From contig JAKAFP010000003.1 of the NCBI GenBank assembly GCA_021825925.1, positions 62,001 through 126,000 on the forward strand: 64,000 bases of DNA, written 5' to 3'. Source of the stretch: Chloroflexota bacterium (GTDB taxonomy: Bacteria > Chloroflexota > Anaerolineae > Anaerolineales > Anaerolineaceae). The translations under genes were made by a program, and so were the position numbers. Shown piece by piece: positions 1-64,000 of the stretch. Under the pieces are notes generated by a model. That model was not told the DNA's origin and made no database searches. It saw nothing but the letters and a program-made list of their open reading frames with translations. Every line of letters starts with the position of its first letter. The stretch's first letter is position 1.

Positions 1-101
1 ATAATGAGCCCAACCACCGGTCCAAGGCCTACGGCATAAAGTAAACGGTGTAAATTTTGAGCAGGTTTGATCTTGCGCCAATCAAATGTTTTGGGGTCCA
101 T
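1..101 (-). CDS. N-terminus of a truncated protein, possibly deazaflavin-dependent nitroreductase-like
   Basis: Only the first 33 or so codons are present; the gene runs off the left edge. Reading the minus strand from the ATG at 101 gives an open frame beginning MDPKTFDWRK and reaching a hydrophobic stretch (LLYAVGLGPVVGLII). The start overlaps the last codons of the HXXEE gene by 20 bp, which is typical of translational coupling. The opening resembles, from memory, small F420/deazaflavin-dependent nitroreductase-family proteins of Chloroflexota, but too little is present to be sure. A small membrane protein is the alternative. Confidence 0.4.
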   Translation of the reverse strand, partial: MDPKTFDWRKIKPAQNLHRLLYAVGLGPVVGLI

Positions 102-507
102 GAATACTTCCCATCTTGAACAAGAGGAACGATCCGATGCCGAGCAGAAAGACTGCCGAAACGCAGCCCGGCCAATAGCCACCTCTGACAACCGCCGGAA
201 CGATGTGGATCAAACCGTTGAGCACTTCAATCACCGCCACTACACGGACAACCTTGAATGCCCAGGGGTGGGTTTGAAAGACGAACGGACTCAATCCAAG
301 CAGCAACGCCACGATCCCCAGGTTGGCTGCCGCAAACCCTTCAGCGGACCAGTGCAGCACCGGCACAAATGGCAGCCGGGTATGAAGCAGGCTGGTGGCC
401 GCGGGCAGGTTCCGCCACAGACCGGTAAGCACTTCTTCAATGCTGTGCGCGGCCTGGGTGAGACCCAGCGCCAGGTAAAGCCAGGGGATCTGATTCTGCT
501 GTTTCAT
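82..507 (-). CDS. HXXEE-domain small membrane protein
   Basis: 141-aa hydrophobic protein with about four predicted membrane segments. The motif HSIEE lies near residue 21, followed by a conserved-looking tract with further His (LHW, NGLIHI). This pattern fits the HXXEE family (DUF3793-type naming aside, the family is defined by the H-x-x-E-E motif), whose function is unknown. It is the fourth gene of a minus-strand run headed by a TetR regulator and an ABC-2 permease, separated from hlyD by 20 bp and overlapping the next gene downstream, so it is probably co-transcribed with the efflux genes. Function is not inferred beyond membrane location. Confidence 0.65.
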   Translation of the reverse strand: MKQQNQIPWLYLALGLTQAAHSIEEVLTGLWRNLPAATSLLHTRLPFVPVLHWSAEGFAAANLGIVALLLGLSPFVFQTHPWAFKVVRVVAVIEVLNGLIHIVPAVVRGGYWPGCVSAVFLLGIGSFLLFKMGSIHGPQNI

Positions 508-527
508 GATTCTGTTCCTGCCAGCCT

Positions 528-1871
528 TTATTGGTTGAAGCTCACATCCGCGGGCATGCCGGGTTTAAGTTTGCCCTCGGGGTTGGACATTTGCAGTTTG
601 ACCGCAAAAACCGTGGTCTTGCGCCCTTCGGAGGTCTGCACATTGCGGGGGGTGAACTCGGCCTGATCCGCGATGTGGATGATGACGGCTGCGAAGCTCT
701 CGCCGGGATAGGAATCCACGGATAGCGAAGCTTGCTGATTGACCGAAAGCAGCCCCACTTCGGTTTCGGGAACGTAGACCGTGATGGTCAGGGGATCCAG
801 CTGCCCGAGGGTGAAAGCGGGCGCGGCAGGCGAAAGCACTTCACCGACCTCGACAGATCGTCCGAGTACAACACCGTCAAAGGGGGCGGTGATCGAAAGC
901 TTGGCGAGCTGGGCATCCAGCAGGGCCAGGTTGGCCTGCGCCTGTTGGATGGCGGTCTGGGTTTGGTCTGCAGCCGCTCGGGCTTGATCCAACACAGCTC
1001 GGGCAGCCAGGACCTTGAGCGAATTCTCGCCGGTCTGCAGCGCCGCCAGCCGTGATTGAGCGGATTGAACCCTTTCCACTGCCAGAACCAGATCGCGCCT
1101 GGCCGCCAGGATCTTGATTGCGGACTCGGTTTCAATCAAGTCATCGTAAGCTTTTTGGGCATCTTCCAGTTTGGCCTGGGCATCGTCGTAGGCCGTTTGG
1201 GCAGCGTCTTTGAGATCAGTGTTGTTGGAGGTGTTGGCTTTCGCCAGCACATCCGCGGCAGTTTGGGCTCCAAACTTGCGCGCAAGTAGATCGCTTTCGG
1301 CTTGGACAAAGTCCAGGTTGGCTTTATCTGCCAGCAGGGCGGCTAAAGCAGCCTCGGCGTCAGTTCTGCCTCCCATTGCATTATCCACTTCGGATTGGGC
1401 TGCTGTGATCAGGTCCACGGGAGTGAAGGAACCGCCTGGCAGGGTGTAACCGCTTGGATTGGCGGTTGCCCAATCCGCGGCGCGTTGGGCGGAGGATTCT
1501 GCTTTGGCGGCTGCCAGCGCCAGGTCGAAATTTGCCTGGGCGGACGCCACAGCAGCCTGCGAGGTGGCCGCAGCGTTTTGCGCCACGAGTAGATTTGCTG
1601 CAGCAACGGAGCGCTGTGCCTGAAGCAGGGTGTCATCTATTTTAAAGAGCACATCCCCAGCTTTGACGTTGTCGCCTTCATTAACATTCACAGCAATGAC
1701 CTTGCCGCCGATCTCGGGTGAGAGGACTGAACTTTCAGCCTCAATGGTGCCGGAGACCAGCAGGGTGGCATCTTTCTTCGGAGACAGTGCAACGACGAGG
1801 AAATAGACGGCCACAGCGAGCACCAGGATCCCGACCGGGATGACGAACTTGGGAAAGGATTTATGTTTCAT
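528..1871 (-). CDS. HlyD-family membrane fusion protein of an efflux system
   Basis: 447-aa periplasmic/exoplasmic adaptor of the HlyD/EmrA type, expected to link an inner-membrane exporter to the outside. An N-terminal membrane anchor (about residues 8-28) is followed by a biotinyl-lipoyl-like half domain (VLSPEIGGKVIAVNVNEGDNV), a long Ala/Gln-rich alpha-helical hairpin of about 200 residues, the second lipoyl half (ITAPFDGVVLGRSVEVGEV) and a beta-barrel domain near the C-terminus. A TTG at 1883 could extend the frame by four codons, but the ATG at 1871 has GGAG six bases upstream and is preferred. It lies 28 bp after an ABC-2 permease gene; the partner ATPase that such systems need is not in the visible operon. 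Confidence 0.88.
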   Translation of the reverse strand: MKHKSFPKFVIPVGILVLAVAVYFLVVALSPKKDATLLVSGTIEAESSVLSPEIGGKVIAVNVNEGDNVKAGDVLFKIDDTLLQAQRSVAAANLLVAQNAAATSQAAVASAQANFDLALAAAKAESSAQRAADWATANPSGYTLPGGSFTPVDLITAAQSEVDNAMGGRTDAEAALAALLADKANLDFVQAESDLLARKFGAQTAADVLAKANTSNNTDLKDAAQTAYDDAQAKLEDAQKAYDDLIETESAIKILAARRDLVLAVERVQSAQSRLAALQTGENSLKVLAARAVLDQARAAADQTQTAIQQAQANLALLDAQLAKLSITAPFDGVVLGRSVEVGEVLSPAAPAFTLGQLDPLTITVYVPETEVGLLSVNQQASLSVDSYPGESFAAVIIHIADQAEFTPRNVQTSEGRKTTVFAVKLQMSNPEGKLKPGMPADVSFNQ

Positions 1872-1898
1872 ACTCAACTCCAATTTACGATATTGACG

Positions 1899-3029
1899 TC
1901 AATCAAGACGTTTGCGAAATCGCAGCGAAGCGGCCACCAAAATGACCACACCAAAGGCAAACAACGCCAGGGTTTCCACCCAGATGGAGGATAAGCCGGA
2001 TCCCTTAAGCACGACGGAGCGGATGATCACCAGGTAGTAGCGCAGCGGAATGATGGCCGAGAACCAGCGCAGCACAGCCGGCATGGCCTCGAGCGGAAAG
2101 AAAAAGCCGGAAAGAAAAATGGAAGGCAGCAGGGTCATCCACACCGTGAGCATGGCTTCCTGCTGGGTGTTGGCCATGGTGGAGGCGAAGAGGCCAATAC
2201 CCAGGCCGGAGAGCAGCAGCAGCCCAGAGGTGGCCACGATCAGGGTCAGGGAACCCCTGACAGGCACACCAAACCACCAGTGACCGATGGCCAGCACTTC
2301 AAAGGTATTGATCAGCGCCAGGAGCACGTAAGGCGTCACCTTGCCGACCACCAGTTCCCAGGGTCGGATGGGAGTGACGATCAATTGCTCGATCGTGCCG
2401 CGTTCGCGTTCGCGCACCACGGAGGTGGCGGTGAGGATGGAGGTGATGGCAAAGAGGATCATGCCGATCACACCCGGGATCATGAAGTAGTTGCTGACCA
2501 GATCGGGGTTGTACCAAACCTGGGTGCGGATCTCGAGGGGCTGCTGAAGGCGGGCGGTGTTGACGCCTGCACGCTGCAGGTTTTCCATCATCAACCTGGT
2601 GGAGTGGGCCTGTCCGATCAGGAGGGCAGCAGAATAGGCAGTGGAAGCTGAAGTGGGGTCCGATCCGTCAAGAATGAAGGCGGCCTGGGCATCCCCTTTG
2701 GCCAGGCGGGTACTGTAATCCGGCGGGATGATGATGGCGGCGCGCGCCTTTCCGTTCTCGATGAGAGTGCGAATCTCGTCCTCAGAAGTGACGGTATACG
2801 CCAGGCGGAAATAATCCGCGGCGCGGTAGGCATCGAGCAGCGAACGGGATTCAGCGCAGCGGCACTGATCGTAAACCGCAAGCGGAATGTTGCGCACATC
2901 ATTGGTGGCGGCGTATCCCAACAGGAAAAGCTGCATGATGGGAATGAGCAGGATGATCGCCAGGGCGCGTTTATCGCGCACGATCTGGATGAATTCCTTG
3001 CGGATGATCGAGATTAATCGCGAGTTCAT
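1899..3029 (-). CDS. ABC-2 type transporter permease (YhhJ/YbhR-like)
   Basis: 376-aa integral membrane subunit of an ABC exporter. The cytosolic N-terminus (IIRKEFIQIVRDKRALAIILLIPIMQ) is a hallmark of YhhJ/YbhR/YbhS-type permeases, followed by TM1, a large extracytoplasmic domain (about residues 45-180) and five more membrane segments at the C-terminal half, with the family-typical VVRERERGTIEQLIVTPIRPWELVVGK loop near residue 210. The start codon overlaps the TetR stop (ATGA, 3026-3029). Together with HlyD it should form a tripartite-type exporter of drugs or other toxic compounds, but no ATP-binding subunit is encoded next to it, nor fused to it. Confidence 0.88.
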   Translation of the reverse strand: MNSRLISIIRKEFIQIVRDKRALAIILLIPIMQLFLLGYAATNDVRNIPLAVYDQCRCAESRSLLDAYRAADYFRLAYTVTSEDEIRTLIENGKARAAIIIPPDYSTRLAKGDAQAAFILDGSDPTSASTAYSAALLIGQAHSTRLMMENLQRAGVNTARLQQPLEIRTQVWYNPDLVSNYFMIPGVIGMILFAITSILTATSVVRERERGTIEQLIVTPIRPWELVVGKVTPYVLLALINTFEVLAIGHWWFGVPVRGSLTLIVATSGLLLLSGLGIGLFASTMANTQQEAMLTVWMTLLPSIFLSGFFFPLEAMPAVLRWFSAIIPLRYYLVIIRSVVLKGSGLSSIWVETLALFAFGVVILVAASLRFRKRLD

Positions 3030-3640
3030 ATCATCTCCTTGTGCGCCAACACGCCATGCAGGTAAATATCCACAAAATCATCCAGCGACCCTTTGGGGAA
3101 GAGATTGGCAGGCATGTTCACCAACAAAAACTCGGTCATGTAATAAGAAAAGAACAGTCCGAGAAAGGATCTGAAAAGTACGAAGGGTTGAATTCCGCGT
3201 AGCTCATCCTGTTTGTCGGTGAATCGCACGACCAGCGGCAGCACCTGCGGAAAGATGGTCTGCAGCATGTTGGGCATGTTCTTTCCCTCAAACTCGACCA
3301 ACTCCACGAACATCAGTTTGATGAAATCAGGACGGCGGCCAAGTTCGGAGACCATGCTCCTGGCGGCATTACGCACGAAAGCTTCAAAAGTATCTCCCGG
3401 TGCGGCTTTTAAGAGCGGCAAAACCTGGTGAAACGGATGATACGCCACAATGACCTCGGAAAAAATGGATTCCTTGGTGGGGAAGTGGTTGTAGATGCCA
3501 CCCAGAGCCAGTCCGGCTTTTTCCGCGATCTGGCGCATGGAGGTGGCGGCGTAACCCTGTTCGACAAATAACTGGTGGGCTGCGTCTATAACCGCCCGGC
3601 GGGTGCGTTCCCCCTTGGAAAGTGCTTCGGTTTTAGTCAA
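3026..3640 (-). CDS. TetR/AcrR-family transcriptional regulator
   Basis: 204-aa one-component repressor. Residues 10-57 form a TetR helix-turn-helix (RRAVIDAAHQLF, then MRQIAEKAGLALGGIYNHF), the rest is an all-helical ligand-binding domain. It is the first gene of the efflux run and its promoter overlaps a 14-bp perfect palindrome at 3657-3670, consistent with autorepression and control of the permease and HlyD genes. It ends in a 4-bp overlap with the permease gene. The inducer is unknown; efflux context suggests a small hydrophobic compound. Confidence 0.9.
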   Translation of the reverse strand: MTKTEALSKGERTRRAVIDAAHQLFVEQGYAATSMRQIAEKAGLALGGIYNHFPTKESIFSEVIVAYHPFHQVLPLLKAAPGDTFEAFVRNAARSMVSELGRRPDFIKLMFVELVEFEGKNMPNMLQTIFPQVLPLVVRFTDKQDELRGIQPFVLFRSFLGLFFSYYMTEFLLVNMPANLFPKGSLDDFVDIYLHGVLAHKEMI

Positions 3641-3656
3641 GTATCCTCCAAATAAA

Positions 3657-3670
3657 AACGAACGTTCGTT
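3657..3670. promoter_or_regulatory. Palindromic operator for the TetR regulator
   Basis: Perfect 14-bp palindrome AACGAACGTTCGTT, 16 bp in front of the TetR start codon and immediately downstream of its predicted -10 box. TetR/AcrR operators commonly have this size, symmetry and position, so binding would block transcription start of the whole efflux run. Confidence 0.75.
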
Positions 3671-3673
3671 CTT

Positions 3674-3701
3674 ATATTAGCTCGTTTTTTGATAATGTCA
3701 A
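3674..3701 (-). promoter_or_regulatory. Promoter of the tetR-efflux run
   Basis: On the minus strand a perfect -35 TTGACA (3701-3696) is followed after 16 bp by TAATAT (3679-3674); an alternative -10 TATAAG lies at 3676-3671. The operator palindrome starts within a few bases of the -10 box. Confidence 0.65.
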
Positions 3702-3811
3702 GTGGTTTTATTTGAAATTTATAAACCTTTGTGTAAAACAATTGAATCTTGGGTTGAATTGTTCTATACTAATTAATACAATATTAGTCTTAATTACAAA
3801 AAGGAGATAAC

Positions 3812-4255
3812 ATGATCCTCGTGAGTATGATCCTTAAAGCCAAAGGGAACCAGGTTGTTAACGTTATGCCAGACGCAACAGTCGCTGAAGCCCTTCAACT
3901 CATGGCCGAAAAAAACATTGGCGCAATAATGGTCATGGATAAAGGTAAGCCAGTGGGAATTTTTTCGGAACGCGACTTTGTCCGTGAAGTATCAAGAGAT
4001 CAATGCATTACATTGAAAATGCCGGTGGAAACCTATATGACCAAGGAGCTTTACTGTGTCACTCCCTCTTCCACCATTGATGAATGCATGGCGTTGATGA
4101 CCAACAAACATATTCGCCACCTGCCTGTGATGGAAGCGGATGAACTGGTCGGACTCATCTCAATCGGTGACATCGTCAAGAACATGATCGAAGATAAAGA
4201 CTTGCTGATTGATAATTTACAAAGCTATATTTTTGGCGCTTCTTACGGAAGATAA
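3812..4255 (+). CDS. Tandem CBS-domain protein
   Basis: 147-aa soluble protein made almost only of two CBS domains (about residues 8-62 and 72-130). Typical CBS signatures are visible: VAEALQLMAEKNIGAIMVMDKGKPVGIFSERDFVR and a second copy with IDECMALMTNKHIRHLPVM and LVGLISIGDIVK. CBS pairs bind adenosyl compounds (AMP, ATP, SAM) and act as energy or redox sensors; stand-alone pairs like this have no assigned partner. The ATG at 3812 has AGGAG a few bases upstream. It is monocistronic, with a 63-bp inverted-repeat element just behind it. Confidence 0.88.
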   Translation: MILVSMILKAKGNQVVNVMPDATVAEALQLMAEKNIGAIMVMDKGKPVGIFSERDFVREVSRDQCITLKMPVETYMTKELYCVTPSSTIDECMALMTNKHIRHLPVMEADELVGLISIGDIVKNMIEDKDLLIDNLQSYIFGASYGR

Positions 4256-4263
4256 AAGTTTCG

Positions 4264-4326
4264 GTTGGGGCACATTGCACCTCTCCCTTAGTTCGGTTGA
4301 GTAAGTACCGTTCAACGTGCCCCAAC
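4264..4326. repeat. 63-bp element with inverted terminal arms, REP-like
   Basis: Perfect 10-bp inverted arms GTTGGGGCAC (4264-4273) and GTGCCCCAAC (4317-4326) enclose 43 bp with weaker internal pairing. The arms are identical to the outer 10 bp of the 28-bp palindrome inside the RAYT gene at 9202-9229, so the two belong to one repeat family. It lies 8 bp after the CBS gene and 19 bp from the end of the convergent gene, and could also work as a hairpin terminator. Confidence 0.7.
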
Positions 4327-4345
4327 ATTACGCCTTTACACAAAC

Positions 4346-6589
4346 CTAATCAATAAACAATCCTTCAAGAATACCTGTCAGGCCAGTCACCTTATAGTTC
4401 TTGCATGTAACCGGATCAAACAGGATGATTTTATTTAATTCTGAATCCATTTGCGCCAGGCTCACTCCAAGCCAGCCGTTTTGCGCCCAAATCAATCCCG
4501 TCGTGCCAACAGAAGGATTATCAAGTAACACATGATTTTCACTACCGTCGAGTTTCACCAAGCGAACGTCGCTATTATTGCGTCCGCGGTAGGCGATCCA
4601 TTCCCCGTCTGGGGATAAAACCGCGTTGAGCGCCTTGTGTGATCCGTCTTCGATCACAAACAAGTCTTCTGATACTCCAGTATTTGGATCAATTGACCGA
4701 ATCTGCCAGGCCGCACCTCCGCTAAACATGGCGGCGGTGATCAGGCGACTGTCATCTGGTATCCAACCTACTGTGGATTCAAACCCCAAAGAAGAAATTT
4801 GATGAACCTCACCAGTATCAACCTCCATGACCAGTAAACCGCTTGCGGTCCCATTTATATAAGCGATAAGCTTGCCATCATTGGACCAAAGCGGATCGTA
4901 TCCCCCCTCGACTGCCTTGAAGATGACCCTTCCAGTGGCAAGATCAAAAATATTGAATCCACTCTCAACCGGGTAAGTAATCTCGGTACCCGCCAGGTTC
5001 ATGGCGCCCCAATTGGCCGAGGCATCCACCACACTCCGGCCGGAACCATCCAAGTTGTAAACCACCAACCCCCAGGTATCTCCATCGGGCATGGGTTCAT
5101 AAATCAGGGCCTTACCTGTCATCTCTGCAGGTAGATCAGGCAGCGTGTGAAGCGTGACCGCAGTACCGCATGTACCAGCCAGCAACGCAGCAGTCGCGGG
5201 CAGTTCCGTGCGTTCCTTCGCTGGGGACCAGGTTCCGCTCCAACTTAATGGATCGCTGATGACCGTGAGTTTCGAGAACACCAGGGTTTGGTTTCCGGTA
5301 GGCAGTTGGGTAAACGACAAGCTCGTACTGAACTTCCCATCAGTCAATCCGCCTCCTCCACCACCCCCACCGCCGTTGGACGTCTGATCTTTGATCTGAA
5401 CACTGAGCCCGTAAACACTTGAATCCACCAATAAATTGAAACTATAACCGCCCTGTGAATCAGCAGAAATGCCTGCTAAATTGACAGTATGGCCGGCCAA
5501 ATTAAATTTAAGATCCGGCGTCCATTCCTGGCCAGGGACGACAGTGCCGCCGAAATCAAATGGAATTTCAACACTCTCTCCGAGGTCTGACTGGCTGATG
5601 GCAACCCCATTAAAAGTGATTGTGATCGGAAAACTCACCCCCACCGTATCAATCTCATAGACCCAGCCTTCAGGGCCAGTTTGAATATTATTCATGGCAT
5701 CAAGGTTCATTTTAAGGGGCACCTTCAACCCTTTTGCATCTATGATTTCGGGCATGCCGGTCTGCTGAATCCATTCCCCATCTTTTGTCTGGGGTTTAAA
5801 CTCGCCCACCAGAATGAATCCGGTCTCGGTTTCGATCACCTGGGTCACGTTCACACTTTCATCTACAGTGACAGCCGTGGATTGCTCTTCATTTACAGGC
5901 ATGGCTGTTGGCGCCACAGTAGGCGAGATTTCGATCACCGGCATCACTGTCATATCAGGCGGCGCAGGGACAAACCTGAGGTTCAACTCCCAGTTTTCAG
6001 GCACGGTTCCCGGCAGGGTATTCGCGATACAGGGGATCACCAGGACAGCCTCATTCACATCTGCGGGAACAGCCGGAAAATCATTCATGCGCTCCAGTCG
6101 AGTGCCGTCAGGCAGCAAGAGATACTCATTCGTGAGGCAGCCCGTCACATTCTCGTCGGTTGGGTTAGCCGACCGAGGCACGCCAAAGACGCGGTATTCA
6201 AGGTGGGTGCGGTCCGAAGAAAGCACGGCGCTGGTAACAGTGATGGTCACGCCGTCGCGGGTTTGTTCCACAGGCTCCGCCAGCACGCGGATGGGTGCAC
6301 CTTCATCCACCAGCCCGACGCCGGGTATGTACCCCAGCAGGCGGCGCATCTCCGCATACACCTTGTCCGGTCCGATGATCAAGGCAGTCAATACAATCGC
6401 GGCAGCCAAAACGATCAGAGCGATCCAGGCTGGGCGTAGCTGCAGCGGGCGCATTCGCGGTGCGGAACTGGCCCTGATTTTGCTGTTCAATTGAAACTCC
6501 AATGAATTGACGAAAGAATCTGACAAAGGCACGGAGGCATACAGCGCGCCGAGTTCTTGTTCCAGTTGGTCATAAATTTGTTCAGTCAT
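4346..6589 (-). CDS. Membrane-anchored protein with C-terminal TolB/WD40-like propeller, putative sigma-factor partner
   Basis: 747 aa. A short cytosolic N-terminus (MTEQIYDQLEQELGALYASVPLSD...) precedes one membrane segment (about residues 52-72), then about 330 extracytoplasmic residues, nine consecutive Gly codons (residues 406-414, DNA 5348-5374) and a C-terminal beta-propeller with TolB/PD40-type blades (DPLWSNDGKLIAYING, VLSPDGEWIAYRG). It overlaps the sigma-factor gene by 8 bp and has GGAGG before the ATG at 6589; a longer frame from 6652 lies wholly inside the sigma gene and is unlikely. By position and topology it is a candidate anti-sigma or signal-sensing protein, but I see no classical zinc anti-sigma motif. 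Confidence 0.72.
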   Translation of the reverse strand: MTEQIYDQLEQELGALYASVPLSDSFVNSLEFQLNSKIRASSAPRMRPLQLRPAWIALIVLAAAIVLTALIIGPDKVYAEMRRLLGYIPGVGLVDEGAPIRVLAEPVEQTRDGVTITVTSAVLSSDRTHLEYRVFGVPRSANPTDENVTGCLTNEYLLLPDGTRLERMNDFPAVPADVNEAVLVIPCIANTLPGTVPENWELNLRFVPAPPDMTVMPVIEISPTVAPTAMPVNEEQSTAVTVDESVNVTQVIETETGFILVGEFKPQTKDGEWIQQTGMPEIIDAKGLKVPLKMNLDAMNNIQTGPEGWVYEIDTVGVSFPITITFNGVAISQSDLGESVEIPFDFGGTVVPGQEWTPDLKFNLAGHTVNLAGISADSQGGYSFNLLVDSSVYGLSVQIKDQTSNGGGGGGGGGLTDGKFSTSLSFTQLPTGNQTLVFSKLTVISDPLSWSGTWSPAKERTELPATAALLAGTCGTAVTLHTLPDLPAEMTGKALIYEPMPDGDTWGLVVYNLDGSGRSVVDASANWGAMNLAGTEITYPVESGFNIFDLATGRVIFKAVEGGYDPLWSNDGKLIAYINGTASGLLVMEVDTGEVHQISSLGFESTVGWIPDDSRLITAAMFSGGAAWQIRSIDPNTGVSEDLFVIEDGSHKALNAVLSPDGEWIAYRGRNNSDVRLVKLDGSENHVLLDNPSVGTTGLIWAQNGWLGVSLAQMDSELNKIILFDPVTCKNYKVTGLTGILEGLFID

Positions 6590-7142
6590 GAGAATCCTCC
6601 AGCCGGCTGTGCAGCCGGTCCAGAAGCCGGTAAAGGCTTTTCTTGAGTGCATCTTCCTTGCGCTCCATCAAGCGCGCGATCTCGCCAAAACTGAGCTGGG
6701 CAGCATAACGCAGGCGCAGCAGCTCCTGCTCACCGTCTTCCAGTTCACACAGGAGTGCCTGCAGTTCGCGCAGACGTTCGCTGCGTATAGCTTGTTGAAG
6801 AAGGTCAGAGTCGAGGGCAGGAAGATCCTCGGGGAGAAATTGCGCACTTCCAGACTGTCTGAAATAGTCCACGGCTTTACGGCGGGCAATGGCAAACAGC
6901 CAGGCGCCAAAGTAGCCTTCGTGACGGTAGCGCGGAAAAGCTTCGAGTGCGCTGAGAAAGGTTTGAGCGGTGGCATCCTCGGCTTCGGCCTGGGAGCCGA
7001 TGCGGCTGTAGAGATAGCGGTAAACCTGTTTGACGTAGCGCAGGTAAAGGGCTTCAAAGGCGCGCACGTCCGTCTGGGCGGCGCGTACCAGATGTTCTTC
7101 TTCCTGCCGATCAACGCTCGGATTGAGTGATTTTTCAGTCAT
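6582..7142 (-). CDS. ECF-type RNA polymerase sigma factor (sigma-70 family)
   Basis: 186 aa, the normal size for an ECF sigma factor. Region 2 (about residues 20-90) shows AFEALYLRYVKQVYRYLYSRIGSQAEAEDATAQTFL and the following FGAWLFAIARRKAVDYFR; region 4 (about 125-180) shows ELLRLRYAAQLSFGEIARLMERKEDALKKSLYRLLDRL. It binds core RNA polymerase and directs it to a small regulon. The ATG at 7142 has AAGGA upstream. Its last codons overlap the start of the membrane-anchored propeller protein, the usual arrangement of a sigma factor with its regulator. Confidence 0.92.
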   Translation of the reverse strand: MTEKSLNPSVDRQEEEHLVRAAQTDVRAFEALYLRYVKQVYRYLYSRIGSQAEAEDATAQTFLSALEAFPRYRHEGYFGAWLFAIARRKAVDYFRQSGSAQFLPEDLPALDSDLLQQAIRSERLRELQALLCELEDGEQELLRLRYAAQLSFGEIARLMERKEDALKKSLYRLLDRLHSRLEDSHD

Positions 7143-7238
7143 GATTCCTTATCCGTTCTTTGCGCAAATTGGTTGTATTTGAGCTCAATAAGGATATCGG
7201 GAAATCAAAGAAAAAGGGACAATAATTCAATCATTTTT

Positions 7239-7259
7239 CCTCTCCCCTGTATGGAGAGG
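7239..7259. repeat. Small hairpin CCTCTCC / GGAGAGG
   Basis: Inverted repeat CCTCTCC (7239-7245) and GGAGAGG (7253-7259) with a 7-nt spacer, in the divergent gap between the sigma factor and homoserine dehydrogenase. It resembles half of the perfect 26-bp palindrome at 62681-62706 and may be a degenerate copy of the same dispersed palindrome. Confidence 0.4.
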
Positions 7260-7352
7260 GGAATAAAACAATTATAAAAGTATACATTTTCTTTGCCTTG
7301 CACATTTTCCTTCTTCAGGGGATAATCCGTGAAACAAAAATTGGAGGGAAGC

Positions 7353-8381
7353 ATGACCAGAGAAGTTCGGCTCGGATTGATCGGTTTTGGCAACGTTGGC
7401 CAGGGGTTTGCCCAGATCCTCAAGGAATCCCGAGAGGAATACATTGAAAAATTCGGCCTGGATCTCAAGATCACAGCCATTTCGGATGCCCGCATCGGCA
7501 GTCTTTACGACCCCAACGGACTGGATGCCGGAGAACTGCTTGAGCATGTCGCCAGCAAGGGATCGCTCAATCACCACCAAGCCGCGAAACCCGGCTGGGA
7601 CGCCCTGACCCTGATCCGCGAATGCAACGCGGATGTGATCGTGGAAATGAGCTACACCGACCTCAAAACCGGTCAGCCCGCCACCGACCATATCATTGAA
7701 GCCCTGACGCAAAAGAAACATGCGGTCACTTCCAACAAGGGACCGGTGGCGCTGCATTATTCCAGGCTGGATGCCCTGGCCGAAGCCAATGGTGTGCAGT
7801 TCGGCGTGGAAGGCACGGTGATGAGCGGCACACCCACCCTGCGCCTGGCGCGTGAAATTTTAGCCGCCGCCAGGATCCGCAAGGTGATGGGCATCTTCAA
7901 CGGTACCACCAACTATATCCTCACTCAGATGGAAAGCGGCATGAGCTACGCCGACGCGCTGGCCGAAGCCCAAAAATTGGGTTACGCTGAAGCGGACCCC
8001 ACCGGCGACGTGGAGGGTTTTGATGCAGCCGGCAAGGTGGTCATTCTGGCAAGGCTGGTGATGAATGAACAGATCAGCATGGAAGACGTGGACCGCACCG
8101 GCATTTCAAAGTTGACACTTGAAGACGTCAACGCAGCCAAGGCAGCCGGCGAACGGTGGAAGCTGATCGGAAGTCTTGAATTCGTGGATGGCAAACTGGT
8201 CACCAGCGTTAAACCACAGCGATTGCCTATCTCACATCCTCTTGCAGGGGTATCGGGTGCCACCAACGCGGCGCACTTCGTGACCGATTATGTGGGCGAA
8301 GTCACGCTGATCGGCCCGGGTGCCGGCAGACTGCCCACCGGATATGCAGTGATCGAAGATATTCTGGCAATTTACAGATAG
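7353..8381 (+). CDS. hom: Homoserine dehydrogenase
   Basis: 342-aa NAD(P)-dependent enzyme that reduces aspartate semialdehyde to homoserine for threonine and methionine synthesis. The N-terminal Rossmann fold shows GLIGFGNVGQGF (residues 8-19); the catalytic domain has SNKGPVA, EGTVMSGTPTLRLAREIL and the family signature GIFNGTTNYILTQM followed by GYAEADPTGDVEGFDAAGK. There is no C-terminal ACT domain, so the short form without ACT-mediated threonine inhibition is predicted. A GTG at 7329 could extend the frame, but the ATG at 7353 follows a strong GGAGGG and is chosen. Monocistronic, closed by a clear terminator. Confidence 0.93.
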   Translation: MTREVRLGLIGFGNVGQGFAQILKESREEYIEKFGLDLKITAISDARIGSLYDPNGLDAGELLEHVASKGSLNHHQAAKPGWDALTLIRECNADVIVEMSYTDLKTGQPATDHIIEALTQKKHAVTSNKGPVALHYSRLDALAEANGVQFGVEGTVMSGTPTLRLAREILAAARIRKVMGIFNGTTNYILTQMESGMSYADALAEAQKLGYAEADPTGDVEGFDAAGKVVILARLVMNEQISMEDVDRTGISKLTLEDVNAAKAAGERWKLIGSLEFVDGKLVTSVKPQRLPISHPLAGVSGATNAAHFVTDYVGEVTLIGPGAGRLPTGYAVIEDILAIYR

Positions 8382-8386
8382 GTTCC

Positions 8387-8417
8387 AAAAGCTCCGGCGC
8401 TTGCCGGAGCTTTTTTG
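8387..8417. terminator. Rho-independent terminator behind hom, probably bidirectional
   Basis: Twelve-bp stem AAAAGCTCCGGC (8387-8398) / GCCGGAGCTTTT (8403-8414) with a GCTT loop and a T tract on the plus strand. The A tract on the other side lets it also serve the convergent DinB gene. Confidence 0.9.
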
Positions 8418-8942
8418 TTATTTCAAATAATTTTCTTTGATGCTGTTCAAGTGATGCAGTTCGTGACCTGGGGTGAGCCAGGCCAAGGCGCGAACGCTGA
8501 CATTGTTGCCCTTGACCAACCCTGAGCGGGTAAGAGCCTGATCATCAAAGCTGTTGAACAGGGTCAGAGTGGCCTGACGAATGGCAGTGTATTCGCCCAT
8601 GATGTCTTCGATCGAACGCAGGTTCACGCCTGAATACTTGACATACAGATCCTGATCAAGCGGGAAGAGTTCAGTGGGGTCATTGCGGGCGAAGCGCATG
8701 GCGCGATAGCTGAACGCTCGTTCTGTATCCATGATGTGGCTGAGGATCTCCTTGACCGTCCATTCACCGGGGGCGCAGGGCACGTCCAGGTTATCGTGGG
8801 GTAGAGAGTTGATTAATTCATAGGCCATGACCTGATTCTTTATCAGATGATTCATTGGGTCGCCATCATCCGGCAGCAGGTCGAGGTACATGATGGCATA
8901 AGGGGCGTATTCGCCAGGTTGGGGTTTGGGGATGGATAACAT
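8418..8942 (-). CDS. DinB-like metal-dependent protein (DinB_2 family)
   Basis: 174 aa, four-helix-bundle family. The three metal-ligand histidines expected of DinB/YfiT-like proteins are visible: one in EWTVKEILSHIMDTERAF (about residue 70) and two in TPGHELHHLNSI near the C-terminus. Members of this superfamily are often thiol-S-transferases or stress proteins using bacillithiol, mycothiol or other thiols; the substrate here cannot be read from the sequence. The ATG has TTGGAG upstream. Convergent with hom, followed upstream by a RAYT transposase gene on the same strand. Confidence 0.82.
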   Translation of the reverse strand: MLSIPKPQPGEYAPYAIMYLDLLPDDGDPMNHLIKNQVMAYELINSLPHDNLDVPCAPGEWTVKEILSHIMDTERAFSYRAMRFARNDPTELFPLDQDLYVKYSGVNLRSIEDIMGEYTAIRQATLTLFNSFDDQALTRSGLVKGNNVSVRALAWLTPGHELHHLNSIKENYLK

Positions 8943-8969
8943 AGATATTCTCCAATCAGTAGAGTGTAA

Positions 8970-9518
8970 TTAATGATTTTCCGAATCAATTTCCCAATTA
9001 AGTGGGTTTGAGTCTATGTAATTTGCTATATTATCATAATCTTTTTCGGAGTTGATTATATGCTCATAGTTGTTGCGCTGCCAGAGAGGGGAACCTGGTG
9101 TGTTTCGGAGCAAATTAATGTTTTTAGTCACCGCGGATTTAAATGAACGCACTATTGTGGGTAATGAGTTTGGGGCCATCTCACCAAAACGTCGTTCAGA
9201 CGTTGGGGCACAGCGCGCTGTGCCCCAACCATTTTCACCATTAATCCAAATAATGCCATGGATATGGTTTGGCATCACCACAAATTCATCTTCCAATAAT
9301 TCAACATTTGGGCGCAATTTTTCTGTTCGGAACCATTCCGCATAAACGATCTTTCCAAAATCGTTTAGTTTCATTTCTCCATTCATTACCTCCCCAAATA
9401 AACATCTTCTGCCGTGGGTAACCATGGCGATAAAATACCCTCCCTCCGCGGCATAATCGTACCCCACAAGGCGGATGGAACGACGATGGTGGTGTTTCTT
9501 ACCGGTGTCGTTTACCAT
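8970..9518 (-). CDS. REP-associated tyrosine transposase (RAYT, IS200/IS605 Y1-type)
   Basis: 182 aa from the ATG at 9518 (GGA upstream; TTG at 9545 or ATG at 9536 would lengthen it). The HUH motif reads VVMPNHIHGIIWI, the family hallmark, and the C-terminal helix has YEHIINSEKDYDNIANYIDSNP, which should supply the catalytic Tyr. RAYTs bind and nick REP palindromes as single strands. Uniquely, a perfect 28-bp palindrome (9202-9229) lies in frame directly after HIHGIIWIN, translated as GWGTARCAPT. The second RAYT at 14275-14814 is about two-thirds identical by eye and carries a different palindrome at the same codon phase. No flanking inverted repeats of an IS were found. Confidence 0.88.
   Translation of the reverse strand: MVNDTGKKHHHRRSIRLVGYDYAAEGGYFIAMVTHGRRCLFGEVMNGEMKLNDFGKIVYAEWFRTEKLRPNVELLEDEFVVMPNHIHGIIWINGENGWGTARCAPTSERRFGEMAPNSLPTIVRSFKSAVTKNINLLRNTPGSPLWQRNNYEHIINSEKDYDNIANYIDSNPLNWEIDSENH
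9202..9229. repeat. Perfect 28-bp REP-like palindrome inside the RAYT gene
   Basis: Fully symmetric around 9215/9216; each half reads GTTGGGGCACAGCG from the outside in. The outer 10 bp are the same as the arms of the 63-bp element at 4264-4326. It is translated in frame (GWGTARCAPT), in the linker after the HUH motif. Confidence 0.9.
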
Positions 9519-9680
9519 AGAATTGCATCCAATCATTGAAGACAAATTACCAAAAATTATTGTATATCAAACCGACTGCCGTTTGTGGTTTTCACAACAT
9601 TATGTCAACTAACAGACTTAAACGGACGAAGTCATACACAAAAGGATTCAAATATCTTTGATTTTTTTCCACGTTAACCA

Positions 9681-9704
9681 CAAAGTCCCCAAAAGGGGAC
9701 TTTG
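9681..9704 (-). terminator. Hairpin behind the DUF1508 gene
   Basis: Perfect 10-bp stem CAAAGTCCCC (9681-9690) / GGGGACTTTG (9695-9704), AAAA loop, 22 bp past the DUF1508 stop codon. No uninterrupted T tract follows directly (a T/A-rich stretch begins about 10 bases later on the minus strand), so the terminator role is likely but not textbook. Confidence 0.55.
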
Positions 9705-9726
9705 CTCATTCTTACGTGTGAATAAA

Positions 9727-10053
9727 CTATTCTTTTACTTCAGCCGTGGGGGCGATCTTCTTGACGACGGCAATGCCGTCTTCCATGGCACTCTTGGAGG
9801 AGTATTCTTCACTCTTGCCAATCACCTGTCCGTTGGCGGCTACCAGGTGGAAGAAATCCTGTCCTTTTTTGGAGACTTCGCGGTGATAGTGCGCATCCAC
9901 TTGTGAATTCTTCTTGACGGATTCGATGCCATCCAGGGCGCTTTGTTTCTGTTTGTACAATTCACTGGTTAAAACGGTTTCGTGATTACCTGCCTTCAGA
10001 TTGAAGAAAAACTGTCCATCTTTTGCTGTATCGAGCTTAAAATATCCGGCCAT
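9727..10053 (-). CDS. DUF1508 (YegP-like) protein with two repeats
   Basis: 108-aa soluble protein built of two tandem copies of the about 50-residue DUF1508/YegP unit: KDGQFFFNLKAGNHETVLTSELY with SALDGIESVKKNS, then KKGQDFFHLVAANGQVIGKSEEY with SAMEDGIAVVKKIAP. The family is widespread, small and of unknown function, often linked to stress growth. The start at 10053 (MAGYFKL) follows AAAGGATTAAAA; an ATG five codons upstream is less likely. Isolated gene with a hairpin at its 3' end. Confidence 0.85.
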   Translation of the reverse strand: MAGYFKLDTAKDGQFFFNLKAGNHETVLTSELYKQKQSALDGIESVKKNSQVDAHYHREVSKKGQDFFHLVAANGQVIGKSEEYSSKSAMEDGIAVVKKIAPTAEVKE

Positions 10054-10068
10054 TTTTAATCCTTTCAT

Positions 10069-10477
10069 CAGTAATTTGTATAATCATTATAGTACGCGAT
10101 TGGATAGAGTGGGTAAAAATTGTTGGCTTTTTCCAAAGATCAAACTCCCATTTTAGGTTTTCCATCACATCCACGAGAACTTGTTCTCCATCTATATCAC
10201 TATAACCTTAAAATAGACTCTTCAATATTCTGTGACACATTTCAATGGTCATCGCGGGTTCGTTGTTGTGTGTGACGAGCTTGAAAAAGAATTTCAAGTC
10301 TGATGATTCCTTGAGAGAATAGTGTGCCATATAAAGACCATTTCTTTATGGCTAAACGATTGGTGGGTAAGAATAACCGAAACGAGAAAGCGTCGCAAGG
10401 TGGATGCACTCGGATAAAAAAAGTAAATCCGGTTTTTTGCCACCATGACTGATAATCTGTGTTAATTGAAACCAGGT
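10069..10477. other. Non-coding stretch without recognised genes
   Basis: About 410 bp between the DUF1508 gene and the nuclease-like gene. A 79-codon minus-strand frame (10242-10481) is present but has no good ribosome site, an odd composition and no family resemblance, so it is not called. I see no tRNA, clear hairpin terminator or repeat here. Confidence 0.5.
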
Positions 10478-11911
10478 TCAAGACAATAATTGGTTGAATT
10501 TTGATTGAAGAAATTGGAACTCAAGACTTTCACTTTCATGCGTCTTTTCAACCGCCAATTGTTTCAAATCGGAATCGCCCAGCACAAGGATGTAACATCC
10601 GGAATGGCGAACGATATTCTTACATTTTTCCAGAGACTTCTGTTTATCCTCAACTCCACGGCAAACCAAAATCCCCACCGTACCCCGGGTGGGTGAAAGA
10701 TCAGCACAAAGGTGTTCAAGATCCAGTTCCTCAGATTTACAGGTGAAATTCCTGCACTCCACAATGAGATCAATTGAGCCATGATTCAATGCCAGCCAGG
10801 AGAAAAATCCTGTTTGTGCAATATTTAAATAGGCTATTTTTCTCTTTTTTTGACCTAGATGAAGTGTTTGCTTTTCAACGGGGTTGACCAAAGCAGGATA
10901 GAAGAGAGCGGAAAGGAACGCCTCAATAGATCTTGCATATCGGTCAGAATCATCCTCGCCTGGCCGACAAGCTAAAACCTCTGCAACAAGTGACATCCAA
11001 TCCGGGATGGGAGTGCCAATTTTTTTAGCGAGTTCCTGATGACTAAGAGGTGGTTTGATTTTGTTTTGTTTATCACTCCGGTACTGATCAAGAATTGTCG
11101 GGAAGGCTTGAGTGATCTTGACAACATTTGCCTTGCCTGTTCCATATTTCTTTTTTAATAATTTTGACTGTACACGCCTGTTGCCGTTTTTAAAGACTTC
11201 CACCAGTTCTGAATTCTCGCTTAATTCTTTTTGCCTGAGGAATTCCAAAACATAATTTCTGTAATATTCCGAGACATTGTATTCCATCTTTCTTCTGACA
11301 ATGGCCTTGGGAACCAATAACAATTTACGGCCTTTCACCTTTGGCAGTTCTACGAATTTCGTTTCCCACTGCATGCTGGCAGGATTCCAGATCGGCCCAG
11401 AAGGAATATGCCCGGCCAATGGAATTCCGTAATACCTCGCGCGGTCCTGGGTGTACCGGATCAATTGGTCGCGAATAATATTGGTGGTCATGTCTGAGAT
11501 CCTGTCAAAAGAAATTCCATCAATCATCAGCAAAGAGTCTTCAAGGTCTTCGATCAAACCACTTTTCAATGCTTTGCTTGTACTCAACAACCACCAAACT
11601 TTGTCTGATGATATTTTTCCGAGGCCTGTTCCTTTTGCGATTCCCTTGGATAACCCCAGGTGCGTTTCGTTTGGCTCGTGCAATTCACTCAGCATGTATT
11701 TACTAATTTCTTCTTTATCAGCCAAAATTGCACTTATGACCATATGGAAGAATTGTTGAATGGTATCAATACATTCTTCGGCCCACTGAGCCTTGATCAA
11801 GCGCAAGGCGCTGGGATCAACAAATATTTTTGTGTCATCAACAGTGTCAATATCAACGAAATCAAGCGATGGCTGCGCAAGGTTGAGATGAAAATACTCT
11901 GATATTCTCAT
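10478..11911 (-). CDS. Restriction-endonuclease-like (PD-(D/E)XK fold) protein with altered active site
   Basis: 477 aa. The N-terminal two-thirds resemble a defence-island family (opening with LDFVDIDTVDDTKIFVDPSAL). The C-terminal 110 residues match the nuclease-like core I remember as R-I-D-I...GFF...VECKNY...PELDQL...GILVCR...DDDL. Here they read KRKIAYLNIAQTGFFSW, LIVECRNF, LDLEHL, GTVGILVCRG and LGDSDLKQL. The Asp of the first motif is replaced (KIAY) and the E-x-K Lys is Arg (ECR), so catalysis may be lost or changed. The ATG at 11911 has GGGG upstream. No methylase or partner gene is adjacent; AT-rich flanks and RAYTs nearby suggest an accessory island. Function is unproven. Confidence 0.6.
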   Translation of the reverse strand: MRISEYFHLNLAQPSLDFVDIDTVDDTKIFVDPSALRLIKAQWAEECIDTIQQFFHMVISAILADKEEISKYMLSELHEPNETHLGLSKGIAKGTGLGKISSDKVWWLLSTSKALKSGLIEDLEDSLLMIDGISFDRISDMTTNIIRDQLIRYTQDRARYYGIPLAGHIPSGPIWNPASMQWETKFVELPKVKGRKLLLVPKAIVRRKMEYNVSEYYRNYVLEFLRQKELSENSELVEVFKNGNRRVQSKLLKKKYGTGKANVVKITQAFPTILDQYRSDKQNKIKPPLSHQELAKKIGTPIPDWMSLVAEVLACRPGEDDSDRYARSIEAFLSALFYPALVNPVEKQTLHLGQKKRKIAYLNIAQTGFFSWLALNHGSIDLIVECRNFTCKSEELDLEHLCADLSPTRGTVGILVCRGVEDKQKSLEKCKNIVRHSGCYILVLGDSDLKQLAVEKTHESESLEFQFLQSKFNQLLS

Positions 11912-12276
11912 AATTACACCCCATTACTCTTTCAAATCTATAGACACGGCTGGGCAAGTCAAAAGGGATCAATTCATCGAATTGAATACAACCACCGATA
12001 ATGCTCCCCCTCCTATTTATCGCTGAATCACTTTTCATTATAGTCAAATAAAAAAATAAATAAATCCCCTATTTTTTTTGGATCTGTCAGGCAAACCTTT
12101 ATTGGCTAAGCCTTATGAATGTCAGCAAATGGAATGACAGGGCGATAAAATCAATTCTTCTATCATTTCATCCCGGTTTTTGGGTTCGACTCACTGCCCA
12201 GGATTTCAACGAACAATATTTCCATATTAAAACCTCTTCTGCAAAGTGCTAGAATGAAAGCAGGAGACTAAATCTC
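11912..12276. other. AT-rich divergent gap
   Basis: About 365 bp between the divergent nuclease-like gene and the DUF4404 gene. It must contain both promoters, but no pair of boxes is convincing. No RNA gene, repeat or credible ORF is seen (a 61-codon minus frame at 11862-12047 overlaps the nuclease gene and is a shadow). Confidence 0.45.
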
Positions 12277-12549
12277 ATGGATAAAAACGAGCTGCACGAT
12301 CTTTTGAATCAACTTCATGAAGAGATCAGTAACACCAAAGAGGTTGATGAAAAGGGCTTGGCCCTGCTCAGAGACCTCGAGGCGGATATCACTGCGCTGC
12401 TTGAGCGTTCAGACGAAACCCTGGAGCCCGTTCACCCCACCATTTTCAAGACCATGAAAGAAACCATCATCCATTTTGAGGTAACCCACCCCACACTGAC
12501 GGAACAGGTGGCGAAGATCTCCGAGATCCTGAGCGGCGCGGGTATTTAA
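12277..12549 (+). CDS. DUF4404 family small protein
   Basis: 90 aa, soluble, helical and acidic. The layout ELHDLLNQLHEEISNTKEVDEKGLALLRDLEADITALLE, then a C-terminal block MKETIIHFEVTHPTLTEQVAKISEILSGAGI, fits DUF4404, a small family of unknown function typified by the F-E-x-x-H-P-T-L motif. The start has AGGAG about a dozen bases upstream. Short single-gene unit followed by a palindromic element and a terminator. Confidence 0.8.
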   Translation: MDKNELHDLLNQLHEEISNTKEVDEKGLALLRDLEADITALLERSDETLEPVHPTIFKTMKETIIHFEVTHPTLTEQVAKISEILSGAGI

Positions 12550-12603
12550 AAATAGGGTTGGTTCGGGTGTTGAACCCACCGAATAAGGAGTAATAGAAAT
12601 CAT

Positions 12604-12662
12604 AGACCCCCGCGGTTTTATTAAGGATGTTTTAGCTCAAATCATCAAAACCGCGGGGGTCT
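12604..12662. repeat. 59-bp imperfect palindrome
   Basis: Perfect 16-bp arms AGACCCCCGCGGTTTT (12604-12619) and its complement at 12647-12662. The interior (12626-12646) is itself an imperfect palindrome centred on AGCT, with a 6-bp bulge on the left side. It could fold almost completely in either strand. Size and symmetry fit a MITE or REP-type element; there is no coding capacity. Confidence 0.75.
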
Positions 12663-12677
12663 GACCTAAAGGCGCGT

Positions 12678-12709
12678 GGTGCATCCCACAAAAAGGGATG
12701 CACCTTTTT
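12678..12709 (+). terminator. Rho-independent terminator after DUF4404
   Basis: Stem GGTGCATCCC (12678-12687) / GGGATGCACC (12695-12704) with an ACAAAAA loop, followed by TTTTTA on the plus strand; it lies between convergent genes. Confidence 0.85.
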
Positions 12710-12735
12710 ATCAATGATCTATTTGGCTTGTTCCT

Positions 12736-13194
12736 TTACTTCACCAAAAACACGATCTTTGTGAGCAGCTCGCTTTCCGCCACTTCCATGGGGGAATTGA
12801 GATAAAACTCGTAAACCACCCCCGTGGGGACGTACCCCTGGGAAGTCATCCATTCGGTCATTGCGTTATAAACACCTTCCATCTGGGTATATGGCCCCTT
12901 GTGGACCGTTGAAACCTGTTTACCGGCGGGGATGCTGCCTGCCTTGATCTCGCCCTTGCCCGCCAATGGCTTTGAAACGGGGATGCCCATTTCGACATCC
13001 AGGTGCTCCATATCCATGTTGTAATAACAGGCGAAGACAGATCCGACCGGGGTCTCACCCAATTCCTCCAGGTATCGGATCACCGCCATAAAAGCATGTC
13101 CGAGCTCCTGCTGTAAACTGGCCATGTTGGTGGTTTTGCGAATGGAAATGACGGGTTGTTCTTGTTGTTCGGTAAATTCAAATTGGTTGTTCAT
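12736..13194 (-). CDS. GyrI-like/AraC-effector-type small-molecule-binding protein
   Basis: 152 aa from the ATG at 13194, which follows GGAGG by eight bases; an upstream extension to 13245 lacks a ribosome site. The pattern VGSVFACYYNMDMEHLDVEMGIPV, AGSIPAGKQVSTVHKGPYTQMEGVYNAMTEWMTSQGY and VYEFYLNSPMEVAESELLTKIVFLV is that of the GyrI-like (SHS2/BacA effector) domain, which binds small hydrophobic or cationic ligands and can act alone or fused to AraC/MerR regulators. It follows a WYL regulator gene by 78 bp on the same strand, so the two may form a sensing pair. Confidence 0.85.
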   Translation of the reverse strand: MNNQFEFTEQQEQPVISIRKTTNMASLQQELGHAFMAVIRYLEELGETPVGSVFACYYNMDMEHLDVEMGIPVSKPLAGKGEIKAGSIPAGKQVSTVHKGPYTQMEGVYNAMTEWMTSQGYVPTGVVYEFYLNSPMEVAESELLTKIVFLVK

Positions 13195-13272
13195 AAAAAG
13201 TGCCTCCATTAGTTTTTGATAACTAAAGTATGGCACGCATAACATGACACCAGTATGTCGTGTTACATAGAA

Positions 13273-14208
13273 TTATGAAGCGTAAATTTGAGAGATCTCG
13301 GCAGCAATCTCGGCCAGTTGCTTGCGGATGTGAGGCGGGCTGAGCACTTCCACCCCCGCGCCAAAGCTCAAAAGCAGTCCCAGCACGCCGCGGTTTTCGG
13401 GCAGCGTGGTCTTGACGATGATCTTTCCGTCGCGCCGGCTGTCTATGCCCTCTCTGAAAAACTCCTCAACGATGCTTTCAAGTTCTTCGATGAAAGCCAG
13501 TTCGAGTTCCACCGGTTCGCCCATCTGGTTCAGCACTCGCTGATCAGGCAGGGGCTGGGGCGAGACCTGCCGGGGGGCAAATGACTCCTCAAGTGCAGCG
13601 AGGTCGGTCAGCCTTGAGACCCGAAAATGCCTGAAACTGTTGCGCAGCGTGCACCAGGCGTAGAGATACCAGTTTTGAGCCTTGAGCACCAGCGAATAAG
13701 GTTCCACTCTCCGCCGGGTTTTGACGCCGGCCGAATCATTGTAGACGAACTCCAGCAGCCTGGCGTTCTCAATGGCAGACAGGATCACGGCCAGCTTTTC
13801 GCGCGTGGCGGCGTCATCCTGCCAGGGGGAGAGGTCAATGACGATACGGTTGAGTTTTTGGTCGAGAGTTTCTAGTTGAGGGGAGGTGAGCGAATGCTTC
13901 AGCTTGTCCATCAACACCGTGTGTGTGCGGGTGTTGACGGCCCCGTCAATGCCCTGCAGGGTTGAGATCACCGCCGCCATTTCGTCAGCGGTCAGCACGC
14001 TTTTATCCATGCGGTAGCCCTCGGCGATGCCGATGCCGCCGTTCGCGCCCTGGTAGGTGACAATGGGGATACCTGCCTGGTTGATCGCCTCAATATCACG
14101 CAGGATGGTGCGCACAGAGACCTCAAATTTTTCAGCGAGGTCTTTGGCCTGCACACGTTCCTTGGCAAGCAGCGTCACCAAAATGGCCACCAGTCGGTCA
14201 ATTTTCAA
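13273..14208 (-). CDS. YafY-type transcriptional regulator (HTH-11 plus WYL domain)
   Basis: 311 aa. N-terminal DeoR/HTH-11 winged helix (residues 1-55: LLAKERVQAKDLAEKFEVSVRTILRDIEAINQAGIPIVTYQGANGG), WYL domain about 145-220 (LEFVYNDSAGVKTRRRVEPYSLVLKAQNWYLYAWC...FRHFRVSRL) and a WCX-like C-terminal extension. WYL domains bind nucleotides or nucleic acid and regulate stress or defence genes. The start codon is TTG at 14208, with GGGTGG upstream. Upstream partner of the GyrI-like gene; position between two RAYT genes and near the nuclease-like gene suggests accessory regulation. Confidence 0.9.
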   Translation of the reverse strand: MKIDRLVAILVTLLAKERVQAKDLAEKFEVSVRTILRDIEAINQAGIPIVTYQGANGGIGIAEGYRMDKSVLTADEMAAVISTLQGIDGAVNTRTHTVLMDKLKHSLTSPQLETLDQKLNRIVIDLSPWQDDAATREKLAVILSAIENARLLEFVYNDSAGVKTRRRVEPYSLVLKAQNWYLYAWCTLRNSFRHFRVSRLTDLAALEESFAPRQVSPQPLPDQRVLNQMGEPVELELAFIEELESIVEEFFREGIDSRRDGKIIVKTTLPENRGVLGLLLSFGAGVEVLSPPHIRKQLAEIAAEISQIYAS

Positions 14209-14274
14209 TCGTCCACCCCGTGGAGAGAATTTGTGTTAATTGGAATATAGCATGAGTTGAGAGATTGGGGGAGA

Positions 14275-14814
14275 TTATTGATTCTCAGAATCCGCATGCC
14301 AATTAGCGGGATTTGAATAGATATAGTTGGCAATATTGTAGTAATCTCGTTCAGAGTTAATAATGTGTTCATAGTAATTGCGTTGCCAGACAGGTTGATT
14401 TGGTGTTTTACGAAGAATATTGATTTGTTTGGTTATGGTTGATTTGAACAAACGAACAATTGTTGGAATTGAATTCGAAACCGGTTTCTGAAATCGTTCA
14501 ATCGTAGGGGTTCGTTGCAACGAACCCCTACCATGAGATTCATTAATCCAAATAATGCCGTGGATATGGTTCGGCATAACCACAAATTCATCTTCCAATA
14601 ATTCAATATTTGGACGCAATTGTGCCGTTCTGAACCATTCCTGCCAAACTGTTTTCCCGAATTCGTTCAAACGAATTTCACCCTTCACAACCTCGCCAAA
14701 CAAACACACCCTGCCTTGCGTGACGATGGTGATGTAATATCCACCCTGCGCGGAATAATCGTGATCCGCGAGACGGATGGAACGGCGGTGGTGTAAAACA
14801 AGATCATCTTTCAT
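14275..14814 (-). CDS. REP-associated tyrosine transposase (RAYT), second copy
   Basis: 179 aa from the ATG at 14814 (GGGGA upstream); an in-frame ATG at 14835 would add seven residues. The HUH motif is VVMPNHIHGIIWI, preceded by ELLEDEF, and the C-terminus has YEHIINSERDYYNIANYIYSNPANWHADSEN. Colinear with the RAYT at 8970-9518 over its full length without gaps beyond a few residues. Immediately after HIHGIIWIN it carries a perfect 28-bp palindrome (14504-14531), translated as GRGSLQRTPT. The gene is intact and may be active on REP hairpins of this genome. Confidence 0.88.
   Translation of the reverse strand: MKDDLVLHHRRSIRLADHDYSAQGGYYITIVTQGRVCLFGEVVKGEIRLNEFGKTVWQEWFRTAQLRPNIELLEDEFVVMPNHIHGIIWINESHGRGSLQRTPTIERFQKPVSNSIPTIVRLFKSTITKQINILRKTPNQPVWQRNYYEHIINSERDYYNIANYIYSNPANWHADSENQ
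14504..14531. repeat. Perfect 28-bp REP-like palindrome inside the second RAYT gene
   Basis: Symmetric around 14517/14518; each half reads GTAGGGGTTCGTTG from the outside in. Same length, same codon phase and same place in the protein as the palindrome at 9202-9229, but different inner sequence. Both share the outer pattern GT(A/T)GGGG. Confidence 0.9.
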
Positions 14815-14910
14815 ATAGTCCCCAATGATATTCATTCTATAACATTATTGCCGTGTAAATAACAGCTTTTTCCGCCTTTCTCACCCTAAAAATCCGTGGT
14901 ATCCTTATGT

Positions 14911-15021
14911 CGCGCCCGGATGGGACCGGCGCGGCAGAGCCCTGCGAACCCCGTCAGGTCCGAGAGGAAGCAGCGGTAAGGAGGTATCTCTGGGCGCCGC
15001 CGGCAAACCTGTCCGGGCGCA
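14911..15021 (+). ncRNA. ffs: Signal recognition particle RNA, small bacterial (4.5S) type
   Basis: The conserved SRP domain IV is plain: GAACCCCGTCAGGTCCGAGA, then GGAAGCAGCGGTAAG, with the GAGA tetraloop-side and AGCAG internal loop that bind Ffh. The ends pair as GCGCCCGGA (14912-14920) with TCCGGGCGC (15012-15020), giving a hairpin RNA of about 110 nt without an Alu domain. It guides Ffh-bound nascent chains to FtsY at the membrane. Exact ends are estimated from the closing stem. A methyltransferase gene follows 25 bp later. Confidence 0.95.
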
Positions 15022-15045
15022 CTTTAAACCCCCGAGAGACAACAC

Positions 15046-15936
15046 ATGACCACAACACCCCCCGTTTGCAGTTATGAAGGTTCAGATTACCAGGATTCCT
15101 TCTGGGAAAAGGGCGGACGTGCCTACGAAGACGCCTGCGAAGCCCTGGCCCTCAAGAAACTATTGCCCGCCCGCGGAGCGCATCTGCTGGAACTGGGCGC
15201 CGGCGCCGGCCGCAACACGCCGCGCTACACCGGCTACGAAAAGATCACCCTGCTCGATTACTCCCGCACTCAGTTGGAACAGGCGCGTGCCCGCTTGGGC
15301 AGCAACCCCAACCTGCGCTTCGTCGCCGCGGATGTCTACCGCCTGCCCTTCGTGGAAGGTGCCTTTGACGGCGCCACCATGATCCGCACCCTGCACCACA
15401 TGGCAGATGCCCCCGCTGCGCTGGCCCAGGTAAGACGCGTACTGGCCGAGAACGCCACCTTCATTCTGGAATACGCCAATAAGCGCAACCTCAAATCCAT
15501 GCTGCGTTATTTGTTGGGCAAGCAAAAATGGTCCCCCTACACCGCCGAACCGGTGGAATACCTTGAACTGAACTTCGACTTCCACCCCGCCGCCATCCGC
15601 GCATGGATGAAAGAGGCCGGGTTCCGCATTGAACACACCATCACCGTCAGTCACTTCAGGCTGGGATTCTTGAAGCGGGCAATCCCCACCGGTCTGCTGG
15701 CCGGGTTGGACAGCCTCGCCGGGCTCACCGGTCCGCTCTGGCAGCTCAGTCCGAGTGTGTTCACACGCTCAACAGCCCTGGGCAGCACTCCTGCCGCAAA
15801 TGGGTTCTATTGTTGCCCCGCCTGCCGCGAACCGCTGGAGGATACGCCTCCGCTGATCCGCTGCCCGAAGTGCGAACGCACTTATTCGGTTAAAGACGGG
15901 ATCTATGATTTTCGGTTGGATGTAAATCCTTCGTAA
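15046..15936 (+). CDS. SAM-dependent class I methyltransferase with C-terminal zinc-ribbon
   Basis: 296 aa. Motif I is LLELGAGAGRNTPRY (about residues 47-61), motif II LLDYSRTQLEQAR, and motif IV region VAADVYRLPFVEGAFDGATMIRTLHHM, as in Methyltransf_11 enzymes. The last 45 residues hold two CxxC pairs (CCPACREPLE and IRCPKCERTYSVKDGIYDF), a Trm112-like zinc ribbon that is here fused rather than a separate subunit. The substrate is unknown; such enzymes modify tRNA, quinones or small metabolites. Sits between the SRP RNA and the helicase gene on the same strand. Confidence 0.85.
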   Translation: MTTTPPVCSYEGSDYQDSFWEKGGRAYEDACEALALKKLLPARGAHLLELGAGAGRNTPRYTGYEKITLLDYSRTQLEQARARLGSNPNLRFVAADVYRLPFVEGAFDGATMIRTLHHMADAPAALAQVRRVLAENATFILEYANKRNLKSMLRYLLGKQKWSPYTAEPVEYLELNFDFHPAAIRAWMKEAGFRIEHTITVSHFRLGFLKRAIPTGLLAGLDSLAGLTGPLWQLSPSVFTRSTALGSTPAANGFYCCPACREPLEDTPPLIRCPKCERTYSVKDGIYDFRLDVNPS

Positions 15937-16016
15937 ACCACGAAAGCCAATACCTCTCACTTCGTTCGGGTACGCAAAAACCGCGAATACACGAAAAAGA
16001 AAGAACTAAACTTTTA

Positions 16017-18251
16017 ATGGCTGATTTTTTGCTCGACAACCTTAATCCCGCGCAGTTGCGTGCCGTGACCGCCCCCGCCGGGCAGACCCTGGTGCTGGCT
16101 GGCCCCGGTTCCGGCAAGACGCGCGTGTTGACCCGCCGCCTGGCCTACCTGATCGAACGCATGTCCGTGCCGGCCTACGACATCATTGCCGTGACCTTCA
16201 CCAACAAGGCCGCACGCGAGATGGAAAACAGGGTGGTCACCCTGGCACAGCGCAGCCTGGACGGCATCTGGCTGGGTACCTTCCACGCCATGTGCGCGCG
16301 TATCCTGCGCCGCGAGGCGGATTCTCTGCCCTTCAGCTCCAACTTCGTCATTTTCGACAGCGCCGACCAGGAAACGCTGGTGAAACGCGCCCTGCAGGAC
16401 CTGCACATTGACGACAAGATCCACCGGCCGGCCGGCATCCACTCCTCCATATCGTCGGCCAAGAACGACCTGCTGCGTCCCTCCGATATGCCGCGCGGCT
16501 CATACCACGAAGAAGTGGTGGCCAAGGTCTACGCCCGTTATCAGGAGCTGCTGACTGCCAACAACGCCGTGGATTTTGATGACCTGCTGATGTGCGCCAC
16601 GCAGCTGCTGCAGCAGAACCCCTCCATTTCAGAAAAATACGCCCACCGCTTTCAACACGTGCTGGTGGACGAGTTCCAGGACACCAACATCGCCCAGTAC
16701 GAACTGCTCAGGCACCTGGCTGCCTATCACAAGAACATCTTTGTGGTAGGTGACGAGGATCAATCCATCTACCGCTGGCGCGGCGCGGATTACCGCAATG
16801 TGTTGCGCTTCGAGAAGGATTATCCGCTGTGCGAGAAGATTTTGCTTGAGCAGAACTACCGCTCGACCCAAACCGTGCTGGATGCCGCCCGCCAGGTGAT
16901 TGACCGCAATCGCAACCGCACCCCAAAACACCTCTTCACCGAACGCGGGGCAGGCAACAAGATCGTGCAATACGTGGCCACCGACGACGTGGCTGAAGCC
17001 GCCTTCGTGGTGGATACCATTCAACAATATCTGGCCACCCGCAAGGCCGTGGCCGATGATTTTGCCGTGATGTACCGCACCAACGCCCAAAGCCGCGTGA
17101 TCGAAGAGGGTTTCATGCACGCCAATCTGCCATACCGGCTGATCGGTGCGCAGAAATTCTACGGCCGCAAAGAAGTGAAAGACATGATCTGCTTTTTGCG
17201 CCTGGTGGAAAACCCCTCAGACGAGGTCAGTTTGTTGCGTGTAGTCTCAGTGCCACCTCGCGGAATCGGCGACAAAACCATCGCCGCCTTGCAATCCGCG
17301 GCTGCCATGGCCGGCATCAGCGCCGGTGAAGTACTGCTGGATCTCGGCAGGAACGGCGAAGCCTCTCCCTATTGGAGCCAGATCGGACGCTCCGTGATGC
17401 CCGTAGCTGATTTCGGCAGCATGCTCAATGAATGGGTCGAGGCCAAATCCAAAACATCCATTGCCGCGTTGTTTGACCGCATCGTCCACGATACAGGGCT
17501 GGAAGAATACGTCAAAGAACAAAGCGACACCAACAATGACCGCTGGGAGAACGTGCTCGAGCTCCGCCGCCTGGCTTACGACTTCCAGGAAAAGGGCATG
17601 ACCGAATTCCTTCAAAACCTGGCGCTCGTCTCGGATCAGGATACGATACCAGATACAGGGGACAGCCCGGACGACGGTAAGTCAAAGGGGGCGGTGACCC
17701 TGCTTACCCTGCATGCCGCCAAAGGGCTTGAATACAACCAGGTATTCATCATTGGCCTGGATGAGGGCATTTTGCCGCACAGCCGCTCGCGCGACGACCC
17801 TGAAGAAATGGCCGAGGAACGCCGCCTGCTTTATGTGGGCATGACCCGCGCCAAAAATCAACTTTATTTGTTACGCGCCGAAAGGCGCTCCAACTTCGGC
17901 TCATGGGAGTACAGTGAAGCTTCGCGCTTCCTGGCCGACATCAGCGATGACCTGATCACCAACCAGGGCAGGCGCAACGCCACCCGGCGCGACGCCCGCG
18001 ACGATGACTTTAGATGGAGCACCACCGGTGTGACCCGCAAGGTGACTCAAACCGTGGCGCCTTCTTTCAAGGAGCCCAAGTTCAAGCCCGGCATGAAAGT
18101 GCGCAAGCCCGACCGTGCGGATTGGGGCGAGGGCATCGTGCTTGAAAGCAAGGTTGAGTCTGACGGCGAAGAGACCGTGGAGATCCACTTTTCATCCATT
18201 GGGTTGAAACGGCTGCTGGCTTCCCTGGCCAACCTGGAAGTCATCAGCTAA
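16017..18251 (+). CDS. pcrA: UvrD/PcrA-type superfamily 1 DNA helicase
   Basis: 744 aa, normal for the family. All SF1A motifs are visible: Walker A AGPGSGKT (residues 29-36), VDEFQDTN (about 217), GDEDQSIYRWRGAD (about 245), EQNYRST, LHAAKGLEYNQVFIIGLDEGILPH (about 563) and RLLYVGMTRAKNQLYLL (about 602). The last 55 residues (FKPGMKVRKPDRADWGEGIVLES...) match the PcrA/UvrD Tudor-like tail that contacts RNA polymerase. It unwinds 3'-5' in nucleotide excision and mismatch repair and clears stalled polymerase or recombinase. The ATG at 16017 lacks an obvious ribosome site. A copy of the post-stop repeat starts at its stop codon. Confidence 0.95.
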   Translation: MADFLLDNLNPAQLRAVTAPAGQTLVLAGPGSGKTRVLTRRLAYLIERMSVPAYDIIAVTFTNKAAREMENRVVTLAQRSLDGIWLGTFHAMCARILRREADSLPFSSNFVIFDSADQETLVKRALQDLHIDDKIHRPAGIHSSISSAKNDLLRPSDMPRGSYHEEVVAKVYARYQELLTANNAVDFDDLLMCATQLLQQNPSISEKYAHRFQHVLVDEFQDTNIAQYELLRHLAAYHKNIFVVGDEDQSIYRWRGADYRNVLRFEKDYPLCEKILLEQNYRSTQTVLDAARQVIDRNRNRTPKHLFTERGAGNKIVQYVATDDVAEAAFVVDTIQQYLATRKAVADDFAVMYRTNAQSRVIEEGFMHANLPYRLIGAQKFYGRKEVKDMICFLRLVENPSDEVSLLRVVSVPPRGIGDKTIAALQSAAAMAGISAGEVLLDLGRNGEASPYWSQIGRSVMPVADFGSMLNEWVEAKSKTSIAALFDRIVHDTGLEEYVKEQSDTNNDRWENVLELRRLAYDFQEKGMTEFLQNLALVSDQDTIPDTGDSPDDGKSKGAVTLLTLHAAKGLEYNQVFIIGLDEGILPHSRSRDDPEEMAEERRLLYVGMTRAKNQLYLLRAERRSNFGSWEYSEASRFLADISDDLITNQGRRNATRRDARDDDFRWSTTGVTRKVTQTVAPSFKEPKFKPGMKVRKPDRADWGEGIVLESKVESDGEETVEIHFSSIGLKRLLASLANLEVIS

Positions 18252-18269
18252 TTATTTCTTCCGATATTT
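18250..18269 (-). repeat. Post-stop 20-bp motif, copy 1 (reverse orientation)
   Basis: On the minus strand this reads AAATATCGGAAGAAATAATT, 18 of 20 bases like the copy at 62593-62612. It begins inside the stop codon of the helicase gene. See the copies at 23908, 51566 and 62593. Confidence 0.6.
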
Positions 18270-18391
18270 ATCGTTAATTCACATTTAAATGACATAAAAA
18301 TTGCAAATAAAATTGTAAATGCATTTTTTATGGCAAACCGCATGTTTTATTTTTATAATTTTATTCTACTAATCTAAATAAGGAGTTTCCC

Positions 18392-18985
18392 TTGAACAGC
18401 AAATTTATGAAATTTTTTAGTTCCGAGTGGGTGTTGGGCATTCTGGTTGCCTTTCTCTCCATATTAATTGCCGCCGCGGCATATCAATCTTCATTGTTTG
18501 ATTCCAAAGAATCAGATATGAACGTCGAAGGTCAGAAACAATTGACCGAATCCAATTCCATGTACCTTGAAGCCAACCAATTTGTCATCTACGACTATCA
18601 GATGTACGACGGCTGGTATATCAATGACGGCACCAATGATGACCTGGCTGAATATTACAAGACCAGCTTCTCAGAAAACCTCACCGCCAGCATGGATCGC
18701 GAGAGTGGTCCCTTTGATGATCAGTACTATACTGAAATGTATGCCGATGCTTCATCCACTTATGATGTAGCCATGACCGCATTTGACGACGCCAATACCG
18801 CCGGTAACAAAGCGGACAGTCTGCAGCTCGTGGTCTTGATCTACGCAGTTGGTCTGGCCTTGGCTGCTTACGGATCCATGCTTGCCGAAGAAGCCAATTT
18901 GCGCAAGTTTTTTGGCATTATGTCAGTAGTCGCCCTGGTCTTTGGCTCAGTCGTCTACATCACGACCCTGGTCGCTGTTGCCTAA
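18392..18985 (+). CDS. Three-TM membrane protein of unknown function
   Basis: 197 aa. One membrane segment near the N-terminus (VLGILVAFLSILIAAAAY), a polar, Asp/Tyr-rich region of about 100 residues (LEANQFVIYDYQMYDGWY..., YYTEMYADASSTYDVAMTAFDDANTAGNKADSLQ), then two C-terminal membrane segments with a short AEEANLRKFFG loop. The layout recalls DUF4337-like proteins but I cannot assign a family firmly. The start is TTG at 18392, chosen because AAGGAG stands at the right distance; an ATG five codons inside is possible. Single gene ended by a strong terminator. Confidence 0.75.
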   Translation: MNSKFMKFFSSEWVLGILVAFLSILIAAAAYQSSLFDSKESDMNVEGQKQLTESNSMYLEANQFVIYDYQMYDGWYINDGTNDDLAEYYKTSFSENLTASMDRESGPFDDQYYTEMYADASSTYDVAMTAFDDANTAGNKADSLQLVVLIYAVGLALAAYGSMLAEEANLRKFFGIMSVVALVFGSVVYITTLVAVA

Positions 18986-19001
18986 TTTGATTTTGCGCTT
19001 C

Positions 19002-19039
19002 AAAACCCGGAGCCTGAACTTAACAGCTCCGGGTTTTTT
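19002..19039 (+). terminator. Rho-independent terminator
   Basis: Twelve-bp stem AAAACCCGGAGC (19002-19013) / GCTCCGGGTTTT (19026-19037), 12-nt loop, TTTTTT run. Confidence 0.92.
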
Positions 19040-19140
19040 GTTAAATGAATTTATTCGGACTATTTTTGTCGCAATCTGGTAAAAAACGCTCGAACAGGGT
19101 AAGATAGGGCGTTGTTAACTTCTAAAGGTGGTTTGTTTTC

Positions 19141-20646
19141 ATGACTTTTTTCCTCGCGCTGCTGCCCATTTTGATCGTTCTTGTGCTAATGCTGGTTTTC
19201 CGCGCCGGCAGTCATATTGCCGGTATGGCCGGCTGGGTGGCAGGGCTCGTAGTTGCTTTTTTCGCGTTTGGCTTGAATTGGGATGTACTGTGGGTCTCTC
19301 AAGCCAAGAGCCTGATGGTGACTTTAAATGTGCTGCTGGTGATTTGGCCGGCCCTTTTTCTCTATCACCTGGTGGACCAGGCTGGCGGCATCCGTGCGAT
19401 CGCGCTGGCGCTTGAGGGTGTGATCCCTGACCGCGGATGGCTGCTGGTGGTGCAAGCCTGGATGCTGACCGCCGTGATCGAAAACCTCTCAGGATTTGGA
19501 CTGCCAATCGCGATTGCCGCGCCCATGCTGATCGCACTGGGTGTGCCTCCCATCACCGCCGTGGCCGCCTCTGCAGTTGGGCATACCTGGGCGGTGACAA
19601 TGAGCGGCATGGCGCTGGCTTTCCGCACCCTGGTTGACGTCACCGGCTCGAATGCGGTGGAACTCTTCCCCACCACGGCGCTGCTGCTGGGCATCATCGT
19701 GATGCTCACCGGGTTGGCCGTGATGTTGATCTTAAAACAACAGAAACATTGGTGGCGGGTGCTCATTTTAGGGGTCGTGGTGGCTGCCACACAGTACCTG
19801 ACCGGCCTGGTGGGGATGATCCCGGTGGCGTCATTTACCGCAGCTTTCATAGGTATCATTGGCGGCGTGCTGTTATGCGAACGACCCAAAGGCTGGCGCT
19901 CACCTTTCAAAGCAGACCCGGCTTTTAAAACCGGCATCCTGGCTTACGGATTTCTGATGGTGGTGATGGCACTGGCAACCGCGGTCAAGCCCATCAACCA
20001 ACTGCTTTCAAGCGTCACCTGGACCCTGTTCTTCCCCGAGGTGGTCAGCCGGAACGGCTATACCACGGCTGCCGGCCACGGCTATCTTTTCCGTTTTCTC
20101 ATTCATCCGGGTGTGATCATCTTTTTGACCGCCCTGTTCGCCATGTTGGTCATCCCGCGCATCAAAGGGCTCTCCATCGGCAAGGTTAAACCAGCTCTTC
20201 ACAATACCGTCAAAGGCGCCATCCCGGCCAGCCTTGGCACACTGTTCATGATCGCATTATCGGCGATGATGGAACACACCGGCATGACCATGCAGATCGC
20301 AAAAGGGTTGTCTGAACTGATGGGCATGATCTATCCGCTCTTCGCATCGCTGGTGGGCATGGTGGGAGCATTTGCCACCGGCAGCAACACCAATTCCAAT
20401 GTGCTGTTTGGATCCATGCAAAAGGGCGTGGCTCAACTTCTGACCATTTCTCCGCTGATTTTGCTGGCAGCCCAGACCGTGGGCGGTTCGCTGGGCAGCA
20501 TGGTGGCCCCGGCCAAGTTGGCCGTGGGTGGCACCACCACCGGCCTCAAAGGCAAGGAAGGCGAAATTCTGCGCATTACCCTGCCCATCGGCTTGGGGAT
20601 CGTGATGATCGTGGGTGTGGTGGTTCTAATATTCAGCAGGGGATAA
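19141..20646 (+). CDS. lctP: LctP-family lactate/glycolate permease
   Basis: 501-aa transporter with about 12-13 membrane segments, the length and topology of L-lactate permeases (LctP/LldP/GlcA). Family-type stretches are visible: GFGLPIAIAAPMLIALGVPP, AVGHTWAVTMSGMALAFRTL, and near the C-terminus GSNTNSNVLFGSMQ and SLGSMVAPAKLAVGGTTTGLKGKEGEIL. It should import lactate or a related 2-hydroxy acid by proton symport. Substrate choice cannot be read; there is no lactate-utilisation operon alongside. ATG at 19141 with AAAGGTGG upstream. Its end lies 5 bp from the end of the convergent mrp gene. Confidence 0.88.
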   Translation: MTFFLALLPILIVLVLMLVFRAGSHIAGMAGWVAGLVVAFFAFGLNWDVLWVSQAKSLMVTLNVLLVIWPALFLYHLVDQAGGIRAIALALEGVIPDRGWLLVVQAWMLTAVIENLSGFGLPIAIAAPMLIALGVPPITAVAASAVGHTWAVTMSGMALAFRTLVDVTGSNAVELFPTTALLLGIIVMLTGLAVMLILKQQKHWWRVLILGVVVAATQYLTGLVGMIPVASFTAAFIGIIGGVLLCERPKGWRSPFKADPAFKTGILAYGFLMVVMALATAVKPINQLLSSVTWTLFFPEVVSRNGYTTAAGHGYLFRFLIHPGVIIFLTALFAMLVIPRIKGLSIGKVKPALHNTVKGAIPASLGTLFMIALSAMMEHTGMTMQIAKGLSELMGMIYPLFASLVGMVGAFATGSNTNSNVLFGSMQKGVAQLLTISPLILLAAQTVGGSLGSMVAPAKLAVGGTTTGLKGKEGEILRITLPIGLGIVMIVGVVVLIFSRG

Positions 20647-20651
20647 ATAAG

Positions 20652-21692
20652 TTACATCCCGATCTTTTTGATCAAATCACCTATTTCGGCTGAAGCAAAA
20701 TTCTCGATCTTGCCCGTGTCTGCCAGTCCTGCCAGTTGGGGGTCCATCGGCAGGCGGACGGTGATTTCCGTCTCAACGGATTTAGCCAGCGCTTCAACAT
20801 GGCTTGGACCGTAGATCTCGTGCTGTTTGCCGCAATCGGGGCAGACGAAGTAACTCATGTTTTCCACCACGGCCATCACAGGCATTTTTAGCTGCTTGAG
20901 CATGGAATCCGCCTTGCGGACGACCATGCCGGCCAGTTCCTGGGGGGTCGAGACCAGCACCACGCCGTTAACAGGGATGGTCTGCATCACGGTGAGCGCC
21001 GCATCCGAAGTTCCGGGGGGAAGGTCAACAAGCAGGACATCCAGTTTACCCCAGAGCACATCACGCCAGAACTGCTGAATGGTGCCTGAGATCATCGGTC
21101 CGCGCCATATGACGGCAGCATCTTCATTGGGTATCAACAGGTTGATGGATACTACTTTGATCCCGAGGGAAGTGACTGCTGGCAGAATGCCCTGGTCGCT
21201 GCCGCGCAATCCGCCGGGGGGAAGACCAAACAGGCGCGGAATGCTGGGACCGGTAATGTCGGCATCCAGAATACCCACCTTCTTGCCGGAGCGTGCCAGT
21301 TCGCAGGCCAGCATGGCGGTGATGGAGGATTTACCTACGCCGCCCTTGCCGCTGAGCACGGCAACCACTTTTTGCACCTGGTTGAATTTGTTGAGCTTGG
21401 GAAGTTCAGGTTTGCCCTTGGCAAAGATGGCTTTCTTTTCCTCTTCAGTCATGGCGCCAAAGGTAACTTTGACATTGGTAATGCCGGGCAAGGCCATGAC
21501 AGCCATGCGGGCGTCGCGTTCCATTTGGGCTTTCATCGGGCAGCTTGGGATGGTCAGCGCCAGGGTAAAGGTCACTTCTCCGGCTGTGGAGACCTGCAGG
21601 TCACGCACCATGCCGAGTTCCACAATACTGCGTCCGAGCTCGGGATCGAAAACCTTCTTTAATGCATCGAGAATTTCATTGTTGGTGATCAT
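20652..21692 (-). CDS. mrp: Mrp/NBP35-type iron-sulfur cluster carrier ATPase
   Basis: 346 aa. N-terminal MIP18/DUF59 domain (residues 1-80, FDPELGRSIVELGMVRDL and PSCPMKAQMERDARMAV) and a P-loop ATPase domain with the deviant Walker A VLSGKGGVGKSSITAML (about residue 110), DADITGPSIPRLFGLP, and DLPPGTSDAALT. Near the C-terminus VCPDCGKQHEIYG supplies the CxxC that binds a bridging 4Fe-4S cluster in the dimer. It assembles and hands Fe-S clusters to apoproteins. AGGAG precedes the ATG. Monocistronic and convergent with lctP with almost no space between. Confidence 0.93.
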   Translation of the reverse strand: MITNNEILDALKKVFDPELGRSIVELGMVRDLQVSTAGEVTFTLALTIPSCPMKAQMERDARMAVMALPGITNVKVTFGAMTEEEKKAIFAKGKPELPKLNKFNQVQKVVAVLSGKGGVGKSSITAMLACELARSGKKVGILDADITGPSIPRLFGLPPGGLRGSDQGILPAVTSLGIKVVSINLLIPNEDAAVIWRGPMISGTIQQFWRDVLWGKLDVLLVDLPPGTSDAALTVMQTIPVNGVVLVSTPQELAGMVVRKADSMLKQLKMPVMAVVENMSYFVCPDCGKQHEIYGPSHVEALAKSVETEITVRLPMDPQLAGLADTGKIENFASAEIGDLIKKIGM

Positions 21693-21772
21693 TGGACTCC
21701 TGATAAAATATAAAATTAATTTTACCCGAAGCCCCTGAAAACGCTCTATAATGAAACCAGATCGGAGGAACC

Positions 21773-22339
21773 ATGAGACGATTTCACTTGATGCTCGCCC
21801 TGGTTTTTGTTTCTTTTGCCATGCTGGCTTGTTCGATCTCGTTTAACCTCACCGAAACCCCGACACCCGCCACGCAAACCCCTGCCGGGATTGCCCCGCC
21901 CACCGCCGAACCCACCCTGACACCAACATTAGCCCAAACCATCACTGTCTATTTTACCGACCAGGCGAAATTTGCGGTCGGTACTGAACCCTATGAAGTG
22001 GCGGTGAGCCGTCCACTTCCGCCTGGGGTTGATCCCGTGCGTGCCGTGCTGGATGCGCTCTTCGCCGGGCCGACAGCAGAGGAATCTGCACAGGGGTTGG
22101 TACTGGTTTCAAGCGGCTTCACCGGTGTGGGAGAATACAGTCTTGAAAATGGCATCGCACGCATCCACCTGGTGGGTAAGTGCGTCAACAACGGGGCGGC
22201 TTATTCGGTGGCGAGTGTGATCAGCAAGAACCTCGAACAATTCCCACAAATAACTGCTTTTAAGATCTACGATGAGAACGGCGACAACCTCGACCCGGAT
22301 TCTCCGATGAGTTCAGTGCCCTACTGCCTGGAGCCATAA
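21773..22339 (+). CDS. GerMN-domain lipoprotein
   Basis: 188 aa. The signal peptide ends in a lipobox (AMLACS, Cys at residue 20), followed by a Thr/Pro-rich linker (TPTPATQTPAG...TPTL) and a GerMN/sporulation-type domain (about residues 62-188: VYFTDQAKFAVGTEPYEVAVSRPLPPG, VRAVLDALFAGPTAEESAQGL, KIYDENGD). GerMN domains occur in germination and cell-wall-related lipoproteins; here the protein should sit on the outer face of the membrane. GGAGG before the ATG, promoter-like TCTATAAT upstream. It precedes the SGNH hydrolase by 29 bp but that gene has its own -10 box. Confidence 0.85.
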   Translation: MRRFHLMLALVFVSFAMLACSISFNLTETPTPATQTPAGIAPPTAEPTLTPTLAQTITVYFTDQAKFAVGTEPYEVAVSRPLPPGVDPVRAVLDALFAGPTAEESAQGLVLVSSGFTGVGEYSLENGIARIHLVGKCVNNGAAYSVASVISKNLEQFPQITAFKIYDENGDNLDPDSPMSSVPYCLEP

Positions 22340-22356
22340 CACCCATACGGGTCTGT

Positions 22357-22362
22357 TATAAT
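22357..22362 (+). promoter_or_regulatory. -10 box placing transcription start at the SGNH start codon
   Basis: Perfect TATAAT six bases in front of the ATG at 22369. A start at the usual distance would give an mRNA with no leader. No Shine-Dalgarno sequence is present for this gene, which fits leaderless translation. Confidence 0.55.
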
Positions 22363-22368
22363 CAACTT

Positions 22369-23031
22369 ATGTGGATACTCTTTTTACTGATCATGTTGGC
22401 CGTCGTGCTGACGCTCTTCATCATCACTCGCGTGGCGGTGGAGCGGTTGGAGCACAATCATTACAAGCAGCGGGCTGATCTCTACCGCTATTCCAAGATC
22501 CAAAAAGGCGACATTGTCTTTCTGGGTGACAGCATTACCGACGGCGGCTGCTGGGACGAGCTCTTTCCGGGATTGAATATCAAAAATCGCGGCATCAATG
22601 CAGATGACACCGTGGGAGCTTTGGCACGGTTGGATGACATTTTGTGCTGCGGGCCTTCAGCGCTTTTCATTCTCATCGGCACCAACGATCTGAATTGGTG
22701 GAATTACCGGCACGACAAGGAGATCCTGGCCAATTACCACGAGATTCTGCGCCGCTGCAAAGAGCAATCCCCAGACACCAAAGTATTCGTGGAATCCCTG
22801 CTGCCGCGCACCAAACGTTATGCCAATCACCTGCGCATGCTCAACATCCATCTTGAAAAACTGGCCGAAGAATTCGACTATACCTTCATCAATCTCTTTC
22901 CGCATTTTGCCGACGAGAACGGCGCGTTGAAAGCGGAATTCAACAACGATCATCTCCATCTGATGGCCCCCGGATATGCCCTTTGGGTCAAACTGCTGAC
23001 CCCATATCTCGACAGTATTCGGAAGAAATAA
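22369..23031 (+). CDS. SGNH/GDSL-type hydrolase, membrane-anchored
   Basis: 220 aa. One N-terminal membrane segment (residues 1-22), then the SGNH fold: block I FLGDSITDGG with the catalytic Ser, block II GIN, block III LIGTNDLNWW and block V DHLHLMAP with the catalytic Asp-His. It is closest by eye to the platelet-activating-factor acetylhydrolase/TesA-like lipase group and should hydrolyse an ester on the membrane surface. No ribosome site; a TATAAT box lies six bases upstream of the ATG. The last codons (cgg aag aaa taa) form part of a weak copy of the post-stop motif. The following gene is a PlsC acyltransferase. Confidence 0.88.
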   Translation: MWILFLLIMLAVVLTLFIITRVAVERLEHNHYKQRADLYRYSKIQKGDIVFLGDSITDGGCWDELFPGLNIKNRGINADDTVGALARLDDILCCGPSALFILIGTNDLNWWNYRHDKEILANYHEILRRCKEQSPDTKVFVESLLPRTKRYANHLRMLNIHLEKLAEEFDYTFINLFPHFADENGALKAEFNNDHLHLMAPGYALWVKLLTPYLDSIRKK

Positions 23032-23199
23032 TTCTCCAAAAGCATAACGATCTGCATACCCCACTCTCTGGTATGCATCACCCTTAACCATGACCATGGT
23101 CACTTTCAGATTGTGCCCATGGTTCAATGCTTTTATTCACCACCTCAGATATGCTTGAATCATCTTGATACGTAATTGCGAAAGGCGAGTCTATTAGCA

Positions 23200-23904
23200 A
23201 TGACTGATATTGGTGGAAAACTCCTATACGGCGCCTCGGTGCCGATGATCAAAGCCTTCAGCGGCACCATGCTCCACATGGATGTTGACCAAAAACTGCC
23301 GTTGCCTGAAGGCGCCAAAATAATCGCTCCAAATCATCCCAGCATGATTGATCCCTTCATCATGGCCTCCATCCTGGGTCAGAGGTCCTATATTCTGATC
23401 ACTGATGTGATGTTCCATGTGCCCATCATGGGCGCCTATTTACGCCGCCTGGGGCACATTCCTGTCGCTGTGGGACGAGGACAGTCAGCCATAGACTGCG
23501 CTCTGGATCATTTACAGGCAGGTCATACGATCATGATCTTCCCCGAAGGGGCCAACAGTCCCAAGAAGGGCGGTTTCGTCAAAGAGCGAACAGGAGTGGC
23601 ACGACTGGCCATCGCCAGCGGAGCGCCTGTCATCCCGACAGGCATCTTCCTGCAGCGCGACCGGCTGCAAACCCTGAAATCCGTGGTTAGCGGCAAGGTC
23701 GAGTACAGCAATTGGTATCTGCGGGGACCCTATGCCATCACCATGGGTTCGCCGATGCGCTTCACAGGAGACGTGGAAAACCGCGAACTCGTCAAAGAAA
23801 CTGCCCATCAGATCATGGTCAAGATCATGGGGTTGGCAGCCGAAAGCCAACAGCGCTGGTACCGTAATAATCCGCCGCTTACAGGCGAGCTCGAAATTCC
23901 TTGA
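23200..23904 (+). CDS. 1-acyl-glycerol-3-phosphate acyltransferase (PlsC family), copy 1
   Basis: 234 aa. The PlsC catalytic motif NH-x4-D is PNHPSMIDPFIM (about residues 46-57), followed by the substrate-binding block IMIFPEGANSPKKGGFVKERTGVARLA and later IPTGIF. It makes phosphatidic acid by acylating lysophosphatidic acid at the membrane. The ATG at 23200 matches the start of the next gene's paralogous reading frame; an upstream TTG at 23176 is in frame but unsupported. The product is about half identical to the gene 255 bp downstream, so the two are a tandem duplication. Confidence 0.88.
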   Translation: MTDIGGKLLYGASVPMIKAFSGTMLHMDVDQKLPLPEGAKIIAPNHPSMIDPFIMASILGQRSYILITDVMFHVPIMGAYLRRLGHIPVAVGRGQSAIDCALDHLQAGHTIMIFPEGANSPKKGGFVKERTGVARLAIASGAPVIPTGIFLQRDRLQTLKSVVSGKVEYSNWYLRGPYAITMGSPMRFTGDVENRELVKETAHQIMVKIMGLAAESQQRWYRNNPPLTGELEIP

Positions 23905-23907
23905 TCT

Positions 23908-23927
23908 AATTATTGGAAGAAATAATT
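23908..23927 (+). repeat. Post-stop 20-bp motif, copy 2
   Basis: AATTATTGGAAGAAATAATT, four bases after the stop codon of plsC copy 1. The ends AATTATT/AATAATT are complementary. Nearly the same sequence follows three other genes in the window. Confidence 0.65.
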
Positions 23928-23938
23928 CAGATGAGATT

Positions 23939-23972
23939 AAAACGAGTTTGCAGATGCGCAAACTCGTTTTTA
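23939..23972 (+). terminator. Rho-independent terminator between the plsC copies
   Basis: Thirteen-bp stem AAAACGAGTTTGC (23939-23951) / GCAAACTCGTTTT (23958-23970) with a 6-nt loop and T run. Confidence 0.9.
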
Positions 23973-24159
23973 TGCAACTTAGGTCTTCAAAGAGGGTTAT
24001 ACCTGATGTCTGAGAAGTCATATTCATTACTCCCTTCCCGTCCCAATAAATATGCCTAATCTCATTACCAGGATATGTCTTGGAGCCGATACGGTTTTGG
24101 CCCCGTTCTTGTATCCTTGTAACTGTTACCGATCAATTAATGGAAGTGAGTTTACTGCG

Positions 24160-24864
24160 ATGAAAAAGCTGGTTCAAAAAGCACTTTATGGCGTTTCAAA
24201 ACCCGTGGTGAAAACCTATACAGGCACCATGCTAAAAATGGATGTGCATCACAAGTGTAATTTCCCTGCCGGGGCCAAGATCATTGCCCCAAACCATCCC
24301 AGCACGGGCGATCCCTTTTTTGTAGCTTCCATGCTGGGTTTCCAATCCTTTATCATGATCAACGATGTGCTCTTTAATGTTCCCATCCTTGGCGAATATC
24401 TGCGTCGCTCCGGTCATATTTCGGTCAAACCCGGCCACGGACAGGAAGCCATTGATGAGGCTTTGGAACACCTCAAGGCCGGTCACACTGTGATGATCTT
24501 TCCGGAAGGATTGATCAGCCCTTTGACCGGAGGCTTTCACAAGGCACGCACCGGTGTGGCACGCCTAGCCCTGGCCAGCGGAGCCCCTGTCTTTCCGGTG
24601 GGTATCCATTTGATGAAAGACCGACTGCATACTTTGAAATCCACGGTCAGCGGTAAGGAAGAAATCAGCCACTGGTACCTGCGAGGACCCTATAACATCA
24701 CCGTCGGCAAACCCCTGCGCTTCAACGGGGATGTTGAAGACCGTGAATTGGTTAAAGAAACTGCAGATCAGGTCATGCTCAAGATCATGCGCCTGGCCTT
24801 TGAGAGCGAGCAGCGTTGGAACCGCAATCAACGCAGCCTGCCCGGTGCCTTTGAAACCATTTAG
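24160..24864 (+). CDS. 1-acyl-glycerol-3-phosphate acyltransferase (PlsC family), copy 2
   Basis: 234 aa from the ATG at 24160; the frame is open back to 24052, but the 36 extra residues have no match in the paralog and the 24160 start aligns with that of copy 1. Catalytic motif NH-x4-D is PNHPSTGDPFFV; further IMINDVLFNVPILGEYLRRSG, VMIFPEGLISPLTGGFHKARTGVARLA and FPVGIH. Same reaction as copy 1. The difference M-I-D versus T-G-D inside the motif suggests a shift in acyl-donor or acceptor preference. It is closed by its own terminator, so the copies are transcribed separately. Confidence 0.88.
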   Translation: MKKLVQKALYGVSKPVVKTYTGTMLKMDVHHKCNFPAGAKIIAPNHPSTGDPFFVASMLGFQSFIMINDVLFNVPILGEYLRRSGHISVKPGHGQEAIDEALEHLKAGHTVMIFPEGLISPLTGGFHKARTGVARLALASGAPVFPVGIHLMKDRLHTLKSTVSGKEEISHWYLRGPYNITVGKPLRFNGDVEDRELVKETADQVMLKIMRLAFESEQRWNRNQRSLPGAFETI

Positions 24865-24883
24865 CCATTTTTTTATTCCGACC

Positions 24884-24913
24884 AAAACGCCTCTTGCGAG
24901 GCGTTTTTTTTAT
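24884..24913 (+). terminator. Rho-independent terminator after plsC copy 2
   Basis: Stem AAAACGCCTC (24884-24893) / GAGGCGTTTT (24898-24907), TTGC loop, long T run. Confidence 0.92.
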
Positions 24914-24998
24914 GCTCCTTGATCACTAAAAATGAACCTGACGTATAATCAACTTGTTGCAATTTCCATCAAATTCATACTACATGGAGAATAATCCA

Positions 24999-26033
24999 AT
25001 GGAACAACAACTGCTCAAAGGTCCCGGAACTCTTTTGGATGCGCAAGGAAATCTGACCCAGGCCGGCTGGGCAACCCAACAGGTGCTGGATTGCAACCTG
25101 GAAAACAGCCACTTTTATAAACTCAAGTTCTTGCAGGGAATGCGCATCAAAGTTTGGGATTACTATGCCGTCACTACGCCCACGCATTTCTTCTCGTTCA
25201 CCGTCAGCGACATTGGTTATCTGGGCATGGTGTTCGCCTACGTGATCGAATTCGCCACCGGCAAATATGAAGAACAAACCCTGACCATTCCTTTTGCAGC
25301 CGGGGTGAAAATCCCACGGAACAGTAATGCTGGTGAAAGTGTTTACGTTGGCGGTGGCAAAACCCTGCGTTTCAATGTGGAAGGTGAAAAACGCACCCTT
25401 TTCGTCCGCTGGCCGGGGTTCGGCAAAACCACCCTGAATGCTGAAGTGGAATTCATCGTGCCCGCAGAGCATGATTCCATGGTGATCGTCATCCCCATCA
25501 AAGGCAAGCGCTTCTATTACAATCGCAAGATCAACTGTATGACCGCCAAAGGTTGGGTGGAATATCAGGGAACACGCTATGAAATAGACCCCAAAACCAG
25601 CCTTGGAAATCTCGACTGGGGCCGCGGGGTATGGGAATATGAATCCTTCTGGGTCTGGTCAAGCGCCTCAGGGTTTCTAGAAGACAAACGGCGTATAGGC
25701 CTAAATCTGGGTTATGGTTTTGGCGATACATCTGCCGCGACCGAAAACTGCTTCATTCTTGAAGGCAAGGTGCATAAACTGGGCAAGATCAGTTACACCT
25801 ACAACAATCAGGATTTCAAAGCGCCATGGACCATGACCAGCCCGGATGGACGCCTGGACCTGGTCTTTACCCCCTTCTTTGAACGGGTTGCTAAAACCGA
25901 TCTTAAGGTGCTGCGCAGTGAAGTTCATCAAATGTTTGGCAAATACAACGGCAGTGTGGTGACCGACGATGGCAAGAAGATCATGATCAAAGATCTGATT
26001 GGCTGGTCAGAGGAACACAACGCCAAATGGTAA
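24999..26033 (+). CDS. DUF2804 family protein
   Basis: 344 aa, soluble, rich in beta strands and aromatic residues. The opening LLKGPGTLLDAQGNLTQAGWATQQVLDCN, the middle GNLDWGRGVWEYESFWVWSSASG and the end HQMFGKYNGSVVTDDGKKIMIKDLIGWSEEHNAKW fit DUF2804, a family related to hydroxyneurosporene-synthase-like lipocalin folds whose biochemical role is unknown. The ATG at 24999 has GGAG nine bases upstream and is preferred to in-frame starts at 24954 or 24984. A -10-like TATAAT lies at 24946-24951. Shares a bidirectional terminator with the convergent LCP gene. Confidence 0.82.
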   Translation: MEQQLLKGPGTLLDAQGNLTQAGWATQQVLDCNLENSHFYKLKFLQGMRIKVWDYYAVTTPTHFFSFTVSDIGYLGMVFAYVIEFATGKYEEQTLTIPFAAGVKIPRNSNAGESVYVGGGKTLRFNVEGEKRTLFVRWPGFGKTTLNAEVEFIVPAEHDSMVIVIPIKGKRFYYNRKINCMTAKGWVEYQGTRYEIDPKTSLGNLDWGRGVWEYESFWVWSSASGFLEDKRRIGLNLGYGFGDTSAATENCFILEGKVHKLGKISYTYNNQDFKAPWTMTSPDGRLDLVFTPFFERVAKTDLKVLRSEVHQMFGKYNGSVVTDDGKKIMIKDLIGWSEEHNAKW

Positions 26034-26067
26034 AAAAGCTATAAGGTGTAAGGCCAAATCAAATAAC

Positions 26068-26097
26068 AAAACCGAACTCTAATGAGTTCGGTTTTTG
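26068..26097. terminator. Bidirectional terminator between DUF2804 and LCP genes
   Basis: Twelve-bp stem AAAACCGAACTC (26068-26079) / GAGTTCGGTTTT (26084-26095), TAAT loop, T run on plus and A run on the other side. Confidence 0.9.
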
Positions 26098-26132
26098 TGT
26101 TAATTAATTAAGCAACAGTTGGTTTTTTTACC

Positions 26133-27620
26133 TTACGGAATCTGATTATTTGCCGCCCAATCATTGCCGAGGATCACGGTGATATCAAAGGCGTTGGAAG
26201 GATCAGCCTGGTTGAAAACTCTGGCGTTTGGAACACTGAAAACCGCTGCCAGATAGGTGAGCGTGTTGGTGACCGGTGTATGCACAACAATTTGTGTGTT
26301 CTCAGTGGAATCATAATTGCCAATGCTTAAATTGGTCAAACCTTGAGATGCCAGGTAAGATTGGGTTCGATCAGCCAGCCCGGCAGTATCCGAACCATTG
26401 AGGATACGAATACGGGCTGCTTCTTGAACAGCAAGGGGCAGCGGATCACCAGAAGCGACCACTACACCACCATTGTCTTGCGGCACGACAGCAGGGTCAA
26501 CTGCAACTGCAGGGGCGGCAGCGGATGAGCCTGAACCCGAGAACATTTCATCCCGCATCAGTCGCAGTTGGTCCGGGATCACCAGCAATACATAGCTGCC
26601 TTCAACATTAAATGTTGCGGAGGTGACACTTTCATCCATGTTAAAGGTATGCATGTTTTCGCGCGGAATCTGTGCCATCAAATAAGCCAATTGGATGGCC
26701 TGATCAAGAGACATGTTGGTTTGAACCCCTGAGGAGATTTCACCATAGATGGCCGGAGCCCGGGCAATCAAAGTGGGCAAAGTGTTGAGATTCAGCACCC
26801 TGTCACGGATGGCCATGATGACTTCCATTTGACGGCTGCCACGGGCAAAATCTCCGTCGCCATAAGCCTCATCACGGGTACGTGCGTAGGCAAGCGTGTA
26901 GCTGCCAGGCATGACATAGGTTCCCGGTTCGATGACAAATTTATTACCGTTTCCCTTCCAATCAAGTAGCATGGGTTGGGTCAAAGTGATCGGAACTCCA
27001 CCAATTTCATCAATGATCGTTTCAAACGCATTAAAATCTACTCGCGCATAATAATTAATGGGAATTCCAAGCAATTGTTCGACCGTATCCATGGCCAATT
27101 GTGCGCCACCACCATCCAATTTGTAGTCTTCACCCAGCTTGTAAGCTGCATTGATCTTGTTTTCGCCAAAACCGGGAATTGTAACCCACAGGTCACGCCG
27201 AATGGACATGGCACCTACGTTACGTGTGGCAGGATCAACGGTCACCAAAATCATGGTGTCTGAAAGTGGAGAACCCTGGCCTTCACTTTGCCGCCGGGGA
27301 GACACATCCAAAGCCAGCAAGAGTATGTTGATGCGGCTTTTACCATCCCAGGCCGCTGAAGCAGGCCCGGCATTGGATTGCAGAGGGATACCAGGGGCAG
27401 AAAGTGCGCCATCAGCGCCGGAATTGGCATTAGCTTTTGTTCCTGAAAGACCGCCAGCAGCACCTCTAATCAAATTGAAGACAAATCTTCCACCAACAAA
27501 AGCCAAAATTACACCAAGTACCACAAAAATGATTACCAGAACCCGGGTCGTGGTATCCATGTTGTTTTGATTGCGGCGTCTTGGCGAACGGGTCATCGAG
27601 CGATTGTATTGTTGATTCAT
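26133..27620 (-). CDS. LytR-CpsA-Psr (LCP) family protein with LytR_C domain
   Basis: 495 aa. Short basic N-terminus, one membrane segment (about residues 27-50), a Gly/Ala/Ser-rich linker, the LCP catalytic domain (about 95-330: SRINILLLALD, SDTMILVTVDPATRNVGAMSIRRDLWVTIPGFGENKINAAYKLG, VDFNAFETIIDEIGGV, LAYARTRDEAYGDGDFARGSRQMEVI) and a C-terminal LytR_C domain (about 395-490: RIRILNGSDTAGLADRTQSYLASQGL). LCP enzymes transfer undecaprenyl-linked polymers to peptidoglycan outside the membrane. Downstream of its shorter paralog and the VanW protein, forming an envelope block. The leader GATGGTGTGAAAAATCT before the ATG is nearly the same as in the paralog. Confidence 0.92.
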   Translation of the reverse strand: MNQQYNRSMTRSPRRRNQNNMDTTTRVLVIIFVVLGVILAFVGGRFVFNLIRGAAGGLSGTKANANSGADGALSAPGIPLQSNAGPASAAWDGKSRINILLLALDVSPRRQSEGQGSPLSDTMILVTVDPATRNVGAMSIRRDLWVTIPGFGENKINAAYKLGEDYKLDGGGAQLAMDTVEQLLGIPINYYARVDFNAFETIIDEIGGVPITLTQPMLLDWKGNGNKFVIEPGTYVMPGSYTLAYARTRDEAYGDGDFARGSRQMEVIMAIRDRVLNLNTLPTLIARAPAIYGEISSGVQTNMSLDQAIQLAYLMAQIPRENMHTFNMDESVTSATFNVEGSYVLLVIPDQLRLMRDEMFSGSGSSAAAPAVAVDPAVVPQDNGGVVVASGDPLPLAVQEAARIRILNGSDTAGLADRTQSYLASQGLTNLSIGNYDSTENTQIVVHTPVTNTLTYLAAVFSVPNARVFNQADPSNAFDITVILGNDWAANNQIP

Positions 27621-27754
27621 AGATTTTTCACACCATCATAATGAGTTGGAATAACCATCCCTAAAAGTGTTGCAAGATTGGTTCCAGCCAATCATTATGT
27701 TTGTTTATTATCAAGGACTTGAAGTGATCTTTCTGTGGCTATCACTTAGTATTC

Positions 27755-27796
27755 AAAAAACCTGCCCCAAAATCTTGTAAGAATTCAGGGCAAGTT
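27755..27796 (-). terminator. Terminator of the upstream LCP gene
   Basis: On the minus strand AACTTGCCC (27796-27788) pairs with GGGCAGGTT (27767-27759), one G-U pair, and is followed by a T run. It separates the two LCP genes, so the second needs its own promoter. Confidence 0.75.
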
Positions 27797-27820
27797 TAAG
27801 TGTTTTGTCAACAAAAATGG

Positions 27821-28942
27821 TTATTGAGTCAGGGGAGCGGCTGCAACACCAGGTGCAATAAACATTTGATCGCGAACTTCACGCAGTTTGTCAGGAATGA
27901 CCCGTAAGACATCAATGCCGTCAGAAGTTTGCATCGGTTCGGCGACGGTATAACCTGGGCTGAAGGTGTGCAAATTCTCACTGGGGATTTGCGCGATCAG
28001 ATAAGCCAGTTGGATGGCCTGATCGAGAGACATGTTGGTTTGAACCCCGGCCGAAATTTCATTATAGATGGCGGGAGCTCGCGCGATCAGGGTCGGCAGT
28101 GTTTTCAAGTTTAGCGCCCGATCACGGATGGCTTGAATGACCTGCATTTGGCGTTTGCCGCGGTCTACATCGCCATCGCCGTAGGCCGCATCTCTCGTAC
28201 GGGCATAGGCCAATGCATAACTACCAGGCAGCACATATTCACCTGGCTCGATCCAAAATTTATTACCGTTGCCCTTCCAATCCAACAGCATGCGTTGTTC
28301 GATCTTGATGGGAATTCCACCCATCTCATCAATAACGGTTTTAAACGCCTTGAAATCCACACGTGCATAATAATTGACCGGCACTCCCAGCAGCCCTTCA
28401 ACCGTCTCCATGGCCAATTGTTCACCGCCACCGGGCAGATCATAATCTTCACCCAATTTATAAGCGGAGTTGATCTTGTTGAATTCAAAGCCGGGAATAT
28501 TGACCCAGTAATCACGCATGATATTCATGGCGCCGATGGAATTCGTTAACGGATCAATGGTGACCAGGATCATGGTGTCAGAAAGGGGTGAGCCCTGTCC
28601 TTCGTTTTGCCTGCGGGGAGAATAATCCAGCGCAAGCAGTAAAATATTGATTCGGCTCTTACCATTCCAGGCGACTGCGGCAGGAACATTACTAGACTGC
28701 TGCGTAACAGGCGTGGTCACTTCAGTCGTGTTGGTATTTGTGTTTGTGTTAGAGGATAAGGCAATCGGTGCACCGGGCAGATCAGTCATGGACCAGCTTT
28801 TTACAAACCCATAAACGAATTTGCCTACGAAAAACGCCGAAACGATTCCAACCACTGTAAAAATGGAGAGGATAACCCAGGAGGTTGAATCCATTTTTTG
28901 TCTTGGTGATTGTTCTTTAATTTGATTTGTTTGTTGACTCAT
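27821..28942 (-). CDS. LytR-CpsA-Psr (LCP) family protein, short form
   Basis: 373 aa. Membrane segment about residues 25-47, a low-complexity linker with alternating Asn-Thr (NTNTNTNTTEVTT), then the LCP domain (about 90-325) with the conserved Arg/Asp set: SRINILLLALDYSPRR, IMRDYWVNIPGFEFNKINSAYKLGEDYD, VDFKAFKTVIDEMGG, LAYARTRDAAYGDGDVDRGKRQMQVI. It ends soon after the LCP domain, without the LytR_C part found in the neighbour. The two LCP domains are about 70 percent identical by eye, a tandem duplication. In the position after the signature basic residue the neighbour has RRD while this protein has MRD, a change close to the proposed phosphate-binding Arg. Confidence 0.92.
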   Translation of the reverse strand: MSQQTNQIKEQSPRQKMDSTSWVILSIFTVVGIVSAFFVGKFVYGFVKSWSMTDLPGAPIALSSNTNTNTNTTEVTTPVTQQSSNVPAAVAWNGKSRINILLLALDYSPRRQNEGQGSPLSDTMILVTIDPLTNSIGAMNIMRDYWVNIPGFEFNKINSAYKLGEDYDLPGGGEQLAMETVEGLLGVPVNYYARVDFKAFKTVIDEMGGIPIKIEQRMLLDWKGNGNKFWIEPGEYVLPGSYALAYARTRDAAYGDGDVDRGKRQMQVIQAIRDRALNLKTLPTLIARAPAIYNEISAGVQTNMSLDQAIQLAYLIAQIPSENLHTFSPGYTVAEPMQTSDGIDVLRVIPDKLREVRDQMFIAPGVAAAPLTQ

Positions 28943-29012
28943 AGAAATTTCACACCATCTTTTGTTTTAGAAAAATTTGCTACCTTTTTATTTGTAACAC
29001 TGGTGACCTTGA

Positions 29013-29234
29013 TTAAGCAGGTCTCGGCGCTGGTACAGGCAAGTCCACATCTTTGGTCGCCATCCATTTATCGCCTTCGGTGATCAACATTACAGGAATG
29101 TCTTCAACGATGGGATACTTGCGGCCACATTCTTCGCAAACCAGCCAGGTCTCTTTAACCAACTGCAGACGGCCTTCTTTTTCTTTTACACAGACCGGAC
29201 ATCTCAGAATATCAAGCAGATCTTGATTTACCAT
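29013..29234 (-). CDS. Trm112-like zinc-binding protein (DUF343/YcaR family)
   Basis: 73 aa. Starts VNQDLLDILRCPVC and has a second CxxC in LVCEECGRKYPIVEDIPVML, the Trm112/YcaR pattern with four zinc-ligand Cys. In bacteria such proteins either act alone, next to lipid A or methyltransferase genes, or partner methyltransferases. Pro-rich C-terminal tail. GGAG five bases before the ATG. It sits in the envelope block between VanW/YoaR and LCP genes, 45 bp after the VanW gene. Confidence 0.88.
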   Translation of the reverse strand: MVNQDLLDILRCPVCVKEKEGRLQLVKETWLVCEECGRKYPIVEDIPVMLITEGDKWMATKDVDLPVPAPRPA

Positions 29235-29279
29235 ATCATCTCCATGGATTAAACTTCAGCTAATTTTACCATCCAGTGG

Positions 29280-31139
29280 TCATGGTGCAGGGGTCGGAGT
29301 TGGAATCTCAGTTCCCGGACCGTATTCCCACACATCGCCCCAAGGTTCATATTGAGTGAAAAAATTATCGTTATAGAGAACTTCACCGTTCCGTGTGACT
29401 GTGCGGGTGACCGTAACATCCGCTCCTTCCACAGCCCAATCCACCTGTTTTTTAGTCCCCTGAGGAAGCTCAGGGTTTTCACGATAAACCGGATCAGGGG
29501 GTTTGACAATGTTGGTCGGTCCTGTGGAATTAATTGACACTTCACGCCCATCTTTGGTGGAATAAAACTTCCAGGTCAGGGAATGGTTGGAAGTGCTTAC
29601 ATAAGTTTCCATTAACAACCAGTAGGGTGTGTCATTTTTGAATTTAAAATCCACCAGGGGCACAAAAACGGTGGCATCCATGCCAGCCAGATCAGGATCG
29701 TGCGTGCCTGAAGAATTAATCTGTTCATAATAACCAACCCGGTAGGCATGCGGATGTCTTTCAATGATTGGAAATCCCGCATATAAAGCGGTGCGGAACA
29801 AGGTGGTACTCACCTGGCAGACACCCCCACCTACTCCCTTTATGGTTTGATCTCCAAGGATGATAAGTGCTTCTGCATACCCGTTATCCAGGCTGATGTC
29901 ACCCAACACATCAGACATCGAAAGCGTTTCGCCCGGGGGCACCAGCAGACCATAGAACTTTTCTGAGGCGGTTTTGATATTCTGCACACGGTCGGGGCTC
30001 GAACCGGCAAAGAATGTTGAATATTCCATCACCAGTTCCGTAATGCCCAATTCTGCACCGGTCATTTGATCGGTCACCGGCGGGTTTGTGAATGTAAAAC
30101 TTAGCGCGGCAGCGTGCTGACCATTTTGCAGGGCTTGATTGATCGCAAGGATGGATGGATCCACATCGAGGGTGCGACCAATGACCGCCGGTTTTTTCAC
30201 TTCAAGCTGACGGGTGTCATCATTAAACATGAAGCGCGCGTTTTCAGGTGAAGCTTCCAAATTTTCCCGCATTGAATTGAGCCAACCAGCCATCAAAGGC
30301 AGACTGACAGCAATTTGATATTGAGACCCACTGCCGTTATCCACCCTGGCAAAGGTCAACAGGGGCGCCAGATCAGACGGCTGAATTTGGATCGAGGCGG
30401 ATTGGCCGGAAGCATCAGCAGGGAGGGTTAGCGTCAATGGTTCGCTAAGTGCAGCTCGCGCCAGTTCACCCTGTGCCTCAGCACTGAGAATGACCGGGTC
30501 AGATTGCCGCACCACCAACGGCACCACGCCATCTTGCATGGTTTGGATTTGAGCAGTGATGGCTGCCAATGTCGCAGGCACATCCAAAACCCTGCCGCTT
30601 TGTCCGCTTTGCACCAGCACTTGTGTGCCTTCAATTGAAATATTGGCTTCGCGCACAGGTTGATTGATCTGCACTGCCAGAGCATTGAGTGCATTAACAG
30701 AAGATTTTTGGTCAAAAATAAAGGAGGGCTGAACCTGCACGGATTGTTTGAATACATTGACCCGCTGCAGAAGCACCTGCATCAATCCACCCCTGCGCCC
30801 GGCATCATAGGCCGAATTTGCCGAAGCCAGTGGGTCGAGATAGAACCCCAGCTGCACGGGTTTGACCGGCCAGGAATTTTGCCCATCAACCAAAAGGATA
30901 TTGCCGGTTTCTGGAAATCGATAGGAAGTGGCAATCACTGCAGCTGCATCTTCAACGGTCATCCCTGAAAGCGGAATGCCGTTCATGGTAACTCCGGGCA
31001 TGATCCGTCCCATGAAGAACAAGGATATGCCGAGATTCAGTGCCATAAAAAACAGCAGGAAAGCAGCAATCCCCGACCCCAATGCTATCAGAACCTGGCT
31101 AATCGGAGAGAGTTGACGAGTACGTTTCACATGAACCAT
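29280..31139 (-). CDS. VanW/YoaR-type cell-wall protein with two peptidoglycan-binding-4 domains
   Basis: 619 aa. One membrane segment (about residues 14-40), two PG_binding_4 (YoaR-like) domains (about 45-165 and 220-340; pattern GVTMNGIPLSGMTVEDAAAVI, then ANSAYDAGRRGG), a VanW domain (about 370-500: SSPDRVQNIKTASEKFYGLLVPPGETLSMSDVLGDISLDNGYAEALII..GVGGGVCQVSTTLFRTALYAG...RHPHAYRVGYY) and a G5-like end. VanW-type proteins occur with L,D-transpeptidases and wall crosslinking; the conserved Cys and His of the VanW core are present. The frame can start at TTG 31160, but ATG 31139 lies six bases after a perfect TATAAT, arguing for a leaderless start there. Confidence 0.88.
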   Translation of the reverse strand: MVHVKRTRQLSPISQVLIALGSGIAAFLLFFMALNLGISLFFMGRIMPGVTMNGIPLSGMTVEDAAAVIATSYRFPETGNILLVDGQNSWPVKPVQLGFYLDPLASANSAYDAGRRGGLMQVLLQRVNVFKQSVQVQPSFIFDQKSSVNALNALAVQINQPVREANISIEGTQVLVQSGQSGRVLDVPATLAAITAQIQTMQDGVVPLVVRQSDPVILSAEAQGELARAALSEPLTLTLPADASGQSASIQIQPSDLAPLLTFARVDNGSGSQYQIAVSLPLMAGWLNSMRENLEASPENARFMFNDDTRQLEVKKPAVIGRTLDVDPSILAINQALQNGQHAAALSFTFTNPPVTDQMTGAELGITELVMEYSTFFAGSSPDRVQNIKTASEKFYGLLVPPGETLSMSDVLGDISLDNGYAEALIILGDQTIKGVGGGVCQVSTTLFRTALYAGFPIIERHPHAYRVGYYEQINSSGTHDPDLAGMDATVFVPLVDFKFKNDTPYWLLMETYVSTSNHSLTWKFYSTKDGREVSINSTGPTNIVKPPDPVYRENPELPQGTKKQVDWAVEGADVTVTRTVTRNGEVLYNDNFFTQYEPWGDVWEYGPGTEIPTPTPAP

Positions 31140-31145
31140 TTTGAG

Positions 31146-31151
31146 ATTATA
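31146..31151 (-). promoter_or_regulatory. -10 box directly before the VanW/YoaR start codon
   Basis: TATAAT on the minus strand, six bases before the ATG at 31139, with no Shine-Dalgarno at a usable distance. If used, transcription starts at the A of the start codon. Confidence 0.5.
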
Positions 31152-31264
31152 ACACTCCAATTTATGGCTTTTTGACGTCCCAATGCGATGAAATGTTCCT
31201 TTGACAAGCGTTCACAGAATCAGTAGACTTAAATTCATTCCTTTACCAAGCCAAAGGTATATCC

Positions 31265-31777
31265 ATGATCACCACTTCACGCCTTGAACTACTCTCATTA
31301 TCATTAAGCCAGTTAATGCTGGGTCTTATATCAATTAAGGAGCTATCCTCTTCTCTTTCCATTCCGATCGAGGAGGATTTGTTTGACGGTGCTGCTCATC
31401 GAGCGGTGAACATGAAAATCGAAAAGATGACAACGGCCTCGACAGAAACCCATGAGTGGTTTACCTATTGGCTGATCATTCACAAAGCAACAAATATCGG
31501 TATAGGGTTGGTCGGGTTCAAGGGAGTTCCTGATGCGTCAGGGTCCGTTGAAATCGGTTACGGGTTAAATGAAAAGTATCGCGGGAATGGATACATGAGC
31601 GAGGCAGTTAAAGCACTTGTCCAATGGGCATTCCAACATAAGAGTTGCAAACGCGTAACCGCCACCTCGGTTCTATCCACCAACTTCGCATCACAAAAAG
31701 TGTTGACAAACGCCGGCTTCACTTTGGATTTTGCCAATAAAGAAAACCATAATTACTCAATAATTAAAAAGTTGTAA
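31265..31777 (+). CDS. GNAT-family N-acetyltransferase (RimJ/RimL type)
   Basis: 170 aa. Opens with TTSRLELLSLSLSQL as in Acetyltransf_3 members; the acetyl-CoA-binding motif A is IGYGLNEKYRGNGYMSEAVKALVQWAF (about residues 96-122), and the end has ATSVLSTNFASQKVLTNAGFTLD. It transfers an acetyl group from acetyl-CoA to an amino group, protein N-terminus or small molecule; the substrate is not predictable. AAAGGT precedes the ATG. It is isolated between the minus-strand envelope block and the long leader of the MgtE-like gene. Confidence 0.87.
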   Translation: MITTSRLELLSLSLSQLMLGLISIKELSSSLSIPIEEDLFDGAAHRAVNMKIEKMTTASTETHEWFTYWLIIHKATNIGIGLVGFKGVPDASGSVEIGYGLNEKYRGNGYMSEAVKALVQWAFQHKSCKRVTATSVLSTNFASQKVLTNAGFTLDFANKENHNYSIIKKL

Positions 31778-31792
31778 TATGACAGTTACGTC

Positions 31793-31821
31793 TTGACTTA
31801 GTCGAGCTTAAAAACTAAAAT
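31793..31821 (+). promoter_or_regulatory. Promoter of the MgtE-like/NRAMP-like operon leader
   Basis: TTGACT (31793-31798), exactly 17 bp, TAAAAT (31816-31821). Transcription would start near 31828, giving a leader of about 350 nt before the MgtE-like start codon. Confidence 0.7.
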
Positions 31822-31827
31822 AACAGA

Positions 31828-32133
31828 GTAGTAAATTTAATTTGCTGAAAATCATCTCAGAAGAAAGGTCCAAAATGCAGTTGGAAGAGACGGGTACCTC
31901 AAAAGACGTGCCTCCCCTAAGTAGTCGGGAAGCTTTTGAGTTATCCACCGTTGTTGCAAACAGAGTCGCAAAACTGAATAGAACAAAAAACAACTGCATC
32001 AGTACCCGCGGTGTTTTTCAACTTCGAATCCAGTCAAACGGCTCTCATAAAGTACCAGATTGATCAGATCCCTCTGATCTAAAACGGCATTCGCACAATG
32101 CCGGCTGGTACTTGGTTGACCAGCCGGTTTTTT
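31828..32133 (+). promoter_or_regulatory. Structured leader RNA, riboswitch-like, class not recognised
   Basis: About 300 nt between promoter and start codon, ending in an intrinsic terminator. Upstream part: ATGCAGTTG (31875-31883) pairs with CAACTGCAT (31991-31999); CGGGTAC (31891-31897) pairs with GTACCCG (32002-32008) in pseudoknot order; CTCAAAAG (31898-31905) pairs with CTTTTGAG (31933-31940). Downstream part: a three-way junction with P1 AAGTACCAG (32050-32058) / CTGGTACTT (32105-32113), hairpin GATCAGA/TCTGATC (32062-32079) and hairpin CGGCATT/AATGCCG (32085-32103). P1 and the second hairpin share bases with the 5' arm of the terminator, so they exclude each other. No M-box or yybP-ykoY core was found. 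Inferred role: metal-dependent control of the transport genes behind it. Confidence 0.65.
32101..32133 (+). terminator. Intrinsic terminator in the leader, 42 bp before the MgtE-like gene
   Basis: Nine-bp stem CCGGCTGGT (32101-32109) / ACCAGCCGG (32119-32127), 9-nt loop, six T. Its 5' arm overlaps P1 (CTGGT) and the AATGCCG hairpin arm, giving a switchable terminator. Confidence 0.85.
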
Positions 32134-32175
32134 GTTAATCGGCTCCTAAATTTAATCAATAGATAGGAGGCTACG

Positions 32176-33444
32176 ATGCCATTCATCAGTCAATTAATTG
32201 GAAGGGTTGTAGTAGATTCCGAGGGTAAAAACCTTGGACATCTTGATGAGGTGTTGGCAGTTCAAAATCCTCAATTTCCACATCCACAGTTGAACAGCTT
32301 ATCGGTCATTAATAAGACTGAAAGAACAATTTATCCTTTCAGTGAGGTGACCGTACTCTTTGCCTCTGAAATTTCATTGGCTCACCCCCAGAACATTTTA
32401 AAAACGCATGTTTTGAGCGGAAACGAAATAAAACTGATTGATGATGTTTTGGATAAACAGATCATTGATACCAACGGCATCCGTGTGGTGCGAGTAAATG
32501 ATCTTGAGATCACCAAAGTAAATGGCAATTATTATGTCTCCAATGTGGATATTGGTTCCACCGGTATCTTGCGCCGGGTTGGGCTGGCCAAACTCGCCGA
32601 ATGGATCAATAAGATTTTTTCACGTGACGCCACCAAGAATAAAATTTCATGGGACTTTGTAGAACTTCTGGTGCATGATCAATTCATGCGCCTGAAAGTG
32701 CCTGGCGAAAAGATTCGCGATCTGCACCCTGCAGACCTGGCTGAATTGCTCAGCGACATGAACCATAAGGAAGGTCGCAAGCTGCTCGATTCCATGGATA
32801 TTGAGCACTTGGCAGATGCACTGGAAGAAGTGGAACCTGAATTCCAGGCCACCCTGGTGCAAGAAATGTCAGATGAGAGAGTCGCTGACGTACTCGAAGA
32901 AATGTCTCCTGATGAAGCTGCTGACTTGCTGGCGGAACTGCCTGCCGAGCGCAGTGAAGACCTTTTGGAATTGATGGAGGACGAAGAGGCCAAAGATGTA
33001 AGAATGCTGCTTTCGTATCCTGAGGATACCGCTGGCGGTATCATGACCACCGACTTTGCCTCCATCCGCCCCGGTTTGACTGCGGCCAAGGCGATCGAAG
33101 CCATCCGTTCACAGGAACCGGATGCGGAATCCATTTTCTATGTATACGTCACGGATGAAGCAGACCACTTGTTGGGTGTATTTTCATTGAGTGACCTGGT
33201 ATTGGCAAAACCCGGTACGCTCGTTTCCAGATTTATGCATCAAAAGGTTGTGTCGGCGGATGTTCTGACCAAACAGGAGATCCTGGCCCAACTCATCGCC
33301 AAATACAACCTTCTGACCATCCCGATCGTGGATCATGAAAACCGTCTGGTAGGAATGGTGACCGCGGATGACGCACTGGATAAGATTATTCCCACTGCGT
33401 GGAAAAAGAAACTGCCGCGCTTCTATTATTACAACCGCGCATAA
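32176..33444 (+). CDS. MgtE-like cytosolic sensor protein (PRC-barrel, MgtE-N and CBS pair) lacking the membrane domain
   Basis: 422 aa, no membrane segment. Residues 1-140 form two PRC-barrel-like units (LIGRVVVDSEGKNLGHLDEV; DDVLDKQIIDTNGIRVVRVNDLEI), about 170-285 the MgtE N superhelix (LHPADLAELLSDMNHKEGRKLL, LEEMSPDEAADLLAELP, EEAKDVRMLLSYPEDTAGGIMT) and about 290-410 two CBS domains. In the Mg2+ channel MgtE these parts close the pore when Mg2+ is bound; the pore itself is missing here and an NRAMP-like transporter gene follows after 15 bp. The protein should therefore act in trans as a Mg2+ sensor or gate. AGGAGG precedes the ATG. Transcribed from the long switchable leader. Confidence 0.9.
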   Translation: MPFISQLIGRVVVDSEGKNLGHLDEVLAVQNPQFPHPQLNSLSVINKTERTIYPFSEVTVLFASEISLAHPQNILKTHVLSGNEIKLIDDVLDKQIIDTNGIRVVRVNDLEITKVNGNYYVSNVDIGSTGILRRVGLAKLAEWINKIFSRDATKNKISWDFVELLVHDQFMRLKVPGEKIRDLHPADLAELLSDMNHKEGRKLLDSMDIEHLADALEEVEPEFQATLVQEMSDERVADVLEEMSPDEAADLLAELPAERSEDLLELMEDEEAKDVRMLLSYPEDTAGGIMTTDFASIRPGLTAAKAIEAIRSQEPDAESIFYVYVTDEADHLLGVFSLSDLVLAKPGTLVSRFMHQKVVSADVLTKQEILAQLIAKYNLLTIPIVDHENRLVGMVTADDALDKIIPTAWKKKLPRFYYYNRA

Positions 33445-33459
33445 CAGGAGGAATAAGCG

Positions 33460-34758
33460 ATGATGAAACGTTCCCTCCGCATTACAATAAAAAGGTGGGC
33501 CGGCCTGCCCATGATCCGGCCGCTCATCTTGTTCTTTGGTGTTTTTGGTCCCGCCACCATTACAGCCATGGCTGATAATGACGCAGGCGGTGTGGCTACT
33601 TATTCTGTTGCCGGCGCCACCTTGGGCTACCCGGTGTTGTTCATTTTGCTAATCATCACCTTTTTATTGGCTGTGACACAAGAGATGGGCATGCGCCTGA
33701 CCCTGGTCACGCGCCGCGGATTGGCCGACTTGATCCGCGAAAGGTTTGGTGTCAAAATCTCACTCCTTATCTTCCTGGCCTTGTTGGTCGCCAATCTTGG
33801 CACGATCACCACGGAACTGGCCGCCGTGAAGGTGACCAGTGGCATGCTGCATTTACCCGCCATCCCGTTTGTGTTCTTGATCGTGTTGGTCTCGGTCGTG
33901 GTGGTCACCAAAGGAAACTATAAACTGACTCAGGGAATCATGCTGATCACCAGTCTCTTTTATTTGGCTTACATTATTTCCGCAGTGAAAGCCAAACCCG
34001 ATTGGGGTCTGGCAGTTTCCAATATTTTTTGGCCGCATGGGGTGGATTTCAACCCCACCTACATGCGTAATTATTTACTAATCGGCATGGGCGTATTGGG
34101 TACCACCATTACCCCTTGGGGACAGTTCTTTATCAGCAGCTTTGCCTATGACAAGAATATCGAAGCGAAGAACATCGTTTATTCTCAACTTGAAACCTAT
34201 GTGGGCGCATTCCTGACCGATTTCTTCTCTTTCTTCATGGTGGTCGCTACTGCCGCCACCCTGTTTGTCAATAAGATCCCACTCACCTCGGGTGAAACAG
34301 CCGCATTAGCCATCAAACCTTTTGCAGGAGAGCTGGCTGGCTCTTTGTTTGCCTTTGGTATTTTGAACGCAGGATTCATGGGTTTGATCGTGGTCTCCCT
34401 TTCGACGGCTTATGCATACGCCGAATTCTTTGGGTTGCAGGGCAGCCTGGATTCCAATTACAAACAAAGCAAATCCTTCTATCTGATCTTTATTGCCCAA
34501 TTGGTCGTGGCAACCATAATTGTCATGTTCCCGAATGTATCCTTCTTCAAGTTGGCAATCACCACGCAGACCATCAATGCCATCGCCCTGCCGCTGGTGT
34601 TTTATTACCTGATAAAGCTCGCCAGTGACAAAGGACTTATGGGAAAATATGCCAACAATGGATTCCAAAAATGGTTTACGATCATCGGCTCAATTGCCAT
34701 TTTCATTGCCTCCGTATTAACGCTTGGCGCCACGTTCTTCCCAACTTTGGGATTGTAA
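33460..34758 (+). CDS. NRAMP-family transporter, probably of the Mg2+-transporting (NRMT-like) branch
   Basis: 432 aa with about 11 membrane segments. TM1 has ITAMADNDAGGVATYSVAG in place of the canonical DPGN metal motif, and the TM6 motif that reads MPHN in Mn/Fe transporters is ITPWGQFF, so the selectivity Met is absent. From my knowledge of the family this pattern belongs to NRAMP-related Mg2+ transporters. The preceding gene encodes a pore-less MgtE sensor, which supports Mg2+ as substrate and suggests a split regulated transporter. AGGAGG before the ATG (a second ATG follows immediately). Mn2+ or another divalent ion remains possible. Confidence 0.82.
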   Translation: MMKRSLRITIKRWAGLPMIRPLILFFGVFGPATITAMADNDAGGVATYSVAGATLGYPVLFILLIITFLLAVTQEMGMRLTLVTRRGLADLIRERFGVKISLLIFLALLVANLGTITTELAAVKVTSGMLHLPAIPFVFLIVLVSVVVVTKGNYKLTQGIMLITSLFYLAYIISAVKAKPDWGLAVSNIFWPHGVDFNPTYMRNYLLIGMGVLGTTITPWGQFFISSFAYDKNIEAKNIVYSQLETYVGAFLTDFFSFFMVVATAATLFVNKIPLTSGETAALAIKPFAGELAGSLFAFGILNAGFMGLIVVSLSTAYAYAEFFGLQGSLDSNYKQSKSFYLIFIAQLVVATIIVMFPNVSFFKLAITTQTINAIALPLVFYYLIKLASDKGLMGKYANNGFQKWFTIIGSIAIFIASVLTLGATFFPTLGL

Positions 34759-34875
34759 ATTTAACGGTTTTTTAGACCTTTATTGGGTGAATTTTATTTC
34801 CCCTTTTGAAGGTAGGATTTATAAAGTAGATGTATTTCTCCTCCTTCAAAGGTTGTGATGCTTCTGAGTGATCAG

Positions 34876-34912
34876 ATCAGAACGAGTGGACCGGTGCCCC
34901 ACTCGTTCTGAT
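34876..34912. repeat. Inverted repeat at the head of the tandem array
   Basis: ATCAGAACGAGTGG (34876-34889) and its complement CCACTCGTTCTGAT (34899-34912), 9-bp spacer. The right arm is the junction of the 100-bp tandem repeat that follows, so the left arm is an inverted copy of the unit's start. It may act as a hairpin at the end of the transporter operon. Confidence 0.75.
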
Positions 34913-35241
34913 TTAATTTACGCTAGACTCGAAGTCTCCTCCTGCCCCTCTCGCTGCGCACGGGGGTGCAAAAACCGCAGGGTGCTAAAACCGCGACCCC
35001 ACTCGTTCTGATTTAATTTACGCTAGACTCGAAGTCTCCTCCTGCCCCTCTCGCTGCGCTCGGGGGTGCAAAAACCGCAGGGTGCTAAAACCGCGACCCC
35101 ACTCGTTCTGATTTAATTTACACTGGACTCGAAGTCTCCTCCTGCCCCTCTCGCTGCGCTCGGGGGTGAAAAACCCGCAGGGTGCTAAAACCGCTACCCC
35201 ACTCGTTCTGATCTAATTTATCTTTGGTGCGTCTCCTCCTT
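34901..35241. repeat. 100-bp tandem repeat, three full units and a decayed fourth
   Basis: Units begin with ACTCGTTCTG at 34901, 35001, 35101 and 35201, a period of exactly 100 bp. Units 1 and 2 differ at a single base, unit 3 by about seven; unit 4 is recognisable for about 20 bp and then again at GTCTCCTCCT. Each unit has a small hairpin AGACT-CGA-AGTCT and a CCCC/GGGG pair. It fills most of the 610-bp gap behind the NRAMP-like gene and has no coding potential. Near-identity of units 1 and 2 indicates recent duplication. Confidence 0.95.
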
Positions 35242-35368
35242 AAGTCCACATAAGAATTGTCTTAGTTAAGATTGTCAACGCAGAAAAGAATGAGTGATAG
35301 AATGCAACCCGCTGATCCGATTCATCGTAAATGATCATGGAAACAAACTTAATTAACAGGAGTATGCA

Positions 35369-35530
35369 ATGTTGAATTTGCTTTTGATCGTGTTCGTTTT
35401 TGCTGTAGTTGCAGTGATTCTCGTCCTGACCGTGGTGGGTGCCTTGATTTTTCGCAAGAAAAACACCAACCCGAATCCACGTATTGACCAGACAAATGTG
35501 ATAGATGTGACCCCGAAGGATGCTGAGTAG
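35369..35530 (+). CDS. 53-aa single-TM small membrane protein
   Basis: A short frame of 53 codons from ATG 35369 to TAG 35530, with AGGAG six bases upstream. Residues 2-28 are one strongly hydrophobic helix (LNLLLIVFVFAVVAVILVLTVVGALIF), followed by a basic RKK stop-transfer and a polar tail (NTNPNPRIDQTNVIDVTPKDAE). The positive-inside rule puts the tail in the cytosol. A clean terminator follows 23 bp later, so it is an independent gene. No family recognised; small proteins of this layout often modulate membrane enzymes or transporters. Confidence 0.72.
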   Translation: MLNLLLIVFVFAVVAVILVLTVVGALIFRKKNTNPNPRIDQTNVIDVTPKDAE

Positions 35531-35553
35531 GTTTAATCGGTCATAAAAACTGA

Positions 35554-35585
35554 GGGCCTGACATTCGTTGTCAGGTCCTTTTGTT
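35554..35585 (+). terminator. Rho-independent terminator after the small membrane protein
   Basis: Stem GGGCCTGACA (35554-35563) / TGTCAGGTCC (35569-35578) with one G-U pair, TTCGT loop and TTTT run. Confidence 0.85.
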
Positions 35586-35601
35586 TTCAATGATGGAGCA
35601 A

Positions 35602-35630
35602 TTGCAGTTAGGCCTGAAAACGCCTATACT
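35602..35630 (+). promoter_or_regulatory. Promoter of the rhomboid gene
   Basis: TTGCAG (35602-35607), 17 bp, TATACT (35625-35630), 38 bp before the start codon. Confidence 0.6.
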
Positions 35631-35667
35631 TGGTGAAGTAATGTTATATTGTTTGAAGGAGTGCTCC

Positions 35668-36315
35668 ATGCTGCCCATTGGTGATGATAATTCTCAGCGA
35701 AGACTTTTCCCGATCGTGACTTATGCGCTGATCGCGATTAACATCTTAGTTTTTCTGCTTGAACTGCTGGGTGGAGATGCATTCATCTACGCCTGGTCTT
35801 TTGTGCCTGCCCGCTTTTTATCCAGCCCCATAGTAGGATTGATCACCCTGTTTACGTCCATGTTTTTACATGCGGGCTGGCTTCACCTGGGCGGCAACAT
35901 GCTGTACTTATTAATTTTTGGTGATAACGTAGAAGACCGCTTTGGCCATTTCAAGTTCCTGATTTTTTATGTCTTGTGCGGTCTGGCGGCAGGACTTGCC
36001 CAATACGCTATTTCGATGTTCAGCGAATACCCAACCTTGGGAGCATCCGGTGCAATTGCGGGCGTTCTGGCTGCCTATCTGATCCTCTTCCCAGGAAGGA
36101 AGGTGAGGGTGTTGTTGGCGGCCTGGGTGGTCAGTCTGCCTGCACTGCTGGTGATCGGCGCGTGGATCGTCATCCAACTGGTCAGTGGATTGGGAACTCT
36201 CTCTGATGCCACCTCAACAGGTGGTGTGGCTTACATGGCTCACATCGGCGGTTTTGCAGCTGGTCTGGTCCTAACGTTGTTCATGCGCAGCAAGGCACGT
36301 GAAATTACTTTTTAA
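35668..36315 (+). CDS. Rhomboid-family intramembrane serine protease
   Basis: 215 aa, six to seven membrane segments. Diagnostic motifs: SMFLHAGWLHLGGNMLYLLIFGDNVED (HxxxN in TM2 plus the loop), GASGAIAG with the catalytic Ser in TM4, and MAHIGGFAAG with the catalytic His in TM6. It cleaves substrates within the membrane. The ATG at 35668 has AAGGAG upstream; a frame open from 35581 overlaps the previous terminator and the promoter and is rejected. C-terminal basic tail. A TfoX-N gene follows 14 bp later and is probably co-transcribed. Confidence 0.93.
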   Translation: MLPIGDDNSQRRLFPIVTYALIAINILVFLLELLGGDAFIYAWSFVPARFLSSPIVGLITLFTSMFLHAGWLHLGGNMLYLLIFGDNVEDRFGHFKFLIFYVLCGLAAGLAQYAISMFSEYPTLGASGAIAGVLAAYLILFPGRKVRVLLAAWVVSLPALLVIGAWIVIQLVSGLGTLSDATSTGGVAYMAHIGGFAAGLVLTLFMRSKAREITF

Positions 36316-36329
36316 CAGGTCATAACCTC

Positions 36330-36659
36330 ATGGCTTACGATATCCACCTGGCTGAAAGAGTAAGCAAGATTCTCACAACCGAGCATCCGACTGAAAAGAA
36401 AATGTTTGGCGGTGTCGGGTATTTGATCAAGGGTAACATGGCCTGCGGAGTTCACACAGATAATCTTATTGTCAGGGTCGGCAAAGACCTATATATTAAA
36501 TCTCTAAGCCGTCCTTTCGCAAAACCATTTGACCTGACCGGCAAAGCCATGTCTGGATGGGTGGAAGTGACGCCTGCCGGCACCAGGGATGACAAAGATT
36601 TGACGGAGTGGATCCGAATGGGAGTGGAATTTGCGCGAACCCTGCCACCCAAGGAATAG
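36330..36659 (+). CDS. TfoX/Sxy N-terminal domain protein
   Basis: 109 aa covering only the TfoX N-terminal domain: MAYDIHLAERVSKILT, KKMFGGVGYLIKGNMACGVHTDNLIVRVG and a C-terminal VTPAGTRDDKDLTEWIRMGVEFARTLPPK. Full TfoX/Sxy regulates competence in gamma-proteobacteria, but the isolated N domain is widespread and its role is unknown. It lies 14 bp after the rhomboid gene. Confidence 0.88.
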   Translation: MAYDIHLAERVSKILTTEHPTEKKMFGGVGYLIKGNMACGVHTDNLIVRVGKDLYIKSLSRPFAKPFDLTGKAMSGWVEVTPAGTRDDKDLTEWIRMGVEFARTLPPKE

Positions 36660-36715
36660 TTTTCGTTATATAAACCTTATACACAACCGCAAAATCATCG
36701 TAAATTGCATTGAAA

Positions 36716-36744
36716 TTGACCCTGCCAAAAGTTATGATTAATTT
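36716..36744 (+). promoter_or_regulatory. Likely promoter of the MFS gene
   Basis: TTGACC (36716-36721), 17 bp, TAATTT (36739-36744), 22 bp before the start codon. Confidence 0.5.
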
Positions 36745-36765
36745 ATCTGAAAGCAGGAGTAAATT

Positions 36766-38121
36766 ATGAAAAACAATGCCGTTGCAACAAACACTGAAGA
36801 CAAACTTGATTTCAAAAAGATCATGCCCGTTTTTGTGATCATTTTGATTGATTTGCTAGGTTTGACCATTATCATCCCCTTAATGTCATTTTATGCCGCC
36901 TCGTTTGGAGCCAACGCAACCACCATCGGTCTGCTTGGAGCAGCATATCCGGCCATGCAGGTGATAGGCGCCCCGGTCCTTGGAAGGCTATCGGACCGCT
37001 TTGGTCGAAAACCCATCCTGATCATCAGCCAGGTAGGCACCCTGATTGGATTTTTGCTGCTGGGTTTTTCAAATGCAATTTGGATGCTGTTCGCAGCCCG
37101 CATTTTGGATGGCCTGTCAGGCGCCAACATCTCAACTGCTCAGGCTGTGATCAGCGATATCACCACCGAGAAAAACCGCACACAGGGTCTCGGCTTGATC
37201 GGTGCAGCTTTTGGTTTGGGATTTGTGGTTGGCCCGGTGATCGCCTTCTTATCACTTGCAGCAAGCGGAAATAATTATCACGTACCAGCTTTCGTTGCAG
37301 CAGGCTTCTCGCTGATTTCGATCATCATGACCTCAGTTTTACTCAAAGAAACCCGCCCTGTTATTAAGAAGATCTCATTAACCGACCGCAAAGAGATCTC
37401 GTTACAGTTATTCTTTGCCACCTTGAAGAAACCGATGGTAGGCTTTTTGTTGGTGATGCTCTTTGTGTACCAAATAGCCTTTGGCGGTTTTCAGCAGCTT
37501 CTCTCACTTTTCACACTTAATCGGCTGGGGCTCAACGCATCAGGCAATTCCATCATTTTCGTGTGGGTTGGCATTCTGGTGGTCTCAGTACAGGGTTACT
37601 TCATCGGAAAATGGAGCCGTCGCTTTGGAGAAATGAAACTCATCCGCTTCGGGTTGGCCATGCTGGTGGCCGGTCTGCTGTTGACCGCATTGACACCGCG
37701 CATACCTCCCCCGTGGTATTCTCAAAAAGAAGTTACAACCGAATTGAGCGGCAGCCGCAACCTGCCCGGTGAAACTCCACCCACCCAACACCTGCAAATA
37801 GCTGTCCCTTCAGAAAACAAAAAAGGTTTACTGGGGTTGGGATGGCTGCTGCTGGCTATGGTTCCAGCCGCGATTGGAGGAGGCGTTTTGCAGCCATCAG
37901 TTAACAGTCTGCTGACCCGAAAAGTTTTCATTGAGGAAATCGGTGGCACTTTGGGAATTTCCGCAGCACTTTTGAGTGCAGCCAATGCGCTGGCACCAGT
38001 GGTAGGTGGCGCTTTGTTTCAAAACCTGGGATCCAGCACTCCTTATCTGTTCGGTGCAATTTTATGCGCGTCACTTTTCCTAGTCTCAAAGAGAGCTTTT
38101 TCAAATCAACCAGCAAATTAA
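36766..38121 (+). CDS. MFS exporter, TetA/DHA1-like
   Basis: 451 aa, 12 predicted membrane segments. Motif A after TM2 is GRLSDRFGRKPILI; TM5 has the antiporter motif C-like GLIGAAFGLGFVVGPVIAFLS typical of DHA1 drug exporters. An unusual hydrophilic loop of about 60 residues (PPWYSQKEVTTELSGSRN..., around residues 315-375) separates two C-terminal-half helices. It should extrude a drug or metabolite in exchange for protons; substrate unknown. GCAGGAG upstream of the ATG. Monocistronic, ahead of glgC. Confidence 0.88.
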   Translation: MKNNAVATNTEDKLDFKKIMPVFVIILIDLLGLTIIIPLMSFYAASFGANATTIGLLGAAYPAMQVIGAPVLGRLSDRFGRKPILIISQVGTLIGFLLLGFSNAIWMLFAARILDGLSGANISTAQAVISDITTEKNRTQGLGLIGAAFGLGFVVGPVIAFLSLAASGNNYHVPAFVAAGFSLISIIMTSVLLKETRPVIKKISLTDRKEISLQLFFATLKKPMVGFLLVMLFVYQIAFGGFQQLLSLFTLNRLGLNASGNSIIFVWVGILVVSVQGYFIGKWSRRFGEMKLIRFGLAMLVAGLLLTALTPRIPPPWYSQKEVTTELSGSRNLPGETPPTQHLQIAVPSENKKGLLGLGWLLLAMVPAAIGGGVLQPSVNSLLTRKVFIEEIGGTLGISAALLSAANALAPVVGGALFQNLGSSTPYLFGAILCASLFLVSKRAFSNQPAN

Positions 38122-38167
38122 ACCCGATATTGATTATATAAAAATCATTAGAACCGATTAAAATGAA

Positions 38168-38196
38168 TTGACTAGTCAAATTAAATAATGTATTCT
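38168..38196 (+). promoter_or_regulatory. Promoter of glgC with palindromic -35 region
   Basis: TTGACT (38168-38173), 17 bp, TATTCT (38191-38196). The -35 box is half of a perfect 12-bp palindrome TTGACTAGTCAA (38168-38179), a possible regulator site. Confidence 0.6.
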
Positions 38197-38263
38197 TACA
38201 AGAATCGTTTGACGTGGAATACAATGACTGTTAATCCCTATTAGTTTTTGAGAAAGGTGCAGA

Positions 38264-39520
38264 ATGGCTAATGTAGATGACATCCTGGCGGTCATTTTAG
38301 GCGGTGGACGCGGATCAAGACTTTTTCCTTTGACTCAGCAGCGTTCCAAGCCGGCAGTTCCAATGGCTGGTAAATACCGGTTGATTGATATCCCCATCAG
38401 CAATTGTATAAATTCAGGCATTCTACGCATTGGTGTGTTAACCCAATTCAATTCCATCTCACTGCACCGTCACATCGTCCGCACTTACAATTTTGACGCC
38501 TTTCATCAAGGGTGGGTGCAAATTTGGGCTGCGGAACAAACCATGGGCAACATGGCCTGGTACCAGGGAACCGCGGACGCTGTTCGCAAACAATTGCCTG
38601 AAATTCGTTCGTCCAGGGCAAAATATGTACTGATCCTGGCAGGAGATCACCTTTACCGAATGGATTTTGCCAAAATGGCGGAGTTCCATTTCAGCCAAAA
38701 TGCCGATATAACCGTCGCTGTTCAACCGGTTAACAAGGATGACGCTCCCCGCTTTGGTATCTTAAAACGGGATTCAGCCAACAAGATTACGGATTTCTTT
38801 GAAAAACCCAAAGATCCAAAAACCCTGGAATACGCGATGAGCCGGGAGGATCCTGAAAAACCTTACCTCGGATCCATGGGAATTTACCTTTTTAAAGCAG
38901 ATGTCTTGATAGATCTGCTTGAAACCAACACCGATGACGATTTCGGCGGGGAAGTCATACCCTCTGCCATTAATACCCACTCCGTTTACGGCTACGATTT
39001 TGAAGGATTCTGGGAAGATATTGGTACCATTCGCACTTTTTACGATACCAACCTGGCTCTGGCCATGCCCAATCCCCCCTTTAATTTCTTTGATCCTTCC
39101 AACCCCATCTACAGCCATCCGAGGTTTTTACCTGGTTCGGTGATCACCAACTCCGTGATGGAAGACACATTACTCTCTGAAGGCTGCCGAATTGAAAACG
39201 CAACCATCAAACACTCGGTCATTGGATTGCGCAGCCAGATTTGCCGCGGAGTGAATATCAAAGACTGTATCTTAATGGGTAACGATTACTATGAAAGAGA
39301 TTGGGCTGCAGAAGGCAAAAAACTTCCTCTTCATATAGGGCCTGATTGTTCAATTGAAGGTGCGATCATAGATAAAAATGCACGCCTGGGTACAGGTGTT
39401 GTAATTCGTCCATTCCCTCGCGGAACCGAGGTGGATGGTCCACATTGGGTGGTGCGTGATGGGATCGTAGTGATCCCGAAAAATTCGCAGATATTACCCG
39501 GTACGGTAATCGCCCCTTAA
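38264..39520 (+). CDS. glgC: Glucose-1-phosphate adenylyltransferase
   Basis: 418 aa. Makes ADP-glucose from glucose-1-phosphate and ATP, the committed step of bacterial glycogen synthesis. The nucleotidyl-transferase signature is VILGGGRGSRLFPLTQQRSKPAVPMAGKYRLIDIPISNC (residues 9-47), followed by WYQGTADAV, LAGDHLYRMDF and, near residue 200, the glucose-1-P site region; a C-terminal left-handed beta-helix (about 300-418) ends the protein. Compared with other nucleotidyltransferases here, the N-terminal GGGRG motif and lengths are those of GlgC. GAAAGGTG before the ATG. A P-type ATPase gene follows 33 bp later, probably on the same transcript; a GH13 enzyme is at 57.3 kb. Confidence 0.95.
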   Translation: MANVDDILAVILGGGRGSRLFPLTQQRSKPAVPMAGKYRLIDIPISNCINSGILRIGVLTQFNSISLHRHIVRTYNFDAFHQGWVQIWAAEQTMGNMAWYQGTADAVRKQLPEIRSSRAKYVLILAGDHLYRMDFAKMAEFHFSQNADITVAVQPVNKDDAPRFGILKRDSANKITDFFEKPKDPKTLEYAMSREDPEKPYLGSMGIYLFKADVLIDLLETNTDDDFGGEVIPSAINTHSVYGYDFEGFWEDIGTIRTFYDTNLALAMPNPPFNFFDPSNPIYSHPRFLPGSVITNSVMEDTLLSEGCRIENATIKHSVIGLRSQICRGVNIKDCILMGNDYYERDWAAEGKKLPLHIGPDCSIEGAIIDKNARLGTGVVIRPFPRGTEVDGPHWVVRDGIVVIPKNSQILPGTVIAP

Positions 39521-39553
39521 CCATTTTCATATTTTAGTACAGGAGCTCAACAA

Positions 39554-42400
39554 ATGATTGCAAAGAAACAAGATGCCGCTTTAACAACGGCGGAAGACCT
39601 TTCGGTTACCTGGCATGCGCTGAGTGCGGATGAAGTATTAAACCGATTGGAAACCACCTCGGTAAAAGGGTTGACCACAGCCGAAGTGGAAAAACGCCAA
39701 CAAATTCACGGTTTGAACCAATTGCGAGAAAAACCAAGAGCTACATTTTTACAATTGGTTTTTGCCCAATTGAAGTCCTTTGTGATCGTTTTACTGATCG
39801 TGGCTTCTGTCATCTCCATGATCCTTGGAGAATGGGTTGATTCAGGCGCAATTCTATTGATCGTGGTCTTAAACGCTGTTTTGGGTGTCATTCAGGAATC
39901 ACGGGCTGAAGAAGCACTGGCCGCATTGAAGAAGATGGCCGCCCCGGATGCCCAGGTGATGAGGGATGGAAAACGCCTTTCAGTCCCATCCAATCAACTG
40001 GTGCCCGGCGATATCGTTTTTCTAGAAGCCGGCAACTTCGTCCCGGCGGACCTGCGGCTACTTGAAGCGGTCAATATGCGGGTTGAAGAAGCAGCCCTTA
40101 CCGGTGAGTCCGTTCCGGTGCAAAAAAATGCACTGTTGACGCTTGAAGCCAAATCTTCATTGGGCGATCGCAAGAACACGGTGTATATGGGGACTGTCAT
40201 TTCTTACGGCCGCGGACACGGTGTGGTCACCAGCACAGGTATGCACACCCAACTGGGCATGATCGCCAACATGCTTCAATCCGTTAATGAAGAAGAGACC
40301 CCGTTGCAAAAACGTCTTGACCAACTTGGCAAAACGCTGGGCTGGGCTTGTCTGATCGTTTGTGCCATTGTATTTGGCGTTGGCATTCTCGAAGGCGGAA
40401 ATCCACTTGAACTCTTTATGATCGCAGTAAGTTTGGCCATTGCTGCTGTACCAGAAGGTCTGCCCGCCATCGTGACCATCAGCCTGGCGCTGGGCATGCA
40501 AGAAATGATCAAACGCCACGCGCTTATCCGCCGGTTGTCCTCGGTTGAAACGCTTGGTTCTGCCACCGTTATTTGTTCAGATAAAACCGGTACCTTAACC
40601 CAAAACGAAATGACGGTCACCCGCATTTGGGTGGATGGTCAATTCGTTGAAGTCACCGGACAGGGTTATTCTCCCAAGGGTGAATTCAGGGTGGATGGTA
40701 AGAAAGTTGAGCTTGTCCAATTTCCTGCGGTTAAATCCGCTCTGTGGGTGGGCGCCCTTAATAACGACTCCCTGCTTGAAGAAACCAATGGAGAAGGTGG
40801 AACCGAATACCGTATGATCGGTGACCCAACCGAGGGTTCCATTCTGGTAGCAGCATACAAAGCCGGCGCTGGGTCAAAAGAACTAAACTATGCCTATCCA
40901 CGCAAAAACGAAATCCCGTTCGATTCTGAACGCAAACGCATGATCACCATTCATGCCATTGACAACCCGAGCCTGGATGACATCTCACCTTTCGTGGATT
41001 CGACGCATAAAAATATGCATGTCGTGGCCGTTAAAGGTGCCCCTGATGTGGTCCTAAAACTTTGCACCCAAATCCAATCAATGGATGATAAATCAGCCAA
41101 ACCTTTGGATGAAGCCGCCCGGAAAAAGATCCTGGATGCCAATGATGCCATGACCAAGGACGCCTTGCGTGTGATCGGGGTGGCATTCAGACTTGTGAAA
41201 GATGTTCCCGCTGAACTTAACAGCGTTGAACTGGAAAAGGATTTGATCTTTGCCGGTTTGATCGGCATGATTGATCCCGCCAGACCTGAGGTTAAACCCG
41301 CGCTGTTGACGGCTGCCAAGGCTGGCATTCGCACCTTGATGATCACCGGAGATTACCCCAATACTGCACGCGCTATTGCAGAAAGCATTGGATTGCTGCA
41401 GCCTGGACACAAAGTGTTGACCGGCGCCCAACTGGATGAAATTGACGATACTCAGTTGATCAAGGAAGTGGAAGAAACGGACGTGTTTGCCCGGGTTTCT
41501 CCTGAACACAAGATGCGCATCGTCAATGCTCTGCAAGCCAATGGTGAAGTTGTAGCCATGACCGGTGACGGCGTTAATGATGCCCCGGCCATCAAACAAG
41601 CCGACATTGGCGTATCAATGGGCATTACCGGTACTGATGTCGCCAAAGATACGGCTGATATGGTTCTCACTGATGATAACTATGTCAGTATCGTTTCTGC
41701 AGTAGAACAAGGGCGCATAATCTACGCCAACATTCGCAAATTTGTCTACTACTTAATCTCTTGCAACCTGGGTGAGATCTTGATCATCTTTTTGCCGACA
41801 GCCTTTGGCAAACTTATCTTCCCTGAGTTGACCACCGAACAGCTCGCCCCATTGGTCCCCGTGCAGCTTTTGTGGTTGAACCTGATCTCAGATGGTGCAC
41901 CTGCTCTGGCCCTCGGAACTGAAAAAGGTGACCCGGATATCATGGACCAGAAACCCCGTCCGCCCAAGGAACCGATCATTAATAAACAGATGGCCATCGG
42001 TGTCGCGGTACAAACTATTGCGATTGCCGGTGTTACATTATTCGCTTTTTGGCGAGGGTTAATGCATACCGAATTTCCTTTAGCCGAACGGTTGCCGTAT
42101 GCAGAAACGATGGCTTTCTTGACCCTCTCTGCTTCTGAACTGCTTCGCGCCTTCACCGCCAGATCAGAACGCTATCCACTCCTCAAAATTGGCATCTTTT
42201 CGAACAAGTGGATGAACTTGGCAGTGCTACTCTCATTTGTCTTGCTGTTGGCTGTCATTTATGTGCCCTTCTTGAACCCGGTTTTCCAAACCACTCCGCT
42301 GGGTTGGAATGAATGGGCCATGATCCTGCCGTTGTTTATCATCCCGTCAATCGTCGCAGAAATAACCAAATGGGTGCTTTACGGAAGGAAACGCAAGTAA
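39554..42400 (+). CDS. P-type cation-transporting ATPase, SERCA/PMCA-like (P2-type)
   Basis: 948 aa, ten membrane segments. N-terminal cation ATPase domain (WHALSADEVLNRLETTSVKGLTTAEVEKRQQIHGLNQL), actuator TGES (about residue 183), PEGLP in TM4, phosphorylation site DKTGTLTQNEMTV (Asp about 343), hinge MTGDGVNDAPAIKQADIGVSMG (about 668) and C-terminal domain. TM4 PEGLPA and TM6 NLISDGAPALALG fit Ca2+-pumps of the PacL/SERCA type, exporting Ca2+ (or Mn2+) from the cytosol. CAGGAG before the ATG. It follows glgC and ends with a strong bidirectional terminator. Confidence 0.92.
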   Translation: MIAKKQDAALTTAEDLSVTWHALSADEVLNRLETTSVKGLTTAEVEKRQQIHGLNQLREKPRATFLQLVFAQLKSFVIVLLIVASVISMILGEWVDSGAILLIVVLNAVLGVIQESRAEEALAALKKMAAPDAQVMRDGKRLSVPSNQLVPGDIVFLEAGNFVPADLRLLEAVNMRVEEAALTGESVPVQKNALLTLEAKSSLGDRKNTVYMGTVISYGRGHGVVTSTGMHTQLGMIANMLQSVNEEETPLQKRLDQLGKTLGWACLIVCAIVFGVGILEGGNPLELFMIAVSLAIAAVPEGLPAIVTISLALGMQEMIKRHALIRRLSSVETLGSATVICSDKTGTLTQNEMTVTRIWVDGQFVEVTGQGYSPKGEFRVDGKKVELVQFPAVKSALWVGALNNDSLLEETNGEGGTEYRMIGDPTEGSILVAAYKAGAGSKELNYAYPRKNEIPFDSERKRMITIHAIDNPSLDDISPFVDSTHKNMHVVAVKGAPDVVLKLCTQIQSMDDKSAKPLDEAARKKILDANDAMTKDALRVIGVAFRLVKDVPAELNSVELEKDLIFAGLIGMIDPARPEVKPALLTAAKAGIRTLMITGDYPNTARAIAESIGLLQPGHKVLTGAQLDEIDDTQLIKEVEETDVFARVSPEHKMRIVNALQANGEVVAMTGDGVNDAPAIKQADIGVSMGITGTDVAKDTADMVLTDDNYVSIVSAVEQGRIIYANIRKFVYYLISCNLGEILIIFLPTAFGKLIFPELTTEQLAPLVPVQLLWLNLISDGAPALALGTEKGDPDIMDQKPRPPKEPIINKQMAIGVAVQTIAIAGVTLFAFWRGLMHTEFPLAERLPYAETMAFLTLSASELLRAFTARSERYPLLKIGIFSNKWMNLAVLLSFVLLLAVIYVPFLNPVFQTTPLGWNEWAMILPLFIIPSIVAEITKWVLYGRKRK

Positions 42401-42414
42401 ATTGTCAGTCCACA

Positions 42415-42446
42415 AAAAAGTGATGGCCAAGGCCATCACTTTTTAT
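42415..42446. terminator. Bidirectional terminator between ATPase and rnhB
   Basis: AAAAAGTGATGGCC (42415-42428) / GGCCATCACTTTTT (42431-42444), with the inner pairs opening to form the loop; T run on plus, A run on the other side. Confidence 0.88.
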
Positions 42447-43099
42447 TTATTCACCATATCGCTAATCGGTTTGTAACTTTTTCGATGTAACTCACAGACA
42501 CCTGCCTGAATTAATCCTTTTTGGTGGATTTTTGTTCCATAGCCTTTGTGCAGGTCAAACCGGTAGATCGGAAAGCGATCATGCGCCTCGATCATCCATG
42601 CATCTCGTTCGGTTTTAGCCAGGATGGAAGCAGCCGCAATGCTCAAACTGCGTTGATCCCCTTTGACCAAGGCGGTCTGACCCTGATCCTGGTCCGGCAA
42701 AAAAAGGGCATCAATCAACAAATGATCAGGTTGGAGGGATAAAGCGTTTACTGCGCGCATCATCGCCAGGCGATTGGCAGGTAGAATGCCCATTGCATCA
42801 ATTTCACTTGCATCCGCGGAGGCGACGGCATAAGCCAGAGCATACTTTTTGATGATCAATGCCAGTTGGTTACGTTTTTGAGCTGGGATCTGTTTGGAAT
42901 CACGAACGCCTGCCAAGTTGGTTTCGATGGTCGGATCACATGGCAACACTACGGCAGCGGCATAAACCGGTCCAGCCCAAGCCCCGCGGCCAGCCTCATC
43001 AATGCCTGCCACGTAGTGAATTTCATTTGACCATAGACTGCGTTCAAAACTTAGATCAGGTGCCGGGGGAATTTCTGCAGGATCAAATTTGTTTCTCAT
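42443..43099 (-). CDS. rnhB: Ribonuclease HII
   Basis: 218 aa from the ATG at 43099; the frame is open for 125 codons further but those lie inside the glycosyltransferase gene. The active-site motif is VAGIDEAGRGAWAGPVYAAAVVL (residues 30-52), with the second Asp in HLLIDALF and the third in the IAAASILAKTERDAWM block. It cleaves RNA of RNA-DNA hybrids and removes ribonucleotides misplaced in DNA. The start overlaps the end of the glycosyltransferase gene by 17 bp. Confidence 0.92.
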   Translation of the reverse strand: MRNKFDPAEIPPAPDLSFERSLWSNEIHYVAGIDEAGRGAWAGPVYAAAVVLPCDPTIETNLAGVRDSKQIPAQKRNQLALIIKKYALAYAVASADASEIDAMGILPANRLAMMRAVNALSLQPDHLLIDALFLPDQDQGQTALVKGDQRSLSIAAASILAKTERDAWMIEAHDRFPIYRFDLHKGYGTKIHQKGLIQAGVCELHRKSYKPISDMVNK

Positions 43100-43823
43100 A
43101 AGAACGGCTGCGGATGATCTTACGTACTTTGAATAATTCCTTAAAAGTGCGCAGGAAATCTTTAACCACATTGACCTTGCTCTGCGGTTGGTAATACCAT
43201 GGAACTGGAACTTCCACGATCTTATATCCGAACTGCCTGGCAATTCCCAAAATTTCCACATCAAAGGTCCAACCATGGATGGATTGCAAAGGAAACAGTT
43301 TTTCGGTGGCTTCCGCCGAAAAGCACTTGAATCCGCATTGTGTATCGTTGATCCCTGGTAACACCAGAATCCAAACCAACATGTTAAACACCCGGCCAAT
43401 GATATGCCGGCTGAAGGGTTCGTTGTAACGCACGGCTCCTTTTGCTTCACGTGAACCGATCGCAATTGCCGCATTGTTCAGATTGGGGGGCAAAAATTTT
43501 GGGATTTCAGTGATAGGCATCGAAAAATCCACATCGCAGAAGAAGCGGTACTGGCCAGAAGCGGCCAGCATTCCCTCTTTAACAGCCAAGCCCTTCCCCG
43601 GCCGATCTTCATGGAGGACCAACACGTTTTCATTTTGAGCTGCATATTCATGGGCAATTTCAAGAGTGCGATCCTTACTGGCATTCTCAACGATCACAAC
43701 TTCAATCGGATAGGTCTGGGATCGGACAAATTGAGTCACCTGAATTAACGTTTCAGGTAGCCTCAGCTCTTCATTGTGAGCAGGAAGTATTATGGAAAGG
43801 AATGGCGGTGTTTTTTGCGGCAT
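43083..43823 (-). CDS. Family-2 glycosyltransferase, dolichyl/polyprenyl-phosphate sugar synthase type
   Basis: 246 aa, GT-A fold: PFLSIILPAHNEELRLPETL at the start, IEVVIVENASKDRTLEIAHEYA, the DxD motif in FFCDVDFSMP (about residue 97) and GFKCFSAEATEKLFPLQSIHGWTFDVEIL, characteristic of ALG5/DPM1-like enzymes that load glucose or mannose on a polyprenyl phosphate. Such lipid-linked sugars are donors for GT-C membrane transferases, and the two upstream genes (43823-48003) look like such membrane proteins. Its start codon shares one base with the stop of the preceding gene. Cytosolic face of the membrane, no C-terminal TM. Confidence 0.88.
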   Translation of the reverse strand: MPQKTPPFLSIILPAHNEELRLPETLIQVTQFVRSQTYPIEVVIVENASKDRTLEIAHEYAAQNENVLVLHEDRPGKGLAVKEGMLAASGQYRFFCDVDFSMPITEIPKFLPPNLNNAAIAIGSREAKGAVRYNEPFSRHIIGRVFNMLVWILVLPGINDTQCGFKCFSAEATEKLFPLQSIHGWTFDVEILGIARQFGYKIVEVPVPWYYQPQSKVNVVKDFLRTFKELFKVRKIIRSRSYEKQI

Positions 43824-45937
43824 TAAGGTTCCAAATTTTTGCAGATATCTAGATTATAAATGGATTCAACCGCTGTTTGAGTAATTGAAGAATTTTCTTT
43901 TATACTGTCATGCCATACTTGGCAAACTGCTTGATAAGAGAGAGACTCCCTACGATATGATTCTTTGGTTAAAGCAATAGCTTCATCAATTCGATCCAAT
44001 TTAATATAGGCTTTTATAAAGGGTAGAAGCTCCACTGAAGATAATGGAACTAGTTTCTTTGCGACGGCCTGTTCATAATAATTCACAGCTTCAGCATAAT
44101 TGCCTTTGCTTTGAGCAAGATCGCCTTTTTCAAAGAAGTAGCACCACGTGTTTTGAGGTTCGGTGCTAATAATATTCGCAAGGTTATTGGTTGGTTGACC
44201 TTTATCACTTATGAGGTCTTGATTTGTAAGTTCTCCGTAATAGTATAACTGGTCAATTTTTTCAGGATATATTGCAAAATAATGATCTATAACTCTTAAA
44301 CAGCCACCATCAGGTTTGAAAACACTGATGACTTTTGAAGCACTTCCTTGAAAACTAAAAATTCGCAGAGAGTCGGTCAATTCTAGTTCAGGGTTTAAGG
44401 TTAATTCTACCGGTTTATAATTTCTTGGTGTAAAAAACCAATAGTCCAAAGTGGGGTCTATAGAACCAGTATTAAATAATAAATTAAGCCCCATTGAGTA
44501 GGAGTAATCGGTATCGCGTCCGGTGGGAATCCCTGGGGCATAAATCACCGATCCGGGTTCCAAAGCTGGGATACGCCATGAAAGCTGTGTGTAAAAACTT
44601 TTTTCCAGGTAATAATTTTTTCGATATATATAGCCGGATTGAATTTGAAAACTTATAGAGAGTCCTACAAGTAATATCAAGAAGACTCTCCGAATTTTTG
44701 GAGAACTCACAACAACAAATAACGATGTAATGACAAATATGGTTACACCGTAAATAACAGGCAGGTCAAAACGGTCTGACCATTTTCCAATGGTAACCTG
44801 GCGAAGACTGCTCCAAATCGGAAACAAACCAAAGATAAAAATGGTAAACGAAAGTACAAGGTTTCTTGCCAATTCATTTTTGGTGAGGGTAAAACGTTGT
44901 TGTATACGATCCCCATTGAAAAGTAAACTTAATATGATTGCCAGGCCAACGCCAACAACCATTGAAAACCAGAAAGGCAAACTTTTTAACTCCACTCGAG
45001 CAGGAAGAATTCGATTTGCCCAAATGTCCACAAATAAGAAATGGAAATCGGCATAAATTCTTTGAATTAATTGCATAATTGTTGGTATAGGCGCTTTTAA
45101 TAAATCGGCAAATATATAGGGATAATTACTTTGAGCCAAGCCAAATTCCTGGTGAGGATAGATCGCCATCCGCCAATAGAGGTAAACACAAATAATTACA
45201 AAAAAAGGCAGCCAATATTGCAAGGCTCGTTTAACACTTTTATTTTTACTAAAACCGCTGTCATGGAATAACCAATACAACATAACCGGACGAAGCACTT
45301 CCAATCCGACAAAGTACTCCATGGTAAACAGATGGACTGTGGTAAAAACCAGCGCTAGTGGGAAAAAAAGCCAAAATTTTTCGGGCTGCTTAACCGACAA
45401 CACCATGAATAATAGTGAAAACCCAAAAACAGTGTAAACCATGAAATGAGATCCATACGCAACTGAAGCATATTGATCTGCAAAACCCGGAAAAACCACA
45501 AACAATACAGCTGCCCATTGCAATAAATATTTTTGTCGAGGAATTACGCCTAAAAATGCGTAAAAAAGAGTCAAGCCTGCAGACCAGCGCACCAAAATAC
45601 CGGTCAATTGCCATAAAAAGGTGGAATCGTTGCAAATAAAGAATTGAAGATAATAAGTCCAGGATTGAAAAGGACGATCATATGTGAAATATTTCCACAC
45701 CAAAGCCTTGTCTGGAACATGTAATAGTAAGATTGGAGGCCAATCATCCCAATAAAAACCCAGTGAGATAATAAATACACCGTAAGTTACCAGAGCTAAT
45801 ACCATTAACGCGACGGGAAAAAGGATTGGATATCGGTCCGACAATTTTTCAATTTTCGAGACGACTGAAGAAATCCTGGATTCAATCATGGGTAAATGAA
45901 CCACTTTTATAGATGATTTATCGCATTTTTGTGACAT
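43823..45937 (-). CDS. Large polytopic membrane protein with C-terminal TPR-like tail, possible GT-C glycosyltransferase, copy 2
   Basis: 704 aa. About 12 membrane segments in the first 430 residues; a conserved acidic pair lies just after TM1 (GFYWDDWPPILL), the typical position for the DD/ED motif of GT-C transferases. The extracytoplasmic C-terminal half ends with a TPR-like pair (WCYFFEKGDLAQSKGNYAEAVNYYEQAVAKK). It shares about 50 percent identity with the next gene upstream across the whole length. Start chosen at 45937, where TGATG overlaps the previous stop; ATG 45889 aligns with the paralog's start and is an alternative. It precedes the polyprenyl-sugar synthase gene, so it may attach sugars to envelope polymers or proteins. 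Confidence 0.72.
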   Translation of the reverse strand: MSQKCDKSSIKVVHLPMIESRISSVVSKIEKLSDRYPILFPVALMVLALVTYGVFIISLGFYWDDWPPILLLHVPDKALVWKYFTYDRPFQSWTYYLQFFICNDSTFLWQLTGILVRWSAGLTLFYAFLGVIPRQKYLLQWAAVLFVVFPGFADQYASVAYGSHFMVYTVFGFSLLFMVLSVKQPEKFWLFFPLALVFTTVHLFTMEYFVGLEVLRPVMLYWLFHDSGFSKNKSVKRALQYWLPFFVIICVYLYWRMAIYPHQEFGLAQSNYPYIFADLLKAPIPTIMQLIQRIYADFHFLFVDIWANRILPARVELKSLPFWFSMVVGVGLAIILSLLFNGDRIQQRFTLTKNELARNLVLSFTIFIFGLFPIWSSLRQVTIGKWSDRFDLPVIYGVTIFVITSLFVVVSSPKIRRVFLILLVGLSISFQIQSGYIYRKNYYLEKSFYTQLSWRIPALEPGSVIYAPGIPTGRDTDYSYSMGLNLLFNTGSIDPTLDYWFFTPRNYKPVELTLNPELELTDSLRIFSFQGSASKVISVFKPDGGCLRVIDHYFAIYPEKIDQLYYYGELTNQDLISDKGQPTNNLANIISTEPQNTWCYFFEKGDLAQSKGNYAEAVNYYEQAVAKKLVPLSSVELLPFIKAYIKLDRIDEAIALTKESYRRESLSYQAVCQVWHDSIKENSSITQTAVESIYNLDICKNLEP

Positions 45938-48003
45938 CAGTGTTCCAGTATTGAACAATTTTCAGAATTATAAACTGTTTCAACGCTGGTTAGAAGGATT
46001 GAAGGGTTTTCATTCAATACATCGTGCCATACCTGGCAAATGGAAGGCTGGGCTTTGACAGACATATTAAAGGCTTCACTGGTCAGCGAAACAGCCTCTT
46101 CAATCTGCCCCGATTGGGCATAAGATTTTACAAATGGCAACAACTCGATCGCATTTAGTGGAACGAGCTTCTCCTCCATCGCTTTTTCGTAATAATTGAT
46201 CGCTTCGTTGTATTTTCCTTTGCTTTGAGCCAAATCGCCCTTCTCGAAGTAATAACACCATGTTTTTTGCGGTTTGGTATCTACGATCTTTGAAAGCTGA
46301 TTGGTCTGCGGACCTTCTTCATTGATCAATTGTTGATTGGTCAGCTGGCCATATGAGGCGAATAAACTGATCTTTTCGGGGCTCAAGGCGTAATATGGAT
46401 CAATGACCCAAAGGCAGCCGTCATCGGGCATATAAATGCTGACTACTTTTGAAGCGGTTCCTTTGAAATTAAAAATACGCAAGCCATCTTTGATCTCAGT
46501 GGTTGGATCAGCCACCAAATCGGATGGGCTGTAATAGCGGGGTCCCGTGAACCAATAATCAAGCAAAGGTAATATTTCACCAGAATTAAACAACAGATTA
46601 ACTCCCGCCGAAATGGAGTAATCCGCTTCCTTTGTGGCTGGAATTCCAGGCGAAAACAAGGTGGTACCGGGTTCAAGTGCGGGAATCCGCCATGCCAGTT
46701 GAGAATAAAACTCTTTTTGCCGAATAAAATCCTTGCGATATTCATTTGAGGTTTGAATCTGGTAACTAATGGAAAGCCCTACAAGCAGAACGAGAATAAC
46801 ATTGCGAACTTTTGGTGATCTAAAAATAATAAAGAGCAAAGTCACCACAAAAATAGTCACCCCAAAAATGACCGGGATGTCAAAACGATCCGACCATTTG
46901 CCCCTGGTGATCTGGCGCAAGGTGCTCCAGACGGGGAAGAGCCCAATGAAAAATATGGTCAAAGCCAAGATCAAGTTGCGTTTGATCTCGTTTCCCTTTA
47001 AGATAAAACCTTCGGAAGTTTGCTCTGCCCGCAGGAAAAAATGCAAAACTAATGTACCACCGACTCCAAGAGCCAGGGATAGCCAAAGAGTTAAACTTTT
47101 TACCTCCACCACAACTGGCAGAACTCGATTCGTCCAAATATCCACCAATAAGAATCGTAAATCACTGTAGATGGTCTGAATAAAGGCAACAAAAGTATCA
47201 GCCGGCGCCTTTAGGAAATTGATGATCAGGTAGGGATAATTGCTTGTGACGGTACCCGTTGCCGGGCTTTGATAGATCGCCATCCGCCAATAAATGTAAT
47301 AACCTAACACGGCCAGGAAAGGCAGCCAATTAATTGCTGTTCTTTGTATGCTCTTTCGCTTTTGCAGTCCTTTGTCAATATACAGCCAATAGATCAGGAT
47401 CGGGCGGAGTAATTCCAGGCCGACGAAGTATTCCATACTAAATAAATGGACGGCCGTAAAAAATAGAGATAGGGGATAATAAATCCAAAATCTATTGGGC
47501 TTGTTGATCGCTAAAAGCATAAAAAGAAGTGAAAGCCCAAACACCGTGTAGATCAAGAAATGGGAGCCAAATGAGACCGAGGCACTTTGGTCTGCAAAAC
47601 CAGGAAAAACCACGAACAATACGGTTGCCCATTGGAGGATTACTTTTTGACGTGGAAACACCTGCAGGAAGGCATAGAATAATGTTAATCCAGCCAACCA
47701 GCGCGCTAAAATTGCAGACAGCTGCCACAAAAAAGCTGAATCCCTGCATAGAGGAAAAAGCAGATAATATGTCCAGGACTGAAAAGGTCTGTCATACGAA
47801 AAATATTGCCATATTTGATTTTTATCAGCAAGGTGTGAGAGCAATATTGGAGGCCAATCATCCCAGTAAAAACCAAGTGTAGCGATGAGGACCCCATAAG
47901 TCAACAGGGCGAACAAGAGCAATGCAAGTGGAAATACTAGCGGATGATTGTCTGTATATATTGAAATATCAGTGACAATCTTTTCTATTTTTTTTCTAAA
48001 CAT
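45937..48003 (-). CDS. Large polytopic membrane protein with C-terminal TPR-like tail, possible GT-C glycosyltransferase, copy 1
   Basis: 688 aa. Same plan as the downstream paralog: cytosolic N-terminus, membrane segments from residue about 25, the acidic pair in GFYWDDWPPILLSHL after TM1, a central hydrophobic region, then an extracytoplasmic domain (IPALEPGTTLFSPGIP...), and a TPR-like repeat (WCYYFEKGDLAQSKGKYNEAINYYEKAMEEK). Shared stretches such as DRPFQSWTYYL and LFVVFPGFADQ show tandem duplication. First gene of a four-gene unit ending with rnhB; overlap with the next gene is 1 bp. The enzyme activity is inferred from topology and neighbour only. Confidence 0.72.
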   Translation of the reverse strand: MFRKKIEKIVTDISIYTDNHPLVFPLALLLFALLTYGVLIATLGFYWDDWPPILLSHLADKNQIWQYFSYDRPFQSWTYYLLFPLCRDSAFLWQLSAILARWLAGLTLFYAFLQVFPRQKVILQWATVLFVVFPGFADQSASVSFGSHFLIYTVFGLSLLFMLLAINKPNRFWIYYPLSLFFTAVHLFSMEYFVGLELLRPILIYWLYIDKGLQKRKSIQRTAINWLPFLAVLGYYIYWRMAIYQSPATGTVTSNYPYLIINFLKAPADTFVAFIQTIYSDLRFLLVDIWTNRVLPVVVEVKSLTLWLSLALGVGGTLVLHFFLRAEQTSEGFILKGNEIKRNLILALTIFFIGLFPVWSTLRQITRGKWSDRFDIPVIFGVTIFVVTLLFIIFRSPKVRNVILVLLVGLSISYQIQTSNEYRKDFIRQKEFYSQLAWRIPALEPGTTLFSPGIPATKEADYSISAGVNLLFNSGEILPLLDYWFTGPRYYSPSDLVADPTTEIKDGLRIFNFKGTASKVVSIYMPDDGCLWVIDPYYALSPEKISLFASYGQLTNQQLINEEGPQTNQLSKIVDTKPQKTWCYYFEKGDLAQSKGKYNEAINYYEKAMEEKLVPLNAIELLPFVKSYAQSGQIEEAVSLTSEAFNMSVKAQPSICQVWHDVLNENPSILLTSVETVYNSENCSILEH

Positions 48004-48091
48004 GGCAAAACAACCAACACTGGTTAATAATTACCAATAATAATTAAAGATGTTTTTTTGGGAGGTATGATACTGCAATGAAAAACACTTG

Positions 48092-48164
48092 TCGGGGTGG
48101 GCGGACTTGAACCGCCGGCCCCCGCGTCCCAAACGCGGTGCGCTGCCAACTGCGCTACACCCCG
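48092..48164 (-). tRNA. trnP: tRNA-Pro(UGG)
   Basis: Minus-strand cloverleaf of 73 nt: acceptor CGGGGTG (48164-48158) pairs with CACCCCG (48099-48093), D-arm GCGCAGTTGGCAGCGC, anticodon loop TTTGGGA with anticodon TGG, T-arm GGCGGTTCAAGTCCGCC. The C1-G72-type end and GGG-flanked anticodon fit proline. CCA is not encoded (ACAA follows the discriminator A). Confidence 0.95.
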
Positions 48165-48219
48165 AACCTCTAGAGTATAATCGGTAGCAGCAAGAAACGT
48201 CAAGGAATATGGCCTCGTT

Positions 48220-49143
48220 ATGACTGTGCATCAGACCTCATCAACCCTGTCAAACATCCTCAAAATCAGCCTGATCCTGATGGTTGGTGTTGCATCCTGC
48301 AATATACGCAGTTCTCAGATCGAAGCAACACTTACACCAACACCGCCTCCTACCCAGGGAACCTCTGAAATAAAGCAAACTGAAACACCCGTTATGACCC
48401 CCACTACCGCCCTCTGTGTTGAAACCACAGGCACCGTAGTAGAAAGGGATGTACCCTCCAAACTATTGACTGAACCCATCAGTGTTAAAGTCTACCTTCC
48501 ACCTTGCTATGACAGTAATGACGGCACCCAATATTCCGTGCTCTATATGCTTCACGGACAAACAAGCCTGGATGACCAATGGGTGCGTATCGGTTTGCTC
48601 TCAAAAATGGATGAATTACTTGCTCAAAAAAAGGTGAGCCCTTTCTTGATCGTACTCCCCACCGAGATCCGCTCCAACACCGATGCTTACAATTCCAAAT
48701 ATGGAGACGCCATCCTCGAAGAGGTCATTCCCTATATTGACCAGCACTTTGAGGTCTGCACAGATAGAGCCTGCAGGGCGATTGGCGGTCTTTCACGCGG
48801 AGGCAATTGGGCCGTTCATCTGGGTTTTTCTAACCCCGAGCTCTTCAGCACCGTCGGAGCACACAGCGCTCCGTTGTTTTACGGAGAGATCAGCAACATA
48901 CTCATGACCACAACATCGGCAGAAGCAACCGCCGCATTGCCAGTTTTCTACATAGACGTGGGTAACAAGGATGAAGACCTTGCAGATGTCATGCTTTTTT
49001 TAGACACTCTACAAAGCCTGAATGTGCCGCATAAATTCAATAATAATCTTGGTTATCACGACGAAACCTATTGGCATGCACACGTTGAAGATTACCTGCT
49101 GTGGTATGACAGTCAGTTAAACCCCCCTTCTCAAACACCCTGA
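48220..49143 (+). CDS. Lipoprotein esterase of the Esterase-D/FrsA-like alpha/beta-hydrolase family
   Basis: 307 aa. Signal peptide with lipobox VGVASC (Cys about residue 26), a Thr/Pro-rich linker, then a putative-esterase fold: SVKVYLPPCYDSNDGTQYSVLYMLHGQTS, nucleophile elbow AIGGLSRGGNWAV (Ser about residue 191), and the catalytic His probably in YHDETYWHAHVEDYL. Resembles Est-D/IroE-like siderophore or feruloyl esterases and acts outside the cell membrane; substrate unknown. ATG at 48220; no strong ribosome site. Divergent from tRNA-Pro. Confidence 0.85.
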   Translation: MTVHQTSSTLSNILKISLILMVGVASCNIRSSQIEATLTPTPPPTQGTSEIKQTETPVMTPTTALCVETTGTVVERDVPSKLLTEPISVKVYLPPCYDSNDGTQYSVLYMLHGQTSLDDQWVRIGLLSKMDELLAQKKVSPFLIVLPTEIRSNTDAYNSKYGDAILEEVIPYIDQHFEVCTDRACRAIGGLSRGGNWAVHLGFSNPELFSTVGAHSAPLFYGEISNILMTTTSAEATAALPVFYIDVGNKDEDLADVMLFLDTLQSLNVPHKFNNNLGYHDETYWHAHVEDYLLWYDSQLNPPSQTP

Positions 49144-49150
49144 AAAAAAG

Positions 49151-49678
49151 TTAATATAAATCCGGATTCTTAAACGGAATCAGAGCAAAAATCACAGCCG
49201 GAATATACAGATTCAAACGGTCAACGGCATCTCCGGTCAATAAACCGACTGCACCATTGTTTTGTTTTGAATTATTTCTAGAAAAAACTATGTCGTCGGC
49301 TTCGCCCAATTCAACACCCTGGCGGACCAACTCGGCAAGATTTTCTGGAAGAAAAAACTCACCGCTTCGACCTACACCCCTTTTACCTTCAGAAAGCACC
49401 ACCACCCAGGCAAATCCACTCAGGTGGGTTCCCCTATCCATCACGCCGCCCTCAATGCCCACCCAATAATCCGCTTCTGGCATGAGTTCACGTGCCGCGA
49501 GAGCCCGTGCGTCTGCGCCTTCGAGGGTTTCCTCATCGGTCATGGGTTGGTCTGAAACCGTGGACGGGATTTTGAGGGTGCGGACCTCAAAAGACTCACG
49601 CGGGAACATACGTTGGAATCCATCCAGAGCAGCCTGTAGTTTGACCGGGTTGGTAGAGGCAACAGAAATAATATTCAT
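49151..49678 (-). CDS. yjjX: Inosine/xanthosine triphosphatase (YjjX family)
   Basis: 175 aa. YjjX-type NTPase: VASTNPVKLQAALDGFQRMFP, VSDQPMTDEETLEGADARALAARELMPEADYWVGIEGGV and NGAVGLLTGDAVDRLNLYIPAVIFALIPF. It hydrolyses non-canonical purine triphosphates (ITP/XTP) to keep them out of nucleic acids. AAGGACC before the ATG. Ends 8 bp from the convergent esterase. Confidence 0.92.
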   Translation of the reverse strand: MNIISVASTNPVKLQAALDGFQRMFPRESFEVRTLKIPSTVSDQPMTDEETLEGADARALAARELMPEADYWVGIEGGVMDRGTHLSGFAWVVVLSEGKRGVGRSGEFFLPENLAELVRQGVELGEADDIVFSRNNSKQNNGAVGLLTGDAVDRLNLYIPAVIFALIPFKNPDLY

Positions 49679-49778
49679 GAAGGGTCCTTATTATTTAATG
49701 GTGTAGCGTTTCAAGTATAGAGCCTTTTCAATTCAGATGCAACCGCAAATCTTCAATCTCGAAATCATTGCACTCGGG

Positions 49779-49784
49779 TATAAT
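49779..49784 (+). promoter_or_regulatory. -10 box directly before gatC
   Basis: Perfect TATAAT ending seven bases before the ATG at 49792, no Shine-Dalgarno in between. A start at the A of ATG would make gatC leaderless. Confidence 0.55.
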
Positions 49785-49791
49785 AGCACGC

Positions 49792-50079
49792 ATGAGTTTA
49801 ACCCTTGCAGAAGTGGAACATATTGCCAAATTGGCCCGCCTCACCCTGACGGATGATGAAAAGTCCAGGTATCGTGAGCAGCTCTCTTCGATCCTTGATT
49901 ATGTGACCATGCTGCAAGAACTGGACACCACCGCCATTTCAGCGGCTTCTGGCGTACAACCGGAAGAATGCCCCCTGCGGGTGGATGAAGCACGCGCAGC
50001 CATGCTCACCTCCGACCTGCTCAAGAACGCCCCCGAAACCAACAAGAACCAGTTCAAAGTACCGCCGGTGTTTGAATGA
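49792..50079 (+). CDS. gatC: Aspartyl/glutamyl-tRNA amidotransferase subunit C
   Basis: 95 aa. Wraps around GatA and GatB in the complex that converts Glu-tRNA-Gln and Asp-tRNA-Asn to the amides. Typical GatC: SLTLAEVEHIAKLARLTLTDDEKSRYREQLSSILDYVTMLQELDT and a C-terminal LRVDEARAAMLTSDLLKNAPETNKNQFKVPPVFE. The ATG at 49792 lies right behind a TATAAT; an in-frame ATG eight codons upstream overlaps the promoter. Overlaps gatA by 4 bp (ATGA). Confidence 0.95.
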   Translation: MSLTLAEVEHIAKLARLTLTDDEKSRYREQLSSILDYVTMLQELDTTAISAASGVQPEECPLRVDEARAAMLTSDLLKNAPETNKNQFKVPPVFE

Positions 50080-51557
50080 GCACTGACCTGACCCGGCTTT
50101 CAATATTTGAAATGCAGGCTGGCTTGCGTGCAGGCGCTTTCTCCTGCTCGGAATTGCTTGAAGCCCATCTGCTCCGCATTCATGCACTGGAACCGCGTAT
50201 TCACGCGTTCATCACCCTGGCAGAGGAATCTGCCAGAGCGGAAGCCCAAAAAGCTGATGCTCGTTTGGGAGAAGCGCGAAAGAGCGATCAAATGGATCAA
50301 CTGCCAACCTTGTTGGGCATCCCCATTGCGGTCAAGGATTTGATCACGGTTAAAGATATGCGCTGCAGCTGTGGGTCCAATGTGCTGGGAGAATGGATCG
50401 CCCCATTCACAGCCACGGCAGTACAGCGTTTGGTGGATGCCGGCGCCATCATTATCGGTAAAACAAACACGGATGAATTCGCCATGGGATCTTCGACAGA
50501 AACCTCGGCTTTTGGCCCCACTTTTAATCCCTGGGACACCTCACGTGTTCCCGGAGGATCCTCCGGTGGGAGTGCAGCGGCTGTTGCAGCCCGCATGGTG
50601 CCTGCAGCCATCGGCTCGGATACCGGCGGCTCCATCCGCCAGCCAGCCGCCTTCTGCGGGGTGACCGGGATCAAGCCCAGCTATGGACGCGTTTCTCGCT
50701 ATGGCCTGGTCGCTTATGGATCCTCACTGGATTCGATGGGAAGCTTTACCCGAACTGCCGCGGAATCCGCGCTGCTGCTTGGCATTATGGCCGGTCTGGA
50801 TAAAATGGACTCAACCTCGGCTGATCGCCCCGTGCCTAATTATCATAAAGGGATGTCGGAAGGCGTAAGGGGGTTGCGCATAGGCGTCCCTCGCGAATAT
50901 TTCATTGACGGTATCCAATCCGAGATTAAAACCACCATTAAAGCCGCGATTGAGACCTATCGCGAATTGGGCGCTGAAATTGTTGAGATCAGCCTGCCGC
51001 ACACCAAATACGCCCTGCCCGTTTATTATCTGATCGCCCCCGCAGAAGCCTCTGCCAATCTGGCACGCTATGACGGGGTTCGCTTTGGGGCTCGACAATC
51101 CACCGGCTCGATGGTGGAGATGTTTTTTGACACCCGCGGACAGGGTTTCGGCCCCGAAGTCAAACGCCGCATCATGCTGGGCACCTATGCTCTTTCAGCC
51201 GGTTATTACGACGCCTATTACGGGCAGGCACAAAAAGTCCGCACCTTGATCAAACAAGATTTTGAAAAAGCCTTTGAAACAGTGGATGTGATCGCATGCC
51301 CGGTAACGCCGACTACTGCCTTTAAGATTGGCGAACACGGCGACGATCCGCTGGCCATGTATCTTGAGGATGTTTTCACACTACCAGCCAACCTGGCTGG
51401 TGTTCCCGGCATCGCCTATCCCGTTGGGCTGGATTCGAACAACCTCCCCATCGGTATGCAGCTCATGGGCAAACCTTTTCAGGAAGAAACATTGTTCCGC
51501 GCTGTGCAGGCATATCAATCCAACACCAAATTTCACCTTCAATCTGCAAACCTTTAA
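50076..51557 (+). CDS. gatA: Aspartyl/glutamyl-tRNA amidotransferase subunit A
   Basis: 493 aa amidase-signature enzyme that liberates ammonia from glutamine. The Ser-cisSer-Lys triad is seen as Lys in IPIAVKDLITV (about residue 86), cis-Ser and nucleophile Ser in PGGSSGGSAAAVAARMVPAAIGSDTGGSIRQPAAFCG (about 155-190). C-terminal LPIGMQLMGKPFQEETLFRAVQAYQ is typical. Co-translated with gatC; gatB lies alone at 55.8 kb. A copy of the post-stop motif begins nine bases after the stop. Confidence 0.96.
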   Translation: MSTDLTRLSIFEMQAGLRAGAFSCSELLEAHLLRIHALEPRIHAFITLAEESARAEAQKADARLGEARKSDQMDQLPTLLGIPIAVKDLITVKDMRCSCGSNVLGEWIAPFTATAVQRLVDAGAIIIGKTNTDEFAMGSSTETSAFGPTFNPWDTSRVPGGSSGGSAAAVAARMVPAAIGSDTGGSIRQPAAFCGVTGIKPSYGRVSRYGLVAYGSSLDSMGSFTRTAAESALLLGIMAGLDKMDSTSADRPVPNYHKGMSEGVRGLRIGVPREYFIDGIQSEIKTTIKAAIETYRELGAEIVEISLPHTKYALPVYYLIAPAEASANLARYDGVRFGARQSTGSMVEMFFDTRGQGFGPEVKRRIMLGTYALSAGYYDAYYGQAQKVRTLIKQDFEKAFETVDVIACPVTPTTAFKIGEHGDDPLAMYLEDVFTLPANLAGVPGIAYPVGLDSNNLPIGMQLMGKPFQEETLFRAVQAYQSNTKFHLQSANL

Positions 51558-51565
51558 AAACCAAT

Positions 51566-51585
51566 AATTATTGGAAGAAATAAAT
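51566..51585 (+). repeat. Post-stop 20-bp motif, copy 3
   Basis: AATTATTGGAAGAAATAAAT, 19 of 20 bases like copy 2, starting nine bases after the gatA stop. Similarity to the 62593 copy continues for a further seven bases (AGCATTT). Confidence 0.65.
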
Positions 51586-51654
51586 AGCATTTTGGCAATT
51601 CTTGAATCTGTGCAATAATAATCACGTATATATATTCAAGAAAGGAATAATAAA

Positions 51655-52095
51655 ATGAGCGACCAAACCACTTCAGTAAAAGTTCCAAAATCCGGTCCTG
51701 GCATCATCATTCGTATCTTGTACTATATTTTCGTGGGTTCCTGGCTTGGATTGATCTGGACCCTTTTGGCATGGTTATTCAATTTGACCATCATCGGACT
51801 TCCTCTTGGTCTCGCCATGATCAATCGTATTCCTCAGGTCATGACCTTGAAACCCGCACGTGTCAATGCGACTGCCAAGGTTGTTGATGGAAAGACCGTC
51901 ATCACTCAAACCAAGATCAAACAGCACCCCTTCTTGCTGCGCGCCTTATATTTTCTCTTAATCGGCTTTTGGTTCAGCCTGGTGTGGATGCTGCTGGCCT
52001 GGTTAATCTCAACGATCACCCTGGGTCTTGGTCTTCCACTCTCGATCTGGATGTTCGACCGCGCTCCTGCAGTCACCACCCTGGCGATCGTCTGA
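51655..52095 (+). CDS. YccF/DUF307 inner-membrane protein with two domains
   Basis: 146 aa with four membrane segments in two repeats. Each repeat has the YccF pattern (FVGSWLGLIWTLLAWLFNLTIIGLPLGLAMINRIPQVMTL; LIGFWFSLVWMLLAWLISTITLGLGLPLSIWMFDRAPAVTTL). Function unknown; a conserved small membrane protein. AAAGGAATAATAAA precedes the ATG. Isolated gene, followed by a hairpin. Confidence 0.88.
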   Translation: MSDQTTSVKVPKSGPGIIIRILYYIFVGSWLGLIWTLLAWLFNLTIIGLPLGLAMINRIPQVMTLKPARVNATAKVVDGKTVITQTKIKQHPFLLRALYFLLIGFWFSLVWMLLAWLISTITLGLGLPLSIWMFDRAPAVTTLAIV

Positions 52096-52113
52096 TCTTT
52101 TTCCACTTTTTTT

Positions 52114-52145
52114 CAGAACCCCTTCGCAAGTCGGAAGGGGTTCTG
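52114..52145. other. Strong hairpin behind the YccF gene
   Basis: Perfect 12-bp stem CAGAACCCCTTC (52114-52125) / GAAGGGGTTCTG (52134-52145), 8-nt loop. No T run follows on the plus strand (a T run lies on its 5' side), so it is a stem-loop of uncertain role, perhaps an RNA 3' end protected by the hairpin. Confidence 0.55.
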
Positions 52146-52277
52146 CGATTAACGGGTCTAATTAAGTGTTTTTTCTGCTAGAATTATGAAATTATTCATC
52201 AGGCAAATCGAATTGCCGGGGTACAATTAAGAAGCATTTTGTTCTTCAAAATTTACCTTTGAAATGGACATTCGCTA

Positions 52278-53291
52278 ATGACTTCCTCATACAAAATTGT
52301 CATTCCCATGGCAGGTTTAGGTTCGCGCATGCGTCCGCACACCTGGAATCGGCCCAAACCGCTGCTTTATCTGGCTGGCATGACCGTCCTGGACCACTCG
52401 CTGGAACAGTTTAAATCATTGCCAGATCTTGAAAATGCTGAATACGTGTTTATTGTCAGTCCCAACCAGGGAGAGCAAATCCAGGAACACATGCAAAGTG
52501 TTCATCCTGAAAAAAAGGTCCATTTTTTAGTTCAGGAACAAATGGAAGGTCAATCCAAGGCGCTTTATCTGGCCAAGGAACTATTAAACGGCCCGGTACT
52601 GGTGGCCTTTTCAGACACCTTGATCGAAACGGACCTAGCCTTTTTAAGCCATGAAACCGTTGATGGAATTGCCTGGGTTAAGCCGATGGATGATCCGCGA
52701 CGCTTTGGGGTGGTTGAACTTGATCAAAATGGATACGCAACTAAACTGACTGAAAAACCAACAGACATCAGCAACAACCTGGTGGTGGTCGGTTTTTACT
52801 ATTTCCGCGAAGGACTTAAATTAATCGAAGCCATCGAAGAACAGATCAAACGCGGAAAAACATTGAAAGGTGAATTTTTTCTCTCTGAAGCCATCAATAT
52901 TATGCTAGAAAAGGGAGCACGAATTAAAACCCAACAAACAGAAGTATGGCTGGATGCAGGCATCCCGGAGGCTTTACTCGAAACCAACCGTTATTTACTG
53001 GACCACGGAAGATGCAACTGTGTACCGATGGAAACAAAGGAAGGTGTGACCATCATTCCACCTGTTTCCATCCCCGCCAATGTGAATTTAAAATCCGCAG
53101 TAATCGGTCCGCATGTCACCTTGGGTGAAAGCTGCGATCTCGAGAATGTGGTCATCCGCAACTCCATCATCGAAGCAGGTACAAAAATTGTGGATATGGT
53201 CATCGAAAGTTCATTGATCGGCCGGGATGTGATCCTGGAGGGCCGGCCTGAACGCTTGAACATTGGTGATAATTCGTGGATGACACGATAG
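52278..53291 (+). CDS. NDP-sugar pyrophosphorylase-type nucleotidyltransferase with left-handed beta-helix tail
   Basis: 337 aa. N-terminal nucleotidyltransferase: IVIPMAGLGSRMRPHTWNRPKPLLYLAGMTVLDHSL (the G-x-G-x-R-x2-P signature, residues about 7-43), VLVAFSDTLIETD and GIAWVKPMDDPRRFGVVELDQNG, EKP. C-terminal hexapeptide repeats (VNLKSAVIGPHVTLGESCDLENVVIRNSII). Makes an activated sugar (glucose-1-P thymidylyl- or uridylyl-transferase-like); the exact nucleotide cannot be told. A 35-bp gap to the aminotransferase gene suggests one transcript. Confidence 0.87.
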   Translation: MTSSYKIVIPMAGLGSRMRPHTWNRPKPLLYLAGMTVLDHSLEQFKSLPDLENAEYVFIVSPNQGEQIQEHMQSVHPEKKVHFLVQEQMEGQSKALYLAKELLNGPVLVAFSDTLIETDLAFLSHETVDGIAWVKPMDDPRRFGVVELDQNGYATKLTEKPTDISNNLVVVGFYYFREGLKLIEAIEEQIKRGKTLKGEFFLSEAINIMLEKGARIKTQQTEVWLDAGIPEALLETNRYLLDHGRCNCVPMETKEGVTIIPPVSIPANVNLKSAVIGPHVTLGESCDLENVVIRNSIIEAGTKIVDMVIESSLIGRDVILEGRPERLNIGDNSWMTR

Positions 53292-53325
53292 ACTGTTTTC
53301 ATTTTTGATTTATTAAGGAGTAACA

Positions 53326-54486
53326 ATGCGCGATCACTATCTTTCACGACGAGTTGCCGGAATGAAACCTTCCGGTATTCGAAAATTCTTTGATATCGCC
53401 GCAATCATGAAGGATGTGATCTCGCTGGGCGTGGGTGAACCTGATTTCACCACCCCACCGCCCATCCTTAAGGCCGGTATTGATGCCCTCAACAACGGTC
53501 AAACACATTACACCTCCAATTTTGGAATTATTGAACTGCGCCGCGCCCTTTCAAAACATCTTGAAGCGCATTACGGGGTGCACTACAACCCTGATACAGA
53601 GATCGTGATCACCGTTGGAGGCTCTGAAGCGCTTAACTTGTCTGCCATCGCCCTGCTCAACCCGGGAGATGAGGTGATCATTCCAACGCCTTGCTTTGTT
53701 TCTTATCAAGCCGCAGTGATCATGGCAGGCGGCGTTGCCGTGGAGGTCCCCTGCAAGCTTGAGAACAACTTCGATTTCGATCCGGACCAGATCCGCGCTG
53801 CCATCACGCCACGGACCAAAGCCATTCTGGTGGGTTTCCCCAACAACCCCACCGGTGCAGTCTCAAGCCGTGAAAACCTGCTTGAAATTGCAAAAATGGC
53901 TGAAGAACACGATTTGATCGTGTTGTCTGACGAGATCTATGACCGCCTGGTCTACGGTGTGGAACACGTTTGTTACCCATCACTGCCAGGCACCCGCGAC
54001 CGCACGCTGCTGTTGGGCGGGTTTTCGAAGGATTATGCCATGACCGGCTGGCGCATCGGATACGCTGCCGGACCTGAACACCTGATCAGTGGATTGGTAC
54101 GTGTGCATCAATTCATGGTCATGTCAGCCCCCACCGTTGCCCAGTTTGCCAGCGTTGAAGCTTTGTTGAATGGTGAACCTTACGTGCAAAAAATGGTGGC
54201 TGAATACGACCGCAGGCGCAAGTTGTTGGTATCAGGCCTCAACCAGATCGGCCTGGCCACTTTTGAGCCCAAAGGTGCTTTTTATGCCTTCCCGAAAGTG
54301 GATGTCACCGGATTGGACGATGAAACCTTCTGTGACCGCTTGTTGAAAGAAGAGCACGTCGCCGTCATTCCCGGCAGCGCGTTTGGGGTCGGTGGAGAAG
54401 GTTTTGCCAGAGCTTGTTATGCCACAGGATATAACCAGCTTGAAGAGGCGCTGGAACGCATAGAAAGATTTGTCGGAAGACTGTAG
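53326..54486 (+). CDS. Class I/II pyridoxal-phosphate aminotransferase
   Basis: 386 aa, fold-type I aminotransferase. Opening SRRVAGMKPSGIRKFFDIAAIMKDVISLGVGEPDFTTPP, NFGIIELRRALSKHLEAHYGV, GGSEALNLSAIALLNPGDEVIIPTPCFVSY, NNPTGAVSS, SDEIYDRLVYG and the PLP Lys in LLGGFSKDYAMTGWRIGYAAGP. Closest to aspartate/aromatic aminotransferases of the AspC-PatA group. AAGGAG at a good distance. Likely co-transcribed with the preceding nucleotidyltransferase; terminator follows at once. Confidence 0.92.
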   Translation: MRDHYLSRRVAGMKPSGIRKFFDIAAIMKDVISLGVGEPDFTTPPPILKAGIDALNNGQTHYTSNFGIIELRRALSKHLEAHYGVHYNPDTEIVITVGGSEALNLSAIALLNPGDEVIIPTPCFVSYQAAVIMAGGVAVEVPCKLENNFDFDPDQIRAAITPRTKAILVGFPNNPTGAVSSRENLLEIAKMAEEHDLIVLSDEIYDRLVYGVEHVCYPSLPGTRDRTLLLGGFSKDYAMTGWRIGYAAGPEHLISGLVRVHQFMVMSAPTVAQFASVEALLNGEPYVQKMVAEYDRRRKLLVSGLNQIGLATFEPKGAFYAFPKVDVTGLDDETFCDRLLKEEHVAVIPGSAFGVGGEGFARACYATGYNQLEEALERIERFVGRL

Positions 54487-54489
54487 ACA

Positions 54490-54522
54490 AAATCCCCGCC
54501 GTTGAACGGCGGGGATTTTTTT
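54490..54522. terminator. Bidirectional terminator between aminotransferase and coaX
   Basis: Twelve-bp stem AAATCCCCGCCG (54490-54501) / CGGCGGGGATTT (54507-54518), TTGAA loop, T run on plus. Confidence 0.93.
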
Positions 54523-55285
54523 ACTTATTATGCTCGTAGATCATCCTCACCCCGAGCAGGGTGAGTTCAGGCTCGACGGCGTCAATGCAGTTCACCTCAC
54601 CAGAGATCAGGGACGCCAAACCGCCAGTGGCGACCACCTTGGCTTCTCCGCCCAGTTCCACCTTCATGCGGGAGACAATGCCTTCCACCAGGCCGGCAAA
54701 ACCGTAGATCAACCCGGATTGCAGCGAGAGAATGGTGTTCTTTCCAATGACATGATCCGGCCGGTGAAGATCCACGGCGGGGAGCATGGCGCCAGCTTCG
54801 AAAAGGGATTCTGCACCTGTACCGATCCCCGGAGCGATGGCAACTCCCTCAAAGACGTTATCCTTGGAGACCGCCAGAAATGTGGTGGCCGTGCCGAATC
54901 CGATCACAATGACGGGGGTGCCGTAAAGTGAAATGGCGCCGACCGCATTGGCGATCAGGTCCGGTCCTACTTCGGCAGGATTATCCGTGTTGATCCGCAG
55001 GATCGGTTTCTTCACCCGCCCGACAATGACGGCTTCAAGTCCGAGGTGACGTTTGACCAGATCGTGGAAAGCAATGGTCAGATCCGGCACCACGGACGAG
55101 ATCGCGCAGCCGTAAATATCTTCTTTGCGGATGCCTTCACTGGCAAATAGCGAAAGCAGCAGCACGGCGTATTCATCGGCCAATTTGCTGGTATCAGTGA
55201 AGATGCGCCAGTGGGTGACCAGCTTTTCGCCTTTATACAACCCGAATTTAATGTTGGTATTGCCAATGTCAATACACAAAAGCAT
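54521..55285 (-). CDS. coaX: Type III pantothenate kinase
   Basis: 254 aa ASKHA-fold kinase, first step of coenzyme A synthesis. Motifs: MLLCIDIGNTNIKFGLYKGEKLVTHWRI (phosphate 1), NPAEVGPDLIANAVGAISLYGTPVIVIGFGTATTFLAVSK, ATGGLASLI. Normal length. It lies 5 bp downstream of a small membrane-protein gene on the same strand. Confidence 0.95.
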   Translation of the reverse strand: MLLCIDIGNTNIKFGLYKGEKLVTHWRIFTDTSKLADEYAVLLLSLFASEGIRKEDIYGCAISSVVPDLTIAFHDLVKRHLGLEAVIVGRVKKPILRINTDNPAEVGPDLIANAVGAISLYGTPVIVIGFGTATTFLAVSKDNVFEGVAIAPGIGTGAESLFEAGAMLPAVDLHRPDHVIGKNTILSLQSGLIYGFAGLVEGIVSRMKVELGGEAKVVATGGLASLISGEVNCIDAVEPELTLLGVRMIYEHNK

Positions 55286-55290
55286 GATCT

Positions 55291-55659
55291 CTATCCGATC
55301 CCGATCGAACCTAAAAGTGAATTAATACCTGAAACGATCCCACCGAAAATGACCACGGCCAGCACAGTCAGCAGGATGATGCCGATGATGTAGATCCAAC
55401 CCAGCCACAATCCGGTGTTGGCCATTTTCTTGCCACCCACGAGTCCATCCCCCTTGCGAATCAGCCGTTTAGCGTGTGCTCCTGTGAAAATGGCAATTAA
55501 AGCAGTAATCGGCGCGAGAAAAAGCGCAAGGATCATCTTCATATCTATCAAAGAGTGAAATAGCAGTAGGGCATAGCTAAGAATGCCGCTGATCATACTG
55601 ATCAGGGCAGAAAAGTTGAATTTCTTGGGGGTGATCTTAACAGCTGATTCTTCTGGCAT
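55291..55659 (-). CDS. DUF4190-like small membrane protein
   Basis: 122 aa with three to four membrane segments and a short basic cytosolic loop (HAKRLIRKGDGLVGGKKMANTGLWLGW). Composition and the G-x-x-A-H-x4 loop fit the DUF4190 family of unknown function. AGAGG before the ATG. First gene of a two-gene unit with coaX. Confidence 0.78.
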   Translation of the reverse strand: MPEESAVKITPKKFNFSALISMISGILSYALLLFHSLIDMKMILALFLAPITALIAIFTGAHAKRLIRKGDGLVGGKKMANTGLWLGWIYIIGIILLTVLAVVIFGGIVSGINSLLGSIGIG

Positions 55660-55798
55660 TTTACCTCTTTGAACAAACCTTTAATATTTAATTTAAATAG
55701 ATTATAGCAGGAAGATGCAAGCTGTAACCAGGTAAGGCCAATTCAATGAATTGCCCTTACCTGCGATCTTACAGGTTAATGATAAAATCATCTGCATT

Positions 55799-57262
55799 AT
55801 GAAGTATGAACCCGTGATCGGTCTTGAAGTGCATGCAGAACTGGCCAGCGCAACCAAAATGTTTTGCGGCTGCCCAGTAGTGGATACAACCCTGGCCGAC
55901 CCCAACACCACGGTCTGCCCGGTATGCGCAGGCATGCCAGGCACGCTGCCGGTGCTCAACCAAAAAGCTGTGGAATTCGGCATCCGCGCCGCGCTGGCGT
56001 TGGAATGCGAAGTGCAGCGGGTTTCGATATTTGCACGGAAAAACTACTTCTATCCCGATATCCCCAAGGGTTACCAGATCTCACAATACGAACTGCCGCT
56101 GGCCACCAACGGCCGGCTGGTGGTGGATACCCCGCAGGGTGAAAGCGTCATCCGCGTACGGCGGGCGCACCTTGAAGAAGATACCGGTAAACTCAGCCAC
56201 ATCCACGAGGGCAACGAAGATTATTCACTGGTGGATCTCAACCGGGCGGGAGTACCGCTGCTCGAGATCGTTTCAGAACCTGATATGCACTCGATCGAAG
56301 AAGTGCGCGGCTATGCCACCAGCCTGCGCGCCATCTTGAAGGAGATCGGCGTCAACTCTGGCGACATGGAAAAAGGCGTCATCCGCTTTGAAGCCAACGT
56401 CTCCATCCGCCCGGTGGGCAGCACGGAACTGGGTACACGCACCGAGATCAAGAACCTGAATTCCTTCCGCGCCATGGAACGCGGCATTCTCTACGAGCTC
56501 GAACGACAGGCCAAACTGCTTGACAGCGGCCTGCCAGTGGCACAGGAAACCCTGGGCTGGAACGAAGCCGAACAAAAGACTTATTCACAACGCTCCAAAG
56601 AAGACGCCCACGATTACCGTTATTTTCCAGAACCGGATCTGCCGCCGCTGGTAGTGGAAAAGGAATGGGTTGATTCGGTAAGGGCCACACTGCCCGAACT
56701 TCCCCGCGCCAAGAGCCTGCGCCTGCAAAAGGAGTACGGCCTGAATCGTGTGGATGCCTTCAAGATCGCGGCTGAACGCGAGATTTGCGACTTTTTCGAA
56801 ACCAGTGTTAAGAGTTTAAGGAAACCCAACCCAAAATCCGTGGCGTCGTGGCTGACCGGTGAATTGTTTGCCTGGTTGAATACCAGTGGCAAGGCTTTCG
56901 AAGAAATTATGGTCACCCCCAAAAGCCTGGCCGAACTGATTGACCTGGTACAGGACGGCGTGATCAACCAGAACACCGCCAAGGCTGTGTTTGTGAAAAT
57001 GCTTGAGACCGGCAAATCCGCAGAAGAGATCGTCAAAGCTGAAGGGCTGGCTCAAACCTCTGATGGGGACGCGATTGCCCGCATGGTCAGCGACGTGATC
57101 GCTGCTTATCCGGATGAATTGTCGAGCTACAAAGCCGGCAAAGAAACCCTGGCCAATTGGTTCTTCGGACAGGTGATGAAGGCTGCCGGCGGCAAAGCCA
57201 ACCCAGCCGTCTTGAAAAACGAACTTGAAAAACAACTTCATCAGCATAAAACCAATAATTAA
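55799..57262 (+). CDS. gatB: Aspartyl/glutamyl-tRNA amidotransferase subunit B
   Basis: 487 aa. Binds and phosphorylates the misacylated tRNA and receives ammonia from GatA. Signatures: KYEPVIGLEVHAELASATKMFCGCP, NYFYPDIPKGYQISQYELPL, RIHLEEDTGKL-like RRAHLEEDTGKLSHI, DLNRAGVPLLEIVSEPD; C-terminal YqeY domain. Start MKYEPV at 55799 (frame open from 55751 but the family begins here). No ribosome site; TAAAAT lies ten bases upstream. Ends with a perfect terminator shared with the GH13 gene. Confidence 0.95.
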   Translation: MKYEPVIGLEVHAELASATKMFCGCPVVDTTLADPNTTVCPVCAGMPGTLPVLNQKAVEFGIRAALALECEVQRVSIFARKNYFYPDIPKGYQISQYELPLATNGRLVVDTPQGESVIRVRRAHLEEDTGKLSHIHEGNEDYSLVDLNRAGVPLLEIVSEPDMHSIEEVRGYATSLRAILKEIGVNSGDMEKGVIRFEANVSIRPVGSTELGTRTEIKNLNSFRAMERGILYELERQAKLLDSGLPVAQETLGWNEAEQKTYSQRSKEDAHDYRYFPEPDLPPLVVEKEWVDSVRATLPELPRAKSLRLQKEYGLNRVDAFKIAAEREICDFFETSVKSLRKPNPKSVASWLTGELFAWLNTSGKAFEEIMVTPKSLAELIDLVQDGVINQNTAKAVFVKMLETGKSAEEIVKAEGLAQTSDGDAIARMVSDVIAAYPDELSSYKAGKETLANWFFGQVMKAAGGKANPAVLKNELEKQLHQHKTNN

Positions 57263-57280
57263 ATTACTTCAATCAAAGTT

Positions 57281-57317
57281 AAAAACGGATTGCCATTGTT
57301 TGGCAATCCGTTTTTTT
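57281..57317. terminator. Bidirectional terminator between gatB and GH13 gene
   Basis: Fifteen-bp stem AAAAACGGATTGCCA (57281-57295) / TGGCAATCCGTTTTT (57301-57315), TTGTT loop. Confidence 0.93.
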
Positions 57318-57332
57318 GGCAATGAAGTGAAA

Positions 57333-58670
57333 TTAATGGAGTGAAAAATCCAGCAGATCACAATAGAACGGTTTGACGTTGCCAAGACTGCCTATCAATC
57401 TAAAAATACAGGCAGCCTCAGGCGCTCGCATTTTTCCACCCTTTATCGTGAATGGTCGGTTTGAAATAAGGTCAACATATTCACCATCCGGAATATTCAA
57501 TTTGAGTTCTCCAACCTCACCTTTTACATTGAAAACGCCATACAGATTGGCTCCATCATGCTTCCAAACCGCCTGGATGGCAGGCTCTGCAGCCGATATG
57601 ATGAATGTTCCAAATTGCTCGGCCGGATCTTTCTTCAGTCTGGTCAACGCAGTCAGGAAGGAGGAGAGTTCGTAGTTTTTCCAGTCCACCTTGTCCACGT
57701 CAAAGAGGGTTGGCGTGTGATCTGCTGCGGATTCCTGGCCGCCGTAGATCAAAAAGGCACCGCGATTGAATGCCGTAAAAGCGGTCCAGGCGAGCGCTTT
57801 GTTACGGTCAGGCACCAGTTCCATAATCCGCGGCTGGTCGTGATTTTCAACAAAGCGTAATTTGTTGAAGTTGGTGGGATAGATGGCATCTTGATAGCGC
57901 AGCATTTCAAGATATCGAGAGACAGGAAGCTTGTTCTTGACCACCGCCTGCCAGATGGTGATGATATCGTAATCATAGGTAATATCAAAACCCCGATATA
58001 TTTCACTGTCAGAAATCGCGAAAAGGTTTTCACGGCGCCGGCCTTCCACGAAGCCAGCGTGAACGGATTCAGCCAGCCAAATCACTCCCGGTTTGACTTT
58101 TTCAACTTGTGCACGGGCTTCAACCCAAAATTCTTCAGGGATCAAGGAGGCAACATCGCAGCGAAAACCATCCACGCCAAATTCCGCCCAGCCGACCAGT
58201 GTGTCAATCAAATACTTTGAAAGCTGCGGGTCTGGATGTTTCAGATCAATCACATCACTCCAGTCAGGCACAGTAGTGACGGGTTTACCAGCTGCATTCT
58301 GGTGATACCAATCAGGATGATCATTCACCAGGACCGAATCGTGGGCTGTGTGGTTATAGACCACATCAATCATTACTTTTAGCCCAAGCCTATGTGCTTT
58401 TTCTATTAATTTGGAAAAATCATCCTTCGTTCCGTATTCAGGGTTGATCTCGCGGTAATTTGAGATCGAATAAGGGCAGCCCAAAGAGCCCTTTTTATTG
58501 ACCTTGCCGATGGGGTGAATGGGCATGAACCAGACAATATCCACACCCAGGGCCTTAATCCGTTCGAGATCCTGCAGTACATCCGCAAAAGTTCCATGTG
58601 GTCCATGATTGCGAACATAAATCTCATAGATGACCAAATTGCGTGTTGAAAGAGGGGTGTCTTGTGCCAT
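57333..58670 (-). CDS. GH13 alpha-amylase-family glycosidase
   Basis: 445 aa, no signal peptide. The TIM-barrel motifs of family GH13 are clear: IDVVYNHTAHDS (region I), GFRCDVASLIP with the nucleophile Asp (region II), WLAESVHAG with the acid/base Glu (region III) and FVENHDQPR (region IV). A short C-terminal beta domain follows. Cytosolic location and GlgC in the same window suggest work on glycogen or maltodextrins; specificity is not readable. AGGAG before the ATG. Confidence 0.92.
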   Translation of the reverse strand: MAQDTPLSTRNLVIYEIYVRNHGPHGTFADVLQDLERIKALGVDIVWFMPIHPIGKVNKKGSLGCPYSISNYREINPEYGTKDDFSKLIEKAHRLGLKVMIDVVYNHTAHDSVLVNDHPDWYHQNAAGKPVTTVPDWSDVIDLKHPDPQLSKYLIDTLVGWAEFGVDGFRCDVASLIPEEFWVEARAQVEKVKPGVIWLAESVHAGFVEGRRRENLFAISDSEIYRGFDITYDYDIITIWQAVVKNKLPVSRYLEMLRYQDAIYPTNFNKLRFVENHDQPRIMELVPDRNKALAWTAFTAFNRGAFLIYGGQESAADHTPTLFDVDKVDWKNYELSSFLTALTRLKKDPAEQFGTFIISAAEPAIQAVWKHDGANLYGVFNVKGEVGELKLNIPDGEYVDLISNRPFTIKGGKMRAPEAACIFRLIGSLGNVKPFYCDLLDFSLH

Positions 58671-58849
58671 GCAAACGTTCTCCTGACATCGGTTGATTTA
58701 ATAAAATAGAAATGGCTGAAGATCAAACCGTTTTTTTATGTACTGTTTTTCAAAGTTACACACGCAATTGTAGCATCAATCAAATCAGCCATCCCTTACC
58801 TATAAAAAAACCACCTCCAATCCATATAAAAAAGAATCCCATTTCCCCC

Positions 58850-58894
58850 TTGACAAGTGATTTCTAATTTGATATTATATCGTCATTCGATATA
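58850..58894 (+). promoter_or_regulatory. Promoter and PadR operator of the DUF2812 operon
   Basis: TTGACA (58850-58855), 17 bp, TATTAT (58873-58878): near-consensus. The inverted repeat TATATCG (58876-58882) / CGATATA (58888-58894) overlaps the -10 box and start point, the expected site for PadR autorepression. A second imperfect repeat CGTTA/TAACG lies at about 58904-58920. Confidence 0.82.
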
Positions 58895-58938
58895 ACGAAT
58901 TACGTTACATCACTTAACGATACAACGAAAGGCGTAAT

Positions 58939-59280
58939 ATGGACGATGAAAAAAAGTTGCAGGAACTGATCAAGAAAGCCACGCCGCTGACGGAAGCTTC
59001 TTACTACATTTTGATCTCGCTCAAAGAGCCACTGCACGGCTACGGGGTGATGCAAAAGGTGGACGAGCTCAGCCAAAAACGGGTGCAGTTGGGACCCGGC
59101 ACCCTGTATGGGGCCCTTTCCAATTTGCAGACACTGGGATTGATCGAAGCCGTGGGTGAAAGCGGCAGTGAAAGACGCAAACTTTACTGTATGACCGAAT
59201 CAGGACGAATGATCGCTGAACACGAAGTCCAGCGGTTCGAAGAACTTGCCCGTCACGGGCGGTTGTTAATGGGATTGTGA
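58939..59280 (+). CDS. PadR-family transcriptional regulator
   Basis: 113 aa winged-helix repressor: SYYILISLKEPLHGYGVMQKVDELSQKRVQLGPGTLYGALSNLQTLGLIEAVG...RRKLYCMTESGRMIAEHEVQRFEELARHGR. PadR proteins control neighbouring membrane or stress genes in response to small ligands. AAAGG before the ATG. It overlaps nothing but precedes three DUF2812 genes by 7 bp, the frequent PadR-DUF2812 pairing of Gram-positive and Chloroflexota genomes. Confidence 0.92.
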   Translation: MDDEKKLQELIKKATPLTEASYYILISLKEPLHGYGVMQKVDELSQKRVQLGPGTLYGALSNLQTLGLIEAVGESGSERRKLYCMTESGRMIAEHEVQRFEELARHGRLLMGL

Positions 59281-59287
59281 GGAGCAC

Positions 59288-59854
59288 ATGAAAAACATTA
59301 GTCAATCAAAAACCAAAACTGTTTTCAAGGCCATCTTTGCCTGGGAAGACGAAAAAGAAGAGAAGTGGCTGGAACAAATGGCCACCGAAGGCTGGAAGCT
59401 GATCTCCGTGGCGCCGTATGTTTACAAATTTGAACGAAGCGAACCTGAAAAAGTTGTTTTTCGCCTGGATTATAAAAACACGCTTGACAAAGACTATCAA
59501 GAATATCTAACGATCTTTAAGGATGCGGGCTGGGAAATGTTTGCCACATTTGCCAACTGGCATTACTTCAAAATTAAACCTGAAAACAATGAGGTTCCAG
59601 AAATATTCAACTCCGGAAAAGTCAAAGCCCAGAAGTATCGCCGATTGTTAATAGGCATGGTTCCACTCTTACCCATTTATATCGTATTGCTCAATCCTGC
59701 TTTCCGTTATTCAGAAGATATGACAGGCGGCTTCTTTTTTGGATTATTGAGCGCCATAAAAATTGTATTGTCCCTGCTTATGTTGCTTATGGTTTACGCA
59801 TTCATTAGAATTCTTGCCAAGATCATAAAATTGGAATCGGAAAGCAAGGAATAA
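59288..59854 (+). CDS. DUF2812 membrane protein, copy 1
   Basis: 188 aa. Soluble N-terminal half with the DUF2812 pattern (AWEDEKEEKWLEQMATEGWKLISVAPYVYKFE, FRLDYKN, DYQEYLTIFKDAGWEMF) and two C-terminal membrane segments (LLPIYIVLLNPAF and IKIVLSLLMLLMVYAFIRIL). Function unknown; regulated by the PadR protein in front. GGAG nine bases before the ATG. Confidence 0.88.
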   Translation: MKNISQSKTKTVFKAIFAWEDEKEEKWLEQMATEGWKLISVAPYVYKFERSEPEKVVFRLDYKNTLDKDYQEYLTIFKDAGWEMFATFANWHYFKIKPENNEVPEIFNSGKVKAQKYRRLLIGMVPLLPIYIVLLNPAFRYSEDMTGGFFFGLLSAIKIVLSLLMLLMVYAFIRILAKIIKLESESKE

Positions 59855-59855
59855 G

Positions 59856-60413
59856 ATGATGGGTCAAAATGCGGATACAAGCAGGACAGCTTTTAAAGTT
59901 TTTCTTCCCTGGCAGGACGAAGAAGAAGAAAAGTGGCTTGAAGAAATGGCCGCTAAAGGTTGGATGGTTGAATCAGTTTTGCCATTCTTCTATGGTTTTC
60001 GAAAATGCACACCCAACCCTCTTGCCATACGTCTGGATTACAAGAACACTTGGAATAAGGATTATCAGGAGTACCTGGCCACCTTCCGCGATGCCGGGTG
60101 GACGCTGCTCACAACTTATGGCCATTGGCATTACTTCAGTATCAATCCGCAGAACGAAATGGTGCCTGAGATCTACAATTCAAACCGGACAAAGGCCTTG
60201 AAATACCGCCGCTTGCTGATCGGGCTGCTTCCCATCATACTCCTGCTTGTCAATCCACTTGCCCATGCCTTTGATTTTGGCAGCCAATCTTATGTTTCCG
60301 GTTTCGATATTGGATTAAGTGTGTTTTTCCTGTTGGTGTCATTGCTGGTCATCTATTCATTCTTGCGAGTTTGGATTAAACTGATACAGTTGCAAACAAA
60401 ACATCAGGAATAA
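59856..60413 (+). CDS. DUF2812 membrane protein, copy 2
   Basis: 185 aa, clearly a paralog of copy 1: PWQDEEEEKWLEEMAAKGWMVESVLPFFYGF, IRLDYKNTWNKDYQEYLATFRDAGWTLLTTYGHWHYFSI, KYRRLLIGLLPIILLL, then a second membrane segment (GFDIGLSVFFLLVSLLVIYSFLRVWIKLI). Starts one base after the stop of copy 1 (two ATGs in a row). About 55 percent identical to copy 1 by eye. Confidence 0.88.
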   Translation: MMGQNADTSRTAFKVFLPWQDEEEEKWLEEMAAKGWMVESVLPFFYGFRKCTPNPLAIRLDYKNTWNKDYQEYLATFRDAGWTLLTTYGHWHYFSINPQNEMVPEIYNSNRTKALKYRRLLIGLLPIILLLVNPLAHAFDFGSQSYVSGFDIGLSVFFLLVSLLVIYSFLRVWIKLIQLQTKHQE

Positions 60414-60458
60414 AATTGCAAGGTTTTTTCATAGCAATTTTGGATAACGAGCACAGTC

Positions 60459-61016
60459 ATGAGAAATCAACAGATCAAAAAAGTGAACCGGATATTCTTT
60501 TCAGGCCAGGATGAGGAAAAACAAAAATGGCTGGAACAAATGGCAACCGAAGGTTGGCAGCTGATCTCATCCACCTCTTTTGTGTATTCCTTTCAGAGAG
60601 TATCCTCTGAACTGTCTGAAAATCAATCCTCTTATAAGACCCTTCTGGGGAAGGATTTTCAAAAATCCATGCCGCTATTCCAGGACTCCAGGCAGGAGTG
60701 GGTCGCGCTTCTTGCTGACAGAGAACACGATCAAAACCTTCCTGTGTTATCCTCTTTGCCCAGATTGAATGCTCAGAAACTGGAAAAGATTTCGACAAGG
60801 CGCAGCGTTCTGGTTGGGATCATCGCTGTGCTGTTGTTCTTGATCCTTTCGATGACGAAGATTGCCATCCTATCAAGCGGAGACATCCTGTCTCTATTCA
60901 AACTGCAGTTCTTCACCGGCATCCTGTTCGTGGGGGCCAGTCTCATGATTGCAACCATTCTGTTACTCAAAAGCTTCCTAAAGCTCTTTTCACCCGCCTG
61001 TAAGGCAAAAAAATAG
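60459..61016 (+). CDS. DUF2812-like membrane protein, copy 3, diverged
   Basis: 185 aa. The opening FFSGQDEEKQKWLEQMATEGWQLISSTSFVYSFQR matches the other two, but the middle has lost the FRLDYKN...DYQEY core (SSYKTLLGKDFQKSMPLFQDSRQEWVALL) and the aromatic W-x-x-W-H-Y stretch. Two membrane segments remain (VLVGIIAVLLFLILSMTKIAIL; FFTGILFVGASLMIATILLLKSFLKLF). It seems to be a decaying or re-purposed copy. Followed by a terminator that ends the operon. Confidence 0.78.
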   Translation: MRNQQIKKVNRIFFSGQDEEKQKWLEQMATEGWQLISSTSFVYSFQRVSSELSENQSSYKTLLGKDFQKSMPLFQDSRQEWVALLADREHDQNLPVLSSLPRLNAQKLEKISTRRSVLVGIIAVLLFLILSMTKIAILSSGDILSLFKLQFFTGILFVGASLMIATILLLKSFLKLFSPACKAKK

Positions 61017-61033
61017 ACCAAATTACTGTTCAT

Positions 61034-61078
61034 AAGAGGCCTATTAATCAGTTTAATATGATAAATAGGCCTCTTTTC
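61034..61078 (+). terminator. Terminator of the padR-DUF2812 operon
   Basis: Twelve-bp stem AAGAGGCCTATT (61034-61045) / AATAGGCCTCTT (61064-61075), 18-nt loop, T run. Confidence 0.85.
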
Positions 61079-61113
61079 TGACAATCATTACCCCGTTTAC
61101 GACAAAACTCATA

Positions 61114-61142
61114 TTGACTTGCCCTGCCAAAAAAGATACTCT
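61114..61142 (+). promoter_or_regulatory. Promoter before the small ORF and gdhA
   Basis: TTGACT (61114-61119), 17 bp, TACTCT (61137-61142). Confidence 0.5.
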
Positions 61143-61174
61143 TAACTCGTATCACTTAATGGCGGAGGAAAAAC

Positions 61175-61291
61175 TTGCAGGGTTTCAGCGACATCACTGC
61201 TCAGTACGGCGGACACGGAACCGGTGTGTCCGCTTATGATTTAACCTCCCGCCGGTCTTTTTTGAACTCCATCTTTAATTCAGATAATTAA
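61175..61291 (+). CDS. 38-aa upstream ORF in the gdhA leader
   Basis: TTG start at 61175 with a perfect GGAGG six bases upstream, stop TAA at 61291, 12 bp before gdhA. The product reads MQGFSDITAQYGGHGTGVSA at the start and ends RRSFLNSIFNSDN, polar with Gly-His-Gly, no signal or membrane segment and no run of a single amino acid. An inverted repeat GCGGACAC/GTGTCCGC lies within it. It may be a regulatory leader peptide or a small protein co-translated with gdhA. Support is the ribosome site and spacing only; the stop sits in the gdhA ribosome site. Confidence 0.5.
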   Translation: MQGFSDITAQYGGHGTGVSAYDLTSRRSFLNSIFNSDN

Positions 61292-61303
61292 GGAGAGATG
61301 TGA

Positions 61304-62590
61304 ATGGCAAACCAGATTAATGCATTTGAAATGGCACAAAGGCAATTTGATCATGTTGCCGAATTACTAAACCTTGATCCACAAGTATCAGAAATATTGC
61401 GCTGGCCGCTGCGTGAGTTTTCTTTCCGCATTCCGGTGCGCATGGATGACGGCAGTGTGCGCGTCTTCCAGGGATTCCGTGTGCAGCACAACGACGCCCG
61501 CGGCCCCAACAAGGGCGGCATTCGCTTCCATCCTGCCGAGACCATTGACACCGTGCGCGCCCTGGCCACCTGGATGACCTGGAAATGCGCCGTGGCAGAC
61601 ATCCCGTTGGGCGGCGGCAAGGGCGGCATCATTCTTGACCCGGCCACCCTCTCCAACAGTGAAAAAGAGCGCCTGGTACGCGGTTGGGTGCAGGTCATGT
61701 GGCGGAACATCGGTCCACGCCAGGACGTCCCCGCCCCGGATGTAGGCACCACCCCGCAAATGATGGCCTGGATGATGGATGAATACTCCAAACTGGTCGG
61801 CGCTTACACGCCCGGCACCATCACCGGCAAACCCCTCGGTGGCGGCGGTTCCCTCGGACGCACCGAAGCCACAGGTTTCGGCGTGATCTACACCGTGCGC
61901 GAAGCCATGAAGCACCTCAAGATGGAACCCTCCAAATGCACGGCTGCCATCCAGGGTTTTGGCAACGTTTCACAATATGCTGCCATCGGATTCAACGAGA
62001 TCCTCAAAGGCAAAGTGATCTGTGTCTCATTCTATGATCGTGAAGATAAGGTCTCTTACACCGTCAGCAAAGCGGACGGTATTGATCCTCACTTCTTGAT
62101 GACCATCACCGACCAATACGGCTCCATTGACAAAGCCAAGGCCAAAGCGGCTGGCTACGCCATCGAAGACGGCGGCGAATGGATCAAGAAAGACGTGGAT
62201 GTTCTCATCCCCGCCGCATTGGAAGGCCAGATCAACAGTGAGACGGTCGGATTGATCGGTCCGCGCGTCAAGATCGTGGCTGAAGGCGCCAACGGCCCCA
62301 CCACCCCCGAAGCAGATGAAGTGCTCAAGAACCGCAACATCTTCGTTATCCCCGATTTCTTGTGCAATGCCGGCGGTGTGACCGTATCTTACTTCGAGGG
62401 CGTTCAGAACGACATGAACTACTACTGGACCCGCGAAGAAGTGCTCGAAAAACTCGACACCAAGATGACCATCGCCTTCCAGGGCGTGCTGGATATGAGC
62501 CTGAACCGCAAGGTCTTCATGCGCGATGCTGCCTACATGGTGGCCATTGACCGTGTGGTCAAAGCCATGCAATTACGAGGCTGGGTTTAG
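61304..62590 (+). CDS. gdhA: Glu/Leu/Phe/Val dehydrogenase, glutamate dehydrogenase type
   Basis: 428 aa, normal for hexameric GDH. N-terminal domain: RVQHNDARGPNKGGIRFHP (substrate Lys), then MTWKCAVADIPLGGGKGGIILDP with the catalytic Lys (about residue 105), DVPAPDVGTTPQMMAWMMDEYS; dinucleotide fold AAIQGFGNVSQYAAIGFNE and PAALEGQINSETV, EGANGPTTPEADEVL, and NAGGVTVSYFEGVQN. It interconverts glutamate and 2-oxoglutarate with ammonia. AAGGAG before the ATG. The following post-stop motif and terminator close the transcript. Confidence 0.95.
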   Translation: MANQINAFEMAQRQFDHVAELLNLDPQVSEILRWPLREFSFRIPVRMDDGSVRVFQGFRVQHNDARGPNKGGIRFHPAETIDTVRALATWMTWKCAVADIPLGGGKGGIILDPATLSNSEKERLVRGWVQVMWRNIGPRQDVPAPDVGTTPQMMAWMMDEYSKLVGAYTPGTITGKPLGGGGSLGRTEATGFGVIYTVREAMKHLKMEPSKCTAAIQGFGNVSQYAAIGFNEILKGKVICVSFYDREDKVSYTVSKADGIDPHFLMTITDQYGSIDKAKAKAAGYAIEDGGEWIKKDVDVLIPAALEGQINSETVGLIGPRVKIVAEGANGPTTPEADEVLKNRNIFVIPDFLCNAGGVTVSYFEGVQNDMNYYWTREEVLEKLDTKMTIAFQGVLDMSLNRKVFMRDAAYMVAIDRVVKAMQLRGWV

Positions 62591-62592
62591 TT

Positions 62593-62612
62593 AATTATCG
62601 GAAGAAACAATT
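62593..62612 (+). repeat. Post-stop 20-bp motif, copy 4
   Basis: AATTATCGGAAGAAACAATT two bases after the gdhA stop, followed by AGCATTT as at copy 3. Confidence 0.65.
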
Positions 62613-62620
62613 AGCATTTA

Positions 62621-62656
62621 CATCCCCTTTCTTTTGATAAGAAAGGGGATGTTTTT
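62621..62656 (+). terminator. Rho-independent terminator after gdhA
   Basis: Thirteen-bp stem CATCCCCTTTCTT (62621-62633) / AAGAAAGGGGATG (62639-62651), TTGAT loop, TTTTT. Confidence 0.92.
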
Positions 62657-62680
62657 ATTTTGCAGCTTCTTTAATAAATT

Positions 62681-62706
62681 CCCCTCTCCCAGGCCTGGGA
62701 GAGGGG
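62681..62706. repeat. Perfect 26-bp palindrome
   Basis: Each half reads CCCCTCTCCCAGG. It lies in the gap between convergent genes, a typical place for a dispersed REP-like palindrome; a degenerate relative is at 7239-7259. Confidence 0.85.
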
Positions 62707-62774
62707 TAAAGGGGAGAGGGTTTTGAATATCACAATTTACCTCTCCATAAATTTCATTACAAACATAAGAAATA

Positions 62775-63623
62775 TTATGGCTGGGTAAAGATTAATCTTA
62801 AGCTGCCGTAGGCAGGTTTGTTGTTGGCGTCATTGCCACAAAGCGGCGCGGAAAGGTTGGGCACCGGCTGTCCGGATTCCCCGATGCGGAGGGTGTAGAT
62901 AGCGTCTGGCAACATCTGGTAGTCTGCATAACCCAGGCTGACCTCGGGGTAAAGGCCGGTAAAGAAAGTTTCAATACCGCCTGTGCCTTGAGAAACTTCA
63001 ACGCGCACACCCGGTACGGCCTGTCCGCTTGAGTCGAGGACAATGACCTGTAGAAGCGACACCGCCGGCAGCGGATCGCAGATAGTTTCAGGTTCTCCCG
63101 ACATGACAAAAGGCGACCCAAGCGTGGGCTGGGGCGTCATGGTAGGCCGGGGGGTGTTGGTGGCGCCCGGCGTGCTTGTAGGTCCTTGAGAGGTGCCTGC
63201 AGCAGGTGTGCCGGTGATGGCAGGGGTGGCTGGAATAAGATCCACGGCCAGGGGAGTGAGCATGGGCAGCGGGGTGATGGAAAGGGACGGTTCACTGACG
63301 GCGGCGGCCAGTAAGGCCAGCGCCCTGGCACGCGCATCATTTCCGCTTTCAGCCAGCATACTCTGCGCCTGGGCAATAACCACTTCAGAAGGATTGGTTT
63401 CTTTCAACAGCGCCAATCTGGCTCTGGCGCGGCCACCATCCCCTTCGGCGAGGTAGGCCTGGGCGACCATGATGCGATAAGCCTCTTTGCCTGCTTCGGA
63501 TAACGTGGAGGGGTCGGTGTTGATGTACCGCACAGGCAGGACCGTGGTCGAGAGGATCAAGCCAATGATCAAGCCCAGCACAATGCCGGTGAGGAGATAC
63601 CAGGACCCGCGTTTTTCGGTCAT
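62775..63623 (-). CDS. TM-anchored envelope protein with TPR-like and Thr/Pro-rich regions
   Basis: 282 aa. N-terminal membrane anchor (about residues 9-33), helical region with a TPR-like look (GKEAYRIMVAQAYLAEGDGGRARARLALL), a Thr/Pro-rich linker of about 70 residues (TPAITGTPAAGTSQGPTSTPG...TMTPQPTL) and a C-terminal beta domain of about 100 residues with the carboxypeptidase-regulatory look (VSLLQVIVLDSSGQAVPGVRVEVSQGTGGIETFFTG). Outside the membrane. Overlaps the preceding gene by 4 bp, and both have the same anchor-plus-helix plan. Function unknown. Confidence 0.78.
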   Translation of the reverse strand: MTEKRGSWYLLTGIVLGLIIGLILSTTVLPVRYINTDPSTLSEAGKEAYRIMVAQAYLAEGDGGRARARLALLKETNPSEVVIAQAQSMLAESGNDARARALALLAAAVSEPSLSITPLPMLTPLAVDLIPATPAITGTPAAGTSQGPTSTPGATNTPRPTMTPQPTLGSPFVMSGEPETICDPLPAVSLLQVIVLDSSGQAVPGVRVEVSQGTGGIETFFTGLYPEVSLGYADYQMLPDAIYTLRIGESGQPVPNLSAPLCGNDANNKPAYGSLRLIFTQP

Positions 63624-64000
63624 GGGGTCACCTCTGCTGTTGCAAGCGCAGATGATGCAGTTGAGGGTGGAACCCCCAGCGCGATTTCAAGCAACCCGAT
63701 CAGTTTTAGTTCACGTTCTGAATAGCCCAACTGCTGGCCAAGAATAAGTGCCTGTTTAATGCTTGCCGCCGGGTCGGAGGGGGAAATGTCACGCAGCAAG
63801 GCGGTGGCTGTGAGCACATCCTGATCAACGGCGAATTTTTCTGCCACCATCAAGACATAATCCGCCTGGTAATCGCCGCGCAACGAATCGAGCGAGGCGT
63901 TTCGGACCGGTGATTTGATCAACAGCCAACCCATAATAAGACCGGCAAAAATGCCGACCAGGATGGCGATCATGAATCCGATTTGACGCCTATTCTGCAT
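63620..64000 (-). CDS. TM-anchored helical protein, paired with its downstream neighbour
   Basis: 126 aa, with the ATG exactly at the window edge; a more upstream start cannot be excluded. N-terminal membrane segment (IGFMIAILVGIFAGLIMGWLLI), then GDYQADYVLMVAEKFAVDQDVLTATALLRDISPSDPAASIKQALILGQQLGYSERELKLIGLLEIAL, which parallels the anchor and helical part of the 62775-63623 protein (YRIMVAQAYLAEGDGGRARARLALL). The two genes look like an old duplication, the other having gained a linker and beta domain. Start overlap of 4 bp shows an operon. Confidence 0.72.
   Translation of the reverse strand: MQNRRQIGFMIAILVGIFAGLIMGWLLIKSPVRNASLDSLRGDYQADYVLMVAEKFAVDQDVLTATALLRDISPSDPAASIKQALILGQQLGYSERELKLIGLLEIALGVPPSTASSALATAEVTP

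Follow-up and report, generated by a model that had tools for sequence, protein, structure and literature searches.

A putative translation-coupled attenuator upstream of an MgtE_N/CBS-NRMT operon in an Anaerolineaceae bacterium, with low Mg2+ as a possible trigger

Background

In the leader-peptide attenuators that respond to amino acids or antibiotics, alternative hairpins are set by the position of the ribosome on the leader. A comparable role of a short upstream open reading frame (uORF) in Mg2+ regulation is represented by MgtL, for which the accessible part of the published account describes an EPDP motif and ribosome drop-off at low Mg2+ (PMC11282234), and by mgtQ, for which the available text names Asp2 and Glu5 (PMC8092293). 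In Mtb, the accessible sections of one report describe uORF2/Rv1805A, a conserved uORF located 3' of the M-box, the function of which was left open by its authors (PMC12810186).

The transporters known as NRMTs are recognised by the binding-site signature DxxG in helix 1 and TxxA/T in helix 6 (PMC8806188). A pair consisting of NrmT and an MgtE fragment, together with a proposed cytoplasmic feedback, was published by Shin et al. in 2014, and in the accessible portion of that paper one such fragment, when co-expressed, gave no further gain in Mg2+ rescue (PMC4072509). The protein pair described below is already known; the leader in front of it is the part that is new here. In the open-access literature searched, neither a prior description of such a leader nor a description of nascent-chain Mg2+ sensing outside the enterobacteria was found.

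Sequences analysed

The window is a stretch of 64,000 nucleotides from a Chloroflexota bacterium (Anaerolineaceae; GCA_021825925.1, contig JAKAFP010000003.1, positions 62,001 to 126,000). Leaders of related operons were collected for comparison and 137 were kept; L091 was matched but has no start codon.

Organisation of the locus

Positions 31793-34758 of the window hold a promoter, a leader of about 347 nt, a soluble PRC/MgtE_N/CBS gene and, 15 bp further on, the gene of an NRAMP relative, as follows.

31793..31821, + strand: sigma-70-type promoter, TTGACT-17-TAAAAT (consensus matches 10/12)
31862..31868, + strand: Shine-Dalgarno-like AGAAAGG of the uORF (GAAAGG lies 3-9 nt 5' of the ATG in 14/14 leaders)
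31875..32063, + strand: leader uORF, 62 residues and a stop, MQLEETGTSKDVPPLSSREAFELS...HKVPD-stop (codon-level conservation; MarR-like homology of the N-terminus)
31875..31922, + strand: acidic/Pro block, uORF codons 1-16 (conserved across 14 sequences)
32176..33444, + strand: soluble PRC/MgtE_N/CBS protein, homologue of the MgtE cytosolic domain, 422 aa (domain matches, model, structure comparison)
33460..34758, + strand: NRAMP-related transporter with the NRMT signature, 432 aa (Nramp profile, structure-chain search, motif alignment)

The -35 box (TTGACT, 31793-31798) and the -10 box (TAAAAT, 31816-31821) have the 17-bp spacing given in an earlier, sequence-only reading, and a promoter with a 16-17 bp spacer is kept in 14/14 homologous leaders. 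Transcription probably starts near 31829, which gives a leader of ~347 nt where that reading had put it at roughly 350 nt. The leader had also been called unclassified, in agreement with the absence of any Rfam family at gathering score. A permissive Rfam scan of the leader returned a single chance miRNA-like match (E 2.3), and the covariance model of the M-box (RF00380) matched neither the leader nor any part of the genome, which is 84% complete.

The two proteins

The first protein contains MgtE_N (E 1e-27) and CBS (9.4e-16) domains and a PRC match barely under the cut-off (20.3 vs 21.2 bits). Neither a Pfam match to the MgtE transmembrane pore domain nor, in the model, a long membrane-type helix was found, which bears out the description of a PRC/MgtE-N/CBS protein without a membrane segment, the PRC part being just sub-threshold. 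The MgtE_N and paired CBS fold of an MgtE cytosolic regulator is present, and the model matches MgtE cytosolic structures (2yvy, TM 0.86 over target). When the sensor-transporter pair was searched for across genomes it proved to be conserved, with an MgtE_N-type match beside the transporter in 138/156 loci and on the transporter's strand in 137; no duplicates were removed from the 156 loci (L033 and L048 are one locus), and several of the 18 lacking a match begin near a contig end.

The second protein matches the Nramp profile with E 1.7e-68. Its TM1 and TM6 motifs, DNDAGG and TTITPWG, read as reported earlier (DNDAGG, TPWG); in the alignment the columns equivalent to DPGN are DAGG (D41-G44) and those of TM6 are T215-T218, both fitting the NRMT pattern of DxxG and TxxA-or-T, and DxxG/TxxT occurs in all 12 aligned sequences. 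By bit score its best solved relative is EleNRMT (7qia, 222 bits), followed by the next chain at 72 and the best MntH chains at ~45, which places it closer to NRMT than to the Mn/Fe NRAMPs. We regard its assignment as an NRMT-type transporter as supported at the sequence level. The earlier label of an NRAMP-like channel was right as to the NRAMP kinship and wrong as to the channel, NRMTs being described as transporters.

That the pair carries Mn2+ or some other divalent metal, in which case the operon would not be about Mg2+, seems unlikely to us. An A. capsulatum NrmT encoded beside an MgtE fragment behaved as a Mn2+ transporter: in the accessible part of the report it fully rescued a Mn2+ transport defect, whereas it restored growth of the Mg2+-transport mutant only at low millimolar Mg2+ (PMC4072509). 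However, the window protein has the NRMT signature DxxG/TxxT (motif from PMC8806188), among solved structures it is closest to EleNRMT, a Mg2+ transporter, and the genome has a separate classical NRAMP of its own (L028), which reads DPGN/MPH and has no MgtE fragment closer than 1.5 kb. Automated motif reading took the wrong frame or motif at some loci, and only its MgtE_N column and L028 are used here.

Coding signal of the leader uORF

Fourteen homologous leaders were found in 16 genomes of the genus, and all of them keep the promoter, the Shine-Dalgarno sequence (SD) and E4...DVPPL. Residues E4, D11, V12, P13, P14 and L15 of the uORF are invariant in the 14 sequences and residue 5 is acidic in 13/14, giving a core of EE...DVPPL in which a run of a single amino-acid codon is absent; the invariant E4, D11, P13 and P14 make up an early acidic/Pro nascent-chain motif of the MgtL type. 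Over codons 1-23 the observed conservation score was matched by 0/5000 column permutations, the two other frames scored below zero, and a repeat with 11 sequences gave 0/2000. Synonymous changes are present, the conservation being at the codon level. On this sequence evidence the uORF appears to be coding, and it is probably translated. In the net-acid test the window uORF had p=0.005, with p<0.05 in just 2/5 leaders of the genus. Most of the acidic residues of the uORF sit away from the PP pair.

The coding signal is real and would also be expected of a functional small protein with an incidental terminator, an explanation that we consider very improbable: just ~16 of the first residues are kept, the remainder is free in sequence and in length (37-63 residues among the genus leaders), and the 3' end is constrained by base-pairing and by its spacing to the terminator. 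Little credence can likewise be given to an uncatalogued metal-binding riboswitch with an incidental uORF. A long leader before a metal transporter, the orthologues of which have M-boxes, would suit it, but the leader has no Rfam match, its conservation is that of codons with synonymous changes, and the stretch from the conserved N-terminus to the antiterminator varies in sequence as well as in uORF length.

Terminator and antiterminator

The end of the uORF and the region downstream contain the following elements.

32050..32058, + strand: antiterminator 5' arm, AAGTACCAG, within the last uORF codons (pairs with 32105-32113)
32062..32079, + strand: hairpin GATCAGA...TCTGATC, overlapping the uORF stop, inside the antiterminator (predicted fold)
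32085..32103, + strand: hairpin CGGCATT...AATGCCG, inside the antiterminator, overlapping the terminator 5' arm (predicted fold)
32105..32113, + strand: antiterminator 3' arm, CTGGTACTT, in the 5' side of the terminator (pairing tests, predicted fold)
32100..32132, + strand: intrinsic terminator, stem-loop 32100-32128 and T run (10-pair stem, T run)

In the terminator stem 94.9% of cells are paired (8 sequences). The generic terminator scan took loops of 3-8 only, and the terminator at 32100-32132 is absent from its list. A strict finder called a terminator in 11/14 genus leaders and none in the other 3; the distance from the end of the uORF is 34-36 nt in 10 of these 11 and 30 nt in L034, where a longer stem was called.

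Pairing of the antiterminator at the uORF stop was significant (p<0.05) in 8/8 genus NRMT leaders and, in a second test, in 11/11 leaders, five of them ABC leaders, amounting to 13/13 tested of the 14 genus leaders (L210 was in neither test). The 9-pair helix is 86% paired, and shifting it by as many as 3 columns lowers the figure to 61% or less; base pairs with both sides changed were no more frequent in it than in shuffles. Predicted energies for 32045-32134 are -31.8 with the antiterminator and -29.0 with the terminator, and in the predicted fold the terminator alone forms once the stop region is covered. Judged by sequence and predicted energies, the two structures are mutually exclusive and are placed by the leader ORF. 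Among 32 leaders that we had hand-picked for having a uORF and a terminator, the stop-centred test was significant in 15. A free search over the whole uORF gave p<0.05 in 12 of the same 32; the window was not among them (p=0.255), its optimum lying elsewhere than at the stop; in L128, L129, L131 and L132 the best arm lay inside the uORF. We hold the case for the attenuator architecture to be strong.

Distribution and origin of the leader in the genus

The same leader precedes an ABC ATPase gene with no visible Mg2+ link in 6/16 genomes of the genus. NRMT is present in 8 other genus genomes, never together with the leader-ABC ATPase arrangement. The best NCBIfam match of this orphan ABC ATPase is DrrA (daunorubicin resistance), far below the cut-off. 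In seven other genera an ABC gene is preceded by an ORF, with a terminator called between the two in 5/7 and a significant antiterminator in 3/7. Both sets of genomes speak for the same attenuator having general ribosome trouble as its signal (ribosome-targeting antibiotics, EF-P or proline limitation), in which case the NRMT operon would simply have been placed under a leader that stems from an ABC-transporter operon. We find this rather doubtful: the genus has retained the acidic residues next to the PP pair, and further acidic uORFs appear repeatedly in front of orthologous NRMT operons as well as downstream of M-boxes. Since the leader precedes the ABC ATPase gene in six members of the genus, Mg2+ as the signal, which is argued by analogy, is given only about an even chance, and control of the leader by Mg2+ is plausible, not proven.

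The uORF shares homology at its N-terminus with a MarR-like regulator, whose own N-terminus is acidic and rich in Pro; in six other genera the homologous N-terminus is part of a full protein of this kind. All 13 uORFs tested outscored every one of their own 200 shuffles against the regulator N-terminus. Of two regulators scanned with the MarR_2 profile, L237 was over the cut-off (E 2.9e-7) and L233 just under it (5.6e-6). On sequence comparison, it can be taken as shown that the N-terminal part of the uORF goes back to a MarR-like regulator gene, and the leader looks like a gutted remnant of that gene. Being able to follow a complete regulator gene on its way to a leader peptide would give an uncommon view of the origin of these peptides. 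Common descent of all acidic uORFs from the same regulator is unsupported: 2/27 (L128 and L132) beat all 200 shuffles, and for L134, L144, L160 and L168 3-6 of the 200 scored at least as high.

Acidic uORFs and M-boxes elsewhere

Other acidic uORFs hold the same position before orthologous operons and MgtA, often behind an M-box; as homology to the window uORF cannot be demonstrated for most of them, their bearing on Mg2+ is by analogy. An orthologous operon from the same order as the window organism (L043) has an M-box of 130.6 bits. Of 13 named loci, author-picked mostly for a uORF already seen (the named loci being the best 80 of 588), 11 have an M-box, and in 10 of these an SD-led uORF with an acidic N-terminus lies between the M-box and the operon. 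Acidic uORFs also occur between the M-box and genes of Mg2+-type P-ATPases (L197, L209), in a survey whose count was not blind, an SD of 4-5 bases being listed only when the uORF was acidic (L197, L202). Among the M-box-bearing NRMT leaders of the class sample, an acidic uORF was found behind the M-box in 1/4 (G379) and not in G037, G354 and G362.

Residue 2 was D or E in 17/23 distinct uORFs, picked blind to residues, against 7/113 long and 15/280 short control ORFs; this survey took 129/137 leaders, those <200 nt being left out. The net-acid test, on 65/67 class leaders and 53/60 others, gave 21 hits in the class, of which at least L170 and L177 resemble the tails of upstream genes. Outside Chloroflexota it gave 6/53 vs 2/53 antisense, so that the signal there comes from Desulfosporosinus and Pelosinus, with their SD-led MDSGP/MDTDP peptides; these non-Chloroflexota uORFs end 9-77 nt from the next gene, mostly with no terminator called between. 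By eye, no such leader precedes the two CorA genes of the window genome.

A wider proposal, which we offer tentatively with the balance tilted against it, is that in Chloroflexota and Firmicutes leader peptides that are acidic and contain Pro may act as a second Mg2+ sensor, one based on the ribosome, which in some lineages is placed behind the M-box ahead of NRMT or MgtA. In the genus of the window it would have been made anew, by gutting a MarR-type gene to a ribosome-destabilising N-terminus and an antiterminator end, and would now control an NRMT operon that has no M-box. If true, this would suggest that bacteria repeatedly use the stability of the ribosome itself as a gauge of Mg2+, and a function would be on offer for the conserved uORFs behind M-boxes.

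Proposed mechanism

For this locus, the reading that we lean towards is that the leader is a ribosome-controlled, translation-coupled attenuator of the MgtE_N/CBS-NRMT operon, triggered by low Mg2+. The leader had been called switchable in the sequence-only reading, and this stands; the switch would apparently work through translation of the uORF and not through a recognisable RNA aptamer.

We infer uORF translation, the direction of the switch, the Mg2+ signal and feedback by the MgtE-like protein to be connected as follows. A ribosome finishing the uORF would cover the antiterminator arm at 32050-32058, the terminator at 32100-32132 would form and the operon would be off. If instead the ribosome stalled or fell off early, within the acidic/Pro stretch E4-E5...D11-V-P-P-L15, the arm would stay free, the antiterminator could fold ahead of the completed terminator, and RNA polymerase would enter the transporter genes. 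The trigger would be low cytoplasmic Mg2+, under which, as with E. coli MgtL, a ribosome carrying an acidic/Pro nascent chain may be weakened. Mg2+ would then be imported by the products of the operon, and uptake may be damped by the MgtE-like protein once Mg2+ is restored, a regulation in trans such as the sequence-only reading had supposed.

Comparison with known systems

The closest described systems on the protein side are the NrmT/NRMT genes with an MgtE-N-like ORF (PMC4072509 in its accessible part; EleNRMT, PMC8806188), which have the same two genes, the NRMT signature and an already proposed feedback. The window operon differs from them in having no M-box and in lying behind a uORF attenuator, and at the N-terminus of its MgtE-like protein there is a PRC-like part that is not discussed for the Shin 2014 pair in the accessible text (PMC4072509). 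Orthologous operons of the same order and of Firmicutes are under the control of the M-box (ykoK, RF00380), which the window lacks; some relatives have it 5' of an acidic uORF that is separate from it. As compared here, Mtb uORF2/Rv1805A resembles these M-box-linked acidic uORFs only by its position 3' of the M-box.

With the amino-acid and antibiotic attenuators the window leader shares the hairpin logic, whereas its core is EE...DVPPL with no single-codon run. To the enterobacterial MgtL and MgtQ it is similar in being a short ORF that has acidic residues and Pro near its start and precedes a Mg2+-type transporter, and in that failed translation is predicted to favour expression; this likeness is one of motif and arrangement, and homology is not claimed. 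Whereas MgtL acts through Rho and MgtQ through masking of the ribosome-binding site, the window leader would rely for its read-out on an intrinsic terminator together with an antiterminator located at the uORF stop.

Organization of the operon and its two proteins

The arrangement of genes and leader described in the sequence-only reading was confirmed, and comprises the following features:

31793-34758, promoter, leader of ~347 nt, 422-residue soluble protein and 432-residue transporter
31875-32063, uORF (short leader peptide ORF) of 62 residues, preceded by AGAAAGG
32176-33444, gene for the soluble PRC/MgtE_N/CBS protein
33460-34758, gene for the NRMT-type (NRAMP-related Mg2+) transporter

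A GNAT acetyltransferase gene (31265-31777) lies immediately 5' of the leader, and a 100-bp tandem repeat (34897-35220; 3.2 copies, 96% matches) lies just 3' of the transporter gene.

A domain search assigned MgtE_N, a CBS pair and a weak PRC part to the first protein, the predicted structure of which (mean pLDDT 83) was best matched by MgtE cytosolic structures (2yvy, TM 0.86 over target; Z 26.7, 239 residues, rmsd 2.1). The transporter carries the NRMT signature DxxG/TxxT at its binding site and has EleNRMT as its best solved relative, which bears out its earlier assignment to the Mg2+ type. The nearest named relative among the matches listed was HGW-Chloroflexi-4 (Chloroflexi bacterium; transporter 93% identical), and identities reach 95% in further genomes.

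MgtE_N-type matches were found in the fetched DNA at 138 of 156 NRMT loci, once (L058) on the opposite strand, several of the 18 loci without a match beginning near a contig end. None occurred within 1.5 kb of more distant NRAMPs at 13 loci (L016-L022, L025-L030) from the genome set that includes the 95% matches. The sensor-transporter pair is conserved. According to passages of Shin et al. 2014 (PMC4072509), most NrmT group members adjoin a gene whose product resembles the MgtE N domain, and many NrmT-group genes are preceded by a magnesium riboswitch; these passages already speculate on cytoplasmic feedback by the MgtE-like fragment. They record no further gain in Mg2+ rescue when one such fragment was co-expressed, and describe the A. 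capsulatum NrmT as acting on Mn2+. As far as the proteins are concerned, the earlier interpretation, in which an MgtE-like sensor would regulate an NRAMP-like pore in trans, repeats published work.

Tandem NRMT copies follow a single MgtE-like gene in L034 (genome G002; 5069-8776) and L037 (G015; 4203-6820); in G002 a split between frames (pseudogene or assembly error) affects both the MgtE-like gene and the leading NRMT copy. Patescibacteria NRMTs (L053, L055, L057, L059-L062; Roizmanbacteria, Gottesmanbacteria and Woesebacteria) were among the matches listed, at 48-67% identity to the window NRMT, and the MgtE-like proteins beside them, where one was found, are only ~30% identical to that of the window. 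NRMT transfer between Anaerolineales and CPR bacteria is possible.

Conservation of the uORF in the genus

All sequences compared come from assemblies, many of them metagenomic. A homologous leader was found in 14 of 16 genus genomes, eight times ahead of the NRMT operon and six times ahead of an ABC ATPase gene; the other two (G007, G009) have neither gene. Promoter, SD and uORF residues E4, D11, V12, P13, P14 and L15 are kept in all 14 leaders, with two or three synonymous codons used at each position from D11 to L15. The score of the coding signal was reached in 0 of 5000 column permutations and, when repeated with 11 sequences, in 0 of 2000, while the alternative two reading frames score below 0. 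Past about codon 24 the peptide sequence is freely variable, and peptides of 37 to 63 residues occur. The terminator starts 34-36 nt past the uORF stop in 10 of the 11 leaders in which a strict finder called one; the exception is L034, with a longer called stem and a distance of 30 nt. Judged by its sequence, the leader resembles an attenuator whose uORF is translated.

Antiterminator and terminator

The last uORF codons contain AAGTACCAG (32050-32058), whose reverse complement, CTGGTACTT (32105-32113), lies within the terminator on its 5' side. This antiterminator pairing at the uORF stop was significant in 8/8 genus NRMT leaders and in 11/11 leaders of a second test set, the two tests together covering 13 of the 14 genus leaders (L210 is in neither). 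In the eight-leader alignment, 86% of antiterminator cells were paired, against at most 61% when slid. Double-sided changes affected two pairs and shuffles gave as many in 230/500, so that the case rests on pairing being kept while both arms vary.

With the region free, the predicted energies are -31.8 kcal/mol for the antiterminator and -29.0 kcal/mol for the terminator; with a ribosome at the stop covering the arm, the predicted fold leaves the terminator alone. On these predictions, complete uORF translation would place a ribosome at the stop codon, hide the antiterminator arm and let the terminator switch the operon off, and failed translation would free the arm and leave the operon on.

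Among 32 leaders hand-chosen for possessing both uORF and terminator (the eight genus leaders included), an antiterminator at the stop reached p<0.05 in 15, and 12 were significant when the entire uORF was searched for the arm; support beyond the genus is weaker. We consider the attenuator architecture very probable. The unclassified switchable leader proposed earlier is upheld, and it would act through a translated uORF and competing antiterminator and terminator.

Origin of the uORF

In seven other genera an ORF precedes the orthologous ABC gene, with a terminator called between the two in five. This ORF encodes a full regulator-like protein in six genera and is already short in L239. The six proteins start with an acidic, Ser/Pro-rich stretch, and both of those scanned gave MarR-type HTH matches (above the Pfam cut-off in L237, slightly below it in L233). 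Against a profile of the six N-termini, each of the 13 short uORFs tested scored higher than any of its 200 shuffled versions; E values in this small sequence set ran from 2.8e-8 to 4.4e-3. The antiterminator was significant in three of the seven other-genus ABC loci. Because the profile recognises every short uORF tested, the window uORF looks like a reduced regulator gene that would have lost its DNA-binding core and retained its first ~16 codons and the antiterminator-forming 3' end. None of the 16 genus genomes holds NRMT and ABC gene together, as if one had replaced the other behind the shared leader. The ABC ATPase is an orphan behind this leader in L210-L214 and L216, whose host genomes have no NRMT operon; its Walker A is unusual (GNDHAGKST in L210).

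Acidic uORFs, M-boxes and the candidate signal

Among class-sample NRMT leaders, 21/65 had a sense-strand uORF whose acidity exceeded that of 95% of shuffles, at least two of these looking like upstream-gene tails, and the antisense control gave 2/65. A residue-blind rule (SD of 6 or more bases) returned uORFs in 25 of 129 leaders, 23 of them distinct; D or E stood at residue 2 in 17/23, against 7/113 long and 15/280 short control ORFs, an enrichment inflated by relatedness. One or two M-boxes (Mg2+ riboswitch, RF00380) were present in 11 of 13 named loci, hand-picked mostly for having a uORF, and an acidic uORF lay between M-box and operon in ten of these 11, with D at residue 2 in nine (L056 reads MNADGS). 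Pelosinus L076 (2995-3484) and L095 (3000-3478) have two tandem M-boxes, then an MDSGP uORF, then the NRMT operon. In the less selected class sample, one (G379) of four M-box-bearing NRMT leaders read had such a uORF; none lay between M-box and NRMT operon in G037, G354 or G362.

Twenty further M-box loci were chosen for not adjoining NRMT hits; L190 nevertheless starts with an MgtE_N/CBS gene. Three carry an MD-x-D uORF whose start codon is ATG or GTG; it precedes Mg2+-type P-ATPase genes in L197 and L209 (TIGR01524 the best match, the fragments scoring below its full-length cut-off) and a MacB/FtsX-type permease in L198. L202 has one with a TTG start, and in L207 a weaker uORF follows the M-box ahead of a full MgtE.

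Mg2+ is suspected as the signal because acidic uORFs occupy the equivalent position before orthologous NRMT operons, stand behind M-boxes and recall MgtL and MgtQ. As described in parts of the respective reports, scarce Mg2+ causes ribosome dissociation on the EPDP motif of E. coli MgtL (PMC11282234), and Salmonella MgtQ requires Asp2 and Glu5 (PMC8092293). The counter-view, that the Mg2+ link is suspicion only, draws on the ABC gene found behind the same leader and on the window uORF having no demonstrable homology to most other acidic uORFs. Weighing these comparisons, we put the chances that the leader senses Mg2+ at roughly even. We regard the leader as a new form of leader-peptide attenuator whose origin can be traced, and the acidic and Pro residues of its uORF find a parallel in the acidic/Pro EPDP motif of E. 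coli MgtL.
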